NCBI GenBank assembly: GCA_016786585.1 | Contig: JAEUUI010000012.1 | Coordinates: forward strand, 1-64,000 | Direction: 5' to 3' | DNA length: 64,000 nucleotides | Source: Cyclobacteriaceae bacterium | Lineage (GTDB): Bacteria > Bacteroidota > Bacteroidia > Cytophagales > Cyclobacteriaceae | In this document: positions 1 through 64,000 of the stretch, piece after piece | Layout: every line of letters starts with the position of its first letter | How positions within the stretch are numbered: position 1 is the stretch's first letter | Program-made: the position numbers and the translations under genes | The notes under the pieces: generated by a model | Databases searched by the model: none | What the model was told of the DNA's origin: nothing | The model's input: the letters and a program-made list of their open reading frames with translations, nothing else

Positions 1-75
1 AGGAGTAACCTCAGATTCTTCAACACCAAGTTTATCGATGATGATCTGTTTTACTTTTTGTGCGATTTCAGACAT
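1..75 (-). CDS. acpP: Acyl carrier protein, N-terminal part (cut by window edge)
   Basis: Reading the reverse strand from the ATG at 75 gives 25 codons beginning MSEIAQKVKQIIIDKLGVEE, the standard N-terminal helix of bacterial acyl carrier protein. ACP carries growing acyl chains on a phosphopantetheine arm in fatty-acid synthesis; the serine attachment site (DSL motif) would lie beyond the window start. The gene is divergent from the 182-604 gene, and a good promoter lies just upstream (108-139). Identity rests only on this short N-terminus, but the match to the family is close. Confidence 0.9.
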   Translation of the reverse strand, partial: MSEIAQKVKQIIIDKLGVEESEVTP

Positions 76-107
76 GTTTTTACAGTTTTAGTATTTAAAA
101 ATCCCTG

Positions 108-139
108 CAAAGAAAGATATTTCAAGCAAAATAGTCAAA
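108..139 (-). promoter_or_regulatory. Bacteroidota-type promoter for acpP
   Basis: On the reverse strand TTTG (139-136) is followed after 20 bases by TTTCTTTG (115-108), one mismatch from the Bacteroidota -7 consensus TAnnTTTG. The -7 box ends 32 bases before the acpP start codon. Confidence 0.5.
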
Positions 140-181
140 TCGGAAGGGTTTTGACTAAAATGCCCCTAAAATGGGTCAAAA

Positions 182-604
182 ATGAAGAAAAGTAAGCTTG
201 TTATCGAGTATGAATATGACTTTCAGCTGGTGGGAATAACCTCATCGGCCAAGGGGTATAAGCTTGCGTGGGAGATAAACCGCAAAACGGGCATCAACCT
301 GATCCGCCAACCCGATTTGACCGTTGGTTTTAAGAAAGGAGAGGAAAAGTTATTTTCTTTTTACGCGCATAATACGCTCCTCAATCGATTGAAACTATTC
401 AAAAACCGCCCTGTCGATTCCGACACGGGAAAGTATTACCTGGTGCCGGAATTTCCTCACTTCGATTTTATAATTTTGGTGCAGATGGAGGACACAGCGT
501 CACACGAAACACTTCTGGAACAGCTTAAACAGGTACCCTCCATTGAGCTGGCTGTTCCCATTCCACTGGAAGGTTTAAAATCTAAAACAAACTTCATTTT
601 TTAA
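182..604 (+). CDS. IPExxxVDY family protein, function unknown
   Basis: A 140-residue soluble protein with no signal peptide. It matches the uncharacterised Bacteroidota family named after an IPExxxVDY signature; here the motif reads VPEFPHFDF at about residues 88-96. The family is typically encoded directly before pyruvate kinase, as here (20 bases between the genes), so the two are probably co-transcribed. Members are small alpha/beta proteins of unknown role. Linkage to acpP on one side and pyk on the other is conserved in many relatives (family knowledge), hinting at a housekeeping function, but no reaction can be assigned. Confidence 0.8.
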   Translation: MKKSKLVIEYEYDFQLVGITSSAKGYKLAWEINRKTGINLIRQPDLTVGFKKGEEKLFSFYAHNTLLNRLKLFKNRPVDSDTGKYYLVPEFPHFDFIILVQMEDTASHETLLEQLKQVPSIELAVPIPLEGLKSKTNFIF

Positions 605-624
605 TATCACTGCAGTTCTAACTC

Positions 625-2052
625 ATGGAAAAGATTTCTTACAACAAAACTAAGATTGTTGCCACCGTAGGCCCGGCATCGAATAACAAAGACATGCTCC
701 GCGCTTTGGTGAAAGAAGGTGTTGATGTATTTCGCCTGAACTTTTCGCACGGATCACATGCCGATCATCAAAAAGTGATCGATGCAGTTCGTGAAATCAA
801 TAAAGAAGAAGAAACAACCGTAGCGTTACTGCTCGATTTGCAGGGCCCGAAAATCCGGGTGCAGGAGATGGCTCCGGACGTGATTATCGAACGCGGTCAG
901 AAATTTGTCATCACGACCACGCAATTGCTCGGTAACAAGGAAATCGCCAGCACTTCGTACACCAATCTTCCGAACGATGTAAAGAAGGGCGATGTGATTC
1001 TGATTGACGATGGTAAAATTGAGTTGAAGGTAACCGACATCAAAGGAATTGAAGTAATCACCGAAGTGATTTATGGAGGCCCATTGAAATCCCGCAAGGG
1101 CATTAACCTGCCGTTCTCAAAAGTTACTGCGCCTTCGTTAACCGAGAAAGATATCCAGGACCTTGAGCTTGGATTAAAAAATAATATTGACTGGATCGCG
1201 CTCTCGTTTGTGCGCAAAGCTTCAGATATCGATGATCTCAGAAGCCGGATCAATGCCGCGGGTGCAACGTCACGCATTGTTGCCAAAATTGAGAAGCCCG
1301 AAGCGCTTAGCAACATTGACGATGTAATTGCTTCAACCGACGCAGTAATGGTTGCCCGGGGCGACCTGGGTGTGGAGATTTGGCTCGAGGAGGTACCGAT
1401 GGTACAGAAGATGCTGGTAGAGAAATGTAACCGCGCAGGCAAGCCTGTGATCGTGGCCACGCAGATGATGGAAAGCATGATCGAGAATCCACGCCCAACA
1501 CGTGCCGAAACGAATGACGTAGCGAACGCGGTGATGGACGGTGCCGATGCAGTAATGCTTTCTGCTGAAACAGCTGCCGGTAAATATCCGATCGAAGTTA
1601 TCCGGAGTATGGTTCGCACGATCAGTTCGGTGGAGAAGAACCCGAACATGTACTATCGCTTTCGCGAACTGGATCCGAACTCACCGATTTACATTCACGA
1701 CAGCCTCGTACTTTCAGCGTGTAAACTGGCGAAGGATGTAGGTGCAAAGGCAATTGTGGGGATGACCTCTTCGGGATACACGGCCTTCAAGTCGTCATCG
1801 TACCGGCCGAATGCAAATATTTTCGTATTCACCGGAAACAAATCGTTGCTCTCGTCTATCAACTTAGTGTGGGGCGCACGGGCTTATCATTACGATAAGA
1901 TCAATTCAACGGATGAAACGATTGCTGATGTGGAAGCAATTCTGAAAAAAGAAGGTCATATCCAGTCGGGTGATGTATTCATTACACTGGCCAGTATGCC
2001 AATTCAGGAACGCCTTCGTACAAACACGCTGAAGATTAATATAGCCAAGTAG
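625..2052 (+). CDS. pyk: Pyruvate kinase
   Basis: 475 residues, full length for bacterial pyruvate kinase. It transfers phosphate from phosphoenolpyruvate to ADP in the last step of glycolysis, in the cytoplasm. Visible hallmarks: KIVATVGPAS at the N-terminus, the RLNFSHGSH substrate loop, LLDLQGPKIR, the KIEKPEAL segment of the active-site barrel, VARGDLGVE, and TRAETNDVANAVMDGADAVM near the end of the barrel, followed by the C-terminal allosteric domain. The start ATG at 625 gives the usual short N-terminus. It follows the IPExxxVDY gene and is closed by a strong hairpin terminator at 2081-2104. Confidence 0.97.
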   Translation: MEKISYNKTKIVATVGPASNNKDMLRALVKEGVDVFRLNFSHGSHADHQKVIDAVREINKEEETTVALLLDLQGPKIRVQEMAPDVIIERGQKFVITTTQLLGNKEIASTSYTNLPNDVKKGDVILIDDGKIELKVTDIKGIEVITEVIYGGPLKSRKGINLPFSKVTAPSLTEKDIQDLELGLKNNIDWIALSFVRKASDIDDLRSRINAAGATSRIVAKIEKPEALSNIDDVIASTDAVMVARGDLGVEIWLEEVPMVQKMLVEKCNRAGKPVIVATQMMESMIENPRPTRAETNDVANAVMDGADAVMLSAETAAGKYPIEVIRSMVRTISSVEKNPNMYYRFRELDPNSPIYIHDSLVLSACKLAKDVGAKAIVGMTSSGYTAFKSSSYRPNANIFVFTGNKSLLSSINLVWGARAYHYDKINSTDETIADVEAILKKEGHIQSGDVFITLASMPIQERLRTNTLKINIAK

Positions 2053-2080
2053 GTTTTATAATACTTAGCTAAAAAATGAA

Positions 2081-2104
2081 AGCCGGATACGTCCGGCTTT
2101 TTTT
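2081..2104 (+). terminator. Intrinsic terminator after pyk
   Basis: A 7-bp perfect stem (AGCCGGA / TCCGGCT) with a TACG tetraloop at 2081-2098 runs directly into seven T residues (2098-2104). It lies 28 bases past the pyk stop. The opposite-strand gene ends at 2128, so it separates two convergent units. Confidence 0.9.
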
Positions 2105-2127
2105 ATGAAGATGTTTTCAGTGCCGGC

Positions 2128-2556
2128 TTACTGATTTTTTAAATAGAAAGTATGCTCTTCAATCCATCCTGATGCGTACTTGTTTCCGATTTGTAATTTC
2201 GTTCCATCAAACGCATAATCATACGTTCCGTTGAGGGAACGGGGCGGAATAATATTTGTGGGATAAATTTTAAAGACGGTGTCAATAAACGTAATCTTGT
2301 TTTCTGTCACGGTAAATTTTCCTGCTGCGTGGACGCCTCCATCGTACGTGTAGCCATCGAATTTACCATTCGAGGTCTCAAGTGTTGAACTGCCTGATTG
2401 GTTCGTTGATTTATTATCAGTTTTCAATGTGAATGAGCCGTCAAAAACCTGATGCTTGTTTTTGTTCAGCGAGATACGGTCGTCTTCGCAGCTTAATACT
2501 ATGAGCGACAGGAGTACTACTGTGAACAATTGAATCCTGAATTTTGAAGTTTTCAT
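2128..2556 (-). CDS. Putative lipoprotein, function unknown
   Basis: About 142 residues from the ATG at 2556 (MKTSKFRIQL); an upstream ATG at 2577 would add seven residues that spoil the signal peptide. The N-terminus has two positively charged residues, a hydrophobic stretch (LFTVVLLSLIVLS) and a cysteine followed by EDD, a lipoprotein-type signal peptide, so the mature protein is probably anchored in the envelope. The remainder is polar and beta-rich by composition (GSFTLKTDNKS, GTYDYAFDGTKL), like small secreted lipocalin-like or META-like Bacteroidota lipoproteins, but I do not recognise a specific family. It converges on pyk and stands alone. Confidence 0.7.
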   Translation of the reverse strand: MKTSKFRIQLFTVVLLSLIVLSCEDDRISLNKNKHQVFDGSFTLKTDNKSTNQSGSSTLETSNGKFDGYTYDGGVHAAGKFTVTENKITFIDTVFKIYPTNIIPPRSLNGTYDYAFDGTKLQIGNKYASGWIEEHTFYLKNQ

Positions 2557-2749
2557 ACGCTGGCTTAAAATAAACATTTGTTGAATTAGACACAGCTCAG
2601 GCTAAAAGGGTTGCTTCATTTTCACCAGAACAACAATCCCCACTTTCCGGGGATACATTTCCGCAAAAAAGCCTTATCTGGCTTGGATTCAGTGAAAACT
2701 CCTGTGGCACGACTTTTTGATTTACCCGATCGAATCAAATCGATCTGCT

Positions 2750-3334
2750 ATGAAAACTCAAAAGAAGGCGTTGAAGAAGTCGAGCCAAAAGGCCGCCAGG
2801 AAAGCGGTCAGCAAGCTGGCTGCGAAGAAAACAGCCCGTAATACTGCTGCGAAAAAAATGAGTCGCCTTGCAAAGTCAAAAGCAAATGAAGAACAACAGT
2901 TTCCGGGATATCCAAAGTATCCTGCGAGCGAAGATATTACCAGCACTAACACCCGCGTTGAGGGAAACCTGGATGATGAAGTGCTCACCGGCCAAAGTAT
3001 AGACATGAACCTTGCGAAAAATGAATCTGAAACAACTGATAAAGAAATGCCGGAAGGCCCGGAAGATGATTTGAAGCCGGAAAAGAAAAGTCAGTATGAT
3101 GTGACTGATGAAGATCTCGAGGCACTTGGCCCGGAAGATCTTAGTATGGACATGGGCGATGATGAGCAATTGAAGCATCGTAACCGGCCGGTTGATTTTA
3201 CGGGAAAAGATCTTGATATCCCCGGATCGGAACTGGACGATGAAAACGAGGAGATTGGTTCGGAAGATGAGGAGAACAACAGCTATAGCATCGGTGGCAA
3301 CAACCACGAAGACCTCGAAGAACCTCGTTCGTAA
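2750..3334 (+). CDS. Bipartite charged protein: Lys/Ala-rich N-terminus, acidic C-terminus
   Basis: 194 residues from the ATG at 2750 (MKTQKKALKKSSQ); an in-frame ATG at 2717 would add eleven unlikely residues. Residues 1-45 are almost entirely Lys, Ala, Arg and Ser (KKALKKSSQKAARKAVSKLA), resembling the tails of histone-H1-like nucleoid proteins. The rest is strongly acidic, with Asp/Glu-rich segments (DVTDEDLEALGPEDL, DDENEEIGSEDEENNS), and probably disordered. No enzyme motif is visible. A DNA- or RNA-binding role for the basic part is inference from composition only. The next gene starts two bases after its stop, so the two are probably co-transcribed. Confidence 0.7.
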   Translation: MKTQKKALKKSSQKAARKAVSKLAAKKTARNTAAKKMSRLAKSKANEEQQFPGYPKYPASEDITSTNTRVEGNLDDEVLTGQSIDMNLAKNESETTDKEMPEGPEDDLKPEKKSQYDVTDEDLEALGPEDLSMDMGDDEQLKHRNRPVDFTGKDLDIPGSELDDENEEIGSEDEENNSYSIGGNNHEDLEEPRS

Positions 3335-3336
3335 CT

Positions 3337-3729
3337 ATGATGACCTTGACGGAACAATTGATTTGGTTGTTTACGCTAGCGATACCGATCGCGTGTGTTG
3401 CCTGGACGGTTACGCACGAAGAGGTATTCCGGGAAGTTCATGAATACTGTGTAACACGTTCGAAGGAAAATAAAACGCTTTTCGGTCGGAAGTTTTTTTA
3501 TCTCTTTACGTGCGAGTATTGCTTCAGTCACTACGTAACGATCTTCTTTTTATTTCTGACCAATTTTAAGCTGCTGTTGGCCGACTGGCGCGGCTATATT
3601 CTTGCGGGTTTTGCGCTGGTCTTTATCGCCAACCTTTACATGAGCCTTTACGTGCGGATCAAGGTAGAAATCAAGAAAGAGCGGATCATTACCCAAAAAG
3701 AAGAAGAGAAGCTCAACGGTGACGTGTAA
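3337..3729 (+). CDS. Small membrane protein with CEYCFSHY motif
   Basis: 130 residues with three likely membrane segments: near residues 7-23, 50-72 and 85-105. Between the first two lies LFTCEYCFSHYVT, whose Cys-x-x-Cys plus His recalls the short Cys-containing motif of DUF1360-type membrane proteins; whether it binds metal is unknown. The C-terminus is charged and cytoplasmic by the positive-inside rule (KVEIKKERIITQKEEEK). It begins two bases after the charged-protein gene and overlaps the convergent 3713-4210 gene by 17 bases at their 3' ends. Confidence 0.7.
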   Translation: MMTLTEQLIWLFTLAIPIACVAWTVTHEEVFREVHEYCVTRSKENKTLFGRKFFYLFTCEYCFSHYVTIFFLFLTNFKLLLADWRGYILAGFALVFIANLYMSLYVRIKVEIKKERIITQKEEEKLNGDV

Positions 3730-4210
3730 CCTTTCTGAAAACTCCCGCAGTTAGCGCAATCAGCACAAACGCGAGCGTAACGAGCAGAATGCTGAACTTG
3801 ACAGTCGCGGTGTAAAAGGCGATTGATACACTTCGTTCGGTAACTTCCTGCAAGGTTGTTAGTAATGATATATTCTCAATGGCATCGCACATCCCCGCAA
3901 CCCAGATTATCCAGGTAGCTTGTTGTGCGGTCTTAATGAAAAATTCAATTCCTGAAAATGACGCGGCCGCGCGACTGGCATACATAAATGCTGAACAATA
4001 GGCGATGATAAAAACGAAATCGAGATAGATGCCAATTTTTACGTTGCTTATTTGTTCGGTGCTCCAGTTTGAAATGATCGCGTGAGCAGCATCAACTGAT
4101 CCGGCAAGTTCAAATGCTACAATGTTTGGCGGAGTGAATGGCCGCATGATGAAGAACCAGATGACTGTCGCGCCAAGCGCGAAGAGGAAATTTTTAGTGT
4201 ACGGTGACAT
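3713..4210 (-). CDS. Four-helix membrane protein, function unknown
   Basis: 165 residues with about four hydrophobic segments: N-terminal FLFALGATVIWFFIM, a middle FVFIIAYCSAFMYA, then WIIWVAGMCDAIENISLL, and a C-terminal ILLVTLAFVLIALTAG, ending in a basic tail. No catalytic motif is recognised, though the general layout (residues DAIEN inside a helix) is shared with uncharacterised Bacteroidota membrane proteins. The 3' end overlaps the opposite-strand gene ending at 3729 by 17 bases, and the start at 4210 is 50 bases after the end of the next reverse-strand gene, so it may be last in that transcript. Confidence 0.65.
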   Translation of the reverse strand: MSPYTKNFLFALGATVIWFFIMRPFTPPNIVAFELAGSVDAAHAIISNWSTEQISNVKIGIYLDFVFIIAYCSAFMYASRAAASFSGIEFFIKTAQQATWIIWVAGMCDAIENISLLTTLQEVTERSVSIAFYTATVKFSILLVTLAFVLIALTAGVFRKVTRHR

Positions 4211-4259
4211 GCTTTTTTTTGATTGCTTGAAAAAGATGCTTCGGGCGTTTTTGTTTTTG

Positions 4260-4550
4260 TCAGTTAGCTTTTTGTCTGATAACTCCGGGCAAAAATCTGT
4301 TACATGCGTATTGAATTAATATTATCACGGATAACGTTATCACGAAATGCCAGGAAGATATCATCGTGATATCCAGTACAACTACATTATTTTTGTTAAC
4401 GGTGATCTCATTTTCGCTCAGGATAATTACGATACTGGCGAGAAGCGGGAAGAAAAAGAAAGCAATTACTTTATACACAGCGAGAAATCGTTCCGTTGCA
4501 ATTTTGAAAATCACGATGTTAAGCACGATTTGAATGATGCAATAAATCAT
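4260..4550 (-). CDS. Small membrane protein, function unknown
   Basis: About 96 residues from the ATG at 4550, which is preceded on the reverse strand by AGGAG with a short spacer, an unusually clear Shine-Dalgarno for this genome. A TTG at 4571 would add seven residues and abut the HAD stop. Three hydrophobic stretches are visible: IYCIIQIVLNIVIFKIA, VIAFFFFPLLASIVIIL and WHFVITLSVIILIQYA. No family recognised. It follows the HAD phosphatase gene by about 20 bases, so it is probably co-transcribed with the HAD and RqcH-like genes. Confidence 0.55.
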   Translation of the reverse strand: MIYCIIQIVLNIVIFKIATERFLAVYKVIAFFFFPLLASIVIILSENEITVNKNNVVVLDITMISSWHFVITLSVIILIQYACNRFLPGVIRQKAN

Positions 4551-4571
4551 TGTACTCCTGAAAGTATCCAA

Positions 4572-5192
4572 TTATATTTTATCCACCCGGATCCACTTCA
4601 TGCCAGCCGCCTCGGCAGCTTTTGTTCCAGGATCGCCATCTTCAAATACCAGACATTTTGAGGGATCAACACCTAAATCATGTGCAGCTTTGAGAAATGG
4701 GTCGGGATAAGGTTTTCCGTTTGGGGTTTCACCGGCACACACGAGCACGTCAATCAGGTCGGTAAGGCCAAGAACAGATAAAGTGATTGATACGGTCGAT
4801 CGTGACCCACCTGATACAACTCCAATTTTTACACGACCAACATTTTTCTTCAAGTGTTCGTACACGTGAACAACGGGAAGTGTCTGTTGAATATGCTTGT
4901 TAATAAACACAGCTGATTTTTCTGCTGCGAAGGTTTCGGGTAACTGCACGTTGTATCGCCTCGAAATCTCTTGGGCTACCAAAACCGTTGGCCAGCCCGC
5001 AGTTTCATGAATAATGTTCATGTCGAGATCGATGCCGTAGTTTCTGGCAACTTCTTGATAGGCAAGCTTATGTGCCATCATATTGTCAGCCAGGGTGCCA
5101 TCGCAATCGTACAGGAAGGCTTCGTAATCGCCCTCGCTCATGTGCTCCAGTATTTTCAGTTTTTCCAGATCTGTTTGATTCATTCGCGTCAC
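4572..5192 (-). CDS. HAD-superfamily phosphatase, beta-phosphoglucomutase-like
   Basis: 206 residues. Motif I is YDCDGTLADN (about residues 28-37; nucleophile Asp29, acid/base Asp31), motif II is VVSGGSR, and the C-terminal KPYPDPFLKAA with FEDGDPGTKAA supplies motifs III and IV. A helical cap lies between motif I and motif II, the subclass I arrangement of YqaB/beta-phosphoglucomutase-like sugar-phosphate phosphatases. Substrate cannot be told from sequence. Its start overlaps the RqcH-like gene stop by four bases (5189-5192), so translation is probably coupled. Confidence 0.85.
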   Translation of the reverse strand: MTRMNQTDLEKLKILEHMSEGDYEAFLYDCDGTLADNMMAHKLAYQEVARNYGIDLDMNIIHETAGWPTVLVAQEISRRYNVQLPETFAAEKSAVFINKHIQQTLPVVHVYEHLKKNVGRVKIGVVSGGSRSTVSITLSVLGLTDLIDVLVCAGETPNGKPYPDPFLKAAHDLGVDPSKCLVFEDGDPGTKAAEAAGMKWIRVDKI

Positions 5193-6739
5193 ATTCCTTT
5201 CGGTTCCACTAAAATAACTTCTTCACGCTCTACAACAACTGCACCTGCCGGATCACCTTTGCGTTTCCGTACAAACTTTTTTGGCGTAAACGAGACCGCT
5301 GCGAGTGATTCTGTTTTTCGCTTCGAGTTGAAGGCAGCCAGCTGCGCCGCGCGTTCGATCACATCCTTCGGAAACTTTTTGCCCGCCTGGTATTTAATAA
5401 CAACATGCGAGCCGGGAACATCCTTCGCGTGGAGCCACAAATCTTCCTTGAAAGAATGTTTCAGTGTAAGCGTGTCGTTGTGTTGCGCGTTTTTTCCGAT
5501 CCAGATTTTGTATCCGTTGAATACCAGTTCGTGATAGGGAAGAGGCGTTTCTTTTTCTGCTTTTGGCTTAATGCCGGAGCTTCCGGTCAGATCCCGTAAA
5601 GCTTTTAAGTCGGCCGCGCTTTCGATCGTAGCAATTTGTTGTTGTGTTTCTCCAACTTCCTTTTGCTTTGCCTGAAAGCTTTCAGTCAGTTTCTGAATTT
5701 CGATTTGTTGATTTTTAGACTTGCGATAAAAGACTTCTGCGTTTTTCTGGGCTGATAAATCTTTTTTCAGCTTAATCTCCACCATTTTGTTTTCGTGATA
5801 GAAATCTGGTAACGAAATTTTATCCTGTCCGGGTTTGATGGCATGAAGGTTCGCCATCAGCAAGTCTGCCCACTCTTTATAATGCGTATCGCGCTGCAGT
5901 TCCTGTAACTTTTTGTTCGATTTGACGAGGTAACTTAAACTGCTTTGAAGCCGGGTTTTGAGTCGCGACAGTGCTTCAGATTTCTCACGAATGAACGCTG
6001 CTGAACGTGTGTAGGTTAAAAAGAATTCATTGATGGCCTCGATAGGCTGTTTGAACTTCTTCAGGATATGGCCGTCAGGGAACAGCGAAAGCAACAGATT
6101 GCCGTCAACCTCTGCGATGTAGAACATCGGATTTTTTAAATAGGCAAGCAAATCCTGAATTGCCTGCCACTTTTCAACGTCTGATTTTTCGCTGAAGTTA
6201 TTGCGCTCCAGAAAATTCCAAACGGGTTTTCCGAATGTGTAATAAAGCGCTGGCAGATCATGGATGTTTTGTTCGAACGCTTCAAAACTGAAATCGATCT
6301 CACGATCAATGTTGTCCAGCCGGATGTCGGCATCTGTTGTCAAATGATTACGGAAAAGCTGAACGGCTTCTTGGTGCTGAAATAGCACAACATTGGCCCG
6401 GTTTCCATGCATTTTAAAAAGCAGGCGGTAGCCTTCCGACAGATTGATTGCAAAACTGCGCTCGTTGTTGAATTGCGTGATTCCTTCTACATACAAACCG
6501 ATCAGCGGCTCGAATAGGTCGACACTGTTCTTACGCGCTCGGTTGAAATCATCCTGAAAAAAAAGACAACAGAATTCCGATTGCAGGCTGGCTTTAATGA
6601 AGAACGACCGCTCTTTAATCTCGAAACGGATTACAAGTTCATCTTTCGTTTGACTAAAGCACTCCGAAATCACCGAGCCCTTGATAACGGGTTCAAGCTG
6701 TGCAGAGAGTTTTCGGAGAAAGTAGTAGTTATTGTGCAC
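5189..6739 (-). CDS. rqcH: NFACT-domain protein, RqcH/Rqc2-like ribosome quality-control factor
   Basis: 516 residues. N-terminal NFACT-N/FbpA-like part (about 1-225) with KMHGNRANVVLF, a long coiled coil (about 245-390, Lys/Glu/Gln rich), and a C-terminal NFACT-R domain with GKNAQHND followed by DLWLHAKDVPGSHVVIK (DxWxHA motif). In Bacillus, RqcH binds obstructed 50S subunits carrying peptidyl-tRNA and recruits Ala-tRNA to add alanine tails that mark stalled chains for degradation. At the place of its catalytic Asp-Arg pair this protein appears to read Glu-Arg (residues 93-94), a placement made by eye. It leads a reverse-strand unit followed by the HAD gene with a four-base overlap. Confidence 0.85.
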   Translation of the reverse strand: MHNNYYFLRKLSAQLEPVIKGSVISECFSQTKDELVIRFEIKERSFFIKASLQSEFCCLFFQDDFNRARKNSVDLFEPLIGLYVEGITQFNNERSFAINLSEGYRLLFKMHGNRANVVLFQHQEAVQLFRNHLTTDADIRLDNIDREIDFSFEAFEQNIHDLPALYYTFGKPVWNFLERNNFSEKSDVEKWQAIQDLLAYLKNPMFYIAEVDGNLLLSLFPDGHILKKFKQPIEAINEFFLTYTRSAAFIREKSEALSRLKTRLQSSLSYLVKSNKKLQELQRDTHYKEWADLLMANLHAIKPGQDKISLPDFYHENKMVEIKLKKDLSAQKNAEVFYRKSKNQQIEIQKLTESFQAKQKEVGETQQQIATIESAADLKALRDLTGSSGIKPKAEKETPLPYHELVFNGYKIWIGKNAQHNDTLTLKHSFKEDLWLHAKDVPGSHVVIKYQAGKKFPKDVIERAAQLAAFNSKRKTESLAAVSFTPKKFVRKRKGDPAGAVVVEREEVILVEPKGM

Positions 6740-6822
6740 AGAACTTAGTTAACCGTTATTCGTTATGGGTGGAGTTTGCGTTCAAATATAGGTTACCCTG
6801 ATGATAACGGGTAGCGAATGGA

Positions 6823-7584
6823 CTATAACTTTAACGATAATCCATCAAACGCAATCCCGATATTCTGCGGAAGTAACTTACTCACATCAGCATGCAGGCC
6901 CATTTTATGACTAAGGTGGGTGAAGTATGTTTTGTGCGCGCCTACTTTTTCGGCAACCTGGATCGCTTCCTTCAGCGTGAAGTGCGAGATGTGCGGTTCT
7001 TGTTGTAAGGCATTCAATACAAGTACGTTTGTGCCGCGCAGCTTCTGATACGTTTCTTCGGAGATAAAATTTGCATCCGTGATGTAGCTGAAGTCACCGA
7101 TGCGGAAGCCCAGCACAGGTAATTTCAAATGCATAACCGGGAGGGGAGTAACATCAACTCCGTTAACGGAAAAGGTATGATGACTTAACGGGCGCAAATC
7201 GATTCGCGGAAGTCCGGGATAGCCATGTTCATCAAAGATGTAAGCGAAGTCGTTCTGTATCTGGTTCAGCGTTTCCGGCATTCCATACACCGGCATGTCC
7301 ATGTTCTGCAGGAAATTATACGCACGAACATCATCCAGTCCGGCAGTATGGTCGCGGTGAGCATGCGTGAATAAGACGGCATCAAGATGATTGATATTTT
7401 CCCGCAGCATCTGCTGCCGGAAATCAGGTCCGGTATCAATGACGATACTTAAGCCGTTAACTTCTATGTGAACAGATGAACGAAGCCGCTTGTCGCGATA
7501 ATCCAGGGATTTGCAAACCTCACACGGGCAACCGATAACGGGTACGCCTTGTGAAGTACCGGTGCCCAGGAATGTGACCGTCAA
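6823..7584 (-). CDS. Metallo-beta-lactamase-fold hydrolase, PhnP-like
   Basis: 253 residues. The metal-binding HTHAHRDH-type motif is at residues 74-79 (HAHRDH), with further histidines in PVMHLK, the Asp of ITDA, and HLSHK near the C-terminus. Near the N-terminus, GVPVIGCPCEVCKS supplies a Cys-x-Cys-x-x-Cys structural zinc site like that in PhnP, a phosphodiesterase acting on cyclic ribose phosphate. Many Bacteroidota carry this protein without other phn genes, and none are here, so the true substrate may be another cyclic phosphodiester. Its start overlaps the stop of the 7581-7853 gene by four bases, implying coupling. Confidence 0.85.
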   Translation of the reverse strand: MTVTFLGTGTSQGVPVIGCPCEVCKSLDYRDKRLRSSVHIEVNGLSIVIDTGPDFRQQMLRENINHLDAVLFTHAHRDHTAGLDDVRAYNFLQNMDMPVYGMPETLNQIQNDFAYIFDEHGYPGLPRIDLRPLSHHTFSVNGVDVTPLPVMHLKLPVLGFRIGDFSYITDANFISEETYQKLRGTNVLVLNALQQEPHISHFTLKEAIQVAEKVGAHKTYFTHLSHKMGLHADVSKLLPQNIGIAFDGLSLKL

Positions 7585-7853
7585 GCTTTAACTTCGGTTT
7601 GGGTGAGTTCTTCGTACAACTTCTGAGTTTTCTCGGTGAACTTACTGGTGTCGAGTTCTACCGTTTTGAGGATTTCCATCAGGGCGTTGATTTTGCCTTC
7701 TGTGGTGTAGAACTTGTTCACAATCATGATTTTCTGGTCTTTCAGCAGGCAGTAGCCCGACTTGAAATTTCCTTTTTCGTAGCGCAGTATATAGTCTGAT
7801 TCAGAAATAATGTCCTCGATTTTCGTAAGGAAAGCTGCAGTGTATTTAATCAT
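7581..7853 (-). CDS. Conserved small protein, function unknown
   Basis: About 90 residues from the ATG at 7853 (MIKYTAAFLTKIEDII); an upstream in-frame ATG at 7880 adds nine residues. It is soluble, has no cysteine cluster, and has a middle segment of alternating beta pattern (YCLLKDQKIMIVNKFY) followed by an amphipathic C-terminal helix. I recognise the general type as a small Bacteroidota protein found beside metallo-hydrolase genes but cannot give a function. It is the upstream member of a two-gene unit with the PhnP-like hydrolase, joined by a four-base overlap. Confidence 0.65.
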   Translation of the reverse strand: MIKYTAAFLTKIEDIISESDYILRYEKGNFKSGYCLLKDQKIMIVNKFYTTEGKINALMEILKTVELDTSKFTEKTQKLYEELTQTEVKA

Positions 7854-7942
7854 GGTTCTCGATCCGTCAACAGGGCGCAAGATACTCCAATTTATGATTT
7901 CAGATTTCTGATTTTAGATTTTTATGGATGTACTTTTGCCTG

Positions 7943-8848
7943 ATGGATTTTTCCGGGAAGAAGCTGATTGTGATTGTCGGGCCTACGGCTGCCGGAAAAA
8001 CTGCGCTGGCCATTCGGGTTGCGAAACTCCTGAATGCAGAAATTATTTCGGCCGATTCAAGACAGATTTACAAGGAGTTAACTATCGGCACCGCCAAACC
8101 GGATGAGGACGAGTTGCGGCAGGTACCACATCATTTTATTAACAGCCATTCCATCTCGGAAGACTATGATGCCGCCACATTTGGTGAGGAGGCGCTGCTG
8201 AAAATTTACAGTTTATTCGAAACGCACAACTACGTGGTGGTGTGTGGAGGCTCGGGACTTTATATAAAAGCATTGCTGGAAGGGTTTGACGATATTCCCG
8301 AAGTGCCCGATGAAATTCGTGATCAGTTGATTGAAGAGTTTGAAAACAAGGGAATGCTTTGGCTGCAGAACCGGATGCGGGAACTTGACCCGGAGCATTT
8401 TAAAAGGATCGATCAGAAAAATCCGATGCGTTTGATGCGGGCGCTGGAAGTAAAGCTGGCTACCGGTAAATCAATTTCGGAATTTCAAAAACAGGTTGTA
8501 AAAGAACTGCCGTTTCAGGTTGTGAAGATCGGGGTGGATGTTGAGCGTGCAAAACTTTACGAACGCATTGATGCCCGTATGGATGACATGATCAGTAAAG
8601 GATTGTTTCATGAAGCAAAAAATCTGTATGCCTACCGTGAAAAAAATGCACTTCAAACGGTTGGATACCAGGAAATTTTTGGATTTATGGACGGTCAGTA
8701 CGATCAGGCCGAGGCCATTCGGTTACTGAAGCGAAATTCGCGAAGGTATGCCAAGCGTCAGTTAACCTGGTTTAAGCGTGATGAGCAGATTAAATGGTTT
8801 AAACCGGACGAAACGAATTCAATCTTGGAATACATTCAAAATTCGTAA
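7943..8848 (+). CDS. miaA: tRNA dimethylallyltransferase
   Basis: 301 residues from the ATG at 7943 (MDFSGKKLIVIVGPTAAGKT); an ATG at 7928 would add five residues. MiaA transfers a dimethylallyl group to N6 of A37 in tRNAs reading codons that start with U, such as the tRNA-Ser encoded in this window. Visible: P-loop GPTAAGKTALA, the substrate loop ISADSRQIYKE with GTAKPD, HHFINS, GGSGLYIKAL, and a C-terminal RRYAKRQLTWFKRD. A TACTTTTG box at 7931-7938 lies only five bases before the chosen start, which would make the transcript nearly leaderless if used. Confidence 0.95.
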   Translation: MDFSGKKLIVIVGPTAAGKTALAIRVAKLLNAEIISADSRQIYKELTIGTAKPDEDELRQVPHHFINSHSISEDYDAATFGEEALLKIYSLFETHNYVVVCGGSGLYIKALLEGFDDIPEVPDEIRDQLIEEFENKGMLWLQNRMRELDPEHFKRIDQKNPMRLMRALEVKLATGKSISEFQKQVVKELPFQVVKIGVDVERAKLYERIDARMDDMISKGLFHEAKNLYAYREKNALQTVGYQEIFGFMDGQYDQAEAIRLLKRNSRRYAKRQLTWFKRDEQIKWFKPDETNSILEYIQNS

Positions 8849-8877
8849 ATCGTAACGCTCCCTTAGTAAATTGCAGG

Positions 8878-10191
8878 ATGGCTGATAAAAAAGTTCTGAT
8901 CATCGCGTACTACTGGCCTCCAAGCGGGGGCAGCGGTGTTCAGCGCTGGCTTAAATTCGTGAAGTATCTTCCGCAGTTTGGTGTTAAGCCATATGTATTT
9001 ACACCGGAGAATCCTTCGGCACCGGTTCAAGACTTATCGCTATTAAAAGACGTTCCCGCGGAAGCGGTAGTGGTGAAGCTGCCCATCTGGGAACCCTACG
9101 AAGCCTTCGGAAAGCTTTCGAAAATCTTTTCCGGCACTAAAAATTCAGCGGTGCAAAAGGGATCAGTGAATTCAAACACATCGTTGTTTTCCAGGCTCAG
9201 CGTTTGGGTGCGGGGAAATTTTTTCATCCCCGATCCGCGAAAATTTTGGGTGAATCCAGCCGTTAAATTTTTAAGCGCGTACCTGGAAAAGGAAAACATG
9301 CATACGATCATTACCACGGGGCCGCCTCACAGCATGCATTTGATCGGATTGAAATTAAAGAAACGTATGCCATCGTTAAAATGGATTGTGGACATGCGCG
9401 ATCCGTGGAGCGAATGGGGATTCCTGGACAGCATCCAAGCAGGTGCAAGAGCAAAAGCGAAACACAAAAAACTTGAACGTGAAGTGCTGACGCGTGCTGA
9501 TGAAGTGATAACCATCACGCCATTTTATGTACGACAGTTTGAACGCTTGTCGGGACGAAAAGTCAACCTTGTTACAAATGGCTTTGACGAAGAAGATTTT
9601 AAGAATTTTAGCGTTGTTCGTTCCGATAAGTTTCGCATTCGTCACGTAGGTATCGTAAATGAAAAATGCGATCCGCGTTCGTTTATGAATGCGGTTGCTT
9701 CATGGTGTGACGAAAGCGATTCGATCCGCACAACGATTGAAATTGAATTTGTCGGGCAGGTTAATCCTGCGTTCCGGGAGTTTGTGCTTTCACACCCGGT
9801 GCTTTCACAGGTAACGCGATTCACCGATACCGTTCCGCACGATAAGCTAATGGACATCTATGCATCAAGCGCTGTGCTGGTGTTGGTACTTACGGGCTAC
9901 AAAGATGCGGAAGGATATATGCCCGGAAAATTGTTTGAATACCTCGCTACAGGCTTGCCGGTATTGGGCGTGGGGCCGATGAATGGAGATGCCGCTGATT
10001 TTCTTACGTCAACACATGCGGGAGTTATGTTTGACGGTAATGATCAATCGGGCATCCGAACATTTTTACAAAAGGAATTTGTGCAATGGCAGGGAGAAGA
10101 TGTTAGGAAGAAAGCCGAACATGCGGATCAGTATTCCCGCAAGGGAACGACACAAACACTGGTTGAGATTATTAACAGGCAGATACGTTGA
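8878..10191 (+). CDS. Glycosyltransferase, GT-B fold (GT4-like)
   Basis: 437 residues. N-terminal IIAYYWPPSGGSGVQRW is typical of GT4-type transferases that act on lipid-linked or surface glycans, and the C-terminal nucleotide-sugar half has MPGKLFEYLATGLPVLGVG, containing a Glu in the donor-binding position. A central TTGPPHS and VDMRDPWS segment is shared with Bacteroidota exopolysaccharide transferases. Donor and acceptor cannot be told. It begins 29 bases after miaA and its stop overlaps the flippase start by four bases, so it opens the first glycan operon (8878-15451). Confidence 0.88.
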   Translation: MADKKVLIIAYYWPPSGGSGVQRWLKFVKYLPQFGVKPYVFTPENPSAPVQDLSLLKDVPAEAVVVKLPIWEPYEAFGKLSKIFSGTKNSAVQKGSVNSNTSLFSRLSVWVRGNFFIPDPRKFWVNPAVKFLSAYLEKENMHTIITTGPPHSMHLIGLKLKKRMPSLKWIVDMRDPWSEWGFLDSIQAGARAKAKHKKLEREVLTRADEVITITPFYVRQFERLSGRKVNLVTNGFDEEDFKNFSVVRSDKFRIRHVGIVNEKCDPRSFMNAVASWCDESDSIRTTIEIEFVGQVNPAFREFVLSHPVLSQVTRFTDTVPHDKLMDIYASSAVLVLVLTGYKDAEGYMPGKLFEYLATGLPVLGVGPMNGDAADFLTSTHAGVMFDGNDQSGIRTFLQKEFVQWQGEDVRKKAEHADQYSRKGTTQTLVEIINRQIR

Positions 10192-11639
10192 TCAGTAAAA
10201 ATTTTATAAAGAACTCAACCATCTACACGCTTGCCGGTGCGTTGCCCATGGCAAGTGCGATCGTACTGTTACCGTTCTACATCAAATATCTTTCAGCGGA
10301 CGCGTATGGAGCGTTGGCTATTTGTCTTGCATTCTCGGTATTCACGCAAATTCTGGCGACCTACAGTTTCGATAGCTCATTGTATATCCACTACCACGAG
10401 TTTAAAAACGATCGGATTAAACTTGGTACGTTTATCAGCTCGTCTTTTGTATTTCTGGTAGGATGGGGTCTTGCGCTGATCGCGGTCTTGTCGGCTATCG
10501 GTCAGGTTATCTTTGATCTTGTGTGGCCGGATAGTACGTTGTCATTCTACCCGTATGGACTGATGTCGATTTTCATTGGCGTTTTTCAAGCGATCGGAAA
10601 GGTTTACAACAACCTATTACAGACACGTGAGAAGCCTGAGCCCTTCTTCTGGTCGAATGTGATTTCTTTCGGAGTGATTGCTACGCTGACGATTGTTGGG
10701 TTACAGCTTTACCCGGAGAGCCTCCTCGCACCGTTAGGATCACGCGTGATCGCCACGTCAGGCGTTGCGGGTTGGGCGCTGTTCAAAGTATTCCGCGAGT
10801 TTGGTGTTCACGTAAAGAGCCCGTGGCGTGATACATCTGCAAGCTTTAATGCATTCACTTTTGTGTACCAGATTCAGCAATGGGTAATCAATTATTTCGA
10901 TCGTTTTATTATTCTTTTCTTCATGCCATCGGCTGCGATGGCTTCGGTGGGTATTTATGATATCGCAGTAAAGTGCCTTGCACCGATTGAGTTGTTGCTT
11001 AACGGCTTGAATGCATCAATTTTTCCGCGGGTAATCAAGCTTATAACCGGTCAGTCCGGTAAAAAGAAATCAACCCCGGAAGTTAACCGGTACTTCTACG
11101 GACAAATTTCGGTGATTATGCTGGTAATTTGTTTCTCGATTTTAGTTCTGCCATGGATCATTGAATGGTTTGTTCATAAGAGCGGCTATGCCAGCGCGAT
11201 TCAGTATCTGCCGTACATCGCAATCATTTTTATTCTACGGTCGATGCGGTTGTATTTTGTGCTGCCGTACAACATCATGAAAAAGATGCATCGCCTGACG
11301 TTTATCAGTTTTGGTGTTTCGGCTTTTAAGATCGGACTGATGATTTTATTGATTTTACAATGGAACCTGTACGGAATTATCATTGCGTCTGCGCTGGCGT
11401 ATGTCCTGGAGATGATCCTGTTGTTTCTGTACTTGCGCGATGACTATGAGATGAAGTTCAATGCTTTTAAACTTATGATCGGGCCATTGACACTGCTGTT
11501 AGCAATTTCACTTACGGAACCATCACTCGGTACAATTTATCCATTATTCGTTCATGCCGGCTATTGCTTGTTCTGTATTGCGCTGCTCTGGTTTTCATAC
11601 CGGAAAGAGCTCGCGCTGATTAATCCCCTGAAAAAATAA
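10188..11639 (+). CDS. Polysaccharide flippase, Wzx/MATE-like
   Basis: 483 residues, almost entirely hydrophobic, with about 12 to 14 membrane helices. The N-terminus (IYTLAGALPMASAIVLLPFY) is typical of Wzx-type flippases, which move undecaprenyl-linked sugar units across the inner membrane, and the YGALAICLA segment fits the same family. Start is TTG at 10188, overlapping the preceding stop by four bases. It is flanked by glycosyltransferases, which supports a glycan rather than a drug-export role. The 3' end overlaps the following gene by one base (TAATG). Confidence 0.88.
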   Translation: MISKNFIKNSTIYTLAGALPMASAIVLLPFYIKYLSADAYGALAICLAFSVFTQILATYSFDSSLYIHYHEFKNDRIKLGTFISSSFVFLVGWGLALIAVLSAIGQVIFDLVWPDSTLSFYPYGLMSIFIGVFQAIGKVYNNLLQTREKPEPFFWSNVISFGVIATLTIVGLQLYPESLLAPLGSRVIATSGVAGWALFKVFREFGVHVKSPWRDTSASFNAFTFVYQIQQWVINYFDRFIILFFMPSAAMASVGIYDIAVKCLAPIELLLNGLNASIFPRVIKLITGQSGKKKSTPEVNRYFYGQISVIMLVICFSILVLPWIIEWFVHKSGYASAIQYLPYIAIIFILRSMRLYFVLPYNIMKKMHRLTFISFGVSAFKIGLMILLILQWNLYGIIIASALAYVLEMILLFLYLRDDYEMKFNAFKLMIGPLTLLLAISLTEPSLGTIYPLFVHAGYCLFCIALLWFSYRKELALINPLKK

Positions 11640-13387
11640 TGGCAGGATTCACCGGCATTTACGGTTCAAAAAGTAATTTTGACTTCGTCAGGCAAGGCGC
11701 TGAGCTTACGGTGTACGCCTCACATACAAAGGTTACTTCGCTTCATCAGGACGCAGACCTCGTTCTCTACAAATCTTTCGTAACCTTTCTGGAAAACCCG
11801 GATTCAACTGCCAGGATAGGCGATGTAACCGTTTGGATTGATGGAGAAATCTATAATCGCATCGAGTGTACTACGCAGCATCAGACTTTTGCAGAAACGC
11901 TGCTTCAGCATTATCAGGATAATACACTGGGGGAATTTCTCCGCAGGCTTGACGGTATCTTCATTGTGATCATTTATGATGCGACCATTCAGCAGGTTGT
12001 ATTGATCTCTGACCGTTATGGATTAAAACCGTTTTATCTGTCCGTTGCAGGAAATCAACTAACGTTTGCTCCTGAACTCAAGTGTTTTTCTGTTTTCAAG
12101 CCGTTTGATCTTAAGATCCGCAAAGATGTGATCGATTGTTTTATCGGACTCGAACATCTGCTGGGTACTGTCACTTGGCTTGAAGGCGTTACCCTGATCA
12201 AGCCCGCAGCGATTGTGACGTATTCACTCCGCGATCATAAACTTACAACAACCCAATACTGGTCGTGGAGCCAGATCAGGCGAACCAGTCTTTCATTTGA
12301 TGATGCTGCAGAACAGATCGGTTCGTTACTTGATGTAGCGAATAAAAAGCGTTTTTTTGGAGATTACCAGGTTGGAGTTGCGCTCAGCGGAGGACTCGAT
12401 TCACGGGCCATCGTTGCAGCAGTGCACGATCAAAAGCCTGTTACCTACACATTTGGCCTTCCAAACAGCCAGGATGTTATTGTTGCGCAGCACGTTGCGC
12501 GTATGGCGAATGTCAGTCATACATGGTTTGATATTCGCACACGCGACTGGCTTTCGGAACGTTTCTCCGGTGTATGGAAAACCGATGGCATGCTGAACAT
12601 GTATCACATGCACTATTCGCATCTGATGAATCGCATCCGCGAGATCATGGCGGTAAACCTTAGCGGGTTTCTGGGAGACGTTGTGTTGGGGGGCTCGTAC
12701 ATGAATAAGAAGGGGAAAGTGTTTGCTGATAGGAGGGTTGATGCGTCTCTGGCGGAATTTTATTACGGTCAGTATGCCGCATTCAGCGACCCGGATGATT
12801 CATTCTTCGATATTGACAAGGTAGATCCGTACGTGATGTATAACCGCGGAAGGAGAATGATTGGCATGGGTGCGGAAGAAGCGAACAAAACCATTCCGCA
12901 ACGCCTTCCATTTATGGATACGGCATTGATGGATTTTGCGTACTCGCTTCCGGATGACTTCCGGATAAAAAGTAAAGTCTACGACAAAGCATTACTGCAG
13001 AAATACCCCCAATTTTACCGAACCATTCCCAACGCAGGTACACGGGTTCCTATTCATGAGCGTTCATCAATTGTTTTTGATGCTGTTCAGGCATTCCACC
13101 GGGGCATTGATATGGTTAAGTATAAGCTTGGGATAGCCACTTCCTACACCGATGTCTACAACTGGATTAAGGAGCCGGTCGCTGCCAAACGAATTGGCGA
13201 ACTGCTGGATATGGATCGGGCAATTTATCCTAATTTTACTTCCCGTAATTTCAAGCGTGAGTTTCTCGATCCGCACGTACAGGGAAAAGGGAATTACATG
13301 AAGCAGGTTATGGGCGCATTAACGTTGGAAATCTGGTTGCAGCAACTGCTGAATAGAAAATTCATACCCGACAATCATCAATCATGA
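11639..13387 (+). CDS. Asparagine-synthase-like amidotransferase without N-terminal cysteine
   Basis: 582 residues. Residues 1-200 have the glutaminase (Ntn) fold pattern, with GFTGIYGS at the N-terminus, WIDGEIYN (68-73 area) and SDRYGLKPFY. The C-terminal half has the ATP pyrophosphatase loop ALSGGLDSR (248-256). In working asparagine synthases Cys2 is the glutaminase nucleophile; here the sequence starts Met-Ala-Gly, so glutamine-dependent activity is unlikely, and the enzyme may use free ammonia or another amine, or amidate or adenylate a sugar acid. The position inside a glycan operon, between flippase and epimerase, suggests modification of a uronic acid. The overlap with the next gene is four bases (ATGA). 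Confidence 0.8.
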   Translation: MAGFTGIYGSKSNFDFVRQGAELTVYASHTKVTSLHQDADLVLYKSFVTFLENPDSTARIGDVTVWIDGEIYNRIECTTQHQTFAETLLQHYQDNTLGEFLRRLDGIFIVIIYDATIQQVVLISDRYGLKPFYLSVAGNQLTFAPELKCFSVFKPFDLKIRKDVIDCFIGLEHLLGTVTWLEGVTLIKPAAIVTYSLRDHKLTTTQYWSWSQIRRTSLSFDDAAEQIGSLLDVANKKRFFGDYQVGVALSGGLDSRAIVAAVHDQKPVTYTFGLPNSQDVIVAQHVARMANVSHTWFDIRTRDWLSERFSGVWKTDGMLNMYHMHYSHLMNRIREIMAVNLSGFLGDVVLGGSYMNKKGKVFADRRVDASLAEFYYGQYAAFSDPDDSFFDIDKVDPYVMYNRGRRMIGMGAEEANKTIPQRLPFMDTALMDFAYSLPDDFRIKSKVYDKALLQKYPQFYRTIPNAGTRVPIHERSSIVFDAVQAFHRGIDMVKYKLGIATSYTDVYNWIKEPVAAKRIGELLDMDRAIYPNFTSRNFKREFLDPHVQGKGNYMKQVMGALTLEIWLQQLLNRKFIPDNHQS

Positions 13388-14337
13388 AGCAGAAGAATGT
13401 GCTGATATTAGGAGGGCTCGGGTTCATTGGCAAGAATCTGTATACGGCACTTTTGGCAGATGGATACTCGGTTACGATAGTAGCAGACCGGGTTGATGAC
13501 GCTGATGGTTTTCTTACCCATGAAGTTAAAAAACATGTTGTTCAGGGTAGCATCCTTGATCGTGATTTTCTCGAAAAGCAAATTGTGGGCTTCGACATTA
13601 TTTATTCATTGGCGGGCCGTTCGGGTGCATCTGACAGCATCCGTGATCCATATGCTGATCTTGATCGAAACCTGAAAGGGCATTTAAATATTCTGGAGGC
13701 GTGCCGAAAACACAATCCAAACGCGATCATTGTATTCCCATCCAGTCGGCTGGTATACGGAAAGCCTAAATACAATCCGGTAAACGAAGTTCACCCGTTA
13801 ACTCCGGAATCAATTTATGCGATCCATAAACTCACGGTTGAGCACTATTATCTTCTTTATCAACAGCTTTATAATATCAAAAGTGTGATCCTCCGGATTT
13901 CGAACCCGTACGGACCATATCAAAAGTTCGGCAGTAATCACTACGGTATCCTTAACTGGTTTGTTCATAAGGCTCTTACGGGAGAAGTAATTGAGATATA
14001 TGGGGAGGGAGAACAAAAGCGCGACTTCCTGCACATCGATGACCTGGTGAATGTTCTTCGGGCGTGCATTCATTCGCCTGTTATGTTTGGTAAGATTTAC
14101 AACGTAGGATTTGGTCGGGGAATTTCGATCCGCGAAACGGTGGAACTTATTGTGAAGCATGTACCGGGGTCACGTGCCGTATTTAAACCGTGGCCGGAAG
14201 TAGACCGCAAAATCGAAACCGGAGATTATATTTCAGATATCTCAAAGCTTGACAAAGATATTGGATGGTCGCCTGCCATTGGCTTTGAAGAAGGTATACA
14301 GGCTACCGTTAGATTTTATGATAAATCCCGCACGTAA
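13384..14337 (+). CDS. NAD-dependent sugar epimerase/dehydratase (extended SDR)
   Basis: 317 residues. Rossmann glycine motif LGGLGFIGKNL (residues 9-19), FPSSRLVYGKP in place of the usual Ser-Ser-x-VYG region, and catalytic YAIHK. A later RISNPYGP and RDFLHIDDLV are classic for GalE/RmlB-like enzymes acting on nucleotide sugars. Exact substrate cannot be determined. It overlaps the preceding amidotransferase by four bases and the following glycosyltransferase by 20 bases, so all are probably on one message. Confidence 0.85.
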   Translation: MKQKNVLILGGLGFIGKNLYTALLADGYSVTIVADRVDDADGFLTHEVKKHVVQGSILDRDFLEKQIVGFDIIYSLAGRSGASDSIRDPYADLDRNLKGHLNILEACRKHNPNAIIVFPSSRLVYGKPKYNPVNEVHPLTPESIYAIHKLTVEHYYLLYQQLYNIKSVILRISNPYGPYQKFGSNHYGILNWFVHKALTGEVIEIYGEGEQKRDFLHIDDLVNVLRACIHSPVMFGKIYNVGFGRGISIRETVELIVKHVPGSRAVFKPWPEVDRKIETGDYISDISKLDKDIGWSPAIGFEEGIQATVRFYDKSRT

Positions 14338-15451
14338 GCGCTGCTGTGCCCATTATACGGCTAACTATCTGCCGTTAACGGCAAACTGGATTTACCGATC
14401 GGTAATTAACCATGTGTCGTTTGATCCGGTTTTTCTTTGCCGGACAAAGCAAAACATTAGTCATTTCCCCCTTGATAAACTTTATAGTCTTCAGGATTTA
14501 TCAGCATTCAAACGCGTCTGGCAGATATTCTGTTTAAAAACTATCGGATACATTCCATTTTTTAAACGTATGTGCCATGCATATCGGGTGGAAATCTTTC
14601 ACGCGCATTTTGGATATCAGGGTGCAAAATCAATCGGACTTACAAAAAAATTGAACGTACCATTGATATGCAGTTTTTATGGTGACGATGCATTTGCCAG
14701 TATGCACGAGGGTAAGTATGCAGAACTTTTCGCTGGCGCGGAAAAAATTCTTGTACTTGGCCCGTACATGAAAGCGCGTCTGATCGAACTGGGGTGCCCG
14801 CCTGATAAGTTGGTGATTCATCATCTCGGAATTGACGTTGATGAGATAAAATTCGTGTCAAGGAAAGCTGACAGTAATCAGCCCGTTCGTTTCCTGATCG
14901 CGTCAAGCTTCCTGGAAAAGAAAGGGATCGAGATTGCGATCAAAGCGCTGGGCCAGTTGAAAGAACAATTCAACTTTACGCTTGACATTATTGGAGATGG
15001 TCCATTAAAAGCTCAATTGCTGGAAGAGATAACAACCTGGCAGCTTGAATCGCGCGTTCAACTACATGGCTACAAGCCCTACGCGGAAGTTATCAGCATG
15101 GCGCATTCATGCGATGTATTTATTCAGGCGAGCCGGACAACGAAAGACAACCGAAAGGAGGGCACTCCGATGGCTATTGTTGATATGATGGCTACCGGTA
15201 TGCCTGTCGTTTCCACCAATCATTCCGACATCCCGGAGATTGTAAAAGACGGCATCAATGGTTTTCTGGCGAATGAGAATGACGTTGAATCGCTGCGTCA
15301 GTGTCTTGAAAAAGTATTAACAAATCGGTCGGCTTTAGAAAATCTCGGGGTGAATGCACGAAAGTGGGTGGAGGAGGAGTTCAGCGTAAAGCGACAAACG
15401 GAACGACTAGAAAAAATTTACGACCAGGCCATAGAAGCCCACACGAGATAA
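14318..15451 (+). CDS. Glycosyltransferase, GT4-like
   Basis: 377 residues from the ATG at 14318, which overlaps the epimerase by 20 bases; an upstream ATG at 14249 would give an implausible 89-base overlap. The N-terminal half contains EIFHAHFGYQGAKS and CSFYGDDAF. The C-terminal half has the donor-binding KEGTPMAIVDMMATGMPVV, with two Glu/Asp-type positions spaced as in the EX7E motif of GT4, followed by GINGFL. It is the last forward gene of the first operon and converges on the FkbM methyltransferase only 11 bases away. Confidence 0.88.
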   Translation: MINPARKRCCAHYTANYLPLTANWIYRSVINHVSFDPVFLCRTKQNISHFPLDKLYSLQDLSAFKRVWQIFCLKTIGYIPFFKRMCHAYRVEIFHAHFGYQGAKSIGLTKKLNVPLICSFYGDDAFASMHEGKYAELFAGAEKILVLGPYMKARLIELGCPPDKLVIHHLGIDVDEIKFVSRKADSNQPVRFLIASSFLEKKGIEIAIKALGQLKEQFNFTLDIIGDGPLKAQLLEEITTWQLESRVQLHGYKPYAEVISMAHSCDVFIQASRTTKDNRKEGTPMAIVDMMATGMPVVSTNHSDIPEIVKDGINGFLANENDVESLRQCLEKVLTNRSALENLGVNARKWVEEEFSVKRQTERLEKIYDQAIEAHTR

Positions 15452-15462
15452 CCGTTGATGAG

Positions 15463-16200
15463 CTAGGAATCTCTTTTTATAAATACGAGGTTTTCGCCCC
15501 GGATTGAGAAATCAAAATTATACCGGTTGATTGCTTCGAACACAGCTTTCGAACATCCCGGTTTCATTCTGTCGTGCAGTTCGATAATCAAACACCGTGT
15601 ATTAGCCAGCCAGCGGGTATCGCCTTCAAAGACCTCTTTCTCACTGCCTTCAATATCCATCTTTACGATGTCAATCGTTTCTAGTTTGTGTGTTGTTAAC
15701 AAGTTATCGAGGTTAGTAGCTGGTAATGATGTTTTGGAATCAATCGCATCTTCTACCGTAAAACCCCGAAGACCGTAGCCCTTATCAATGATTTCTATGG
15801 CACCTTCTTTATACCAAAGCGCTTTCTGCACGGGCACAATGGTAGGATACTTTTCTGTATTCTTTTTTAGCAATTCGAAGTTCCCGGAGTCGGGCTCCAG
15901 CGAAATGATGCGTTCGGGAGCGTATCGCCTTAGGAAGAACAGTGAGGTGAAGCCAATATTTGCACCGGCATCGATAATAACCTTAGGTTTTAGCGTTTCG
16001 GGTAAATTGATTGCGTACTCTTGTCGTAAAAATATTTCGCGAAACGTAGATACGTCAACTGTTCCCGGACGATAGAAGATGGGATGTGATAAACCGGGCA
16101 CGTAAAACGATTTTCGTTTCAGAACTTTAATCCGGACGTACGCAGCCACGCCCGGAACAAATCCAAAAATTCTAATACAGTTGAGAAGAAGCGAAAGCAT
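15463..16200 (-). CDS. FkbM-family methyltransferase
   Basis: 245 residues. SAM-binding motif IDAGANIGFTSLFFL (about residues 76-90), the acidic ISLEPDSGNFELLKKN that contacts the ribose, and DIVKMDIEGSEKEVF, the FkbM-type signature. Members O-methylate sugars or polyketides, and in glycan loci they are usually credited with methylating a surface sugar. It is the last gene of a reverse-strand set (18160 to 15463), two bases after the neighbouring methyltransferase, and so probably belongs to the same glycan pathway. Confidence 0.88.
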   Translation of the reverse strand: MLSLLLNCIRIFGFVPGVAAYVRIKVLKRKSFYVPGLSHPIFYRPGTVDVSTFREIFLRQEYAINLPETLKPKVIIDAGANIGFTSLFFLRRYAPERIISLEPDSGNFELLKKNTEKYPTIVPVQKALWYKEGAIEIIDKGYGLRGFTVEDAIDSKTSLPATNLDNLLTTHKLETIDIVKMDIEGSEKEVFEGDTRWLANTRCLIIELHDRMKPGCSKAVFEAINRYNFDFSIRGENLVFIKRDS

Positions 16201-16202
16201 AG

Positions 16203-16940
16203 TTATTTTTCAACAATCATAAAGTAACCGAGCGGATAAGCCGAAGCTGTGCGTGAAGATACTTTTCTGCCGTAACCAGTCTTGACAAATCTCCAGCACA
16301 ACCATTGGGAAAACGCAGAAGCCATGCGCCCGATTAACGGCAGCTTCAGCAAATTCTTCGCGTATATATCTGTTAATACTTCCGGTAGTCCTCCAAACGC
16401 TTTTAGCTCGAGTAACTTCAAGTCATTTTTTTGCGCAAAGTTCTTGAGTGCGAATTCCGTATAGCGATAGTAGTCATGCGGAGCTTCGTGAATCTTATAC
16501 ATGAACGGGACGCTGAGAATCAGCTTTCCGCCTGGCTTTAAAATGCGGGTCATTTCCTGCCAGATTAATTCGGGGTTGGCGATGTGTTCCAGAACTTCTG
16601 AGATCACAAGGGTATCAAACGAATTGTCTTCCAGCGGCAGGGGTTTGTTTAAATCACACTCTAAATCGAGGTACTCGTTCTTGTGAAGTGAACCCGGCCA
16701 GTCTACGCAGATATTTTCTGTAACCAGTTCTTTATAAACATGGTAAAATGGAACGTTTCCACAACCCAGATCGGCTAACCTTCCTTTTGCGTGCAGTGGC
16801 AGATAACGCTGGTAGAACGTAGCTGTGATGTCGGTCATCAGCCGTGACGAAAAACTCACCATTCGCGTGTCGCGGGAGGCTCTAAGCGTTGAGCCCTTCC
16901 ATACATACTTGGTCGGATGCCAGCGATCGATGTTCTTCAT
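16203..16940 (-). CDS. Class I SAM-dependent methyltransferase
   Basis: 245 residues. SAM motif I RLADLGCGNVPFY, motif post-I LECDLNKPLPL, FDTLVISEVLEHIANPE and the LKPGGKLILSVPF strand place it in the Methyltransf_11/UbiE-like group common in glycan clusters. The substrate cannot be assigned. Its start overlaps the upstream glycosyltransferase stop by four bases (16937-16940), and it is followed two bases on by the FkbM gene. The set GT, methyltransferase, FkbM reads as one operon for making and methylating a surface sugar. Confidence 0.88.
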   Translation of the reverse strand: MKNIDRWHPTKYVWKGSTLRASRDTRMVSFSSRLMTDITATFYQRYLPLHAKGRLADLGCGNVPFYHVYKELVTENICVDWPGSLHKNEYLDLECDLNKPLPLEDNSFDTLVISEVLEHIANPELIWQEMTRILKPGGKLILSVPFMYKIHEAPHDYYRYTEFALKNFAQKNDLKLLELKAFGGLPEVLTDIYAKNLLKLPLIGRMASAFSQWLCWRFVKTGYGRKVSSRTASAYPLGYFMIVEK

Positions 16941-18160
16941 GTCAACTGATTGAAAACATCTTTATAGAACGTTACCAGGTTTTTCTGTTCGGTATCCCAG
17001 TTCAGGTCGCCATGTAACGTGATATTTTTTCCATTTTCCCCGAGTGCTGCGGCCCGTGCCCGGTCGTTGTACAGTTCGAGAATTTTATCGGCAAAGTCTT
17101 TCGCGTTACCGGCTTCAAATACCAGACCCGCGTGGTGCGTTGAGATGATTCTCTTTAAGGGATCACTTGAACTTACCAAAACGGGGCGCGCGGCCATCAT
17201 GGCTTGGAAAAGTTTATGCGGTATGGTGTTATCGGTGTGCAGGTTTGATTTGTGAGGAATAATGTTGACATCCGCAAAATGCATGTACGAAAAAAACTTT
17301 TTGAATGATTGATATCCCAAAAAGTGAACATGGTCGGTAACGGATAGCCTACCCGCAAGGGTCTTCAGATGATTCATGACGTCTTTACTTCCGGAGCCCA
17401 CGATAATAAACTCGATGTCATGATACCCCTTCAGGTATTGCATTGCTTCAACGGCAGTATCTACGCCCCGGTGCGGGCCGATGCTGCCGGAATACAAAAT
17501 CTTGAACTTGTTCGCGAAGCCGGAGTAAACAGCCGGGTCAATCTCCTGGTTGATAAAAGCTTTCTCTTCGGTATTGGAGATCACATGGATCGTATCAACA
17601 GCAGGTTGATATTTTTGAAGCAACCGTTTCTTCATCTCCTCAACAACAGCAATCACGCGGTCACTTTTTAGTACAGCAGTTCGTTCATGGTTCTCCCATC
17701 GATCGGGATTCATAAATATTCGGTTCTTCAATTTAACTGCCAGCCCTTTTTTCCAGGCAAACCATGTGCGAAGTCCCTCCGGATAATTCTCATGGAAGTC
17801 GGCAATAACGGTAAGATTGAATTTCTTTCGAAGGGCTAATGCCGTACCGACCAATGGCAGGTCGTGGACGTGAATAACGGAAAGATTGTTTGCCCTGATC
17901 CATTTTTGCATCTTCTTTTTAAAGACCGGGTGCTGGAAGGTAAAGGCAATTACCATATCCCAGAAGGCCAATTGCACGTTATTTTTTCCGGCATCAATAC
18001 GGGTAACGTGAACACCGTTTACGATTTCGGTAGTGGCCTCGTTCTTTTTCCGAAGACAAAGAAGGTGAATTGTGAATCCTGCTTTGATCAAGGCATCTGT
18101 TTCTTTCTTCACGCGCATGTCAGGCGGGTAAGGCGCGTTCAGGATCATTCCTAAATTCAT
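16937..18160 (-). CDS. Glycosyltransferase, GT4-like
   Basis: About 407 residues from the ATG at 18160 (MNLGMILNAPYPPDMRVKKE); an in-frame ATG at 18187 would add nine residues. The N-terminal PYPPDMRVKKE and the acceptor-half IHVHDLPLVGTALALR are typical. The C-terminal half has ILYSGSIGPHRGVD and IPHKLFQAMMAARPVLVS, where Gln stands in the usual donor-contacting Glu position of GT4 enzymes. The donor is unknown. It is the first gene of the reverse set and divergent from wecB, with about 60 bases between start codons. Confidence 0.85.
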   Translation of the reverse strand: MNLGMILNAPYPPDMRVKKETDALIKAGFTIHLLCLRKKNEATTEIVNGVHVTRIDAGKNNVQLAFWDMVIAFTFQHPVFKKKMQKWIRANNLSVIHVHDLPLVGTALALRKKFNLTVIADFHENYPEGLRTWFAWKKGLAVKLKNRIFMNPDRWENHERTAVLKSDRVIAVVEEMKKRLLQKYQPAVDTIHVISNTEEKAFINQEIDPAVYSGFANKFKILYSGSIGPHRGVDTAVEAMQYLKGYHDIEFIIVGSGSKDVMNHLKTLAGRLSVTDHVHFLGYQSFKKFFSYMHFADVNIIPHKSNLHTDNTIPHKLFQAMMAARPVLVSSSDPLKRIISTHHAGLVFEAGNAKDFADKILELYNDRARAAALGENGKNITLHGDLNWDTEQKNLVTFYKDVFNQLT

Positions 18161-18220
18161 ATCAACAGTTGCTTTGATTTTCGGCAAAGAAAGAGAATTT
18201 TGCGCTCAAATCTAAAAGCT

Positions 18221-19303
18221 GTGAATATCACCATCGTAGCAGGTGCCCGGCCGAATTTCATGAAAATCGCACCGTTGATTCGTGAAATTAATTCCCGTCC
18301 GGAGACAAACATTAAGTTTCGGCTGGTGCATACCGGACAGCACTATAATGAGAATCTGAGTCAGGTTTTTTTTAATGAGTTGGGAATTCCTCATCCCGAT
18401 GCTAACCTGGGTGCGGGATCGGGAACTCAGGCGGAGCAGACCGCGAGAATTATGGTTGAGTTCGAAAAAGAGATGCTGGCGAATCCCACGGATCTCGTAA
18501 TTGTGGTGGGAGATGTCAACTCAACCATGGCGTGTAGCATTGTGGCGAAGAAACTGGTCACGAAAGTTGCTCATATCGAAGCGGGGATTCGGTCGTTTGA
18601 TCTGACCATGCCTGAAGAAATCAACCGGATGGTTACCGATGCGTTGGCTGATTATTTTTTTACAACCTCTTCGTTTGCGAACGATAACCTGAGAAAAAGC
18701 GGCATCGATTATTCAAAGATTTTTTTTGTTGGAAACATCATGATCGATAGCCTGGTATGGTCGTCCGACAAAATCAAGCAACCTGCAGAGTTCGATTCAC
18801 AAAAGCTTACGCACGGTAAGTACTTTGTTGCTACACTCCACCGGCCATCGAACGTTGATGACCCGGAAAACCTTAAAACAATTTTTAAAGCAATCGAGGA
18901 GGGTGTTGGTGATCAGAAAGTAATCATGCCGGTACATCCGCGAACTGCCAAAATGCTCGCGGGAATACAGTGGTCGTCCAACAGCATTATTCTGGTCGAG
19001 CCGATGGGCTACCTCGAATTTATATATCTCATAAAAAATTCGTTGGGCGTGATCACCGATTCCGGAGGTGTACAGGAAGAAACCACGTACCTCGGCATTC
19101 CGTGTGTGACCTTGCGGAAGAATACCGAGCGGCCGGAAACAGTAACGAAAGGAACAAATGAGTTAATTGGCGACAACTATCCAAAGTTACGTGAATCGAT
19201 CGGTGAGATCAGGGCAGGAAAATGGAAGCGGGGAGCTATCCCCGAACTTTGGGATGGTAAAACCGCACAGCGCATTGTAGACGTGCTGGCCGCTATTAAA
19301 TAG
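18221..19303 (+). CDS. wecB: UDP-N-acetylglucosamine 2-epimerase (non-hydrolysing)
   Basis: About 360 residues from GTG at 18221 (VNITIVAGARPNFMKIAPLI), the usual N-terminus; a TTG at 18200 would add seven residues. It interconverts UDP-GlcNAc and UDP-ManNAc, giving ManNAc-type units for surface glycans. Hallmarks: GARPNFMKIAP, HTGQHYNENLS, VVGDVNSTMA, HIEAGIRSFD with MPEEINR, the LATLHRPSNVD-type segment (here VATLHRPSN) and ITDSGGVQEE. It lies within the first glycan region and converges on ruvC, with an eight-base overlap at 19296-19303. Confidence 0.93.
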   Translation: MNITIVAGARPNFMKIAPLIREINSRPETNIKFRLVHTGQHYNENLSQVFFNELGIPHPDANLGAGSGTQAEQTARIMVEFEKEMLANPTDLVIVVGDVNSTMACSIVAKKLVTKVAHIEAGIRSFDLTMPEEINRMVTDALADYFFTTSSFANDNLRKSGIDYSKIFFVGNIMIDSLVWSSDKIKQPAEFDSQKLTHGKYFVATLHRPSNVDDPENLKTIFKAIEEGVGDQKVIMPVHPRTAKMLAGIQWSSNSIILVEPMGYLEFIYLIKNSLGVITDSGGVQEETTYLGIPCVTLRKNTERPETVTKGTNELIGDNYPKLRESIGEIRAGKWKRGAIPELWDGKTAQRIVDVLAAIK

Positions 19304-19859
19304 TTTTCTTAATCCGCGAAGGATTGTCATTCAAAAACGCTTCCCACGATTTTGTTTTTGTTTTTAATACGCCATTCTGGTTGTGATGGCATATCGCTAC
19401 CGCTAATGCATCGGTCGCATCAAGAAGTTTCGGCATTTCTTTAATCGCCAGTAACGTCATCAGCATTTTCGCAACCTGCTCTTTCGAGGCATTGCCATTT
19501 CCGGTAACGGATTGCTTAACTTTTTTAGGCGCGTATTCAACAATCGGTATCTCGCGGTACAGCGCGGCCGACATGGCGACACCCTGCGCGCGGCCAAGCT
19601 TCAGCATCGACTGAACGTTTTTGCCAAAGAATGGCGCCTCCAGTGCGACTTCATCAGGATGGTATTCATCGATCAAACTGAGTACACGATCGAAGATTTT
19701 TTTCAATCGCAACTCGTGACTGTCAACTTTACCCAGGCGGATAATTCCGAATTGGTTCAGTTCGATTTTGCTTCCGCGGATCGTGATCACGCCATAGCCC
19801 ATGATGTTTGTGCCCGGATCGAGCCCAAGGATGACCTTTTCACGAATAACTTTTCCCAC
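19296..19859 (-). CDS. ruvC: Holliday junction endodeoxyribonuclease RuvC
   Basis: 187 residues. The RNase H-like nuclease resolves Holliday junctions made in recombination, together with RuvAB. The metal-binding acidic set is visible: Asp14 in LGLDPGTNIMGYG, Glu in VALEAPFFG, and the DATDALAVAICHH near the C-terminus. The GRAQGVAM and YAPKKVKQSVTGNGNASKEQV segments are also characteristic. It lies between wecB and a GT2 gene, an unrelated neighbourhood, with its start 17 bases from the divergent GT2 start. Confidence 0.95.
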   Translation of the reverse strand: MGKVIREKVILGLDPGTNIMGYGVITIRGSKIELNQFGIIRLGKVDSHELRLKKIFDRVLSLIDEYHPDEVALEAPFFGKNVQSMLKLGRAQGVAMSAALYREIPIVEYAPKKVKQSVTGNGNASKEQVAKMLMTLLAIKEMPKLLDATDALAVAICHHNQNGVLKTKTKSWEAFLNDNPSRIKKTI

Positions 19860-19876
19860 GCGGTTAAGTTAGGCAG

Positions 19877-21019
19877 ATGAGTAGAATTTTAGAAATTGCA
19901 GGAATGACTTTCGTATTCATCATTATCTTTCTTTCCTACCTGGTAGTGGTTTTCGGCCTGATTACAGGCTGGATAAAAGCAATGGCTGTGCCGGTGCCGG
20001 GAGTGGTGAAAGAAAAATTCATTTCGGTTATTGTTGCTTTTCGAAACGAAGAAAAAGCGATCGGTAACCTCATCAGCGATTTGCAACAACAAGAATACCC
20101 ACGGGATAAGTTTGAAGTTATTCTGATCAACGACCATTCGGAAGACAACAGCGTAAGCGTAATTAACGAAGCGTTGCGTGGGCCAATCAGTTCGAAGTTG
20201 ATGAACAATGCATCGCCCGGAAAGAAATCAGCCTTAACAAAAGGAATAAGGCATTCCATCGGAACGATTATGGTCACGACCGATGCCGACTGCCGCATGG
20301 AGACTGGATGGTTGAGATCGATTAATAATTCGTTTTATGACGACACGATTAAAATGACTTTCGGTCCGGTAAAATTCCAGGAAGATGGCACTGTGTTTCA
20401 AAGCATGCAGGCGATTGAATTTGCAAGCCTGATCGGATCGGGCGCGGCCACTGCAGCATTCGGATTCCCGACACTTTGCAACGGTGCCAATCTCGCGTTT
20501 ACAAAAGATGTCTTTACCGAAACCGGAGGCTACGAGGGCAACGAACATATCGCATCGGGTGATGATGAATTTCTGATGCGAAAAATTGAAGCAAAGTATC
20601 CGGGTTCAATCCGGTTCAATAGTCATCGCGACAGCCTTGTAGCAACCGCCCCGCAGAAAACATTGATCAGTTTTTTAAACCAGCGCTTGCGTTGGGCAGG
20701 GAAGTGGCGCTATCACGATGGGACCAATAGCAAATTGTTAGCGATATATATTTTTCTTTTTCACTTCACCGTGATCGTGCTGCCGTTCTTTGTGTTGATG
20801 GGTGATGTATCGGCTTATGTATTGATCGGGTTGCTGTTAGCCAAGACGGCTATTGAATTCTTTTTTCTACGCCCAGTGTGTAGCTGGCTTGGTATACGCT
20901 GGCGCTGGATTTCGTTCATTGTATTGCAACTAATTTATCCGCTTTATGCGGTGGGTGTGGCGCTGGCCGCGCTGTTCAAAACACCCTTTTGGAAGGGTCG
21001 CCCGTTAACAAGTTCTTAA
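19877..21019 (+). CDS. Membrane glycosyltransferase, family GT2
   Basis: 380 residues. One N-terminal membrane helix (about 10-32), a cytoplasmic GT-A domain, then two to three C-terminal membrane helices (about 285-370). Within the catalytic part are VIVAFRNEEKAI, LINDHSEDNS, TTDADC (the DxD-type site), SGDDEFLMRKI and NQRLRWAGKW, the last matching the QxxRW signature of processive GT2 enzymes such as cellulose- or hyaluronan-synthase relatives. The product polymer is unknown. The gene starts 17 bases from ruvC, on the other strand. Confidence 0.88.
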   Translation: MSRILEIAGMTFVFIIIFLSYLVVVFGLITGWIKAMAVPVPGVVKEKFISVIVAFRNEEKAIGNLISDLQQQEYPRDKFEVILINDHSEDNSVSVINEALRGPISSKLMNNASPGKKSALTKGIRHSIGTIMVTTDADCRMETGWLRSINNSFYDDTIKMTFGPVKFQEDGTVFQSMQAIEFASLIGSGAATAAFGFPTLCNGANLAFTKDVFTETGGYEGNEHIASGDDEFLMRKIEAKYPGSIRFNSHRDSLVATAPQKTLISFLNQRLRWAGKWRYHDGTNSKLLAIYIFLFHFTVIVLPFFVLMGDVSAYVLIGLLLAKTAIEFFFLRPVCSWLGIRWRWISFIVLQLIYPLYAVGVALAALFKTPFWKGRPLTSS

Positions 21020-21055
21020 CTATGCACTCTAAACAATTCGTGCTAACTTTACGGA

Positions 21056-22279
21056 ATGTCTGAATTGTCGATTAAGAGCAAGTTTGAAATTAAAGAGCTC
21101 GAACTCAACGCGTTGCTGGAGATTACCCAGGCTATCAACAGCAATTTGCCCGAGGAATCGCTTTACAAGATTTACAATTTTACCCTCCGTTCGAACCTGA
21201 ATATTGAGAAGCTGGCGCTGTTCGTGCTGGATGACGAATGGGACTGCAAAGTAAGTTTCGGAACCAAGAAAAGGTTTAACCGGGCCGATCTGTTGCCGGA
21301 GTTCAAAACCATTCAGGACATTACGCATCTGAAGAATTTTAAACAGTGTGATTTCACGGTGTTTGATATCATCGTTCCGGTTGCGCATAAAGACAAGACG
21401 CTTGCACTGGTGTTTGTTGGTGGACTTGATAAGCGCGATGCCTATTCGCACGATGACGGTATCAAATTTATCCAGGCCCTGAGTAACATCATCATTGTTG
21501 CGATCGAGAATAAAAAGCTTGCGCGAAGACAGCTTGAACAGGAAGCGTTCCGCAAGGAACTTGAAATCGCGAGTGACGTTCAGCAGTTTCTGTTCCCGGA
21601 AAAATTACCGAACACCGATCTCTTAAAAGTAGAGGCAAGTTACTTGCCGCACGATCATATCGGAGGTGATTACTACGACTACATTCCAATTAACAAGAAC
21701 CAGTTTTTGATTTGTGTTGCTGACGTGAGCGGGAAAGGTATTCCGGCTGCGTTGATGATGTCGAACTTTCAGGCATCGTTGCGAACGCTGCTCCGGCAAA
21801 CGCCCAACTTAACGGATATTATCGAGGCCCTGAACTTCCAGGTACTTGAGAATACAAAAGGAGAGAAGTTCATCACGTTCTTTGCCGCGATCTACGATAT
21901 CCGTCTGAAGACGATGGTGTATGTGAACTCGGGGCATAATCCACCGATTCTCTGGACGAAGAAAGATGGTATCCGTTTGCTGGAAGAAGGCTCGACCGTG
22001 CTGGGTGCTATGCATCCGCTTCCGTTTTTGAATGAAGGTTTCGTTACCGGTCTGGATGATTTTCTGTTGTTCTGCTATACCGATGGGTTGACCGAAACGA
22101 TCGATGCAGACGGACGTGAGTATGGCGTCAACCGCGTGATTGATTACTTCAGTCAGCCGGAAACGTATGTGAAAGATTTGAAGACCATCCATCAGGATAT
22201 CATCGTGAGTCTCGATCAATTCAAAGGGCGGATGGGCTATCATGACGATATCACAATCTTGTCCTGTCGCGTGGGATGA
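21056..22279 (+). CDS. GAF domain plus SpoIIE/RsbU-type PP2C phosphatase
   Basis: 407 residues. An N-terminal GAF-like sensor region (about 15-155) is followed by a linker helix and a C-terminal PP2C-like phosphatase (about 190-400) with HDHIGGDYYDYI, CVADVSGKGIPAALMMSN, YVNSGHNPPILW, CYTDGLTET and GYHDDITIL; the metal-binding Asp residues are all present. Such proteins act as serine/threonine phosphatases of anti-sigma antagonists in partner-switching. No anti-sigma or antagonist gene is beside it here. Its stop overlaps the deacetylase start by four bases. Confidence 0.88.
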   Translation: MSELSIKSKFEIKELELNALLEITQAINSNLPEESLYKIYNFTLRSNLNIEKLALFVLDDEWDCKVSFGTKKRFNRADLLPEFKTIQDITHLKNFKQCDFTVFDIIVPVAHKDKTLALVFVGGLDKRDAYSHDDGIKFIQALSNIIIVAIENKKLARRQLEQEAFRKELEIASDVQQFLFPEKLPNTDLLKVEASYLPHDHIGGDYYDYIPINKNQFLICVADVSGKGIPAALMMSNFQASLRTLLRQTPNLTDIIEALNFQVLENTKGEKFITFFAAIYDIRLKTMVYVNSGHNPPILWTKKDGIRLLEEGSTVLGAMHPLPFLNEGFVTGLDDFLLFCYTDGLTETIDADGREYGVNRVIDYFSQPETYVKDLKTIHQDIIVSLDQFKGRMGYHDDITILSCRVG

Positions 22280-22905
22280 TCTACCAGGCGCCATTTTTTC
22301 TGCCATGGCTTTACCCGACTCTAACGTGGCGTATTCCCACAACCGAAAAACAGCTTTACCTGACGTTTGATGATGGTCCTGTTCCCGGCCCGACTGACTT
22401 CGTTCTGGAAACGCTGAGCAAACATTCCATCAAGGCAACGTTTTTTTGCATTGGCGACAATGTTCGCAAGCATCCCGAAGTTTTTAAAAACGTTGTCGCG
22501 CAAGGTCATGTAATTGGTAATCATACATTCAATCATGTAAAAGGCTGGAAGACTCCCCTGAACGATTATGTTGAGAATACAACCCAGTGTGATTCTATAG
22601 TTGAAGCTTTGAATAGTAAACCCGGAACTACAAACCTTTTTCGTCCGCCTTACGGCAGAATTACACGCGCGCAAATCAAGGCACTAAGCAATTACCGGAT
22701 TGTGATGTGGGATGTGCTCACGCATGATTACGATCAGGCTAAGTCTCCCGAAGCCTGCCTGAAAAATTCCATTCGCGCTACGCGCAGCGGATCGATTATT
22801 GTTTTTCATGATAGTCTGAAAGCTGAGCGCAATATGTCGTACGCCTTGCCAAGATACATCGATCATTTTTTAGGCAAGGGTTATAATTTCAATGTTCTGT
22901 CGTGA
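22276..22905 (+). CDS. Polysaccharide deacetylase, NodB family (CE4)
   Basis: 209 residues. CE4 motif 1 is LTFDDGPVPGPT (catalytic Asp32, metal Asp33), motif 2 is GNHTFNH (metal His83 and His87), motif 3 is FRPPYGR, and later WDVLTHDYD and IIVFHDS. These enzymes remove N-acetyl groups from chitin-like, peptidoglycan or exopolysaccharide chains. There is no clear signal peptide, though the N-terminus is hydrophobic (APFFLPWLYPTL). It is translationally linked on both sides: a four-base overlap with the phosphatase gene and one base with the next glycosyltransferase. Confidence 0.9.
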   Translation: MIYQAPFFLPWLYPTLTWRIPTTEKQLYLTFDDGPVPGPTDFVLETLSKHSIKATFFCIGDNVRKHPEVFKNVVAQGHVIGNHTFNHVKGWKTPLNDYVENTTQCDSIVEALNSKPGTTNLFRPPYGRITRAQIKALSNYRIVMWDVLTHDYDQAKSPEACLKNSIRATRSGSIIVFHDSLKAERNMSYALPRYIDHFLGKGYNFNVLS

Positions 22906-23957
22906 TGGCGAAACGTGTTTTAATAGCACCGCTTAACTGGGGATTGGGTCATGCCACACGATGCATCCCGGTTATCCGGTTGTTGCTGCAGCGCGGTCAC
23001 CAGGTTTTCGTAGCCAGTGATGGTGATTCACTGGAGTTGTTGAAGAAAGAATTTGCGCAGCTTACTTTTTTTGAATTGCCATCATACAACATTTACTACT
23101 CGCGCAACATTCCGGCCTGGCTGCTCACACTTTGGCGTACCCGGGCATTTTTAAAATCGATTTCGCGCGAACATGCTGCAGTTGCGAACATTGTTAAGGA
23201 AAATAAAATTGATTTAATCATAGCCGATAACCGGTATGGCGTTTGGGCGCGGGGGATAAAGTCAATTTTCATGTCGCATCAATTGAATCTCGTGATGCCG
23301 CCCGGAACGAAATGGATGGGTGGTGTGATAAATTTTTTTCACAGGCGATTGATTCGCAAGTTCAACTCGGTTTGGGTACCCGATATGCCGGAGCATACGT
23401 TATCAGGTGATCTGACGCGCACAAAGCTTACTGCCGACTTTGTAGGATTGCTTTCGCGATTTGAACGGCACGAAGAACCAAGGCGTTATAAACTTGCGGT
23501 AGTGCTATCGGGCCCGGAACCACAGCGCACGCTGCTGGAAAAGAATTTATTGCCGCAGGTGATCATGCTTAATGTGCCGAGCGTTTTCGTCAGGGGAATG
23601 GTCAAGGAAAAAATGGGGGAGAGCGAAATTGAAAACGTCAGGATTTACAATTACCGGAAGTCGGATGAGCTTCATCAGATTATCAGTCAATCCGAAATAA
23701 TTGTATCGCGATCCGGTTACAGCACGCTGATGGATCTGGCGGTGATGAAAAAGAAGGCGGTGTTGATTCCAACGCCCGGTCAGCCCGAGCAGGAATACCT
23801 GGCAACGAAATTTATGGATGAGCGGGTGGCGTATTCAATCGACCAGGAGCGGCTTGATCTGGAGGATGCGCTTGAATTATCAGCTGATTACGCTGGTTTT
23901 GATGTACGGCAGGCCAACGATCTACTCATTAACGCATTTGAAAAGCAGGGATTGTAA
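22905..23957 (+). CDS. GT-B glycosyltransferase (MurG/GT28-like)
   Basis: 350 residues from the ATG at 22905 (TGATG junction with the deacetylase stop); GTG at 22902 is an alternative start. VLIAPLNWGLGHATRC at the N-terminus is the GGGHxxR-like acceptor-side loop of GT28-type enzymes, and the C-terminal half has IVSRSGYSTLMDLAVMKK and IPTPGQPEQEYLA, which match the UDP-sugar binding region of MurG-like proteins. The family is seen in Bacteroidota as a probable diacylglycerol- or carotenoid-type glycosyltransferase, but no substrate can be fixed. Confidence 0.85.
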   Translation: MAKRVLIAPLNWGLGHATRCIPVIRLLLQRGHQVFVASDGDSLELLKKEFAQLTFFELPSYNIYYSRNIPAWLLTLWRTRAFLKSISREHAAVANIVKENKIDLIIADNRYGVWARGIKSIFMSHQLNLVMPPGTKWMGGVINFFHRRLIRKFNSVWVPDMPEHTLSGDLTRTKLTADFVGLLSRFERHEEPRRYKLAVVLSGPEPQRTLLEKNLLPQVIMLNVPSVFVRGMVKEKMGESEIENVRIYNYRKSDELHQIISQSEIIVSRSGYSTLMDLAVMKKKAVLIPTPGQPEQEYLATKFMDERVAYSIDQERLDLEDALELSADYAGFDVRQANDLLINAFEKQGL

Positions 23958-23979
23958 AGAAAATTGAAGGTAGCATAGT

Positions 23980-24750
23980 ATGAGTTTTTGGATTGATACA
24001 CACGCACACATTTTTGCGAAGGAGTTTGAGGCCGATCGGGCAGACATGATGCAGCGTGCGCAGGATACCGCTGTTGAAAAGATTTTTATGCCCAATATCG
24101 ATCATACTACGATCGACAGTATGCTTGACCTTGAGCGAAAGTATCCGGCTGTTTGTTACCCGATGATGGGATTGCATCCGTGTCATGTTAAAAAGGATTT
24201 TGAAAAAGAGCTTTATGAAGTTGAAAGCTGGCTGAACAAGCGAAAGTTTTCGGCCGTGGGGGAGATGGGCACCGATTTGTATTGGGATAAAACATTTTGG
24301 GATCAACAGGTGGAAGCATTCACCATTCAGGTTGGTCTTGCGAAGAAACATAATCTACCGATTGTTGTTCACTGTCGCGAAAGCATCGATCAAACACTCG
24401 ACCTTGTTGAGAAACTGCAGGATGGTAAACTGAAAGGAGTATTTCACTGCTTCACTGGTTCGAAAGAACAAGCCGAACGGTTAGCTAAGCTTGGCTTTTA
24501 TTTTGGAATTGGCGGAGTGGCAACATTTAAAAAGAGCGGACTTGATACCGTGATACCCCATATTCCGCTTGACCGCATCATCCTGGAAACCGACAGCCCG
24601 TATCTTGCTCCGACACCGCATCGCGGCAAGCGAAACGAACCTGCCTATATTCCATTGATTGGACAGCGCGTGGCAGAACTTAAAAATAGTAACTTGGCCG
24701 AAGTGCAGCAGGCAACAACAAAAAATGCGCTTACACTTTTCAACGCATGA
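23980..24750 (+). CDS. TatD-family metal-dependent hydrolase
   Basis: 256 residues. Metal ligands are visible in FWIDTHAHIF (His8 and His10), GEMGTDLYWD, PIVVHCRES, GVFHCFTGS and ETDSPYLAP. TatD proteins are metal-dependent 3'-5' exonucleases or D-aminoacyl-tRNA deacylase-like enzymes; YcfH-type members such as this have a less defined role. It overlaps the asparaginase start by four bases (24747-24750), so both are probably co-translated. Confidence 0.92.
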   Translation: MSFWIDTHAHIFAKEFEADRADMMQRAQDTAVEKIFMPNIDHTTIDSMLDLERKYPAVCYPMMGLHPCHVKKDFEKELYEVESWLNKRKFSAVGEMGTDLYWDKTFWDQQVEAFTIQVGLAKKHNLPIVVHCRESIDQTLDLVEKLQDGKLKGVFHCFTGSKEQAERLAKLGFYFGIGGVATFKKSGLDTVIPHIPLDRIILETDSPYLAPTPHRGKRNEPAYIPLIGQRVAELKNSNLAEVQQATTKNALTLFNA

Positions 24751-25811
24751 AAACAAAAACTATCCTCGTTAACACCGCGTCTCCTGACAAAGCCCGGTCG
24801 AAGGTGTTGATTATTTATACCGGGGGTACGTTCGGGATGGCGCATGATAAAGACGGAGTGTTGATCCCGTTCGACTTCGGGCTGATACTGGAGCACTTGC
24901 CCACGTTGCGCACGATGTCGCTTGAGCTTACGGTTGTATCGTTCGAACATCCGATTGATTCATCAAACATCAACCCGGAACACTGGCAATTGCTTGCACA
25001 GATTATCTCTGATCATTACAACACACACGATGGTTTTGTAATTCTTCACGGAACGGATACGATGGCGTATACGGCATCCGCTTTGAGTTTTATGCTGGAA
25101 GGTCTGGCCAAGCCGGTGATTCTAACTGGTGCACAGCTGCCGATCAGTGAGCCTCGTTCCGATGCACGTGAAAACTTAATTACAGCATTGGATATTGCTT
25201 CCGCGAAAGAGAATGGCAACGCTGTAGTTCCGGAAGTATGTATTTATTTCGATTATGAATTGCTGCGCGGCAATCGTTCGAAGAAGGTGGAGAGCATGCA
25301 GTTCGATGCGTTTGATTCCGGCAACTATCCGCCTCTGGCGAAAGCGGGAGTGAAGATTGACTACACGTATTCGTCCATCCGCAAAGCCGAGATTCATCGC
25401 GGTCTTCACCTGCACACGGCATTCGATCCGGGTATTGCGATATTGAAATTGTTCCCCGGCATCAGTCGCCCGATTGTAGAATCCATTCTTAGAACACCCG
25501 GCTTGAAAGCCCTGATCCTTGAAACGTATGGTTCCGGTAATGCGCCAACGGTGCCGTGGCTTATTGATGCGCTGAAAGGTGCGATCGACCAGGGAATCAT
25601 TATCGTGAACATCTCACAATGCCCGGGCGGCATGGTGTTACAGGGACGTTACGAAACAAGCCGCGACCTTTTGCGGATAGGCGTAATTAGCGGGGCCGAC
25701 ATGACCAGCGAAGCCGCTGTGACAAAGTTAATGCTGCTGTTGGGTGAGCTTGCCCCCGAAAAAGTGAAGGCTGTGATTGGGAAGTCACTGGCGGGTGAAC
25801 TTTCCGAATAG
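24747..25811 (+). CDS. ansA: Type I L-asparaginase
   Basis: 354 residues, the length of cytoplasmic type I asparaginase, and no signal peptide. The enzyme hydrolyses asparagine to aspartate and ammonia. The two catalytic threonine motifs are IYTGGTFGM (Thr25 region) and LHGTDTMAYT (Thr103-Asp104). GAQLPISEPRSDARENL and LLRGNRSKK are also family-typical. Downstream of the stop a promoter for tRNA-Ser begins. Confidence 0.94.
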   Translation: MKTKTILVNTASPDKARSKVLIIYTGGTFGMAHDKDGVLIPFDFGLILEHLPTLRTMSLELTVVSFEHPIDSSNINPEHWQLLAQIISDHYNTHDGFVILHGTDTMAYTASALSFMLEGLAKPVILTGAQLPISEPRSDARENLITALDIASAKENGNAVVPEVCIYFDYELLRGNRSKKVESMQFDAFDSGNYPPLAKAGVKIDYTYSSIRKAEIHRGLHLHTAFDPGIAILKLFPGISRPIVESILRTPGLKALILETYGSGNAPTVPWLIDALKGAIDQGIIIVNISQCPGGMVLQGRYETSRDLLRIGVISGADMTSEAAVTKLMLLLGELAPEKVKAVIGKSLAGELSE

Positions 25812-25848
25812 TCTTTCCGGCTAACCGAAACCGATAACGGGATTTGTT

Positions 25849-25856
25849 TATATTTG
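25849..25856 (+). promoter_or_regulatory. -7 promoter box for tRNA-Ser
   Basis: TATATTTG is an exact match to the Bacteroidota -7 consensus TAnnTTTG and sits 13 bases before the mature tRNA 5' end. No good -33 TTG element is seen at the expected distance. Confidence 0.55.
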
Positions 25857-25869
25857 CGCCCTCATTCCC

Positions 25870-25956
25870 GGAGAGGTGTCCGAGTGGTTGAAGGAGCACG
25901 CCTGGAAAGTGTGTATACCTGAAAGGGTATCGCGGGTTCGAATCCCGCTCTCTCCG
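25870..25956 (+). tRNA. tRNA-Ser (anticodon GGA)
   Basis: 87 bases fold as a class II tRNA. Acceptor stem GGAGAGG (25870-25876) pairs with TCTCTCC, one G-U pair, discriminator G. Anticodon stem CACGC/GTGTG closes loop CTGGAAA with anticodon GGA at 25904-25906. A long variable arm (TATACC...GGGTAT) is followed by the T arm GCGGGTTCGAATCCCGC. G73 and the long arm are serine-tRNA features. CCA is not encoded. It reads UCC and UCU. Confidence 0.96.
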
Positions 25957-25957
25957 C

Positions 25958-26097
25958 AAAACAAACAAGTGCCTTGCCTTTGGCAGGCATTTTTAATTTG
26001 GGAGCGAGGCGAACGTGTTCACCAAAGCGGACAAATGGAAAATGTCTGGCGCGATAGCGCTAGCACTTGTTTTGTTTTGACGATCCCATTAGGGATC
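25958..26097 (+). repeat. Palindromic element behind tRNA-Ser
   Basis: Arms AAAACAAACAAGTGC (25958-25972) and GCACTTGTTTTGTTTT (26063-26078) form a 15-bp inverted repeat with one bulged T, enclosing 90 bases. Inside is a smaller stem GCGC-GATA-GCGC near 26049-26060, and just beyond is GATCCC-ATTA-GGGATC (26082-26097). No coding potential is seen. It could be a structured RNA trailing the tRNA or a small palindromic repeat family. Confidence 0.5.
25970..25994 (+). terminator. Probable terminator of tRNA-Ser
   Basis: TGCC-T-TGCC, loop TTT, then GGCAGGCA forms an 8-bp stem with one bulged T, followed by TTTTT (25990-25994). It lies 13 bases after the tRNA end, inside the left end of the larger inverted repeat. 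Confidence 0.65.
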
Positions 26098-26166
26098 AAT
26101 GAAGTTAATCCCGCTTTGTCCCGCTTTCCTATAGCCAGATAGTATTATGGTTTAACCTTTACAATC

Positions 26167-26526
26167 ATGAAAGACGTACTTGACTCCCGTGAAATTCCTT
26201 CGAAGCATCAATACCTTAAAAAGTCTGGTGGTATCTTGATTTTATATGGTGCTCTTGTAGTCGGATTCTTGAGTTTTGCCCTGCTCAGCATGGTAGTGGA
26301 AGAATCTCATTGGCGGTTACGGATATATTTTATTATCGATGTATTGGTGTTTGTGCCTTTGATTGCAATTCCGTTTGGACTCGTGTTTATTGTTAAATCT
26401 ACCAAACGGAAAGAAGGCTCTTCGATTACCCGACTAATTCACCTCGTGATTCACCTGATATTCGCCATTCTCGCGATAATGTTTTTAGGGATTTTCGTGA
26501 TGGATGTTTTGCACCTCGGATTGTAG
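26167..26526 (+). CDS. Small membrane protein, function unknown
   Basis: 119 residues. After a polar N-terminus there are three hydrophobic segments: GGILILYGALVVGFLSFALLS, FIIDVLVFVPLIAIPFGLVF and LVIHLIFAILAIMFLGIFVM. The overall pattern is a three-helix inner-membrane protein. No conserved motif or family recognised, no signal peptide. The gene stands alone between the tRNA-Ser element and a gene-poor region. Confidence 0.6.
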   Translation: MKDVLDSREIPSKHQYLKKSGGILILYGALVVGFLSFALLSMVVEESHWRLRIYFIIDVLVFVPLIAIPFGLVFIVKSTKRKEGSSITRLIHLVIHLIFAILAIMFLGIFVMDVLHLGL

Positions 26527-27211
26527 TTATTAGTTAAGTTTACCTAACTATTAGTCTTCAGGCAGATTTTCAATCTTCTTAAATTAGCGCTTCTTTTTTT
26601 TAGATAAAGCTGGTCCTCCTTCGCATACGTCTAATAGCCTTGTGTTGCGGGTATGAAGCATCAGTCTTACGGAAAAACACACTTTCAGGAGTGTAGAAAA
26701 TTTTTACAAATGGTGGATTCCATAAGGAAATTGCTATTCAAGCTTTTAACTGTAGAAAAATTTCATCAAACTTTATATAAATGGTTTGTACGCATACAGG
26801 CATGGTGAATATATTTATACATCTTGAAGTCAGGTAAATGTGACTTCAAAAAAGGGCTTAATCTAAACCTCAATTACTATATGTCTTCCCGTTTTGCGGG
26901 GATATCGTTGATTATCTCGTCATCCCCTACTGTACTCGTCACACGCTTTAATGTTCTTTATCCTGCGCCAAAAATTGGTATCCCTGTTCTGTTAAGTTGG
27001 TCAACGGCCGCTAGGGAATGATTGATGCAAGGCAAGCTTACTTTCTCCAGTTTTTTACTGCTGCCATTTTAAACCAGTAAACGGGTAATGCTATGAAGGC
27101 AAAGATAAATCTCGATCTTCAAGAGGTTCTTTATGATAATATGAAATTGAGGAGCTAATGAGTTAAACTATAAATCGAATAAGAAATTTTAACCCCTAAA
27201 TATTCTAAACA
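26527..27211. other. Gene-poor, AT-rich stretch with remnants
   Basis: 685 bases with no convincing intact gene. It contains a perfect 9-bp inverted repeat TTGAAGTCA/TGACTTCAA with an 8-base loop (26824-26849), not followed by a T-run and so not an obvious terminator, and a possible decayed coding stretch on the reverse strand (26880-27130, listed separately). The forward 65-codon reading frame at 26824-27021 is judged spurious. Confidence 0.5.
26880..27130 (-). pseudogene. Possible decayed coding sequence
   Basis: On the reverse strand, protein-like text runs across two frames: one frame gives FIFAFIALPVYWFKMAAVKN then stops, and the adjacent frame continues with SLPCINHSLAAVDQLNRTG and IPIFGAG, stops at TAA, then RVTSTVGDDEIINDIPAKRE continues in the same frame. 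This is what a gene with one frameshift and one nonsense change would show. No family recognised; it may be chance. Confidence 0.25.
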
Positions 27212-27814
27212 ATGTCAAAAACTACTATTTCATTACTCACTATAGTTTGTATTTTATGTTCATGTGCAACATCCTACAAGCCCATTAACCCGCAAAAACT
27301 GTATTTCAGCGCTGCTACTGTAGGCGATAGTCTCAATTATGCTGTCCGTGGCAACGTACTTGCTGAAGCGGGTAACGAACGATATGCGAAAAAGGAAATT
27401 AAAAATAACGTACGACTGATTGGTGTTCAGGTTGTTAATAAATCGGACCACGACATTGTGCTTCGCAAAGACGCCCGCTTTTACCTGGGCGATAAGGTTG
27501 TTTTTCCGATTGAACCGGAACAACTCAAAAATCAATTGAAGCAGCCTGCCGGTTTATACATGCTGTGGAGCTTATTATGGGTTGTTGTGGCTAAGTGTGA
27601 AAATGACGACTGCAATGTGATACCCATTCCGCTCGGGTTTCTGATAGGGGTCGGCAATACCTCAAAGGCCAGCAAGGCCAACAAGGCTCTGCTCCATGAA
27701 CTTGAACAAAATAATATTCTCGACAGAGTGATTCATCCGGGTGAGGCTGTGACGGGATTAATTGGTGTTGCCGGTTCGGGTGATACACCCTTGCGGATTG
27801 AATTGTCGAAGTAG
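27212..27814 (+). CDS. Putative lipoprotein, function unknown
   Basis: 200 residues. The N-terminus MSKTTISLLTIVCILCSC is a lipoprotein signal peptide with lipobox LCSC (Cys18 as the lipidated residue). The mature part contains a beta-rich segment (NVRLIGVQVVNKSDHDIVLR), a hydrophobic stretch in the middle (LYMLWSLLWVVVAK, PIPLGFLIGVG), and a C-terminal GEAVTGLIGVAGSGDTPLRI. No family recognised. The middle stretch could be a membrane or lipid-contacting segment. It is followed 32 bases later by a small secreted-protein gene, so the two may be co-transcribed. Confidence 0.7.
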   Translation: MSKTTISLLTIVCILCSCATSYKPINPQKLYFSAATVGDSLNYAVRGNVLAEAGNERYAKKEIKNNVRLIGVQVVNKSDHDIVLRKDARFYLGDKVVFPIEPEQLKNQLKQPAGLYMLWSLLWVVVAKCENDDCNVIPIPLGFLIGVGNTSKASKANKALLHELEQNNILDRVIHPGEAVTGLIGVAGSGDTPLRIELSK

Positions 27815-27846
27815 AGACCGTGGAAGTCAGACGTATAATCACGTAT

Positions 27847-28443
27847 ATGAAAATTATTAACACGATTTGCATGGTTGTTATATCGGCAGCCTGCTTTGCT
27901 CAGTTCAGAACCACTACCATTCAAACCCCGTATGGTAAAACTAATGTAACAACCTATACGCCTCAGCCATATATTTATTATGGATCAGGCACAGTGCAGT
28001 CAAGTTCAAAATATAAGTTTACCATTGTTTTGAAGACCGATACTACCCTACAGGCAAAAACAAAAATCGATCTGAGTGGAAAGCCTGACAAAGTTAAAAT
28101 TAAGGTCAACAAGAAAAGGCGGACCGTGTTGCCTGCTGATACGAAAGAGATATATCGGGTTATGCCGGATGGCCGGAAACTGAGCGGTATGCCGGTAGAC
28201 AGTTGCTGGCTCTTTAAAGTTATTGAACGCAAAAAGATAAATGCATACTCCGATATGCCGGTGCGGGGCTATATGTATGCAAAGGCTATTCAGCTTGGTG
28301 ATGAGGGTGAAATTGTGCCTCTTACCCTCGATAACCTGACCAAAATGATCGGAGAAACAAATGATCCTGAACTTCAAAGATTGATCCGGAAGAAAAAGGT
28401 TCTTTCTGCACTCGCGCATGCGAATGGTGATGTTTTCTTTTGA
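27847..28443 (+). CDS. Small secreted protein, function unknown
   Basis: 198 residues from the ATG at 27847 (MKIINTICMVVISAACFAQ); an upstream in-frame ATG at 27820 would add nine residues. The N-terminus is a signal peptide cleaved near CFAQ-F. The mature protein is basic and hydrophilic, with a Lys-rich KVKIKVNKKRRTVLP block and a C-terminal helical LTLDNLTKMIGETNDPELQR. No domain recognised. It follows the lipoprotein gene by 32 bases and is probably exported to the periplasm or outer membrane. Confidence 0.65.
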   Translation: MKIINTICMVVISAACFAQFRTTTIQTPYGKTNVTTYTPQPYIYYGSGTVQSSSKYKFTIVLKTDTTLQAKTKIDLSGKPDKVKIKVNKKRRTVLPADTKEIYRVMPDGRKLSGMPVDSCWLFKVIERKKINAYSDMPVRGYMYAKAIQLGDEGEIVPLTLDNLTKMIGETNDPELQRLIRKKKVLSALAHANGDVFF

Positions 28444-28810
28444 GTGAATAATTCATAACGGCTTCTCACTGACGTTTTTTGTGTTCGTAGTCATAGCGCA
28501 AGGGCCCTTTTCGCGGGACAAACCGTCGGGAAAAATTTAGGTGATTAAAAACCACGGTCAATAGAATAGCGAATCAGGGATGCCTGTTCTCTATATCTCA
28601 TAGACTTCGATAAAAAATACAGGTGTTTGCAGAGTTTAGGGATTTTCTGCCACTAAGTCTGATACTAAATCCGATCAGGTGCATTTAAGTTCTCTGTTCC
28701 GGATGAATCGGATTGTGCAAAAGTGTTAACTGTGAATACACCAACATATAAAACAAAGCAATAATTGATTTCATATTCTCAAGACAGGGTAGATTATAGT
28801 ATTTTGATTG
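28444..28810. other. Intergenic, no feature supported
   Basis: 367 bases between a forward gene and the convergent T9SS cargo gene. I see no gene, tRNA or clear terminator. A weak AACG/CGTT stem before a T-run near 28457-28480 is too short to call. Confidence 0.4.
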
Positions 28811-29911
28811 TTACAAGAGTAGTGTAAGATACCCCTTTATAATATGCTTTTGTTGCTTCTTGTCAGTCGCGTCAATGGCATAGTAATAAATGCCGGGTAC
28901 GATATCACCAGCGTTATTTTTGCCATTCCAGCCTTCGAATAACTCACCTGTAAAAACTTCTTTTCCCCACCGGTTGTAAATCCGTGTTATTCCCTTTTCG
29001 ATGAAATTATGTTCCATGGGGATAAAGCGCTCATTGTAGGAGTCCTTATTTGGTGTGAACACGTTGGGCATAAGAAGCCGTACTTCACAGTCTTGTTGGG
29101 TAATCACTATCGTATCCGCAGCTTCACAATTACCGTATTGAATATTCACCCAATATTCTCCGGGCTCAGTGATTGTTCGAATTCGTCCATTGGAACCATC
29201 ATCCCAGTAATATTGATAGCCTGGTTTGAAGGGTGGTGCCAGGTTAATCTTATCATCTTCGCAAGTTAAAATGTCTTCACCAAGGATTGGTGCGCCAACT
29301 TCCAACTTATTTACATCGCATTGCCCCAGCACCATGCCGGAACTTTCATACGCATGCAGAAAAAGCCAGGTATGACCTGCCTGTTCTGATTGTGCTGTAA
29401 ACACCAGTGTATTGGTTCTCCAATAGTTAACACCCGGCAAGCGACCTGTATAGAATGCAGTGCGAAGTTGCGTGGTTGAATTGGTATAAATTTTTGGAGA
29501 GAAGTTACCATTACCGGTGCCCCCGGCACTTGCATACGTAAATGTGAACTGGTATTCGACTCCGGCAACCAGCGGTTTATCAAGTCTTAAGCCAATACCT
29601 TCACCTCCGGAAGTCCAATATTGATAACCAATCCACATTGCACGAATGTTGCAGCCGGGTGGTGGTGAAATTTTGATGTCGGCTTGGGGCAAAGCGCCAA
29701 TCCATTCCGAACCGTTCCATTCGACCATATCCGCACCTTCGTATGGATTGGAACAACTCATGCAGGCATTCGTGACGTCTTCAGAACCTGAAAATTTTCC
29801 GGGCGGCTCAATCGATAAAAAGCACGGATCGACAATCCTTTGTGCTTTCGCCTGAATGAAAAAGAAAATAGCCAGTACAAAAAATAAACAAGCACGTGAG
29901 TGTAGTGTCAT
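28811..29911 (-). CDS. Secreted protein with type IX secretion (type B) C-terminal domain
   Basis: 366 residues. Signal peptide (LFFVLAIFFFIQAKAQ) then about 230 residues of a probable beta-rich, Cys-containing domain (GNGNFSPKIYTNST, WLFLHAYESSGM). The last 90 residues are the gliding-motility-associated C-terminal domain: LMPNVFTPNKDSYNERF, ITRIYNRWGKEVF, WNGKNNAGDIVPGIYYY. That domain directs Bacteroidota proteins through the type IX system to the cell surface. The N-terminal domain is not identified and may be adhesin-like. It is monocistronic, with 176 bases to the next reverse gene. Confidence 0.88.
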   Translation of the reverse strand: MTLHSRACLFFVLAIFFFIQAKAQRIVDPCFLSIEPPGKFSGSEDVTNACMSCSNPYEGADMVEWNGSEWIGALPQADIKISPPPGCNIRAMWIGYQYWTSGGEGIGLRLDKPLVAGVEYQFTFTYASAGGTGNGNFSPKIYTNSTTQLRTAFYTGRLPGVNYWRTNTLVFTAQSEQAGHTWLFLHAYESSGMVLGQCDVNKLEVGAPILGEDILTCEDDKINLAPPFKPGYQYYWDDGSNGRIRTITEPGEYWVNIQYGNCEAADTIVITQQDCEVRLLMPNVFTPNKDSYNERFIPMEHNFIEKGITRIYNRWGKEVFTGELFEGWNGKNNAGDIVPGIYYYAIDATDKKQQKHIIKGYLTLLL

Positions 29912-30087
29912 ACGCAGTCCAATCCCTCAAGTAGCTCAAGTTACAAAATTCCCACTGCGTTTACTGCGTTTTGCCGGCTTTCTGACTCGTCTATCACTGG
30001 AGTTTTCGCGATGCGTACTACTGTGGAAGAGACTACTGATATTGAATACAGATCAGGGTATAGACGTAAGTCATTTCCGAATTGACG

Positions 30088-32019
30088 CTATTCCGGCAAA
30101 TCAATAATGAACTTCGCGCCTTTGCCCTCAACGCCTTCTGCACGGATGGTTCCTCCATGCCGGTCGACAATCTTTCGGCATAATGCCAATCCAAGTCCTG
30201 TGCCTTCATAACGGTCCCTGGAATGAAGTCGCACAAATGTTTTGAATATTTCCTCCGAATGACCTGCCGGGAATCCGATGCCGTTATCGTTCAATGTAAT
30301 CCGGATAAACGACTTGCCCCCAGACGAGTCAGACGCGGGGGAGTAAGGGATGCGCTCGGTGGTTATGTTGATAACGGGTGTTACTTCAGGCGTGACGAAT
30401 TTCAGTGAGTTACTGATCAGATTATAAAATAGTTGGTAGATCAGAATGGGTGTTCCGGTTAAAGGGAGCAAATCGCGATACGTAAAGTGAGCCTTCGACT
30501 CAACGATCAACAGTTCGAGATCTTCTTTGATTTTCGACAACAGGTCTTCAAAATCAATTCTTTCGTTTTCAATTCGCGAGCTGTCGATGCGGGCGAAATC
30601 CAGCACTCCGTTTATCATGGCCTGCATCCGGTTGGACGCCCGGTCTATCCGATCAAGATAACTTACCGCCTTTTCAGGTAATTCGTCTTTGAAGTCGTGT
30701 AATAGCCGGTCAACAAAAGTCTTTACTTTTCTGACCGGTTCTTTCAGGTCATGACTTGCCACGTGAGCAAATTGCTGAAGGTCTTCGTTGCTGCGCGCGA
30801 GTTCAAACGTACGTTTCGCCACCAGCGTGTTCAATTGATCTTCCAGGGTTTTCATATCGTGGATGTCAATAAACGCGCCTACCCATTTTACAACTTTACC
30901 CTGATCATCCGTTATGGGTTCTGCCACCGACCGGTGCCAGCGATAGGTATCATGCAAATCTTTTATCCGTACTTCGAATTGAAATGATCGCTGCTCATCT
31001 TTGCCCCGGTTCCATTCCGACTCCGCGCGGTCGCGATCCTGCGGGTGACAACGACTGATCCATCCGGTTTCCAGATCATCACTTCCGAAGTATTCAACCC
31101 ACCGGCTTGACCGGTATTCATGGTTTCCAAAAAAATCGCTTACCCAAACAATTTGCGGAAGGTTCTCCGCGAGCAGGCGAAACTTTTGTTCTTTTTGTCT
31201 GATCGATTCGATCGCGTTGCGTTCTTCCGTGATGTCAATCGTTATACCGGTCAGGATCAAAGGATCACCGTTAGCAGCATAGTCATATCGCCCCAGCGAT
31301 TTCATCCATCGTACTACTCCATCATTGGCCCGCTTAATCCGATAAACTGCTTCGTACTGCTCGCGGGTTTGAAGTGCTTGTGCTACGCGATTAAAAGCTT
31401 CGTCACGGTCTTCCGGGAAAATAACCCGATGCCAGTCTTCGTAGACAAGATTCTGCATCGCAGGATCGTAGCCCCACATTTTTTTATGGTACTCCGACCA
31501 GGTTAACGTTTGTGTTTTCACGTCCAGTTCCCATGTGCCTGCATTTGAGGCTGATGTGGCGAGTTGTAAATGGGCAGAGGTATTTCGGAGTTTCTCAGCT
31601 GCCATTCGTTCTTCGTGGATGTCGACCACCGTGCCGATCATTCCTTCATATTCACCAGTCGCATTGAATTTCGGCCGGCCGGTATCCGCACACCACCGGT
31701 ACTGACCATCCTGACGTTTTAACCGGTAGATAATCCGAAAGCTTTTTCGTGCTGCATTTGCAGCCAGAAATATGTCGGCCGACATTTGTTTGTCCTCAGG
31801 ATGGGTAGCATCAAGCCAACCGTAGCCAAGTGCCTCGTGCTCCTGTTGCCCGGTGAATTCGTACCAGTTTTGGTTCAGGTAGGTGCAATCCCCGGAAGGA
31901 TCTGTGATCCAAACAATCGCAGGTATGGCATCAATTAGATGCCCGAAATTACTTTTGTCATCAACAGCGGATTGCTGAGCGCCCTCCCTCATTGTTTTCT
32001 TCTCGCCTGAATCGCTCAT
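30088..32019 (-). CDS. PAS-domain sensor histidine kinase
   Basis: About 643 residues from the ATG at 32019 (MSDSGEKKTMREG); an ATG at 32061 upstream is also possible. There is no membrane segment, so it is cytoplasmic. Three PAS/PAC modules (roughly 25-150, 150-275, 275-390) each end in a DIHEER-type PAC motif. The kinase core has SHDLKEPVRKV (phosphorylatable His), LFYNLISNSLKF (N box), LNDNGIGFP (G1) and EGTGLGLALCRKI (G2). This SHDLKEP type is common in Bacteroidota and phytochrome-like kinases. No response-regulator output domain is attached; the single-domain regulator at 32135 is the likely partner. Confidence 0.9.
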   Translation of the reverse strand: MSDSGEKKTMREGAQQSAVDDKSNFGHLIDAIPAIVWITDPSGDCTYLNQNWYEFTGQQEHEALGYGWLDATHPEDKQMSADIFLAANAARKSFRIIYRLKRQDGQYRWCADTGRPKFNATGEYEGMIGTVVDIHEERMAAEKLRNTSAHLQLATSASNAGTWELDVKTQTLTWSEYHKKMWGYDPAMQNLVYEDWHRVIFPEDRDEAFNRVAQALQTREQYEAVYRIKRANDGVVRWMKSLGRYDYAANGDPLILTGITIDITEERNAIESIRQKEQKFRLLAENLPQIVWVSDFFGNHEYRSSRWVEYFGSDDLETGWISRCHPQDRDRAESEWNRGKDEQRSFQFEVRIKDLHDTYRWHRSVAEPITDDQGKVVKWVGAFIDIHDMKTLEDQLNTLVAKRTFELARSNEDLQQFAHVASHDLKEPVRKVKTFVDRLLHDFKDELPEKAVSYLDRIDRASNRMQAMINGVLDFARIDSSRIENERIDFEDLLSKIKEDLELLIVESKAHFTYRDLLPLTGTPILIYQLFYNLISNSLKFVTPEVTPVINITTERIPYSPASDSSGGKSFIRITLNDNGIGFPAGHSEEIFKTFVRLHSRDRYEGTGLGLALCRKIVDRHGGTIRAEGVEGKGAKFIIDLPE

Positions 32020-32134
32020 ACTCGTTTTTTTGTGTTGATCACCGTTGGATGAAAAGCGCAAGGCTTTTGGACTTTTACACCGACTATCGTGTTACAGGAT
32101 AACGAAGTAAGTTACCGTTACAGCAATAACCTAG

Positions 32135-32548
32135 CTACACCGCGGCCCCGTCTCCATCAATTATTTTTTTTGTTATATCGGTTAGTACCTGACGGAGCAC
32201 CTTAATTTCAGATGGCTTAGTGATAAATCCCGATGCTCCCAAATCCGCAGATAACTGCTGATCCCGGGCGTGAGACGATGTAGAATACATAAATATCGGT
32301 AGACGTTCTCCGGCTTCTGATTCGCGCAATTGCTTCAGACACTGCCATCCGTCAACACGGGGCATATTGATGTCCAGGAAAACAACATCGGGTGCAAGTG
32401 TTTGGGTGAGTCGAAGCAGGTCACGGCCGTCTTCAACATGTACGAATTTGATTTGGGGAGCGACATCCGCCAACACCGATTCAAAGAACTCGGCATCATC
32501 GAAGTCATCATCTGCGAGAATGATTGTATATTTTTTTTGAGGCTCCAC
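32135..32548 (-). CDS. Single-domain response regulator (Rcp1-like)
   Basis: 137 residues, one receiver domain with no output part. Acidic pocket Asp13-Asp14-Asp15 in ILADDDFDD, phosphoacceptor Asp59 in VVFLDINMPRVDG, Thr/Ser near 90 (YSTSS) and Lys111 in FITKPSE. Such stand-alone regulators pair with PAS or phytochrome kinases, acting as phosphate carriers or binding a partner protein. It lies between two such kinase genes in the same orientation, and either could be its donor. Confidence 0.9.
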   Translation of the reverse strand: MEPQKKYTIILADDDFDDAEFFESVLADVAPQIKFVHVEDGRDLLRLTQTLAPDVVFLDINMPRVDGWQCLKQLRESEAGERLPIFMYSTSSHARDQQLSADLGASGFITKPSEIKVLRQVLTDITKKIIDGDGAAV

Positions 32549-32752
32549 TAAGTTATTGCAGAAGAGGTTAGACTGTGCAAATTAGAGAAATCAGCTCAAA
32601 CCTTTGACAGGAACGTAACCCTTTCCGCAGAATGAAATTGAGTAAGATTTTTCCTTGTTGGTTAGATTTTGATGATTTGAGACGATCGGATGACGATTAA
32701 CAAAAAAGTTGATGTTTATCAATAAAATGAAAATCGAAGACTGGGGTAAGCC

Positions 32753-32774
32753 AAAAAAAGGCCCTTTCAGGCCC
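32753..32774 (-). terminator. Possible terminator after the 32798 kinase
   Basis: On the reverse strand GGCC-tgaaag-GGCC forms a short 4-bp stem (32760-32773) followed by seven T residues (32759-32753). It lies 24 bases past the kinase stop. The stem is short, so confidence is limited. Confidence 0.4.
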
Positions 32775-32797
32775 AATTTTTCAATCTCACGAGAAGA

Positions 32798-34648
32798 TCA
32801 TGAAGGTTGGTTTTTTACTGTTACAACAAACGTACATCCACCTTCCGGTGACGACTCTACACGTATGTTTCCTCCGAGTTTTTCAAGCGTTTCTTTCACA
32901 ACATATAGACCAATACCGGATCCTGCCTGATGATTTGCCAGCCGGAAGAACATCCGGAAGATTTTGTCGTGATACTCGGGGGCGATGCCGATACCGTTAT
33001 CCTCAACCCGGATAATAATGTTGTTACCATCAGCATTTGCTGAAATCCGAATCACCTTTTCCGTTGCATCTTCACGCTGAAATTTGATACTGTTGGAGAT
33101 CAGGTTGTCGATGATGATCCGAAGCCGCTGTTCATCGGAATAGAGCGTCAGCGAGTCATCAATCGTCACGTGAAATTTAATGTCAGAAGCCATGGTCATG
33201 TACCGCAAGCTCTCGATGGAATTCATAACGGTTTCTCGTAACGGGATTGCCGTGCACTCAAGATCAGCCCGGTGGTTGCGCGAATGATTCAGAATGTTCC
33301 AGATAAATTTATCAAGCCGGTTGACGCTGTCGCGGATCATTGTGCAATATTGCGTTGTCTGCGGTTCAGAACTTTCCTGTTCAAGCAAATTCACAAGACC
33401 AAGAATGGAGGTGAGAGGTGAACGTAAATCGTGCGATGCGCTGTATACAAACCGGTCAAGCTCCTGATTGGTTTTTTGAAGTTCGGCATTCTTTTCAAGA
33501 AGTTGTGATTCCGCCTGTTCCCGTTCACGAATGCTGTTCACAAGCCTGAGTTCCGACAGTTTTCGTTCGGTGATATCGCGCCCGTGACACGCGGCACCCA
33601 CAATCTCGTGTGACTTATGAATCGGGCTGAACGAAATTTCCATCCATGACTCGTCTGAACCTTCAGTATGTTCGGTAATCATAAACGTTTCGCCTTCAAA
33701 GGCGCGCTGGTAGGCGGCCTGAAATCGTTTTGCATGTTCTGCCGAATAGGCGTACGACAATACCGGTGACCCGTGTTGAATACTACGACCTGATCGATGA
33801 ATCATATGGCTGAATGGTTCATTGGATGTGATTAACTTGAACGACCGGTCCACACTCCACATCAGGTCGCGTGTGTTATTGATTAAGGCGTCCAGGTTGT
33901 TACGATCGAACTCGCGTTGTTGCTCTGCTGCTTTGCGTTCGGAAATGTCGCGAAAGTTCGATACCATGGCTTCGATGCCCGGTTCATGCAACATATTGGT
34001 AACCGTACCTTCGCACCAGATCCACGAACCGTTTTTATGACGTCTTCGCTGGGTGAAATCAATAAATGCTCCCGGTTTTTTAAGAATATCGTTCCGGTGA
34101 AGCTTAAACGATTTCAAATCGTTGGGGTGAATAAGATCAAACACTGATGTGCCGGCCAATTCCTCCGGTTTATAACCCAGTACTGTATGAATTGCAGGAC
34201 TTGCATACACATAGATACCATCACGCGTAGCAAGCGTTTTCATGTCTTTGCTTTTCTCTATTAATGCGCGAAAACGAGCTTCGTTCTTTTGGACCGTAAC
34301 GACCGATTTCTGTTGCTCGGTCCGGTTGACCGACAGAATCAGAATGTCCTCGGGGATGGGTTGAATGCTGAGATCGAAATATCCGATCGATCCGTCCGGG
34401 AACTTGAACTCGGTTTCAAGGCGGTCGGGAGTGCGTTCGGTCATGCACTTCTTTAATACAGCAAACAAAGGCGTCTGCTCTACACCGGGATATAAATCCA
34501 TGACGAGGTTTCCGACAAGTTGTTGCCGGTTAAACTGGCTATATTCCAGCAACGCATCGTTTACGTACAGATACCGGAAGTCGTAATCGATTACTTGTAC
34601 ACCTTCCAGCAGTGTATCCAGAATTAGGAACCTGGTACTCGGGCTCAT
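32798..34648 (-). CDS. PAS-domain sensor histidine kinase
   Basis: 616 residues, cytoplasmic, no membrane segment. Three PAS modules (about 5-110, 120-240, 245-365), the later two ending in NFRDISERKAAEQ and GRDITERKLSELRL, the typical PAC tails. A coiled coil (370-395) leads into HisKA with SASHDLRSPLTSILG (His406), and the HATPase has IDNLISNSIKFQ, VEDNGIGIAPE and GSGIGLYVVKE. No receiver is fused. The regulator at 32135 could be its phosphate acceptor, since the two are in line on the same strand. Confidence 0.9.
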   Translation of the reverse strand: MSPSTRFLILDTLLEGVQVIDYDFRYLYVNDALLEYSQFNRQQLVGNLVMDLYPGVEQTPLFAVLKKCMTERTPDRLETEFKFPDGSIGYFDLSIQPIPEDILILSVNRTEQQKSVVTVQKNEARFRALIEKSKDMKTLATRDGIYVYASPAIHTVLGYKPEELAGTSVFDLIHPNDLKSFKLHRNDILKKPGAFIDFTQRRRHKNGSWIWCEGTVTNMLHEPGIEAMVSNFRDISERKAAEQQREFDRNNLDALINNTRDLMWSVDRSFKLITSNEPFSHMIHRSGRSIQHGSPVLSYAYSAEHAKRFQAAYQRAFEGETFMITEHTEGSDESWMEISFSPIHKSHEIVGAACHGRDITERKLSELRLVNSIREREQAESQLLEKNAELQKTNQELDRFVYSASHDLRSPLTSILGLVNLLEQESSEPQTTQYCTMIRDSVNRLDKFIWNILNHSRNHRADLECTAIPLRETVMNSIESLRYMTMASDIKFHVTIDDSLTLYSDEQRLRIIIDNLISNSIKFQREDATEKVIRISANADGNNIIIRVEDNGIGIAPEYHDKIFRMFFRLANHQAGSGIGLYVVKETLEKLGGNIRVESSPEGGCTFVVTVKNQPS

Positions 34649-34785
34649 ACAATCAATAAGTTAACGCACAGACCGGCATAGTGTGCAGGGGAGGGCAGTC
34701 CGTATTTTTAAATTTGGTTTTTTATTATGTATCGTACAAGATGTAATCGCTATTTCATATTAACTGCAGTCGGACGGTAAACGAG

Positions 34786-34800
34786 TAGGAGTAACTCCTA
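34786..34800. promoter_or_regulatory. Perfect palindrome, candidate operator
   Basis: TAGGAGTAACTCCTA is a perfect 7-bp-arm palindrome centred on one A, in the 255-base gap between the 34904 hybrid kinase stop and the 34648 kinase start (about 140 bases upstream). It has no T-run, so it is not a terminator. It could be a protein-binding site, but this is a single copy in the window. Confidence 0.25.
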
Positions 34801-34903
34801 TCGAAAAGGACTAAAAAAATGAAGATGATCCCCTAAAACTACCCTCGAGGTGCAGTTTGCGAAACTCACAAATGATTCAGGTGGTATCTTCAGCGGAGTT
34901 ATG

Positions 34904-37729
34904 CTATGAAGCGGTTTTTGTAAGTACCGTTTTACGGATATCGGCCAGTACTTCGTTCAATACAGTAGCCAGGCGATCGCATAGCTCAAGCGTATTGGCG
35001 TGAACATAACTTGTTTTTTCAAGCGACCGGATGATGTCGTGCAGCATGTCAATTCCTAGATTGTCAATTGCCGGCTTCATCTTATGCGAAACTGATCGTA
35101 CGACATCTGCTTCGCGATCTTCAATAGCTTTTTTGAGTTGTGTGAGCATTAACGGAAGTTCGTGACAAAAAATGCCGACAAATTCCTGCATCACGGCCTT
35201 GTTTCCGTGGCTGAGTTGCTCCAGCTTGGAAAGATCGTAGAGCGCCGGTGTTCGGTTTACACGCATTGCCGGGGTTTGACCCAACACCCGCACGGACCGC
35301 ACCACTTGTCTTATTTTGCTCATCAGGTCTTTTTCATCAAATGGCTTGGTAACGTATCCGTTCATGCCGGCATCCAGGCATTTGTCGATTTCAACCTGAA
35401 AGGCATTCGCAGTCAGGGCGATAATCGGTATGTCAAGTTGCATCTCGTTGCGTATGATTGTGGTCGCTTCGATGCCATCCATTTCAGGCATGTGCAAGTC
35501 CATCAAAACAACATCGTATGTATTTTCTTTTAACAACTTAACAGCTTCCACTCCGGTGTGTGCCTCAAATGTTCTGCACTTGTGAAAGTTCAGGCAGTGA
35601 CGCGCAACCATCCGGTTAAGTTCGCTGTCTTCCACGATCAACACCGAAAAAGGCTCTTCCACTTCTTCGTTGAGTTTTTCATTCACCTCTTCTGATGCCG
35701 ATCGGGTAATAGGCCAATCAAAAACCAGCTCAAAGTGTGTGCCTTTGTTCTTTTCACTCTGCACACGGATCGTTCCGCCCATAAGCTGTACGAGTTCGTA
35801 GGTAATGGCCATCCCAAGTCCGGTACCTCCAAATCTCCTGACGGTGGAATCATCTTCCTGAGAGAATTTTTTAAATATGTTTTGAAGAAATCCGGCTTCC
35901 ATGCCAACGCCCGTATCCCGGATATCAATTTGAACGCGTTGAGAATCAGATGATGTATTCAGTGCGATGCAGCTCACATCGATTTTTCCTTCCAGCGTAA
36001 ATTTGATCGCGTTGCCGATAATGTTGATCAGCACCTGGCGCAGGTGGCCTGAGTCGCCCGCAAGAGAAGGAGCAATTTTTTCATCGATGGAAAGCGTAAA
36101 CTCCAGCATCTTTTCGAACGCAGCAGGCAGCATAATGGCCTGTGTATCCTCCAGTACTTTTCTGAAATTAAAGGGTTGCGACTCCAGCCGGATTTCACCC
36201 GCGGCTATTTTCGATATGTCCAGAATATTGTTCACGATAGAAAGTAAATGTTGTGATGCCGACTGGGCATGATGCAGACAGGTGGTTTGTTGCTCGGTGA
36301 GTGGTGTGCGTTTTAATTCGCGCACCATTCCGATAATGGCATTCAGCGGGGTGCGTATTTCGTGACTCATGTTGGCCAGGAAACTTTCCTTTGCGCGAGA
36401 CGAATCTTCTGCTTTGTTTTTAGCTACCCGAAGTTCTTCTTCCAATAACTTCTGATCAGTAATGTCGAGGTGAATCCCGACCGAGCCGATCAGTTCGCCT
36501 GCATCGTTGTAGTTGGGCGCACCGCTGATGAACCACCAGCGGGGCTGACCGCTTTTACTTTGCGCCTGAATCTCATAGCTGTCGGAAACTCCGCGTTTTC
36601 GCAGCGCTGCTTTTTCTTCGATAATGTCAGTAGCTTTTTCAGCGGCAAATAATTTTGCGGCCTGTTTGCCAATCAGTTCGGCATGCTTGTATCCGGTGAG
36701 TTCACAAAAGGCTTCGTTGGCAAATTGTATTTCATCCTGCAGGTTAACTTCAATCAATCCGAGTTTCATGTTCTCGATAATGCCCCGGTATTTTTCTTCC
36801 TGCGTTTTCAGTTTCCGTTCGTAATTATAGCGTTGCGTTACATCGGTGTATTTCCACAGGTGTCCTTTGTATTCATCAGAAACAAAAATCGGGATGTAGT
36901 CGCGCTCGAACGTGCGCCCGTCTGCGAGTTCGAGTGTTTCTCCGAGCACGAGCTTTTTTCCGGCAAGAATCTGGCCGATACGAGCTACAAATGTTTCCGG
37001 ATCGCGAAACATCATTTTGTTGTCTTCGGCAGCATTTGAACAATCCATGCCTTCGAGTTCCTTTGGAGATGCCGGAATGCCGAACAAATCACAAAACATG
37101 GTATTGCACAATACGATCACCCGATTTTCATCTTCCAGCAATACACCGGTTTGAAGATTCATGATCAGTGACGAAAACCGTTTTTCGGTTTGCAGCAACT
37201 GATATTCACGCTCCCGAAGTTTGAGTTGGTCGCGCTTAAGCAGATTCTTTTGATTATTTATTTTGTCAAGGAGTGTCTTGATTTCGGCATTGGCAATGTC
37301 TTGCGACTTCATGATGTGCAGCAGATCAACTGTCGGATCATGATGTGCAAAATCAGAGAATGAAAGGTTATAATCAATAACTTCATCAACCGAATTGAAC
37401 CACGGAGCACCCACAAAAAGCAATTGGTTATCGGGCATCGACTCAAGTTGTCCGCGTAAGCGAATCTCCGGGCGGGTGACCGACCGGATAATGACCGCCT
37501 GATGCAGTAACGATAGCAGGTTTTGGTCGCTGGGCGGAAGTTGCGGCCGCTCGACTGTAAAAACAGATGAGAACGACTGTGGATCATTCAGGCTTAACAA
37601 CTTTTGAAGTCCCAATCCAAACTCCCTGATCTGGCCGTCACGATTTAACAAAAAGTAAAACGGAAACAGGCTGTTGAATTGCTCTGCCGAAAAAGACAAG
37701 CCCTGCGGGAGTTTAGTTAGCTTATCCAT
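34904..37729 (-). CDS. H-NOX-partner hybrid histidine kinase with receiver and Hpt
   Basis: 941 residues, no membrane segment. In order: an N-terminal H-NOX-associated (HNOBA-like) domain (about 15-140) with FPFYFLLNRDGQIREFGLGL and LRGQLESMPDNQLLFVGAPW, a coiled coil (about 145-180), two PAS domains (185-305, 310-430), HisKA with MSHEIRTPLNAIIG (His456), HATPase with Asn573, DTGVGM (605-610) and FGGTGLGMAI (633-642), a receiver (695-810; Asp744 in LMDLHMPEMDG, Lys795) and an Hpt domain with SHKMKPAIDN (His882). It is a full His-Asp-His phosphorelay chain. It overlaps the H-NOX gene by 13 bases, so the two proteins are probably made together. The final receiver is not encoded in cis. Confidence 0.92.
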   Translation of the reverse strand: MDKLTKLPQGLSFSAEQFNSLFPFYFLLNRDGQIREFGLGLQKLLSLNDPQSFSSVFTVERPQLPPSDQNLLSLLHQAVIIRSVTRPEIRLRGQLESMPDNQLLFVGAPWFNSVDEVIDYNLSFSDFAHHDPTVDLLHIMKSQDIANAEIKTLLDKINNQKNLLKRDQLKLREREYQLLQTEKRFSSLIMNLQTGVLLEDENRVIVLCNTMFCDLFGIPASPKELEGMDCSNAAEDNKMMFRDPETFVARIGQILAGKKLVLGETLELADGRTFERDYIPIFVSDEYKGHLWKYTDVTQRYNYERKLKTQEEKYRGIIENMKLGLIEVNLQDEIQFANEAFCELTGYKHAELIGKQAAKLFAAEKATDIIEEKAALRKRGVSDSYEIQAQSKSGQPRWWFISGAPNYNDAGELIGSVGIHLDITDQKLLEEELRVAKNKAEDSSRAKESFLANMSHEIRTPLNAIIGMVRELKRTPLTEQQTTCLHHAQSASQHLLSIVNNILDISKIAAGEIRLESQPFNFRKVLEDTQAIMLPAAFEKMLEFTLSIDEKIAPSLAGDSGHLRQVLINIIGNAIKFTLEGKIDVSCIALNTSSDSQRVQIDIRDTGVGMEAGFLQNIFKKFSQEDDSTVRRFGGTGLGMAITYELVQLMGGTIRVQSEKNKGTHFELVFDWPITRSASEEVNEKLNEEVEEPFSVLIVEDSELNRMVARHCLNFHKCRTFEAHTGVEAVKLLKENTYDVVLMDLHMPEMDGIEATTIIRNEMQLDIPIIALTANAFQVEIDKCLDAGMNGYVTKPFDEKDLMSKIRQVVRSVRVLGQTPAMRVNRTPALYDLSKLEQLSHGNKAVMQEFVGIFCHELPLMLTQLKKAIEDREADVVRSVSHKMKPAIDNLGIDMLHDIIRSLEKTSYVHANTLELCDRLATVLNEVLADIRKTVLTKTAS

Positions 37730-38265
37730 TGTACCCTGAAAATTTCGTGACTGGCACCGGTGGTTCGACTTTGAAGAAGTTCTACCGTGACCTGTTGTTC
37801 GTATAGTTTGGCAATGCCAAATAAAAGACCGCGCACAAAAGGCTGTAAACCTTCGCGGGCAGATTTATAATGAATGTCGATGGAAGTTTCAGTTTCGTTG
37901 GATGTACTGAAGTCAGGGGGCGTGAGTTTGGGATAAATCAGTACAATGCGATTGTGGAAAACCGGAAGATTGCGAAGAAATTGCGGCATGGTAGAGCCAC
38001 CGGCCTGCAGGAGAGAACCGTATTTCTCGCGGCTCGTCCGCAATACCCACCATTCTCCGAACGCCATTAACACACTTTCCAGGGTCATGCCGGTTTCTTC
38101 AGCAGCGGCTTGTGCGAGCTTGTATGTCACTGAATCATCATACGGCTCGTTGCTGAGAAAGAAGTCGATGTCAACTCCGCTTCGTTCTTTAATGGCATCC
38201 CATTTTTCCTCACCGAAGTTTTCTTTTACCAGGTCTTCGATTGCTTTGTTTACAATGCCATACAT
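37717..38265 (-). CDS. hnoX: H-NOX haem-based nitric-oxide sensor
   Basis: 182 residues, a complete single H-NOX domain beginning MYGIVNKAIEDLV. The proximal haem ligand is His104 in LPVFHNRI, and the YxSxR propionate-binding motif is HYKSAREGL (Tyr133, Ser135, Arg137). At the position of the distal Tyr that lets Thermoanaerobacter H-NOX bind oxygen, the chain reads Gln-Pro-Phe (141-143), so a NO-selective, non-oxygen-binding site is expected (inference). In other bacteria such proteins inhibit or activate a cognate kinase when NO binds haem. Here the kinase is the next gene, overlapping the 3' end by 13 bases. Confidence 0.94.
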   Translation of the reverse strand: MYGIVNKAIEDLVKENFGEEKWDAIKERSGVDIDFFLSNEPYDDSVTYKLAQAAAEETGMTLESVLMAFGEWWVLRTSREKYGSLLQAGGSTMPQFLRNLPVFHNRIVLIYPKLTPPDFSTSNETETSIDIHYKSAREGLQPFVRGLLFGIAKLYEQQVTVELLQSRTTGASHEIFRVQWIS

Positions 38266-38485
38266 AGGAATCGTGTTTGTTATCAGGGCGCTTGCCTCAA
38301 CAATCGATCCGCCGTGAAAAGATGCAAACCGGATGTATTCTCACAGGTTGACCCTTTACCGTCTTCCAATATTTGGAAAATGTTGTCCTGATTTGAGATA
38401 ACGATCAGGCATAAAAGCCGATTCCGGCATAATCAGCCGCTGGATATGTTTTTGCAGGCGCGGTACGAATACAAAATAATAAGCC

Positions 38486-38959
38486 ATGAATAACTCCTCC
38501 CTGAAGATATTTGTGTTGGATGACGATCTGCTCTATCGAAAGATGCTTGTTTGCTACCTCGAATCATTGGGGCATCAGGTTGCAGGTTTTCAAACTGCCG
38601 ATGAATGTCTCGAAACATTAAATCAGAATCCCGATGTTGTACTGCTCGACCATAACCTGGAAGGTGAGCAAAAAGGCGTAGATGTGCTGCGATACATTAA
38701 GCACGAACGCCCTGATATTGCTGCAATCTATGTTACCGGTGAAGAAAACGTTGCGCTGGTTTCGGATGTGTTTCGATCCGGATCCGAAGATTTCATTGGA
38801 AAAGACAGTGCGAGTTTGTTGCGCCTGAAGCTTAAGCTTGACGATCTGGTAAAACGCAAAACGGATAAAGCGAGTAAGAGCAAACGTACCAAATACATGG
38901 TAATTGGGGGCGCGATGGTGGCAATAGGCTACTTTATCGTCCGGATACTGCTCGGATAA
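38486..38959 (+). CDS. Receiver domain with C-terminal membrane anchor
   Basis: 157 residues. A receiver fold occupies about 5-122: acidic pocket LDDDLLYRK (Asp12-14), phosphoacceptor Asp55 in VVLLDHNLEG, Thr84 in IYVTGE and Lys106 in FIGKDSA. A basic linker (KRKTDKASKSKRTK) leads to one C-terminal hydrophobic helix (137-156, YMVIGGAMVAIGYFIVRILLG). No DNA-binding domain. A tail-anchored receiver is unusual. It is divergent from hnoX, with 220 bases between, and could be the final acceptor of the H-NOX phosphorelay or a membrane-localised phosphate sink; this is inference. Confidence 0.85.
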   Translation: MNNSSLKIFVLDDDLLYRKMLVCYLESLGHQVAGFQTADECLETLNQNPDVVLLDHNLEGEQKGVDVLRYIKHERPDIAAIYVTGEENVALVSDVFRSGSEDFIGKDSASLLRLKLKLDDLVKRKTDKASKSKRTKYMVIGGAMVAIGYFIVRILLG

Positions 38960-39023
38960 GCATTTGCCCGCATGGTTATGTGTTTAAGGTTCTGGATTGA
39001 TAAATAATACCTACCTTTAATTC

Positions 39024-39209
39024 ATGCTGATGTTTCTGATTATCGCAGGCGCAATTTTGATCTTGGCAGGGTTAGGCAGATCTGTTTATACCGGTCGGTA
39101 CACCTCGTTTAGAAATTTTGTGGTGACCATGTTTTTTCTTGACCTGGTTTTTGATGATTGGGATTTTGATTCGGATGTAGACTCAGACGTCTCCGATATC
39201 GATTTCTGA
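39024..39209 (+). CDS. Small membrane protein with acidic tail
   Basis: 61 residues (ATG at 39024, another Met two codons on). One hydrophobic helix near 4-20 (FLIIAGAILILAGLG), a basic middle (SVYTGRYTSFRNF), a second hydrophobic stretch (VVTMFFLDLVF), then a strongly acidic tail DDWDFDSDVDSDVSDIDF. Composition is not random, and the frame is open through a GC-neutral region, so I take it as real. Stop abuts the convergent 39210 gene. Function unknown; the acidic tail might bind Ca2+ or a basic partner. Confidence 0.5.
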   Translation: MLMFLIIAGAILILAGLGRSVYTGRYTSFRNFVVTMFFLDLVFDDWDFDSDVDSDVSDIDF

Positions 39210-39602
39210 TTACTTCAGCAATTCTTTCAGTTCTGCTTCAATTCTTACCAACTCCGTACAGCCGGGTTTTAGAATAATAGAATTCCTGGTTGAACCATCC
39301 ACGGTGGTAATCATGCCACTTGTTTTAATTCGGTCGGGGAGATGAACTTCATGTTTTGTTTTCGCTGCTTCGAACATCGCACGCACGGTCCTGAATTGCT
39401 GGGGTGAAAGGGCAATCCTTTTCGGTTCACCACCGCTGTAAAAACCTGTTGAGCTTTCTTCAGGTTTTACCGGGATATATTCAAGTGAGTCTCGTGTGAG
39501 CACGTACATGTTCGCGCTTCCATCGGCATATTGATAGTACGTCGAATTGTCCATACATGTGGTTGTTAGCAGTAAAAGAAGAATAGCCGGCAGGCGTTGC
39601 AT
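39210..39602 (-). CDS. Putative secreted/lipoprotein, function unknown
   Basis: 130 residues. The hydrophobic N-terminus MQRLPAILLLLLTTTC could be a lipoprotein signal peptide with Cys16, though the -3 to -1 residues TTT are not a classic lipobox. The mature part is polar, with a Tyr-rich beginning (STYYQYADGSANMY) and a mid-region of helical and strand alternation (ALSPQQFRTVRAMFEAAKTK). No family recognised. The gene is back-to-back with 39024-39209, sharing no bases, and 33 bases downstream of the 39636 gene. Confidence 0.6.
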   Translation of the reverse strand: MQRLPAILLLLLTTTCMDNSTYYQYADGSANMYVLTRDSLEYIPVKPEESSTGFYSGGEPKRIALSPQQFRTVRAMFEAAKTKHEVHLPDRIKTSGMITTVDGSTRNSIILKPGCTELVRIEAELKELLK

Positions 39603-39635
39603 AAAGGCAAGTTACAAAACTTGCGGAATTCACCG

Positions 39636-39899
39636 TTACAGTTTTTGATCGAGCAGCATCTCCTTGAATTCATCAAAGTCAGTCACAACGCCTGCCAAAA
39701 AAGCTTCTTCGTTGTACGACATAATGAACTCGTAGTCTTCGCGCCAGAATTTTACTCCTTTATAAATAAAAACCTGACTTTCCTTTTCCTCATTGATGGT
39801 GTTGAACACATGCATCAAAGTGTCGTTCGACTCGATTCTGACTTCCGGTACGCTAATCCGTTGCTGATTGTTCTCTGTTATTTCCATATCTGCCCTCAT
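39636..39899 (-). CDS. Small soluble protein, function unknown
   Basis: 87 residues (ATG at 39899; a second Met four codons on at 39887). No signal peptide or membrane segment. Acidic and helical, with a central FIYKGVKFWREDYEFIMSYN and C-terminal GVVTDFDEFKEMLLD. No family recognised. It lies in a set of four reverse or convergent orphan genes (39024-40478) with no clear common function. Confidence 0.5.
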   Translation of the reverse strand: MRADMEITENNQQRISVPEVRIESNDTLMHVFNTINEEKESQVFIYKGVKFWREDYEFIMSYNEEAFLAGVVTDFDEFKEMLLDQKL

Positions 39900-39980
39900 T
39901 TATTTTGAGAAGCTAATGTAGGCAGGCATCATCTTTCGTGAAATAGAAAACAAGACCACTGACAGCAGTTGTCATTTAAT

Positions 39981-40478
39981 TTAAACCATGGTTTTCATGA
40001 GCGCTTCCAGAAAGCCCTGCTTTTGAGTTTTTTCGTTCAAGTCGGCATACATGGTTGAGTAAATGATCAGTTCATTGGCTTCCGGCTGATGGCTAAGAAG
40101 GAAATTATGGTAACTCTTCTTTTCAACGTCTCCGGCTTCACCTGTAAAGGTCACATCGAAATCGGTAAAGACTGTTTCGGTAAAAAGCAGAAGTTGGTTG
40201 TCAACCGGAGTAGAGTGCAGGATTCGGTAATTTTCAATTGAATTAGACGACTGAATCTTTGCTTTGATAAGTTCAAATGCTGCCAAATTTATATTTGGCT
40301 TTTTATCCATTGGTATGTCTAACATGCGCGAATATTCATGTGCTCTTGCGGGATTGCGTTTAATCTTGTTGATCAAAAACGCTTGTGACTGGCCGCTGGC
40401 TACGGTGGAAAATTTTCTAACGATAACAATAATCGTTGCGACCACCGCGATCAGAATGAATAGAATTAATTTAATCAT
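39981..40478 (-). CDS. Membrane-anchored protein, function unknown
   Basis: 165 residues. An N-terminal hydrophobic helix (MIKLILFILIAVVATIIVIV) followed by basic residues suggests a membrane anchor with a cytoplasmic or periplasmic soluble part. That part has LINKIKRNPARAHEYSRML, a mixed middle and a C-terminal helix (TQKQGFLEALMKTMV). No conserved motif identified. It is divergent from the MFS transporter gene, with 70 bases between the starts. Confidence 0.55.
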   Translation of the reverse strand: MIKLILFILIAVVATIIVIVRKFSTVASGQSQAFLINKIKRNPARAHEYSRMLDIPMDKKPNINLAAFELIKAKIQSSNSIENYRILHSTPVDNQLLLFTETVFTDFDVTFTGEAGDVEKKSYHNFLLSHQPEANELIIYSTMYADLNEKTQKQGFLEALMKTMV

Positions 40479-40548
40479 GGCGAAGTTTACTAACTTTTCA
40501 GATAAAAATAATTATTCGGTATTTCCTATCTTGGCAAAGCTTTGATCT

Positions 40549-41877
40549 ATGCAACTAACCTATAACAACCCTCAAACCGTAAAAGCCTGGTGTATGTACG
40601 ACTGGGCGAACTCGGTGTATAACCTGGTAATCACGACAACGTTTTTCCCGATTTATTTCCTGGCCGTTACAAAAGATGATGTGCCTTTTCTCGGGAGGGT
40701 GTTCAAAAATTCAGCGCTCTATGATTACGCGCTTGCATTTGCGTATCTCTTCATCGCGTTGTTGCTGCCGATTCTTTCCTCAATAGCCGACAGTCAGGGT
40801 AACAAGAAGAGGTTCATGCAATTCTTTACCTATATCGGAGGTCTTGCCTGTATTGGCATGTTCTGGTTTCGGGGCGACAATGTGGGGTGGGGTATAACCT
40901 GCTTTATTTTCGCAGTGATTGGTTATGCTGGCGGACTTGTGTTTTATAACTCTTATCTGCCGGAGATTGCCGCGCCTGAAGACCGCGACAAAATCAGTGC
41001 ACGGGGTTATGCCATGGGGTATGCCGGAAGTGTTATTCTGCAGATCGTTGGTTTCGGACTGGTGCTTTATTTTAATGCGCAGGCCGAATCGCAATCGAAC
41101 AACGAACTCAAACTGATGGGCCCGCTCGTAACGTTCTTTCTCGTAGGGTTGTGGTGGATCGGCTTTGCGCAAGTCACGTTCAGAAAACTGCCGGCTAATA
41201 AACCGTCAGCTGAAAAATTCAGTTACGGATTTCTTACAGCAGGTTTTATTGAACTTGGTAAAGTTTGGCGCCAGGTACGGAAGTTAACCGTGCTGAAGTG
41301 GTATCTAGTGGCATTCTTTTTTTATAACATGGGTGTTCAAACAGTTATGCTGGCCGCAACCATCTTCGGAAGCAAAATGCTTGGGTTACCCACCGACAAA
41401 CTGATTATTACAGTAGTACTCATTCAGCTTGTAGCCATTGCGGGCGCGTTTCTGATGTCGAAATTATCCGGTAAGTATGGTAATCTTCATGTATTAATGG
41501 GGGTGGTGTTGTTCTGGATCGTAATCTGTATCGCGGCTTATGAGATAGCATCGTTGAAAGAGGCGGGCCATAACGTTGAAGTGCATTTTTATGGACTTGC
41601 TGTTGCCGTGGGTCTGGTGATGGGCGGAATTCAATCGCTCAGCCGCAGCACGTACAGCAAGCTAATGCCCGAGACAAACGATACGGCTTCGTTCTTCAGC
41701 TTCTACGATGTTACCGAAAAAATTGCGATCGTAATCGGAGTGTTTACGTTCGGGTATATCGATGAATTGCTCGGAATGAAAAATTCCGTACTCTCACTCA
41801 TCGTATTTTTTGTGTTGGGATTCAGTGCGCTGGCAATTACGTACCGGCATCAGCGCAGACAACAAAAATTGACCTAA
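40549..41877 (+). CDS. MFS transporter, UMF1/Atg22-like
   Basis: 442 residues with about 12 membrane helices. The N-terminal WCMYDWANSVYNLVITTTFFP is the signature of the UMF1 (unknown major facilitator) group, related to the fungal vacuolar exporter Atg22, and the central PEIAAPEDRDKISARGYAMGY and QSLSRSTYSKLMPETNDTA segments match the same family. Substrate in bacteria is not known; amino-acid efflux is suggested only by Atg22. The 3' end overlaps the convergent MORN-repeat gene by four bases (41874-41877). Confidence 0.9.
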   Translation: MQLTYNNPQTVKAWCMYDWANSVYNLVITTTFFPIYFLAVTKDDVPFLGRVFKNSALYDYALAFAYLFIALLLPILSSIADSQGNKKRFMQFFTYIGGLACIGMFWFRGDNVGWGITCFIFAVIGYAGGLVFYNSYLPEIAAPEDRDKISARGYAMGYAGSVILQIVGFGLVLYFNAQAESQSNNELKLMGPLVTFFLVGLWWIGFAQVTFRKLPANKPSAEKFSYGFLTAGFIELGKVWRQVRKLTVLKWYLVAFFFYNMGVQTVMLAATIFGSKMLGLPTDKLIITVVLIQLVAIAGAFLMSKLSGKYGNLHVLMGVVLFWIVICIAAYEIASLKEAGHNVEVHFYGLAVAVGLVMGGIQSLSRSTYSKLMPETNDTASFFSFYDVTEKIAIVIGVFTFGYIDELLGMKNSVLSLIVFFVLGFSALAITYRHQRRQQKLT

Positions 41878-42971
41878 TCTTTTTTTGAAGAAAACTTTAA
41901 TTCGTACCGGTACCTTCGTCCTCCCGCGTAGGACAATCGCATCGAGAAGTATAAGGTCTTATCTGTCCGGTAAAATGCGGATTTGCTAATGACATTTTTT
42001 ACAGTCGGATAAAAACGTTCTCCCCATAGAGAGGTTTGTCTGACATCGTTTACAATTCCATTCTTGTCGATGTAGAATTGCACCGTGAGCACATTGTCTC
42101 CGTACGTATATCCTTCTGTTTTTCGTTGTTGAATGTCATACTCTATCAGTTCGGCGATTTTGGACGATAAATCCAACTTTATAATCTGCAAATTGAAATC
42201 CGGGTCTCCTGTGTAAAAGGTGCTGGATTGATTACAAGATTGGAAATGAAAACCTTCGAGATACGATAAATAGTCAATTCTGAATAACGCTGTAAGCTTT
42301 GGTGGGGTTTTCGCATTAATTTGATTTTTGGTCAGCGTTGAAGTGTTGACCAGTCGCCCGTGGTCAAAGGTTTCGGCGTATACTGCCGCTCCGTCCGTTA
42401 AGTTAAATGCCTTCCATTTTCCGACAGGAAGGCCATCCAGAATTTCACCTTTTATTCTCACATTATAGACTTGATCTGTTTTAATTAAGTCATAACCTTC
42501 GAACGTACCTTTCCCATCTTTAATTTTTTCATCGCCGGCTTTGTCTATAAAATTCATGAGTAGAGCTTTTCCGTCTCTGAAATCAAACGTTTTCTCCCGA
42601 AAGCCACTTTCATAAAAAAACTCCCAGACGCCTACCGGAATGTTGTTCTCGTAGTATCCTTTACCCCATAGCTTTCCGTTAGAATGATATAGTTCGAAAT
42701 ACCCGTGTTTTGCGCCCATGCGATAAAAGCCCTTGGCCCGCAATACTCCGCGCACACTGTAGTCTTCAAAAGAGCCGTTAAAATCACCTTTTTCCGACAC
42801 TCGCGTAAGTCGGATGTAGTCAGCACAACTTTTTTCCGTAACCATGTATTCGTTGTTGAAATAGATGGCCACGCTGTCACCTACAAGTTGATCAAAAAAA
42901 GGAAATGCGTTTTGCGCTTGCAACTCTAGACTGCATATCGTTGTCAAAAACCAAATGATGAGTCTGTGCAT
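41874..42971 (-). CDS. Secreted MORN-repeat protein with TonB-C-like domain (paralogue 1)
   Basis: 365 residues. Signal peptide LIIWFLTTICSLELQAQ, then MORN-type repeats (about 62-150: KGDFNGSFEDY, HGYFELYHSNGKLWGKGYYE, GVWEFFYESGF), a spacer, and a C-terminal segment (about 285-360) with FYIDKNGIVNDVRQTSLWG, which resembles the TonB C-terminal fold. There is no proline-rich or membrane part, so it is not a normal TonB. It is a close paralogue of 43002-44144 in tandem, 30 bases away. Role unknown; possibly envelope-associated peptidoglycan or protein binding. Confidence 0.75.
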   Translation of the reverse strand: MHRLIIWFLTTICSLELQAQNAFPFFDQLVGDSVAIYFNNEYMVTEKSCADYIRLTRVSEKGDFNGSFEDYSVRGVLRAKGFYRMGAKHGYFELYHSNGKLWGKGYYENNIPVGVWEFFYESGFREKTFDFRDGKALLMNFIDKAGDEKIKDGKGTFEGYDLIKTDQVYNVRIKGEILDGLPVGKWKAFNLTDGAAVYAETFDHGRLVNTSTLTKNQINAKTPPKLTALFRIDYLSYLEGFHFQSCNQSSTFYTGDPDFNLQIIKLDLSSKIAELIEYDIQQRKTEGYTYGDNVLTVQFYIDKNGIVNDVRQTSLWGERFYPTVKNVISKSAFYRTDKTLYFSMRLSYAGGRRYRYELKFSSKKD

Positions 42972-43001
42972 AGCAGCCCCGACCTATTTATAGTTTCCTG
43001 G

Positions 43002-44144
43002 TCAGCGAATCCGGTCCCGCTTTGAAAACCGGAAGTTGTATTTGTACCGGTAGCCACCGGCATACGACAACTTCAGGTGGAAATACATGGTTTTGCTGTT
43101 GTTTGAAAACACCGTTTTGTTCAATGAATTTTTCGCAACCTTAAAAAAGTTGGCGCCCCAATCAGTCAGCAGGGTGATGTCGTACGGTTTGCCTTTACTG
43201 TCGACCGAAAATTTGATCGACATATAGTTTTCACCTAACTGATAATTTTGTTTCCGCTCTGTCTTTAAATCAGAATTGATGATGTAATTCATTTTCTGGC
43301 GCAAATCATAGCTGAAAGCTTGTAGATCATTCGGGTACCGGTTGAAGAAGAACTGCTGTGATTCATTACAGCTTTCGCGCTCAAACGTTTCAATTTTCGT
43401 GAGATAAGACCCAAGAAAAAAAGTATTGAGCCTGGGTAAGGCACCGTGGGTTTTCATCTTTCGTTTCGATACGCGGCTGGTTTTCATAAGCTTACCCTGT
43501 TCGTATCGCTCCATGTAATAGGCCTGCTTGTTGCGATCGGGAATGATCCACTTTCCAACCGGTTTTCCATCAACAATTTTCCCAGCTGCCATTACTCCGT
43601 TGGCATTGGTGTTGATCATGGGCAGGTCTTCAAATTCAGGCATTCCGCGAACGAGGCCGTAGAATTCTCCCTTACCGTTATCAACCTGAACGGTTCCGGT
43701 CGGATCGATAAATCGTACCATCAGGATGGTTGAATCGGTTGCACTCAGAATTCGTTCGAGCAGTCCGTTAGGGTAGTAGTACTCCCAGTTGCCTATCGGC
43801 CGGTTATTTTCATAATAGCCCCGGCAGAAGATAACACCATGCGGATAAAACACTTCAAAATATCCGTGTTTGCGTCCGTTTTGATATACGCCTTTGCCGA
43901 GCAGTTTATTATCAACTCCGCGGTCTTCAAAGTATCCGTTAAAGTCTCCGTTATCGGTTACACGCACCCGCCTCACATAATCGTAGCAGTCTTTTTCGGT
44001 AAACATGTGGTCCTTATTAAAATATAAGGCTACGCTGTCGCCCTGAATAAGCTCGTAGTAGACAATTGAGCTTTGAGCTTCTGTTGTTCTTGTTCCGATA
44101 ACAACCACAATTCCAACCCAGAAAAAAAACAGCAGAGCGCGCAT
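43002..44144 (-). CDS. Secreted MORN-repeat protein with TonB-C-like domain (paralogue 2)
   Basis: 380 residues, same layout as its neighbour at 41874: signal peptide (LFFFWVGIVVVIGTRTTEAQ), MORN-type repeats near 65-155 (NGDFNGYFEDR, HGYFEVFYPHGVIFCRGYYE, GNWEYYYPNGLLER), and a TonB-C-like end (IKFSVDSKGKPYDITLLTD, LKLSYAGGYRYKYNF). Shared segments such as YFNKDHM/YFNNEYM, GDFNG and LSYAGG show a tandem duplication followed by clear divergence. The gene upstream is amn, four bases away. Role unknown. Confidence 0.75.
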   Translation of the reverse strand: MRALLFFFWVGIVVVIGTRTTEAQSSIVYYELIQGDSVALYFNKDHMFTEKDCYDYVRRVRVTDNGDFNGYFEDRGVDNKLLGKGVYQNGRKHGYFEVFYPHGVIFCRGYYENNRPIGNWEYYYPNGLLERILSATDSTILMVRFIDPTGTVQVDNGKGEFYGLVRGMPEFEDLPMINTNANGVMAAGKIVDGKPVGKWIIPDRNKQAYYMERYEQGKLMKTSRVSKRKMKTHGALPRLNTFFLGSYLTKIETFERESCNESQQFFFNRYPNDLQAFSYDLRQKMNYIINSDLKTERKQNYQLGENYMSIKFSVDSKGKPYDITLLTDWGANFFKVAKNSLNKTVFSNNSKTMYFHLKLSYAGGYRYKYNFRFSKRDRIR

Positions 44145-44148
44145 ACTT

Positions 44149-44919
44149 TTAATACCTCAAATGCTTCACCGTTATTCCATTGTTGATCAATTGCCTGAGC
44201 GAGTCAATCCCGATTTTCAAATGCTGCTCGACATAGTTTTTCGTTACCGAAACATCGCTGACATCTGTTTTTACACCTTCCGGAACCATCGGTGAATCGG
44301 ATACGAGTAACAACGCGCCCGCAGGAATTTTGTTAAAGAAAGCTGTGGTAAAAATCGTTGCCGTTTCCATATCGATTGCCTGGGCCCGGATTTTACGGAG
44401 GTATTCTTTAAACTCTTCGTCCCATTCCCAAACACGTCTGTTCGTGGTGTACACGGTGCCGGTCCAATAGTCCTGGTTGTAATCGCGAATGGTTGTTGAA
44501 ATCGCTTTCTGTAGTGCGAATGATGGGAGCGAAGGTACTTCGGCCGGGAAATAGTCAGACGATGTCCCTTCTCCGCGGATTGCTGCGATCGGCAGAATGA
44601 GATCGCCGACACTGTTCTTCTTTTTTAGTCCACCGCATTTACCAAGGAACAAAACACCTTTCGGCTGAATGGCACTCAGGCAATCCATTACGGTTGCTGC
44701 ATTCGGACTGCCCATTCCAAAATTGATGATCGTAATACCTTCCGCAGTAGCACTGCGCATCGGTTTATCTAACCCAATTACCGGTACGTTGTGCCAGTCG
44801 GCAAACATGTGCACGTAATTGTCAAAGTTTGTAAGCAGGATGTATTCGCCAAACTTATTCAGAGGCTGGCCTGTGTAGCGGGGGAGCCAGTTCTCTACGA
44901 TTTCCTTTTTTGTCTTCAT
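44149..44919 (-). CDS. amn: AMP nucleosidase
   Basis: 256 residues, the shorter Bacteroidota form lacking the N-terminal regulatory domain of the E. coli enzyme. It hydrolyses AMP to adenine and ribose 5-phosphate. Phosphorylase-fold hallmarks: IINFGMGSPNAATVMDCL, LGKCGGLKKKNSVGDLILP, and QAIDMETATIFTTAF with catalytic-type Glu, then LLVSDSPM. It is divergent from the HsdR_N gene (18 bases between starts) and directly precedes the MORN paralogue pair on its strand. Confidence 0.88.
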   Translation of the reverse strand: MKTKKEIVENWLPRYTGQPLNKFGEYILLTNFDNYVHMFADWHNVPVIGLDKPMRSATAEGITIINFGMGSPNAATVMDCLSAIQPKGVLFLGKCGGLKKKNSVGDLILPIAAIRGEGTSSDYFPAEVPSLPSFALQKAISTTIRDYNQDYWTGTVYTTNRRVWEWDEEFKEYLRKIRAQAIDMETATIFTTAFFNKIPAGALLLVSDSPMVPEGVKTDVSDVSVTKNYVEQHLKIGIDSLRQLINNGITVKHLRY

Positions 44920-44937
44920 GTTTAGTTACTTTACAGA

Positions 44938-45381
44938 ATGGTTAAGCTGGATTTGCCGGGGTTCGACTATCAGGTCAGTAAAGCTGAAGGCAAAATATGG
45001 ATTTTTGATATTATTCGGAAGAAGCGGGTGGTGCTCACGCCCGAGGAATGGGTTCGCCAGCACATCGTTCATTTCTTTATAAATCAGCTCAATTACCCTA
45101 AATCGCTGATTAAAATTGAAAGCGGCTTGAGTTATAATCAGCTTCAGAAACGGTCGGACGTGGTTGTATATGATCGCACGGGCAGTCCGTGGTTATTGAT
45201 GGAATGCAAGTCGCCCGGGCTCCAGTTGAATCAAAACGTGGTTATGCAGGCGGCAGTTTATAATCAGAATGTCCGGGCGAAATACATTGCGGTGTCAAAT
45301 GGTATGAAGCACGCTTGCTACGAAGTGAAAGACGATGTAACGGAAACGGAACTGCTCAAAAACTTTCCGGAGTATAAATGA
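44938..45381 (+). CDS. Stand-alone HsdR_N-type PD-(D/E)xK protein
   Basis: 147 residues, alone and not fused to a helicase. The nuclease-fold core is visible: Asp74 in KRSDVVVYD, then Glu89-Cys-Lys91 in LMECKSPG, separated as in PD-(D/E)xK enzymes, and a QAAVYNQNVRAKYIAVSNG strand-helix after. In type I restriction enzymes the same domain is the N-terminal nuclease of HsdR; here no HsdR motor, HsdM or HsdS gene is nearby. A conserved Bacteroidota protein of unknown role. A hairpin follows its stop. Confidence 0.82.
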   Translation: MVKLDLPGFDYQVSKAEGKIWIFDIIRKKRVVLTPEEWVRQHIVHFFINQLNYPKSLIKIESGLSYNQLQKRSDVVVYDRTGSPWLLMECKSPGLQLNQNVVMQAAVYNQNVRAKYIAVSNGMKHACYEVKDDVTETELLKNFPEYK

Positions 45382-45382
45382 C

Positions 45383-45420
45383 GAAGCCGAAGTCTCCTGA
45401 ATTGGGGATTCTTCGGCTTC
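45383..45420. terminator. Long-stem hairpin between convergent genes
   Basis: GAAGCCGAAG (45383-45392) and CTTCGGCTTC (45411-45420) form a perfect 10-bp stem with an 18-base loop, two bases after the HsdR_N stop and 29 bases before the ald stop on the other strand. There is no clear T-run on either side, so it may be an attenuating or mRNA-protecting hairpin rather than a strong terminator. Confidence 0.45.
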
Positions 45421-45448
45421 GCCTCATAGTGAGGGTTACATTAAATGC

Positions 45449-46564
45449 TTATTGCAAAAACTTGCTCACATCACTTAATGGCAGGTTGAATGTATCGGCA
45501 ACGCCTTTGTACACAACCTCACCTTTAATCACATTCAAACCTTTTCTCAAGTCAGCGCTTTCCTGACATGCTTTCTTCCAGCCGAGGTTCGCAAGCCGAA
45601 TCGCGTACGGCAACGTAGCGTTGGTTAACGCAAGGGTAGAAGTATACGGAACTGCACCTGGCATATTCGCTACACAATAGTGAACAACGTCATCAATAAT
45701 GAAAGTCGGATTTTCGTGCGTGGTGGGCTTACAGGTTTCAATACATCCGCCCTGGTCGACAGCCACGTCAACAAGCACCGTTCCGGGACGCATGGTCTTG
45801 AGCATATCGCGCGTTACCAGCATCGGAGCCTTTGCTCCCGGAATCAATACCGCACCAATAATCAAATCGTGATCTCTTACCATTTCGCGGATGCTGTACT
45901 CATTCGATACCATGGTATGAACGTTCTTCGGCATCACATCATCAAGGTAGCGCAAGCGATTCAGGTTCACGTCCATGATGGTAACATCGGCACCCATACC
46001 CGCTGCAATCTTGGCTGCGTTCGCACCTACAATACCGCCTCCGAGCACCAATACTTTTGCAGGCTTTACTCCCGGTACACCACCCAGCAATATTCCGCGA
46101 CCTTTCAAGGGTTTTTCAAGATACTTGGCACCTTCCTGTATGGCCATACGTCCTGCAACTTCCGACATAGGAATCAGCAACGGCAAACTTCTGTCTTCGC
46201 GCTCAACAGTTTCATACGCCAGGCAAACTGCGCCTGAAGCAATCATTGCTTTTGTGAGCGGCTCGTACGATGCAAAGTGAAAATAGGTAAATACAAGCTG
46301 GTCTTTTTTAATGAGCTTGTATTCCTGTTCGATCGGTTCTTTTACTTTGATGATCATTTCTGCAAGGCTGAATACTTCCTCGGCAGTTGCGGTGATCTTA
46401 GCGCCCGCTTTTACGTATTCTTCATCGCTGAAGCCACTGTCGGCACCCGCGTTTTTCTGAACGTTAACGGAGTGGCCGCGCTTGACAAGCTCCTGCGCTC
46501 CGGCAGGGGTCAGCGCTACGCGATTTTCATTGTTTTTTATCTCTTTAGGGACGCCAATAATCAT
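45449..46564 (-). CDS. ald: Alanine dehydrogenase
   Basis: 371 residues. NAD-dependent conversion of L-alanine to pyruvate and ammonia. N-terminal MIIGVPKEIKNNENRVALTP, catalytic Lys region FTYFHFAS, the Rossmann loop LGGGIVGANAAKIAAGMGAD with MDVNLNRLR, and DVAVDQGGC, TTHENPTF and PYTSTLALTNATLPY near the C-terminus are all family hallmarks. It is a lone gene, with a strong Bacteroidota promoter at 46589-46618. Confidence 0.96.
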   Translation of the reverse strand: MIIGVPKEIKNNENRVALTPAGAQELVKRGHSVNVQKNAGADSGFSDEEYVKAGAKITATAEEVFSLAEMIIKVKEPIEQEYKLIKKDQLVFTYFHFASYEPLTKAMIASGAVCLAYETVEREDRSLPLLIPMSEVAGRMAIQEGAKYLEKPLKGRGILLGGVPGVKPAKVLVLGGGIVGANAAKIAAGMGADVTIMDVNLNRLRYLDDVMPKNVHTMVSNEYSIREMVRDHDLIIGAVLIPGAKAPMLVTRDMLKTMRPGTVLVDVAVDQGGCIETCKPTTHENPTFIIDDVVHYCVANMPGAVPYTSTLALTNATLPYAIRLANLGWKKACQESADLRKGLNVIKGEVVYKGVADTFNLPLSDVSKFLQ

Positions 46565-46588
46565 AGAACAATCGTTTTAAACAGGCTG

Positions 46589-46618
46589 CAAAGATAATTG
46601 GCTATTGTGAATAGTCAA
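46589..46618 (-). promoter_or_regulatory. Promoter of ald
   Basis: On the reverse strand TTG (46618-46616) is followed after 19 bases by TATCTTTG (46596-46589), a perfect -7 consensus for the Bacteroidota primary sigma factor. The box ends 24 bases upstream of the ald start codon. This is the best promoter in the window. Confidence 0.75.
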
Positions 46619-46665
46619 CCGGAAATGCACGCGGGTCATGTGCTATTATATTAGAGGTATTTGGC

Positions 46666-46673
46666 TATTTTTG
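46666..46673 (+). promoter_or_regulatory. -7 box upstream of the fused E1 gene
   Basis: TATTTTTG matches TAnnTTTG and ends 38 bases before the GTG start at 46712. No clear -33 TTG at the expected spacing, so moderate support only. Confidence 0.4.
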
Positions 46674-46711
46674 GGGCTGTGGGATTTCAGTTTCACGTAA
46701 TCTAACAGGCT

Positions 46712-49123
46712 GTGAGCACGACAAAGGAAACGAAAGTAAAATTTTCGCAAACAAAGGTGAAGGAAATCCTTGCAGACTACCGGCTTGCCTGGGAAAGTCG
46801 TGAAGCGAGTTTGCTTGGGCGGAAGGAAGTGTTCATGGGTAAGGCCAAATTCGGAATCTTCGGTGACGGAAAAGAAGTAGCCCAGATTGCGATGGCCAAA
46901 GTATTCAAGAACGGTGATTTCCGTTCGGGATATTACCGTGATCAAACGTTCATGTTTGCCATCGGCCAGCTTACAGTTCAGCAGTTCTTCGCACAGTTAT
47001 ACGCGCATACCGACATGGAAGCGGAACCAGCGTCAGCCGGAAGGCTGATGACCGGGCACTACGCTACCCGCATGGTTAACGAAGCCGGTGAACTTCACGA
47101 CCTTACCAAAACAAAAAACAGCAGTGCGGATATTTCGCCAACGGCAGCACAAATGCCGCGACTGGTGGGGCTCGCCTATGCATCGAAATTGTTTCGGCAG
47201 AATCCCGATTTACAGCAATTCAAAAATCTTTCCGTTAACGGAAATGAAATAGCCTTTGGTACGATTGGAAATGCTTCAACGTCCGAAGGGATGTTTTTTG
47301 AAGCAATCAATGCAGCGGGTGTATTACAAGTGCCGATGCTTGTATCCGTTTGGGATGATGCATACGGAATTTCCGTTCCCGCAGAATATCACACAACCAA
47401 GAGCAACATTTCAAAAGTGCTCGAAGGTTTTCGCAGAACTACAACCGAGAAGGGTTACGAGATATTCAACGCAAAAGGCTGGGATTATCCGGGCCTGGTT
47501 GCCACCTATCAAAAGGCAGAAAAAGTTTGTCGCGAAGAACATGTGCCGGTGTTGCTCCACGTTGATGAAGTTACCCAGCCGCAAGGACACTCCACCTCAG
47601 GATCGCATGAGCGCTATAAATCAAAAGAGCGTTTGCAGTGGGAAGCGGAACACGATTGTCTGCTGAAGATGCGTGAATGGATTATCAACGAAGTATTGGT
47701 GCTGCCGGAAGATGTGGACGAGATCGAAAAAGAAGCCCGCCAGGCCGCTCGCGATGCGAAGGACCGGGCATGGAAAGCGTTTAATGCCGATATTCAGAAA
47801 GATTTGAAATCGCTTACTGCTATCCTGGAAAGTGCGATCGAACAAAGCCGGCATAGCGATGAGCTGACCACAATTAAAGAAACACTTCGCACGACCGTGA
47901 ATGCAATCCGGATGGATTGTGTGCGGGCAGCGAAAAGAAGCGTTCGTTTGTTGCGCGACGAAGAAATACCTGCACGGCAGGAACTGATCGACTGGATCCG
48001 TGACGTTGAAAATAAAAATCATGACCGATACAGTTCTAACCTGTACAGTGAGTCGGATCAATCGGCATTAAAAGTAGAGGAGGTGGCTCCGCAGTATTCG
48101 GACGCCTCGATCCAGGTGGATGGACGTGAACTTTTACAGGCCTGCTTTACCGCTGCGCTAACACGCGATCCGCGAGTTTTTGCATTTGGTGAAGATGTTG
48201 GCAAGATCGGTGACGTCAATCAGGGCTTTGCCGGACTTCAAGCTAAGTTTGGTGAGTTGCGCGTAACCGATACCGGAATTCGCGAATGTACCATTCTTGG
48301 TCAGGGTATCGGCACTGCGTTGCGTGGCTTGCGCCCGATTGCTGAGATACAATATTTGGATTACCTGTTATACGCGTTGCAGATCATGAGCGATGATCTG
48401 GCATGTTTGCAATACCGTACGAAAGGCGGGCAAAAAGCTCCGGTTATTATTCGAACACGGGGTCATCGGCTGGAAGGTGTATGGCATGCCGGTTCTCCGA
48501 TTGGTATGATGCTGCACAGCTTGCGCGGAATTTATATTCTCGTTCCCAGAAATATGACACAGGCCGCGGGCTTTTACAATACCATGTTGAAGTCTGACGA
48601 CACCGCAATTATTGTCGAGTGTTTAAATGGCTATCGCCTGAAAGAGCAGCTTCCGGATAACGTTGGTGAATTTACCGTCCCGTTGGGTAAGCCTGAGATT
48701 TTGAAAGAAGGCGATGATGTAACCATCGTTACGTATGGATCGATGTGCCGGATTGTGATGCAGGCTGCTGCTGACCTTGAGGAATTCGGAATTTCATGCG
48801 AGGTGATTGACGTGCAAACGTTGTTGCCGTTCGATCTCCATCATGTAATTGCCGACTCGGTAAAGAAAACGAATCGTGTCGTGTTTACGGATGAGGATGT
48901 TCCGGGTGGTGCCACGGCATTCATGATGCAGAAAGTTCTGGAAGAGCAACAGGCATTTCAATACCTGGATTCTGCTCCGCTTACCATTCCCGCAAAGGAA
49001 CATCGTCCTGCGTATGCATCAGATGGCGATTATTTCACCAAGCCCAACGCAGAAGAGATTTTCGACAAGATTTACACCCTCATGCGTGAAGTAAATCCGA
49101 ATAAATTTCCACCGATCTATTAA
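46712..49123 (+). CDS. 2-oxoacid dehydrogenase E1, fused alpha and beta subunits
   Basis: 803 residues from GTG at 46712 (VSTTKETKVKFSQ). The alpha part (about 1-400) has TAAQMPRLVG and GNASTSEGMFFEAINAAGVL (thiamine-pyrophosphate binding), VSVWDDAYGISVPAEY; a linker (about 330-470) precedes the beta part (475-803) with FAFGEDVGKIGDVNQGF, GIRECTILGQGIG, RTRGHRLEGVWHAGSP and TDEDVPGGA. This fusion is widespread in Bacteroidota and decarboxylates a 2-oxoacid, most likely a branched-chain one, passing the acyl group to a lipoyl E2. No E2 or E3 gene lies nearby. cysC begins 15 bases after its stop. Confidence 0.9.
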   Translation: MSTTKETKVKFSQTKVKEILADYRLAWESREASLLGRKEVFMGKAKFGIFGDGKEVAQIAMAKVFKNGDFRSGYYRDQTFMFAIGQLTVQQFFAQLYAHTDMEAEPASAGRLMTGHYATRMVNEAGELHDLTKTKNSSADISPTAAQMPRLVGLAYASKLFRQNPDLQQFKNLSVNGNEIAFGTIGNASTSEGMFFEAINAAGVLQVPMLVSVWDDAYGISVPAEYHTTKSNISKVLEGFRRTTTEKGYEIFNAKGWDYPGLVATYQKAEKVCREEHVPVLLHVDEVTQPQGHSTSGSHERYKSKERLQWEAEHDCLLKMREWIINEVLVLPEDVDEIEKEARQAARDAKDRAWKAFNADIQKDLKSLTAILESAIEQSRHSDELTTIKETLRTTVNAIRMDCVRAAKRSVRLLRDEEIPARQELIDWIRDVENKNHDRYSSNLYSESDQSALKVEEVAPQYSDASIQVDGRELLQACFTAALTRDPRVFAFGEDVGKIGDVNQGFAGLQAKFGELRVTDTGIRECTILGQGIGTALRGLRPIAEIQYLDYLLYALQIMSDDLACLQYRTKGGQKAPVIIRTRGHRLEGVWHAGSPIGMMLHSLRGIYILVPRNMTQAAGFYNTMLKSDDTAIIVECLNGYRLKEQLPDNVGEFTVPLGKPEILKEGDDVTIVTYGSMCRIVMQAAADLEEFGISCEVIDVQTLLPFDLHHVIADSVKKTNRVVFTDEDVPGGATAFMMQKVLEEQQAFQYLDSAPLTIPAKEHRPAYASDGDYFTKPNAEEIFDKIYTLMREVNPNKFPPIY

Positions 49124-49137
49124 TCTGATCCTGCGCT

Positions 49138-49737
49138 TTGAGTAACATTTTTCCGATACAAACAAAAGTCAGCCGGGAGCAGCGTGCGCAGTTACTAAAT
49201 CAGAAACCTTTGCTTATTTGGTTCACCGGACTTTCAGGTTCTGGTAAATCAACATTGGCGGTTCAGCTGGAAGCTGTGTTGCATGCGAAAGGATACAAAA
49301 CATACCTGCTTGATGGTGACAATATCCGTGCAGGCATCAACAAGGACCTTTCATTTACCGATGCAGACCGCATCGAAAACATCCGCAGGATTGGCGAAGT
49401 GGCCAACCTGATGCTTGACGCAGGCGTGATTGTGCTTTCTGCTTTTATTTCGCCCTTTCAGGCTGACCGTGAGCAGGTTAAGACCATTGTTGGTTCTGGA
49501 AAATATTTCGAAGTGTTTGTTGACACTCCGTTGGAGATTTGTGAGCAACGCGATGTGAAGGGCTTGTATAAGAAGGCCCGTGCAGGCGAGATAAAAAATT
49601 TCACCGGAATCGATTCCGCTTATGAAATTCCGGTTCAACCCGATATTATCATCCAAACGCACATTCTAAATGTGAATGATTCATTAGATTTGTTGTTCAG
49701 CGCAGTGGAAAAGAAGATTGCGTTGCATACAGCATGA
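49138..49737 (+). CDS. cysC: Adenylylsulfate kinase
   Basis: 199 residues from TTG at 49138 (encoding [10 protein letters not shown]). It phosphorylates adenylylsulfate (APS) at the 3' position to give PAPS. P-loop [13 protein letters not shown] (29-41), [31 protein letters not shown], and [21 protein letters not shown] are all visible. The enzyme is free-standing, not fused to CysN. It overlaps cysD by four bases, so cysC-cysD-cysN-cysQ act as one unit for activated sulfate. Confidence 0.95.
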
Positions 49738-50639
49738 GTCAGTATTACCTCAGTCATTTAAAAGAGCTTGAATCGGAGGCGATCTTTGTGATCCGCGAAG
49801 TGGTGGCGCAGTTCGAAAAACCTGCACTGCTTTTTTCAGGCGGCAAAGATTCGATCGTTTTGGCGTATTTGTCGCGAAAGGCTTTTTATCCTGCACGCAT
49901 TCCGTTTCCGCTGGTGCATATCGACACCGGTCATAATTTCCCGGAGACCATGGAGTACCGCGACTGGCTCGTGAATGAGTTAGGGGTGAAGCTGATTGTT
50001 GGGTCCGTTCAGGAAAGCATTGATAAAGGAAGAGCGAAGGAGGAAACAGGTTTTAATGCAAGCCGCAATGCACTTCAGACGGTGACGCTGTTAGATACAA
50101 TCGAGCAATATAAGTTCGATGCAGCGATGGGCGGAGCAAGAAGAGATGAAGAGAAAGCTCGGGCGAAGGAAAGATTTTTTTCACATCGCGATGAGTTCGG
50201 TCAGTGGGACCCGAAAAATCAACGTCCGGAGCTTTGGAACCTGTTTAATGGCCGCAAGCATCAGGGTGAGCATTTCCGGGTGTTCCCGATTTCAAACTGG
50301 ACGGAAATGGACGTATGGCAATACATTCAGGCTGAAAAAATTCCAATCCCTAAGTTATACTATTCACACCAGCGGGAAGTAATTGAACGCGATGGCGCGA
50401 TATTGTCGACATCACCGTGGCTGAAACTCAAGCCGAATGAAATTCCATCCATGCGTACCGTGAGATTCAGAACGTGTGGTGATATGCCGATCACCGGTGC
50501 GGTGGAATCAACCGCAGATACAATCGAAAAGATTATTGAAGAAGTTGCGTCATCCCGCAAAACCGAACGCGGAACACGGGCGGATGACAAACGTTCCGAA
50601 ACAGCTATGGAGGACCGGAAGAAGTCGGGATATTTTTGA
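49734..50639 (+). CDS. cysD: Sulfate adenylyltransferase, small subunit
   Basis: 301 residues. PP-loop pyrophosphatase subunit that adenylylates sulfate with Cys[14 protein letters not shown] (PP-loop, 31-43), [17 protein letters not shown], and later [20 protein letters not shown] and [17 protein letters not shown] are the family hallmarks. The start overlaps cysC by four bases and cysN begins 25 bases past its stop. Confidence 0.96.
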
Positions 50640-50663
50640 CAGTAAACTTTAAACGTAAGAATT

Positions 50664-51908
50664 TTGAATCAATTACTGAGATTTACTACTGCCGGAAGTG
50701 TTGATGACGGTAAGAGTACCCTGATCGGACGCTTGCTGTACGACAGCAAATCGATTTTTGAAGATCAGCTTGAAGCGGTTGAAGCATCAAGTGCGAAGAA
50801 AGGTTTCGATTACGTTGACCTTTCGTTGTTAACCGATGGTTTGAAATCTGAGCGCGAGCAGGGCATTACTATCGATGTTGCGTATCGCTACTTCGCTACA
50901 CCCAAGCGAAAGTTCATCATTGCTGATACTCCGGGACACATTCAATATACACGGAACATGGTGACGGGCGCATCGACAGCGAACCTTGCATTGATATTAA
51001 TTGACGCGCGAAAAGGGTTAGTTGAGCAGACGTATCGCCATTCTTTTATCGCGTCATTGCTTAAGATTCCACATGTTATTGTTTGCGTGAATAAAATGGA
51101 TCTCGTGGATTACCAGGAGGAGGTATTTGAGAAGATTGTTAACGACTATAAAGCGTTCTCTTCAAAGCTTGAGATACATGATATTCAGTTTGTTCCGATC
51201 AGTGCGCTTGCCGGTGATAACGTTGTAAACCGGTCGGAAAATATGGATTGGTATCAGGGGGCGACCTTGCTGCACATGCTGGAGACTGTTCACATTGAAA
51301 GTGATTACAATCATATCGATAGCCGGTTTCCGGTTCAGTATGTCGTGCGGCCACAAACCCAGTCGCATCAGGATTTCCGCGGGTATGCAGGAAGAATCGC
51401 TGGCGGAATTTTCCGTGCGGGAGATGAGATACTCGTTCTTCCTTCCGGGTTCACGTCAAAGATTAAATCGATCCACGTGGGTGCAGAAGAAGTTGATCAG
51501 GCATTTGCCCCTATGTCGGTAACCATGACGCTGGAGGATGAGATTGATATTAGTCGGGGTGATATCATTGCGAAGCCAAACAATCATCCACAATCCGAAC
51601 AGGACGTGGACGTGATGCTTTGCTGGATGAATCAACGGGCAGTGAATCTGAATACAAAACTCTTTGTTCGGCATACAACCAAAGAAGTAAAGGGTGTATT
51701 GAAAGAAATTCAGTATAAGCTGGATATCAACAGTTTGCAACGGTTGGAGAATGTTGAACAGCTTGCGATGAATGATATTGCGCGCGTAAAAATCAGAACT
51801 GCGCAACCGCTTTCGTTCGATAGTTATCGTAAGAATCGCATTACCGGCAGTATTATTTTGGTAGACGAAGGCACCAACGAAACTGTTGCTGCAGGAATGA
51901 TTGTGTAG
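50664..51908 (+). CDS. cysN: Sulfate adenylyltransferase, GTPase subunit
   Basis: 414 residues from TTG at 50664 (MNQLLRFTTAGSVDDGKS). A GTPase of the EF-Tu type that drives APS formation by CysD. G1 GSVDDGKSTLIG, switch region REQGITIDVAYRY, G3 ADTPGHIQYTR, G4 VNKMDLVD and G5-like PISALAGDN are present, then two beta-barrel domains. It is the shorter form with no CysC fused at the C-terminus, in keeping with the separate cysC gene upstream. cysQ starts two bases after the stop. Confidence 0.96.
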   Translation: MNQLLRFTTAGSVDDGKSTLIGRLLYDSKSIFEDQLEAVEASSAKKGFDYVDLSLLTDGLKSEREQGITIDVAYRYFATPKRKFIIADTPGHIQYTRNMVTGASTANLALILIDARKGLVEQTYRHSFIASLLKIPHVIVCVNKMDLVDYQEEVFEKIVNDYKAFSSKLEIHDIQFVPISALAGDNVVNRSENMDWYQGATLLHMLETVHIESDYNHIDSRFPVQYVVRPQTQSHQDFRGYAGRIAGGIFRAGDEILVLPSGFTSKIKSIHVGAEEVDQAFAPMSVTMTLEDEIDISRGDIIAKPNNHPQSEQDVDVMLCWMNQRAVNLNTKLFVRHTTKEVKGVLKEIQYKLDINSLQRLENVEQLAMNDIARVKIRTAQPLSFDSYRKNRITGSIILVDEGTNETVAAGMIV

Positions 51909-51910
51909 CC

Positions 51911-52681
51911 ATGGATGAAACTAGATTGCAGAAACTGCTAACGATTGCCATTCGGGCTGCAGAGCTCGCTTCCAATAAAATTCTTGAAGTTTATAATTCT
52001 GCTGATTTTCAGGTTAACCTGAAAGACGATAATTCCCCTTTAACATTGGCTGATAAAAAATCACATGTTGCCATTGAGGAATTATTAAAAGAAACCGGAA
52101 TTCCGATTCTAAGTGAAGAAGGCAAAAGTATTCCGTATGCCGTTAGAAAGGATTGGAAATATTTCTGGTTGATTGATCCGCTTGATGGTACAAAAGAATT
52201 CATCAAGCGCAACGGAGAGTTTACGGTGAACATTGCATTAATTGAAGATCAAACACCTATTCTCGGTGTGGTAGCAGTTCCGGTTACGTGCGAAGTTTAT
52301 TATTCATCCCGCGGAAGCGGTGCATTCATTAAACGTCCGGATTTTGTATCACCCATTTCCAGGCGAACACCTGCCGATTTGTCGAATAAAGGTTTGCGTA
52401 TCGTTGCATCCCGTTCACACATGAATGAAGAAACCGAAACATTCATCGGCTCGCTGGATTCACCGGAACTCATATCGGCCGGCAGCAGTCTGAAGTTTAT
52501 GCTGCTGGCGATGGGTAATGCTGATGTTTACCCGCGGTTTGCGCCTACCATGGAATGGGATACTGCGGCCGCTCACGCGGTGGTACGTGAGGTGGGGTTG
52601 AATGTATTTCAGCAAAACACCATGAATCAAATGGTCTACAATAAACCGGATTTGCTGAATCCCTATTTTATTTGCTATTGA
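51911..52681 (+). CDS. cysQ: 3'(2'),5'-bisphosphate nucleotidase
   Basis: 256 residues. It removes the 3' phosphate of PAP, the by-product when PAPS donates its sulfate, and so relieves inhibition of sulfotransferases. Inositol-monophosphatase-fold metal site: [29 protein letters not shown] and the late [11 protein letters not shown]. The gene sits two bases after cysN and just before the UDP-xylose synthase gene, completing the activated-sulfate cycle in the operon. Its 3' end overlaps an upstream-extended start of the next frame, but that start is not used here. Confidence 0.93.
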
Positions 52682-52704
52682 GTTATTCGCTAACTTACAG
52701 CGGA

Positions 52705-53694
52705 ATGAAAAAAGAACGTATTTTAATTACCGGAGGTGCAGGTTTCCTTGGCTCGCATTTGTGCGATCGCTTTATTCAGGAAGGTCTCCATGTAATTGCG
52801 ATGGATAATTTGATTACTGGCGATGTCAGTAATATTGAACATCTCTTTAAGCATCCCGATTTTGAATTTTATCACCACGATGTCTCTACGTTTGTCCATG
52901 TTCCGGGTGAATTGAAATACATTCTTCATTTCGCTTCGCCTGCCAGTCCAATAGATTATTTAAAGATACCCATTCAAACGCTAAAGGTAGGATCACTTGG
53001 GATCCACAACCTGCTCGGATTGGCACGTGTAAAAAAATCAAGAATCTTAATTGCATCAACATCTGAAGTATATGGTGATCCGCTGGTGCATCCGCAGCCG
53101 GAAGATTATTACGGCAACGTAAACCCTGTTGGACCGAGGGGGGTGTATGATGAAGCAAAGCGCTTTCAGGAAGCAATGACAATGGCGTATCATACGTATC
53201 ACAATCTTGATACCCGTATTGTTCGGATCTTTAATACGTATGGTCCGCGCATGCGGCTTAACGATGGACGGGTACTTCCTGCATTTATAGGTCAGGCATT
53301 AAGAGGCGAAGACCTTACCGTATTTGGTGATGGATCGCAAACACGGTCCTTCTGTTATGTAGCCGATCAAGTGGAAGGAATTTTCAGATTACTCATGTCA
53401 GATTATTCGTTTCCGGTAAACATTGGTAATCCGGATGAGATTACGATTATGCAGTTTGCTGAAGAAATTATTAAGCTGACAGGAACGAAACAAAAGATCA
53501 TTTCGCGACCGTTGCCTCAGGATGACCCTAAACAAAGGCAGCCTGACATTACGAAAGCAAAAGAGCTTTTGGGATGGACGCCAAAAGTGTCTCGCGCAGA
53601 GGGCCTTAAAATTACGTATGATTACTTTAAATCACTGCCACGGGAAGTGCTCTTTCAACGGGATTATAAAAACTTCGAGAAATACGTTCGTTAG
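52705..53694 (+). CDS. UDP-glucuronate decarboxylase (UDP-xylose synthase)
   Basis: About 329 residues from ATG at 52705 ([20 protein letters not shown]); an in-frame start at 52672 would add eleven residues and overlap cysQ. It converts UDP-glucuronic acid to UDP-xylose. Family signatures: [57 protein letters not shown] and [12 protein letters not shown]. These are the conserved motifs of UXS rather than of GalE or RmlB. It follows cysQ by 23 bases and ends 72 bases before the Wza-type gene, so xylose or a related unit probably enters the polysaccharide made by this locus. Confidence 0.9.
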
Positions 53695-53734
53695 CCGGTC
53701 TTTCGCGTAGAAAACCCAAATACGGTTATATTTC

Positions 53735-53742
53735 TATATTTG
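53735..53742 (+). promoter_or_regulatory. -7 box before the capsule export genes
   Basis: TATATTTG, an exact TAnnTTTG match, ends 24 bases before the Wza-type gene start at 53767. No clear -33 TTG at the usual spacing. It suggests a second transcription start within the locus. Confidence 0.55.
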
Positions 53743-53766
53743 TAGCCTGATTTTATACAAGAGCAC

Positions 53767-54549
53767 ATGATGCGATTTTTTTGGTGGTTCCTGGCAGGTG
53801 CCGTTGTTTTCTTAAGCTCCTGCGTATCCAATAAGCGGTATGTTTTTTTGCAACATGAAGACGTTAAAGCCAAAAACCTGCCGACTGACACCGTAGTTCG
53901 GGAATACACACATGCATCGTACGATTACAGAATCCAGCCGCATGACGCGTTATACACGCAGTTCAGAAGTTTGACAGACAAGAAGTTTGATTTTCTGAAT
54001 GCAGATGATCAGGCTTCGGCAGCATCAGGGCAAAATCTTGGTATCCGAAGTGAACTGGTTGACATTAATGGCGATATAACCTACCCGGTTATCGGTAAAG
54101 TAAGGGTAGGAGGGTTAACTGTTTTTGAGGCGCAGGAAAAGCTTCAGGGACTTGCTAATCAATATCTCGAATCGGCAGTAGTAAAAGTACGCATGGTAAA
54201 CTTCCGGTTTACGTTTATGGGCGAAGTTAAGCAGGAAGGAACCATCACCTCATTTAACAACCGGATAAGTGTGCCGGAAGCGATTGGTTTGGCGGGTGGC
54301 CTGGATGATCTTGCTGACAAATCAAAAATTAAATTGGTTCGGATAGAAAACGGGCAGACAACGATCACGTATCTTAATTTGTTGGATGAAGATTTTGTGA
54401 ATTCACCTTATTACTTTGTACATCAGAATGATGTGTTTGTAGTACCGCCCCTTCGCCAACGTCCATTCCGGAAGTACTTTGGTCAGAATTTATCAATAGT
54501 ACTCTCATCTGTCTCAGTATTGTTACTTGTTATTAGCCTTTCAAAATAA
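53767..54549 (+). CDS. Polysaccharide export lipoprotein (Wza-like)
   Basis: 260 residues. Lipoprotein signal (FFWWFLAGAVVFLSSC; cysteine at residue 19). The mature protein has YDYRIQPHDALYTQFRS, the polysaccharide export (Poly_export) domain, then a SLBB-like part with YPVIGKVRVGGLTVFEAQEKL and a second unit near FTFMGEVKQEGTITSFNN, and a C-terminal hydrophobic helix (SIVLSSVSVLLLVISL). Wza-type proteins form the outer-membrane channel through which capsule or exopolysaccharide leaves the cell. It lies two bases before the Wzc-type gene, its usual partner. Confidence 0.9.
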   Translation: MMRFFWWFLAGAVVFLSSCVSNKRYVFLQHEDVKAKNLPTDTVVREYTHASYDYRIQPHDALYTQFRSLTDKKFDFLNADDQASAASGQNLGIRSELVDINGDITYPVIGKVRVGGLTVFEAQEKLQGLANQYLESAVVKVRMVNFRFTFMGEVKQEGTITSFNNRISVPEAIGLAGGLDDLADKSKIKLVRIENGQTTITYLNLLDEDFVNSPYYFVHQNDVFVVPPLRQRPFRKYFGQNLSIVLSSVSVLLLVISLSK

Positions 54550-54551
54550 GC

Positions 54552-56978
54552 GTGGAAACAGGTCTTAATTCCGGAAATGAGTTTGCCGGGCGCGACTCAA
54601 TACAAAATGCTCCTGTTACAGTAGAGTACAAGCGCTTGTTATTTCGGGCACTTCGCTACTGGTATCTTGTTGTTTTAAGTTTGTTGATTGGTACAACCAG
54701 TGCATTCTTGTATAACCGGTATGCTGTTCGGATCTATCCGGTAACATCCTCTATTATCATTCGTGAATCGGAGGAGCGCACGGATGCACGATTGTTATAT
54801 AAAGACAACCCTTTAGCAAACCCTTACCGGAATTTCTTTAATGAGCCATATATCCTCAAGTCATACCCATTAATTCAGGGGGTTATTGAAGATTTGAACT
54901 TTCATGTTGTTATTCAAAAAGAAGGGAATATTAAAATAACAGAGCAATACAAAACGTTGCCGATTTCTGTTAAGGTAGTGTCGTCCGATGAGGTTATCCC
55001 TTCATCGTTCGTATTTGAAGTAATTGACGAGCACACATTTGCGTGCCTTGAGTTAGGAGAAAAAGCGGGAGCAAAGAGTACTTTCAATTTCGGGGATACA
55101 ATTAGTTGTAAGAACAATACGCTGGTTGTGAAGAAAGAAGGTGATGTGAACCGGATTCGGGGCGAACGCTACATTGTAAACATTTTAAATCCCCAGCGGG
55201 TTGCATCTTCTTACATAGGACGTTTGAAAGTTGACTGGGCATTGCAGGGAGCATCGGTTGTGGACTTGAGCATCAACGGTCCGATACCTTCCAAGGAAAT
55301 CGATTTTCTTACCAAACTCATTGAGAACTACCAGGAGTATGATCTGAATAAAAAGAATCAGGCAGCTGAGCGTTCGATCAGATTCATTGACGGTCAACTC
55401 AATGTGATTGGCGATTCATTAGCGTTTTTCGAGCGTCAGTTGCAACGCTTTAAGAAACAAAATGTATTGACAGATTTGAGTGATGAAACCGTCAGGCTTT
55501 ATCAGGAGGTAGAACAATTGGAGAAACAAAAGGTTGACTTGCAGGTTTCGGAAAGTTACTATCAATACCTGGAAAAGTACTTGCAGGAAGGTCGTGATAT
55601 GGACCAGGTTATCCTTCCATCAAGCATTGGTGTCAGCGATCCGGTACTCAATGATCTTATCATTAAACTGATTAATGTTCAATCTGAGTTAAAGATACAG
55701 AAACCCCTACCGGAAGGGATACGCAACCCATTGGTGGAGAGTAATCAACGGATGATCGGCCAGGCCAAAGCGAGCATTTTAGAAAGCCTTAATAATTTGC
55801 GGAGTACGGATAAGATTAAACGCAAATTTCTACAGCAACAAATCGACCGTATTGACCGTGAACTTGGCGGATTACCGGAAGCTGAGCGTATGTTGGTTAA
55901 CATCAGAAGAAACTATTCACTTAATGAGAATATCTATATTTTCCTGATGCAAAAGCGTGCAGAAGCGGGCATTTCATATGCGGCAAAAACATCGGATATC
56001 CTTATTGTCAATCCACCGCGTCTTGCCGGCAATGCGATCACACCAAAAGTAGTTCAGAACTATCTGATTTTCGGCAGTGTTGGTTTGCTGTTACCATTTA
56101 TCATTTTCTACCTGATTGAGTTGCTGAATAACAAGGTTCAATCGAAGGAGGATATCGAACGACTTACGAGTGTTCCGTTCATCGGGGCGCTTGGGCATAA
56201 AAGTATTGACGGTAATCTGGTGATTCTTGAGAAACCCAAGTCATCGCTTGCTGAATCGTTTCGGGCACTGCGCTCGAATCTTAATTACTTTACCGAAGGT
56301 AAAGATCATAAAGTTTTTATCATTACTTCTTCCCTGAGCGGTGAGGGTAAGACATTTACTACCATCAATCTGGCGATGGTTTTTGCACTATCAGGCAAGC
56401 GTACGGTTATTATCGGTGCAGATATGCGGAGACCAAAAATCTTCGATGACTTTGGGTTGAACAACGATGTAGGGTTGAGTAACTACTTATCCGGCATAGC
56501 GCCTATGGATTCGATTATCCAGCAGACGGGCCAGGCGAACCTGGATTTGATCAGCAGCGGGCCTGTACCACCTAATCCGAGTGAATTGATCCTGAATGCC
56601 CGTATGGATGAGCTGATGGTGAAACTCAGAACGATGTATGACTTCGTGCTGATTGATACGCCACCCATCGCATTAATTACCGATGGATTTGTCCTGACGC
56701 GCTATGCTGATCACACCATTTTCCTTATTCGTCAGAATTATACTCCAAAAACAATGCTTAATTCCATTGAGGAATTTTATCGGACTGGGAAGTTGCGTAA
56801 TATTAGTTTGTTGTTGAATGACATTAAAACTAATGGCATTGGATATGGCTATGGGTATGGATACGGATATGGCTACGGTTACGGATATGGTTACGGATAC
56901 CAGGAATATTACGAAGAGCCTGAAAATGGTTCGGCAGTATCCGGGCGCATCAGGAATTTCTTTGGCAGGAAGAAATAA
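54552..56978 (+). CDS. Wzc-type tyrosine autokinase / chain-length regulator with Gly-Tyr tail
   Basis: 808 residues from GTG at 54552. Wzz domain: an N-terminal membrane helix near 35-55, a long periplasmic coiled-coil part (RFIDGQLNVIGDSLAFFER), and a second membrane helix near 515-535 (YLIFGSVGLLLPFIIFYLI). Cytoplasmic BY-kinase domain: Walker A ITSSLSGEGKTFTTINLA (about 592-609), Walker A' GADMRRPKI and Walker B DFVLIDTPPIA. The C-terminal end has ten Gly-Tyr repeats (764-783) and then QEYYEEPENGS, a tyrosine cluster for autophosphorylation. Tyrosine clusters are known in the family, but perfect Gly-Tyr repetition is unusual. Confidence 0.9.
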   Translation: METGLNSGNEFAGRDSIQNAPVTVEYKRLLFRALRYWYLVVLSLLIGTTSAFLYNRYAVRIYPVTSSIIIRESEERTDARLLYKDNPLANPYRNFFNEPYILKSYPLIQGVIEDLNFHVVIQKEGNIKITEQYKTLPISVKVVSSDEVIPSSFVFEVIDEHTFACLELGEKAGAKSTFNFGDTISCKNNTLVVKKEGDVNRIRGERYIVNILNPQRVASSYIGRLKVDWALQGASVVDLSINGPIPSKEIDFLTKLIENYQEYDLNKKNQAAERSIRFIDGQLNVIGDSLAFFERQLQRFKKQNVLTDLSDETVRLYQEVEQLEKQKVDLQVSESYYQYLEKYLQEGRDMDQVILPSSIGVSDPVLNDLIIKLINVQSELKIQKPLPEGIRNPLVESNQRMIGQAKASILESLNNLRSTDKIKRKFLQQQIDRIDRELGGLPEAERMLVNIRRNYSLNENIYIFLMQKRAEAGISYAAKTSDILIVNPPRLAGNAITPKVVQNYLIFGSVGLLLPFIIFYLIELLNNKVQSKEDIERLTSVPFIGALGHKSIDGNLVILEKPKSSLAESFRALRSNLNYFTEGKDHKVFIITSSLSGEGKTFTTINLAMVFALSGKRTVIIGADMRRPKIFDDFGLNNDVGLSNYLSGIAPMDSIIQQTGQANLDLISSGPVPPNPSELILNARMDELMVKLRTMYDFVLIDTPPIALITDGFVLTRYADHTIFLIRQNYTPKTMLNSIEEFYRTGKLRNISLLLNDIKTNGIGYGYGYGYGYGYGYGYGYGYQEYYEEPENGSAVSGRIRNFFGRKK
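56841..56900 (+). repeat. Ten tandem Gly-Tyr codon pairs in the Wzc-type gene
   Basis: 60 bases read as ten copies of Gly-Tyr. Gly uses GGA, GGC, GGG and GGT and Tyr uses both TAT and TAC, so the six-base unit is not identical from copy to copy. Protein-level constraint rather than fresh slippage is suggested. Confidence 0.85.
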
Positions 56979-57022
56979 TGTTGCACACTGTGCACGTAAA
57001 CAGTAAGTTGTTGTAACACGCT

Positions 57023-58648
57023 ATGCCATCTGTTCTCGTTATAATTCCTGCCCGGGGTGGATCTAAAGGGATCCCGAGAAAAAACCTGCGGCCGCTCAAT
57101 GGCAAACCGTTGCTTCACTATGCTATCCATCTTGCCTTATTGTCCAAGTACAAGCCGCACGTGGTGGTAACAACCGATGACGAGGAGATTGGTTATTTTG
57201 CTACACAGTTAGGGGCAACTGTTCATTATCGCGATAATGCTCTCGGAGATGATGATGTAACATTAGACCCGGTTATCTACGAGGCATATGTTAAAACCGT
57301 TGAGCGGACAAACAAAGCGTACGACATCGTAGCAACACTTCAGCCTACGGCTCCCTTACTTTCAGTTTTGTCGTTTGATGGTGCAATTCAAAGGCTTGGT
57401 AATAAAGATATCGATACAATTATTTCGGTGGGTGAGGAAAAGTACCTCACGTGGCAGAAACGTGGGGAGGTATTTATGCCGCTTTATGAAGCCCGGGTTA
57501 ATCATCGTTTGCTCCCCAAAATGTACCGGGAAACAGGCGGCTTTCTCATCTCGCGCGCAGAATCAATTTCGAACGACTCTCGCATCGGGTCGCGCGTGGA
57601 TCTGTATGTTGTTCCGCAGGAAGAAGCAATTGACATTGATACACATGCAGACTGGTCAATATGCGAGTACTTGTTAAGACGTAAAACCGTTCTGTTTTGT
57701 GTTTCAGGCTACCCGGAAATAGGCTTAGGGCATGTTTATAACTGCTTGATCCTGGCAAATGAAATCCTCGATCATAGAATTGTATTTTTGGTTGATTCTA
57801 AAAGCCAACTTGCGTTTGATAAAATCAGCGAATCAAATTACGAGGTACACATTCAAACTTCGGAAGATATCATTGATGATATATCCAGTCTTTCGCCAGC
57901 GGTGGTCATAAACGACCGACTTGATACAACAGAAGATTACATCCGGGCGTTAAAGAGCAGGGCATTTAAAGTTGTTAACATTGAGGACTTAGGAACTGGA
58001 GCCCGTCATGCGGATATGGTTTTTAATGCAATCTATCCGGAAGCAGAAGCCTTGCCCGGGCACTTTGTTGGAAGTAATTACTTTTGTGCTCGGGACGAGT
58101 TTTACTTGTTGAAACAGAAGCAATTCAGCAACGATGTAAAATCGATTTTAATAACTTTTGGAGGAGTGGACCCTAATAATCTTACGCAGAAGACGTTGGA
58201 TGCCATTTACGACCATTGTGTTAAGGCGGGTATCAAAATAACTGTGGTGCTTGGATTAGGGTATAAAAAGGAGGAATCGCTCAAACGGTTTTTAAACGTG
58301 GAGATCAGCAGGAATTCAAAACGCATTTCGCAATTTATGCAGGAAGCTGATATTGCATTTTCATCAGCCGGCCGCACCATTTACGAGCTTGCACTTACAC
58401 ATACCCCGTCAATAATTATGGCTCAGAACGACCGTGAATTGAGCCACGTGTTTGCAGAACGGAAAAACGGGTTTCTGCACCTTGGTTTGGGTTCTGTGCT
58501 GACGCGGGATGCTATCCAACACGCGTTTTTGGAGCTTGTCAGTCAAACGGCTGTGCGAAAGCAGTTGTTTGATTCAATGAATGAAATTGACCTGCGAAGT
58601 GGCAAGTCGCGCGTTGTTAAATTATTGAAAGATCTTATTGCGAAATAG
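57023..58648 (+). CDS. Fused CMP-nonulosonate synthetase and PseG-like nucleotide-sugar hydrolase
   Basis: 541 residues. Residues 1-215 are an acylneuraminate cytidylyltransferase: VIIPARGGSKGIPRKNLRPL, TTDDEEIGYFA, LQPTAPLL, and ETGGFLISR. Residues 220-540 resemble PseG, which removes UDP from 2,4-diacetamido-trideoxy-altrose: GYPEIGLGHVYNCLILA (catalytic-type His237), NDRLDTTEDYI, LITFGGVDPNNLTQKTL and FSSAGRTIYELA. PseG usually has GxGHxxR; here the last residue is Asn240. PseF and PseG are separate genes in Campylobacter. It lies between the Wzc-type gene and a NeuB-type synthase, four bases from the latter. Confidence 0.85.
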   Translation: MPSVLVIIPARGGSKGIPRKNLRPLNGKPLLHYAIHLALLSKYKPHVVVTTDDEEIGYFATQLGATVHYRDNALGDDDVTLDPVIYEAYVKTVERTNKAYDIVATLQPTAPLLSVLSFDGAIQRLGNKDIDTIISVGEEKYLTWQKRGEVFMPLYEARVNHRLLPKMYRETGGFLISRAESISNDSRIGSRVDLYVVPQEEAIDIDTHADWSICEYLLRRKTVLFCVSGYPEIGLGHVYNCLILANEILDHRIVFLVDSKSQLAFDKISESNYEVHIQTSEDIIDDISSLSPAVVINDRLDTTEDYIRALKSRAFKVVNIEDLGTGARHADMVFNAIYPEAEALPGHFVGSNYFCARDEFYLLKQKQFSNDVKSILITFGGVDPNNLTQKTLDAIYDHCVKAGIKITVVLGLGYKKEESLKRFLNVEISRNSKRISQFMQEADIAFSSAGRTIYELALTHTPSIIMAQNDRELSHVFAERKNGFLHLGLGSVLTRDAIQHAFLELVSQTAVRKQLFDSMNEIDLRSGKSRVVKLLKDLIAK

Positions 58649-58651
58649 AAT

Positions 58652-59713
58652 ATGAAACTGAGAGAACTAATTGAATCGTACAGACCGGGAGTGTATCAAA
58701 AAAGGGTAAAACCTTATGTGATTGCCGAAGCTGGTGTGAATCACGAAGGAAGTCTAGACCTTGCAAAACGATTAATTGCAGAAGCCCGGGAGGGAGGTGC
58801 TGACGCGATCAAGTTTCAAACGTATAAGGCCCATACCATTGCATCACGTCACTCCCCGTCTTATTGGGATTTATCAAAGGAACCAACACGCAGTCAATTT
58901 GAACTTTTTAAAAAGTACGACAAATTCTGGAAAAATGAATTTGAGCTTTTGAAAACAGAATGTGACCGCGTTGGAATTGAATTTTTAAGTACACCTTTCG
59001 ATACCGAGTCAGCCACATTTCTGAACGACTTAATGGATGTCTTTAAAATTTCTTCTTCCGATATTACGAATAAGCCTTTCATCGAGTTTATGACTGCTTT
59101 CGGCAAGCCGGTTATTCTTTCAACCGGAGCGAGCGAGCTCTATGAAATTCAGCAGGCTGTGGGCTGGATCAGGAATTCACAGGTGCCATTTTCTTTGCTC
59201 CATTGTGTATTAAATTATCCGACAGAAGATCAAAACGCAAATCTAGGTATGATCCTGGGGCTTCAGGACGAATTTCCAGGAGTAATGATCGGCTATTCAG
59301 ATCACACGTTGCCCAAAGACATGCGATCACTGGAAGCCGCTACACTGCTGGGTGCGGTAATTTTGGAAAAACACTTTACGCACGATAAGTCATTGCCTGG
59401 CAACGACCACTATCATGCGATGGATAAAGAAGATTTAAAACTCTTCCGTACAAACATAGCGCGTGTTTTTTCATTGCTTGGTGACTTTGAAGTGAAGAGC
59501 CTGGAGTCGGAAAAACCAGCGATTGCGAATGCCAGAAGAAGTCTGGTCGCGGCGAGAAATATTCCCAACGGTAAAGTAATTGAAATGGCTGATCTTACAT
59601 GGAAGCGTCCTGCTTCAGGGATAAGTCCGAAGGATATCAACGCGCTGCTCGGAAAAAAAGCACTGGGTGACATCGAAGAGGATACTGTATTGGTTTGGAA
59701 TCTTTTTTCCTGA
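58652..59713 (+). CDS. Nonulosonic acid synthase (NeuB/PseI/LegI family)
   Basis: 353 residues. An aldolase-like barrel condenses a 2,4-diacetamido or N-acetyl hexose with phosphoenolpyruvate to give a nine-carbon sialic-acid-like sugar. PYVIAEAGVNHEGSLDLAKR, GGADAIKFQTYKAHTI, STPFDTESATFLNDL, SDHTLPKDMRSLEAATLLGA and VILEKHFTHDKSLPGNDH are conserved, and the C-terminal part (about 290-353, RSLVAARNIPNGKVI) is the SAF antifreeze-like domain that covers the active site. Pse, Leg and Neu forms cannot be told apart by eye, though PseB downstream favours pseudaminic acid. The next gene starts nine bases after its stop. Confidence 0.9.
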   Translation: MKLRELIESYRPGVYQKRVKPYVIAEAGVNHEGSLDLAKRLIAEAREGGADAIKFQTYKAHTIASRHSPSYWDLSKEPTRSQFELFKKYDKFWKNEFELLKTECDRVGIEFLSTPFDTESATFLNDLMDVFKISSSDITNKPFIEFMTAFGKPVILSTGASELYEIQQAVGWIRNSQVPFSLLHCVLNYPTEDQNANLGMILGLQDEFPGVMIGYSDHTLPKDMRSLEAATLLGAVILEKHFTHDKSLPGNDHYHAMDKEDLKLFRTNIARVFSLLGDFEVKSLESEKPAIANARRSLVAARNIPNGKVIEMADLTWKRPASGISPKDINALLGKKALGDIEEDTVLVWNLFS

Positions 59714-59721
59714 TTCGATTC

Positions 59722-60894
59722 ATGTCCAAGCGTATCTTATTTAACTTCGGATACTACCGCAAGGGTTGGATTGCTCCAATTGAATCGCTTGGGCCGGGAA
59801 CAGAAGTTATTTACGTTTTTTATACCTCGCCCGATCAGGAAGGTGACAAGTTCACTACACACCGCGTAATTTATTGGGATGATTTTACATCTGCTCAGCA
59901 TCTGTTGGATGAAATTGTACCTGATCGAATTGTATTTATGTCGGTCGACTCGCTCTATTCAATCACGCTTAACTTTGTTGCGCGTAAGCGTGGGATAGAG
60001 ACATTCATTCTTCAGCATGGGGTATACAGCACGTACAAGGAATACCGTCAGCGCGACAAACGCACAAAAAAAATTGAGGAAAAGAAACAGCCGGCCCCTG
60101 TAGTCAAAACCAATGCACTTGGATTTTTTAAAGCGTCTGTTAAACTCACTGACGTTTTTAGTTTTATCAAATTTCCGTTCTACCTTCTTGCCAAGCGCTC
60201 GGAGGGTGTCTTTTATGCAAACTATTGGTTTACCTTTAGCGCAAAGAAGCCTTCTTATTACATCAGCTATACTCCGCATACTGCCCGATATTTCGAAGAG
60301 ACGGAGCATCCGCGGAAAGAGCAATTGTTGTTTATTGGTAATCCGGATATGGATCCGTTTTTTGCCTCCGTTCCACCTAACCCGTTTACCGATAAATATT
60401 ATTTATTGATTGATCAGGCTATGGCTGATAACCGCTATGGCCAGGTTATTTATTCTACCCAGCAGGCGATTGATTTTTATCTCAAGCTGAATGCTTTTTG
60501 TTTGTCAAAAGGTGCGAGGATGAAGGTAAAGCTGCATCCGGAAAGTTATAACAGCAATTGGCTCCCTCGTCATGAAAATATCGATTGGATTAAGGATGGC
60601 GACCTGCCGGCCTTGATTCATCATGCAGAGGGTTGCTTCGGGTATTTCTCTTCATTAATAGTTCCTGCACTCTACTTTAATCGATGCGTGTTGTTTAAAG
60701 TTGTTAACCACGATCTGGTGACAGACGCTCAGGTATGGGGTCTGGCGCAACTGCTTGACTACACTACATTCTCAATAGATGAGATCGATTTTTCGGTTGT
60801 CTCAAGAAATGGAATGGATTCTTTTGTGCAACGATATCTTTATTTTAAAGACGGCACTTCATCCGAGCGGTTGCGCAGTATTTTGATGCGTTAA
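59722..60894 (+). CDS. Putative glycosyltransferase, polysialyl-/glycerophospho-transferase-like
   Basis: 390 residues from the ATG at 59722 (MSKRILFNFGYYRKGWI); a start at 59695 would overlap the synthase. A soluble two-domain (GT-B-like) pattern: ETFILQHGVYSTYKEYRQ, GNPDMDPFF, MKVKLHPESYNSN and GCFGYFSSLIVPALYFNR. HG and KLHPE motifs of this sort occur in bacterial polysialyltransferases and CDP-glycerol glycerophosphotransferases. Position right after the CMP-sugar genes suggests it transfers the nonulosonic acid. The assignment is by pattern and context, not strong similarity. Confidence 0.6.
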   Translation: MSKRILFNFGYYRKGWIAPIESLGPGTEVIYVFYTSPDQEGDKFTTHRVIYWDDFTSAQHLLDEIVPDRIVFMSVDSLYSITLNFVARKRGIETFILQHGVYSTYKEYRQRDKRTKKIEEKKQPAPVVKTNALGFFKASVKLTDVFSFIKFPFYLLAKRSEGVFYANYWFTFSAKKPSYYISYTPHTARYFEETEHPRKEQLLFIGNPDMDPFFASVPPNPFTDKYYLLIDQAMADNRYGQVIYSTQQAIDFYLKLNAFCLSKGARMKVKLHPESYNSNWLPRHENIDWIKDGDLPALIHHAEGCFGYFSSLIVPALYFNRCVLFKVVNHDLVTDAQVWGLAQLLDYTTFSIDEIDFSVVSRNGMDSFVQRYLYFKDGTSSERLRSILMR

Positions 60895-60896
60895 AC

Positions 60897-62012
60897 TCAA
60901 CGTGCGGGTCTTGCGGCAAAAACCATCTCATCCGAAAAACGCGCCCGCTCAAGATCTTCCTGCATGGTGGGAATCAGGCGCTTCAATTCTTCAATGATTT
61001 TATTATCCTTTCTGGCGTATGCAAGTTGTGTAACTAACTCATAAATATCCATTCCAAAATACCAGGCGGATACGATGTTAAATTGATTGTGCTGAAATGC
61101 AGTTGCCAGAGATGAATCGGTAAAACAATTGATGTGTCCCAGGGGGTCGAGGTGTCGCACAATTGAATCCGTAAACTGTTCTTGCAGCGAACTGCCAAAG
61201 CAATCCCACCGAGGAACTTCAGCGATTACCAATCCGTCTCGTTTTGAAAGCAATTTGTATGCTGCTGCCAGCATTTTCATAGGATGCGGTACGTGTTCAA
61301 TCACGCCCCAAAATGTTATAACATCATAATCAGTGGATAGTTTATCCAACTCTGTGATGAAGTCGATGTTTCTCAACTCAACGTCCAGTACTTTTTTACT
61401 AAAATCCCGGCCGGATTCACTGATCTCGACACCATCCGCTTGTAAACCTAACTGGCGGCACGCGTAAACAAAGTGACCGCTGCCTGCCCCAACATCGAGA
61501 ATCCGAACGGGCTTCTTTCCAAATTCTTTTTCGTATTGCGAAAGCATCCATAGCGCCTTCGGCATCGCTACTTGCTGAACGCGGATTTCTGTGGTTCTTC
61601 TGTCGGCATATGTTTTTTGGTAACTTTTGTCCGATCCGTAAAAGTGTTCAAGAGCTTCGCGGGAAGGTCTTGCCTTAATAAAATAGTGCGAGCATGAAGG
61701 GCATTGAAAATAGGGTGCTCCGTACACGCTGAAAATTTCCTTCGCGCGGTCTGCGTCTTCGTTACAGATGGGGCACTGCTGCAAATGATCCAGATCCTTT
61801 GAGGCAAATAAAGCTGTCCTTGACGATTTTACCTGTGCTACGCTTGCAGCATAATCTTCGGTCATATTGAGTTTCAGAGAAAGAATATCAACAGGCTTTC
61901 CAAAAGTGACATCGACAGTGTGCTTTTTTTCCGTGCCGGCGTTCGTGTATATCCAGGTTTCAGTTTTTTTTGCTTGAGGCTCGAAGGAAGTGAGCCGGGT
62001 CCAGTTAGTCAT
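60897..62012 (-). CDS. Class I methyltransferase with N-terminal zinc ribbon
   Basis: 371 residues on the strand opposite to the neighbouring cluster. A zinc ribbon occupies about 80-110 (QQCPICNEDADR and FQCPSCSHYFIK). A Rossmann methyltransferase follows with RILDVGAGSGHFVYACRQL, ADGVEISESGRDF, FWGVIEHVPHP and VIAEVPRWDCF. Methyltransferases with a zinc-ribbon front are common in sugar-modification loci and usually act on a nucleotide-linked or polymer-linked sugar. Stop is two bases from the forward transferase stop. Substrate unknown. Confidence 0.82.
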   Translation of the reverse strand: MTNWTRLTSFEPQAKKTETWIYTNAGTEKKHTVDVTFGKPVDILSLKLNMTEDYAASVAQVKSSRTALFASKDLDHLQQCPICNEDADRAKEIFSVYGAPYFQCPSCSHYFIKARPSREALEHFYGSDKSYQKTYADRRTTEIRVQQVAMPKALWMLSQYEKEFGKKPVRILDVGAGSGHFVYACRQLGLQADGVEISESGRDFSKKVLDVELRNIDFITELDKLSTDYDVITFWGVIEHVPHPMKMLAAAYKLLSKRDGLVIAEVPRWDCFGSSLQEQFTDSIVRHLDPLGHINCFTDSSLATAFQHNQFNIVSAWYFGMDIYELVTQLAYARKDNKIIEELKRLIPTMQEDLERARFSDEMVFAARPAR

Positions 62013-62062
62013 ATTTTTGCGGTTACCCGAGTTGTGGTAATGATCGAATCAAAATTAATTAA

Positions 62063-62070
62063 TTACTTTG
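62063..62070 (+). promoter_or_regulatory. Weak -7-like box upstream of pseB
   Basis: TTACTTTG is one mismatch from TAnnTTTG and ends 43 bases before the pseB start. No -33 element at the right spacing. It lies in the gap between divergent genes, where a promoter must exist. Confidence 0.35.
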
Positions 62071-62113
62071 CAAATTAAAGTAGCCTTACGAATCATTAAG
62101 TTTTTTAGATAGC

Positions 62114-63130
62114 ATGGATTTAAATGGAAAGTCGGTTTTAGTTACCGGTGGAACCGGCTCTTTCGGGAAGAAATTTGTAGAAACGGTACTGCTGAAATTC
62201 CCGGGAATAAAACGATTGGTTGTATTCTCCCGTGACGAACTCAAGCAATTTGAGATGGGTCAGTTATTTCCACAACGGCCAGGCGGCCAGATGCGCTATT
62301 TCATTGGTGATGTGCGCGATGCGGAGCGTCTTAAAAAAGCATGTGAAGGTACAGATGTTATCATTCATGCTGCCGCCCTGAAGCAGGTTCCGGCCGCGGA
62401 GTATAACCCAATGGAGGCAATCAAAACAAATATTTTGGGTGCCGAAAATGTTATCAATGCAGCCCTGGCTAACGGAGTTAAGCACGTAGTGGCACTTTCA
62501 ACCGATAAAGCTGCTGCCCCGATCAATTTGTATGGCGCAACAAAACTTTGTTCGGATAAGTTATTTGTCGCGGCTAATAACATTCGTGGAAATCGGGATA
62601 TTAAATTTTCAGTGGTTCGGTATGGGAATGTTTTAGGCTCGCGCGGTTCAGTGGTACCGTTCTTTCTTGCCAAACGCAAAGATGGGGTATTGCCCATTAC
62701 ACATGTTGAAATGACACGCTTTAATATTTCGTTGGAAGAGGGTGTCAACATGGTGTTGCACGCACTCGAACGTCATTGGGGTGGTGAGATCTTCGTTCCT
62801 AAAATTCCTTCATATAAGATAACCGATGTGGCAGAAGCGGTAGGACCGGATTGCAGAAAAGATATTGTCGGAATAAGACCTGGCGAGAAAATACACGAAG
62901 AGATGATCACCGAGGCAGATTCATTTTTTACGGTTGATCTTGGTAAATACTATGCAATTCTGCCTCAGGTTCCTTTTTGGTCAAAAGAAGAGTATTACAA
63001 AGCAACTAATTGCAAAGAAGTAGAGCCGGGATTCAAATATAACTCGGGCACGAATACAGACTGGCTTACCGTATCTGAACTCCGTAAATTGATTCGTAAA
63101 CACGTTGACCCCTCGTTTGATCTCGAATAG
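62114..63130 (+). CDS. pseB: UDP-GlcNAc 4,6-dehydratase (inverting), PseB-like
   Basis: 338 residues. Extended SDR that begins pseudaminic acid synthesis by 4,6-dehydration and 5-epimerisation of UDP-GlcNAc. NAD loop VTGGTGSFGKKFV (10-22), VVFSRDELKQFEM, HAAALKQVPAAEYNPMEAIK, and the catalytic ALSTDKAAAPINLYGATK (Asp131, Lys132, Tyr140, Lys144) match PseB and short FlaA1-type dehydratases rather than RmlB-like LegB. The Asp-Lys-Tyr triad is intact. It opens a forward unit that runs beyond the window, where a PseC-like aminotransferase would be expected. Confidence 0.9.
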   Translation: MDLNGKSVLVTGGTGSFGKKFVETVLLKFPGIKRLVVFSRDELKQFEMGQLFPQRPGGQMRYFIGDVRDAERLKKACEGTDVIIHAAALKQVPAAEYNPMEAIKTNILGAENVINAALANGVKHVVALSTDKAAAPINLYGATKLCSDKLFVAANNIRGNRDIKFSVVRYGNVLGSRGSVVPFFLAKRKDGVLPITHVEMTRFNISLEEGVNMVLHALERHWGGEIFVPKIPSYKITDVAEAVGPDCRKDIVGIRPGEKIHEEMITEADSFFTVDLGKYYAILPQVPFWSKEEYYKATNCKEVEPGFKYNSGTNTDWLTVSELRKLIRKHVDPSFDLE

Positions 63131-63132
63131 CT

Positions 63133-64000
63133 ATGAAGAAATTTGATATCCTTGATCGTATTAAAGGACTTTACGACCGGGGAGAGAATATAATCGGCTA
63201 TTTAAAAAGCCAGGATCAACGGGAGACCAATACGCTTGAAGATATCTTAATCAGTTATGATTTTCAGGCCGGGTCGTACATAGCTCATGCAGAAAACCAT
63301 CAGGAATTTGCCAATGCGTATGCAAAGGCAATTGCTTCAGAGATAAAAAAACTTGGTACTCCAAAGTCTGTTTTGGAAGTGGGGGTGGGAGAAGCAACTA
63401 AGTTAGGCAAGGTAGCGCTTGAGTTTTCGGAGCAGGTCGCGTTTGGAGGCTTTGATATTTCATGGTCAAGAATATACTACGCAAGTAAATACACGAAGGG
63501 GCTGGGAGTAAAGGCATTTCTGTGCACAGGCGATTTATTTTGCAGTCCGTTTTCTGATAGTTCCATCGATATTGTTTATACCTCACATTCGATAGAACCT
63601 AATGGTGGCCGTGAAGCAGAAGCGATAGCAGAACTTTACCGCATCACCAATCAATACCTGGTTTTGCTTGAGCCATCGTTTGAAATGGCATCACCTGAAG
63701 ATCAACAGCGGATGATCCGGAATGGGTACGTGCGAAACCTCAAAGGTACGATTGAAAAACTTGGCTATAAGCTCGTGCATCACAGGAAGTTTGAGCACTC
63801 TATCCGGACCAGCAACCCTACGGCTCTATACGTGATCGAGAAAAACGCTTCAGCAAAATCCATTGATCAAATTAGGCCGGCTTGTCCGTATTCAAAAAAA
63901 GTTTTAACGGAATACCCTGATCATTTTTTCTCACCTGAATCGTTTTTATCATACCCTAAAGTTAATTCGATTCCGTGCCTGGCGCCTTTCAATGCAGTGC
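63133..64000 (+). CDS. SAM-dependent methyltransferase, cut by window end
   Basis: At least 289 codons from the ATG at 63133, two bases after pseB, with no stop before the window end. An N-terminal helical segment (FDILDRIKGLYDRGENIIGY) leads to a Methyltransf_11-like domain: VLEVGVGEATKLGKVALEF, FGGFDISWSRIYYA, DIVYTSHSIEPNGG, AELYRITNQYLVLLEPS. The last visible residues (FSPESFLSYPKVNSIPCL) resemble a Trm112-like ribbon. Members occur in nonulosonate loci and are thought to methylate the sugar or its precursor; the substrate is unknown. Confidence 0.75.
   Translation, partial: MKKFDILDRIKGLYDRGENIIGYLKSQDQRETNTLEDILISYDFQAGSYIAHAENHQEFANAYAKAIASEIKKLGTPKSVLEVGVGEATKLGKVALEFSEQVAFGGFDISWSRIYYASKYTKGLGVKAFLCTGDLFCSPFSDSSIDIVYTSHSIEPNGGREAEAIAELYRITNQYLVLLEPSFEMASPEDQQRMIRNGYVRNLKGTIEKLGYKLVHHRKFEHSIRTSNPTALYVIEKNASAKSIDQIRPACPYSKKVLTEYPDHFFSPESFLSYPKVNSIPCLAPFNAV

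Follow-up and report, generated by a model that had tools for sequence, protein, structure and literature searches.

Comparative evidence for a probable H-NOX contact residue on the HNOBA domain of a Bacteroidota hybrid histidine kinase

The H-NOX and hybrid kinase genes

The window analysed here, a 64,000-nucleotide stretch of contig JAEUUI010000012.1 from a Cyclobacteriaceae bacterium, contains an H-NOX gene that overlaps the gene of a hybrid histidine kinase (Table 1). Both open reading frames lie where the original prediction had placed them, and the overlap of 13 bases suggests that the two are translationally coupled. The H-NOX protein matches Pfam HNOB with 166.6 bits (cut-off 25.5) over profile positions 1-162 of 163. 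Its haem motif is complete, with H104 accompanied by Y133, S135 and R137, as had been claimed. A sequence search of the PDB matched 25 distinct sequences, the best of which is Alr2278 from Nostoc (2.9e-51), the closest solved structure to this H-NOX; sGC beta1 was matched at 2.5e-27 to 2.8e-24, and distant bacterial entries at 3.1e-8 and weaker. A proline had been proposed at the position of the distal tyrosine. The absence of tyrosine stands, but the exact site is doubtful, as it is F143, directly after P142, that aligns with Met144 of Alr2278, which we take to be the counterpart of Tyr140 in the distal pocket. As neither P142 nor F143 is a tyrosine, the reading as a non-O2-binding H-NOX is unchanged, and the protein is predicted from its sequence to bind haem and NO.

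The kinase carries HisKA, HATPase_c, REC and Hpt domains with H456, D744 and H882 in place, in agreement with the full His-Asp-His relay described earlier, although the Hpt lies at the Pfam cut-off. The same domain in the kinase of the closest relative (L043) scores 29.0 bits. Several PAS models exceed the Pfam cut-off, two stretches each being reported for the protein. The kinase has 11 Pfam matches at E up to 1, and none of them is a class III nucleotide cyclase domain; the protein would therefore work like the sensor half of sGC, yet it is not an sGC.

Table 1. Features of the locus, in window coordinates
Feature	Position	Strand	Details
H-NOX (HNOB) haem sensor gene	37717..38265	minus	182 aa, intact; Pfam HNOB
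Proximal His104 of H-NOX (codon)	37954-37956	minus	
HNOBA-PAS-PAS-HisKA-HATPase-REC-Hpt hybrid histidine kinase gene	34904..37729	minus	941 aa
Overlap, H-NOX stop / kinase start	37717..37729	minus	13 bases
HNOBA domain and coiled-coil helix, kinase residues 8-178	37196..37708	minus	Pfam, AF2
Arg61 codon (counterpart of sGC beta1 Arg258)	37547..37549	minus	Kinase HNOBA
PAS domain 1, residues 190-301	36827..37162	minus	PAS_7 26.5 bits, just below cut-off 27
PAS domain 2, residues 312-425	36455..36796	minus	Pfam
HisKA, phospho-acceptor His456	36197..36394	minus	Pfam, above cut-off
HATPase_c	35717..36058	minus	Pfam, above cut-off
Receiver domain, Asp744	35309..35644	minus	Response_reg above Pfam cut-off
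Hpt domain, His882	34934..35185	minus	Pfam 24.6 bits, exactly at cut-off
Lone receiver gene, divergent	38486..38959	plus	Response_reg 59.4 bits; C-terminal hydrophobic segment

The lone receiver encoded divergently from the pair is the nearest candidate phosphate acceptor of the relay. It has conserved counterparts next to the pair in L043 (69% identity) and L045 (46%), and its hydrophobic segment, judged by eye from the sequence, reads as a membrane anchor. Of 67 complete loci, 19 have an Hpt within the kinase and 41 a separate Hpt-like gene, and none has both. A profile made from the Hpt of the window kinase recognises 34 of the 42 members of the separate Hpt-like group. Five of these separate proteins gave a mixed outcome in Pfam, with L033, L035 and L037 passing the cut-off, L036 falling below it and L084 without a match, so the mutual exclusion of cis and trans Hpt rests partly on sequence similarity within the group. 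An NtrC-type sigma-54 regulator occurs in 12 of 80 loci and in 10 of them precedes H-NOX in the same orientation. A protein 58% identical to it is encoded on contig 22 of the window's genome (next best 43% and less); since it is followed there by its own PAS-kinase-receiver-Hpt protein, it is no more than a possible target of this relay.

The HNOBA domain and its relatives

HNOB and HNOBA were reportedly described by Iyer et al. 2003. The presence of HNOBA at the kinase N-terminus, as originally proposed, is borne out by a domain search, in which the Pfam match reaches 65.3 bits in two stretches (cut-off 23.4). Weak Pfam matches confined to the last part of the profile (about positions 155-216) resemble the coiled-coil tail and were left out of the HNOBA count. 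Searching with the HNOBA profile retrieves sGC alpha1 and beta1 and the Nostoc kinase 2p04 (7.2e-18 to 9.9e-17). An AF2 model of kinase residues 1-178 has a mean pLDDT of 91, and in Foldseek the sGC chains rank first. By VIA its top match is human sGC beta1 205-394 (Z 16.3), with Z of 13.9-14.0 to Nostoc 2p04/2p08 and 9.3 to the first PAS domain outside the HNOBA family. As modelled, HNOBA is a PAS and coiled-coil fold of the sGC type.

The window holds a pair of the Nostoc type, defined by an H-NOX gene that neighbours a histidine kinase with HNOBA, as do 73 of 80 fetched relatives; the pairing in the window is therefore not a chance one. The upstream H-NOX genes of the relatives (n=72) range from a 53-base overlap to 58 bases apart. 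HNOBA kinases beside H-NOX are widespread in Bacteroidota, and 19 of the 67 complete kinases carry both receiver and Hpt. According to PMC2828450, citing Ma 2008, the HNOBA domain of a Nostoc kinase has been crystallised (2p04/2p08). The expectation that the arrangement would prove uncommon is contradicted by these counts and by the Nostoc structure, and the pairing is of a known kind, neither new nor rare. No natural single-chain fusion of H-NOX and HNOBA was seen among the 80 loci. Plasmid searches gave no match for HNOBA and only distant ones for H-NOX (5 records, 24-26% identity). HNOBA kinases persist in some genomes with no detected H-NOX. No recurrent replacement sensor gene was found upstream of seven orphan kinases, whose neighbours differ. 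The orphan loci L106 and L116 have the same neighbours.

The Nostoc punctiforme 2p04/2p08 kinase likewise bears an HNOBA PAS on a histidine kinase and presumably has an H-NOX gene as its neighbour. The window differs in belonging to Bacteroidota, in a kinase with receiver and Hpt (the Nostoc protein being compared by its HNOBA domain) and in the conserved divergent receiver that adjoins the pair. Animal sGC presents H-NOX, HNOBA PAS and coiled coil in identical order, with beta1 Arg258 corresponding to Arg61, but as one chain rather than two proteins and with a cyclase rather than a kinase relay. To our knowledge, kinases of the HnoK and HqsK type lack HNOBA. As in the window, the proteobacterial H-NOX/HnoK and Vibrio HqsK systems join a free-standing H-NOX to a partner kinase, in some cases a hybrid one, that feeds a relay (PMC8738867, PMC8846402).

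Arg61 and the loss of H-NOX

An unguided scan of 185 columns, comparing 76 HNOBA domains paired with H-NOX against 11 orphans, returned Arg61 as the best separator, kept in 75/76 paired kinases and 2/11 orphans (p 1e-9). It was again the top column in a second set, with 40/49 against 0/11 (p 4.9e-7) and the next column at 3.8e-4. Within this second set both kinases beside H-NOX remnants retain the arginine (2/2), while extra kinase copies without an H-NOX of their own have it in 0/6, one of them by a gap. At matched divergence the counts for paired and orphan kinases are 87/88 vs 2/9, and 20/21 vs 0/5.

The association was also followed on a tree of 136 of the 155 HNOBA rows, from which 17 rows below 45 bits (12 of them paired) and two beside H-NOX remnants had been dropped. 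Among 28 conserved columns Arg61 had the largest correlated-evolution likelihood ratio, 52.1 against 29.0 for the next, and in the strict set it again led with 35.8 (next 13.5). A strict independent-pairs test on supported branches found on average 1.8 pairs changing the same way and 0 the other way, out of 4 pairs, a number at which significance is unreachable.

There are exceptions in both directions. Arg61 is missing in 9/49 paired kinases of the second set, seven of which are distant HNOBA with doubtful alignment. L157 and L162 are paired kinases that lack it although the haem motif of their H-NOX is intact, and L083, paired and from the first set, likewise lacks it. Among the most divergent paired rows it is kept in 5/10 and then in 0/3. 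The two orphans that retain it, L091 and L119, are both MAGs of untold completeness. Orphans with low scores are perhaps not genuine HNOBA.

Structurally, Arg258 of sGC beta1 contacts Asp106 and Asp102 of the H-NOX alphaF helix, according to a 2021 review (PMC8196705). The corresponding position in sGC alpha1, whose H-NOX is without haem, is Thr. The acidic partners are Asn105 and Pro101 in the window H-NOX and the acids are not conserved, so an Arg61 contact would differ in chemistry from that in sGC. On the H-NOX side, mutual information with Arg61 over 123/125 pairs (L038 and L042 were unmatched) is highest at position 105, which directly follows the haem histidine, by a narrow 0.265 vs 0.262 for position 108. 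This covariation is suggestive only, given the marginal lead and the fact that 7/10 of the pairs without Arg61 are distant HNOBA. Since Arg61 disappears when the sensor is lost, it is probably the point at which H-NOX and kinase meet, that is, the probable contact site of H-NOX on HNOBA. The original proposal that HNOBA docks the free H-NOX thus gains comparative support at the sequence level, the sGC contact arginine being mostly kept with H-NOX and mostly lost without it.

Proposed docking, alternatives and implications

The reading that we favour, and consider fairly probable, is that the docking of H-NOX on HNOBA follows the sGC pattern, with NO gating the phosphorelay. Free H-NOX would bind NO on haem through His104 and dock on the N-terminal HNOBA (PAS and coiled coil) of the kinase, where Arg61 would take the place that Arg258 has in sGC beta1, against the helix of H-NOX that adjoins the proximal histidine. 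Binding of NO would move this helix and alter the coiled coil that follows HNOBA, and the kinase would be switched in this way. Phosphate would then pass from His456 to Asp744 to His882 and on to an outside receiver, with the one at 38486 as nearest candidate. Of this scheme we infer the haem and NO binding, the physical docking, the direction of the effect and the final acceptor.

It is unlikely, though the best placed of the alternatives, that HNOBA merely dimerises the kinase, with H-NOX touching the coiled coil, PAS or HisKA and the decay of Arg61 otherwise caused. PAS dimerisation is a documented role of both the Nostoc domain and the sGC PAS, as stated in PMC8196705. A second Bacteroidota H-NOX class (L125-L135) also lies next to kinases, several of its loci having similar RR, FIST or Hpt-like neighbours; by profile these kinases have no HNOBA, so that their H-NOX probably needs none in order to act, and they begin with a short helix-like segment rich in Arg/Lys/Ala/Glu. 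Against the dimerisation reading, the column ranking first of 185 is, in two sets, the counterpart of the sGC residue in contact with H-NOX, and the two kinds of kinase adjoin different H-NOX classes, with an MYG start beside HNOBA-bearing kinases and mostly MKG beside HNOBA-free ones.

Less likely still is that H-NOX gates the kinase in response to a signal other than NO, such as CO, a change in haem redox or a redox state without haem. PMC7108781 reports that the heme-free H-NOX of Vibrio cholerae responds to redox, and a globin-family protein was not found in the window's genome; however, His104, YxSxR and the non-Tyr distal residues fit the NO-selective class. An ScdA_N protein, of a family that we take to repair NO-damaged iron-sulphur centres, is present in that genome and also speaks against a signal other than NO. 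That the two genes are only co-transcribed and their proteins never touch is very improbable, for while neighbourhood by itself proves nothing physical and some HNOBA kinases outlive any detectable H-NOX, the co-loss is specific to one residue and both parts are homologous to domains that touch in sGC.

What is new here is the residue-level evidence, comparative in nature, for H-NOX docking on HNOBA. Neither a Bacteroidota H-NOX/HNOBA system nor the co-loss of the arginine was described among the matches listed in the literature searched, which covered titles and abstract openings, mostly of openly accessible papers. A 2022 review states that there is no high-resolution structure of H-NOX with a partner (PMC8738867), and the 2021 sGC review that such structures would clarify signal passage (PMC8196705). 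The comparison singles out one residue, Arg61, for mutation, and kinases without H-NOX, beside H-NOX remnants and with H-NOX kept provide natural experiments. It also connects the bacterial proteins with an interaction observed in human sGC, itself a drug target, the window pair being a two-protein version of the sensor half of the human nitric-oxide receptor with a kinase output. Whether Arg61/Arg258 is an ancient docking and read-out point, extending from bacterial NO relays to human sGC as their fused descendant and eroding first in kinases that are kept after H-NOX loss, we consider evenly balanced. If it is, bacterial pairs like that of the window would offer a simple model in which to study how sGC is switched.

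Sequence and predicted structure of the HNOBA kinase

The H-NOX and kinase reading frames of the window overlap by 13 bases. The H-NOX matches the Pfam haem-sensor model HNOB at 166.6 bits, and the kinase matches HNOBA at 65.3 bits against a cut-off of 23.4, bearing out the HNOBA-type N-terminus proposed for it. PAS models match the kinase over two stretches, followed by HisKA, HATPase_c and Response_reg, while its Hpt domain scores exactly at the Pfam cut-off. The residues named in the original prediction are present in both proteins, namely H104 and Y133/S135/R137 in the H-NOX and the relay residues H456, D744 and H882 in the kinase. A proline had also been placed at the distal-tyrosine site; the site indeed lacks tyrosine (P142 and F143 both differ from it), but P142 is probably one position off, as F143 aligns with Met144 of Alr2278, residues that we take to belong to the distal pocket. 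Among PDB sequences, the best match to the H-NOX is Nostoc Alr2278 (2.9e-51), then the beta1 subunit of soluble guanylate cyclase (sGC; 2.5e-27 to 2.8e-24), with the remaining bacterial H-NOX at 3.1e-8 and weaker. Searches of the genome found a single HNOBA protein, a single H-NOX and a ScdA_N protein, and gave no globin match.

Features of the H-NOX locus in the window
Feature	Positions	Strand	Remarks
H-NOX gene, 182 aa	37717-38265	minus	ORF
Hybrid kinase gene, 941 aa	34904-37729	minus	ORF
Lone receiver with C-terminal hydrophobic, membrane-anchor-like tail and no output domain	38486-38959	divergent from H-NOX	kept beside H-NOX in relatives L043 and L045
Two more PAS histidine kinases, plus one single-domain response regulator	30088-34648	same strand as HNOBA kinase	downstream, 255 bases on

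Judged by sequence and modelled fold, the HNOBA of the window kinase is genuine and sGC-like. A profile built from ten Bacteroidota HNOBA regions and run against the PDB matched sGC alpha1, sGC beta1 and a Nostoc punctiforme kinase domain (2p04/2p08), the top four matches ranging from 7.2e-18 to 5e-16. The AlphaFold2 model of kinase residues 1-178, made from a 45-row alignment, has a mean pLDDT of 91 and ends in a single long helix (132-177). Its best 16 Foldseek rows are sGC chains, headed by an alpha chain, and VIA-align places human sGC beta1 on top (8hbh_B, Z 16.3, rmsd 5.1 over 167 residues; 8hbe_B and 8hbf_B tie). The model aligns with 2p08 at Z 14.0 (rmsd 2.4, 102 residues), and the first PAS domain from beyond the sGC and 2p04-type family at Z 9.3. 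The simplest reading, by analogy, is that the H-NOX would dock on HNOBA in the manner of sGC and that NO would switch the kinase. On this reading NO would make the haem helix move relative to Arg61 and to the coiled coil, and the movement would in turn switch the kinase.

Distribution of the pair and layout of its proposed relay

The window locus is a further example of an already known kind of pair. Among 296 Bacteroidota genomes, H-NOX is found in 22 and the N-terminal HNOBA part, counted only where the match begins at profile position 2 or 3, in 12, eight of which directly adjoin H-NOX. Scanning genome contigs of 84,980 species with the HNOBA alignment gave 100 confirmed places and 80 returned loci, of which 78 carry Bacteroidota titles. 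The other two (L096 and L111) are Bacteroidota-type H-NOX/HNOBA loci on contigs titled as other phyla, from Streptomyces griseus and Bdellovibrio MAGs, and it looks as if the titles are wrong or the bins mixed. An H-NOX lies within 73 of the 80 loci and is absent from seven; it is directly upstream of the kinase in 72, with anything between a 53-base overlap and a 58-base gap, and downstream in one (L094).

Kinase architecture was counted in the 67 loci whose kinase is complete and >600 aa long (13 of the 80 were left out as cut or short), receiver and Hpt domains being called by profiles made from the window's own. Both lie inside the kinase in 19 loci, and the receiver alone in two. A separate Hpt-like gene accompanies 41 of the 48 kinases without Hpt versus none of the 19 with it (Fisher 2.7e-11, kinship uncorrected). 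The window-derived Hpt profile picks out 34 of the 42 members of this gene group, and when five of these proteins were scanned, three passed the Pfam Hpt cut-off. That the relay parts are either fused or encoded by neighbouring genes supports a real His-Asp-His relay. The common Flavobacterium gene order is response regulator, H-NOX, HNOBA kinase, FIST protein, kinase, Hpt-like protein and LytTR regulator; among the 80 loci, FIST neighbours occur in 32, LytTR regulators in 39 and the response regulator of that layout in 51. An NtrC-type sigma-54 regulator is present in 12, upstream of H-NOX on the same strand in ten of them.

A second class of Bacteroidota H-NOX (L125-L135), mostly starting with MKG, adjoins kinases without HNOBA by profile. 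These kinases open with a short Arg/Lys/Ala/Glu-rich stretch, and several have response regulator, FIST or Hpt-like neighbours; perhaps the stretch and HNOBA are two adaptor types feeding one relay. Separately, a genome of the window's order (G801) has a stretch of about 11 kb with three H-NOX genes (contig 23, 659870-670919, near L172).

Arginine 61 and the presence of H-NOX

When HNOBA from 76 kinases paired with an H-NOX gene and 11 orphans, from genomes without a detected H-NOX, were aligned and 185 window columns scored for keeping the commonest paired residue, the top separating column was R61, which had not been chosen beforehand. It is kept in 75 of 76 paired versus 2 of 11 orphan kinases (p 1e-9), the runners-up being H138 (2.3e-7) and W110 (6.1e-6). 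HNOB found no match in any of these 11 orphan genomes (seven genomes of untold completeness reached through fetched loci, plus G154, G202, G080 and G138), and both of two controls gave a match. In the alignment, R61 corresponds to Arg258 in human sGC beta1, to an arginine in the Nostoc kinase and to a threonine in sGC alpha1. In sGC beta1, Arg258 touches Asp106 at rest and Asp102 when active; these two residues belong to the alphaF helix, next to the haem histidine, His105 (PMC8196705; PMC11201058). Haem is carried by the beta H-NOX only (PMC8196705).

A second set was drawn from 395 class and 390 order genomes, with an HNOB search in the 62 hit genomes; after removal of one duplicate and of six loci whose genomes had been used before, it comprised 49 paired kinases, 11 orphans, six extra copies that lack an H-NOX of their own, and two kinases beside H-NOX remnants. 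R61 was top once more (40/49 paired versus 0/11 orphan, p 4.9e-7, with a slight bias toward R-bearing matches as column 61 is part of the search profile); the next column reached 3.8e-4, H138 was not strong and W110 repeated weakly (0.006). Nine paired kinases lack R61: L157, L162 and a further seven whose HNOBA is distant and of uncertain alignment. None of the six extra copies has the arginine (one has a gap at this column; for L198 and L216, close to the end of a contig, the H-NOX may be cut off). The remnants lie directly upstream of the kinases in L212 (about 1055-1500) and L173 (about 1413-1500), and both kinases retain the arginine, which fits the expectation for recent H-NOX loss. Two genomes of a Flavobacterium-like genus (g12; L036 and L039) have a similar operon minus H-NOX, retaining response regulator, HNOBA kinase, Hpt-like and LytTR-like genes; their kinases must be driven by something other than H-NOX.

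Divergence was matched by the share kept of 23 other conserved sites. R61 occurs in 87/88 paired versus 2/9 orphan kinases at a share of at least 0.9, 20/21 versus 0/5 at 0.75-0.9, 3/3 versus 0/2 at 0.6-0.75, 5/10 versus 0/2 at 0.4-0.6 and 0/3 versus 0/10 below 0.4; at profile scores of at least 80 the counts are 110/112 and 2/14. On a tree of 136 HNOBA rows built with the R61 column left out, R61 and H-NOX pairing need 10 changes each. A strict independent-pairs test on supported branches gave four pairs, too few for significance; on average 1.8 of them pointed the same way and none the opposite way. The Pagel-type likelihood ratio for R61 is 52.1 (at least 43.4 over 20 bootstrap trees), the highest of 28 conserved columns, with W110 next at 29.0. 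In a strict set (126 rows, 14 orphans), where the two traits need 8 and 9 changes, it is 35.8 (at least 32.9 over 20 bootstrap trees) and the next column 13.5. Because resolution of the tree is weak (40 starred branches among 133 inner ones), weight is placed on the concordance of tests and on no single p value. Co-loss of the arginine with H-NOX is apparently undescribed, a weak statement given a limited literature search with subscription papers mostly outside its reach.

On the H-NOX side, the H/Y/S/R haem motif is off in 6 of 129 rows, one a remnant (a few genomes are counted twice). Position 105, which immediately follows the haem histidine, carries Asn, Ser or Asp in 107 of the 113 pairs that have R61; in the ten pairs lacking R61 its residues are scattered. 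Its mutual information with R61 is the highest of all positions, by a very small margin, and this covariation is suggestive only. A very divergent H-NOX (L141 of genome G340, about 965-1500) has the motif H/F/S/I and may not retain haem in the normal manner; the HNOBA kinase beside it still has the arginine.

Close relatives and candidate phosphate acceptors

The locus has a patchy distribution: the order sample includes four further genomes from the window's genus, and the HNOBA profile matched none of them. Identity to the window is 82% for H-NOX, 71% for the kinase and 69% for the receiver in L043, a Cyclobacteriaceae MAG, and 65%, 50% and 46% in L045; the divergent receiver gene and the hydrophobic stretch at its product's end are common to all three. 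Elsewhere in the window's genome, contig 22 encodes a sigma-54 regulator that shares 51-58% identity with the ones lying close to H-NOX in relatives, its gene overlapping by 4 bases that of a 636-residue PAS-HisKA-HATPase-REC-Hpt kinase (L220, 6875-10143). The lone receiver of the window is itself related to the receivers of sigma-54 regulators near H-NOX elsewhere (25-37% identity). It is taken as the nearest candidate for the last phosphate acceptor, and may be an output-less end of an NO relay.
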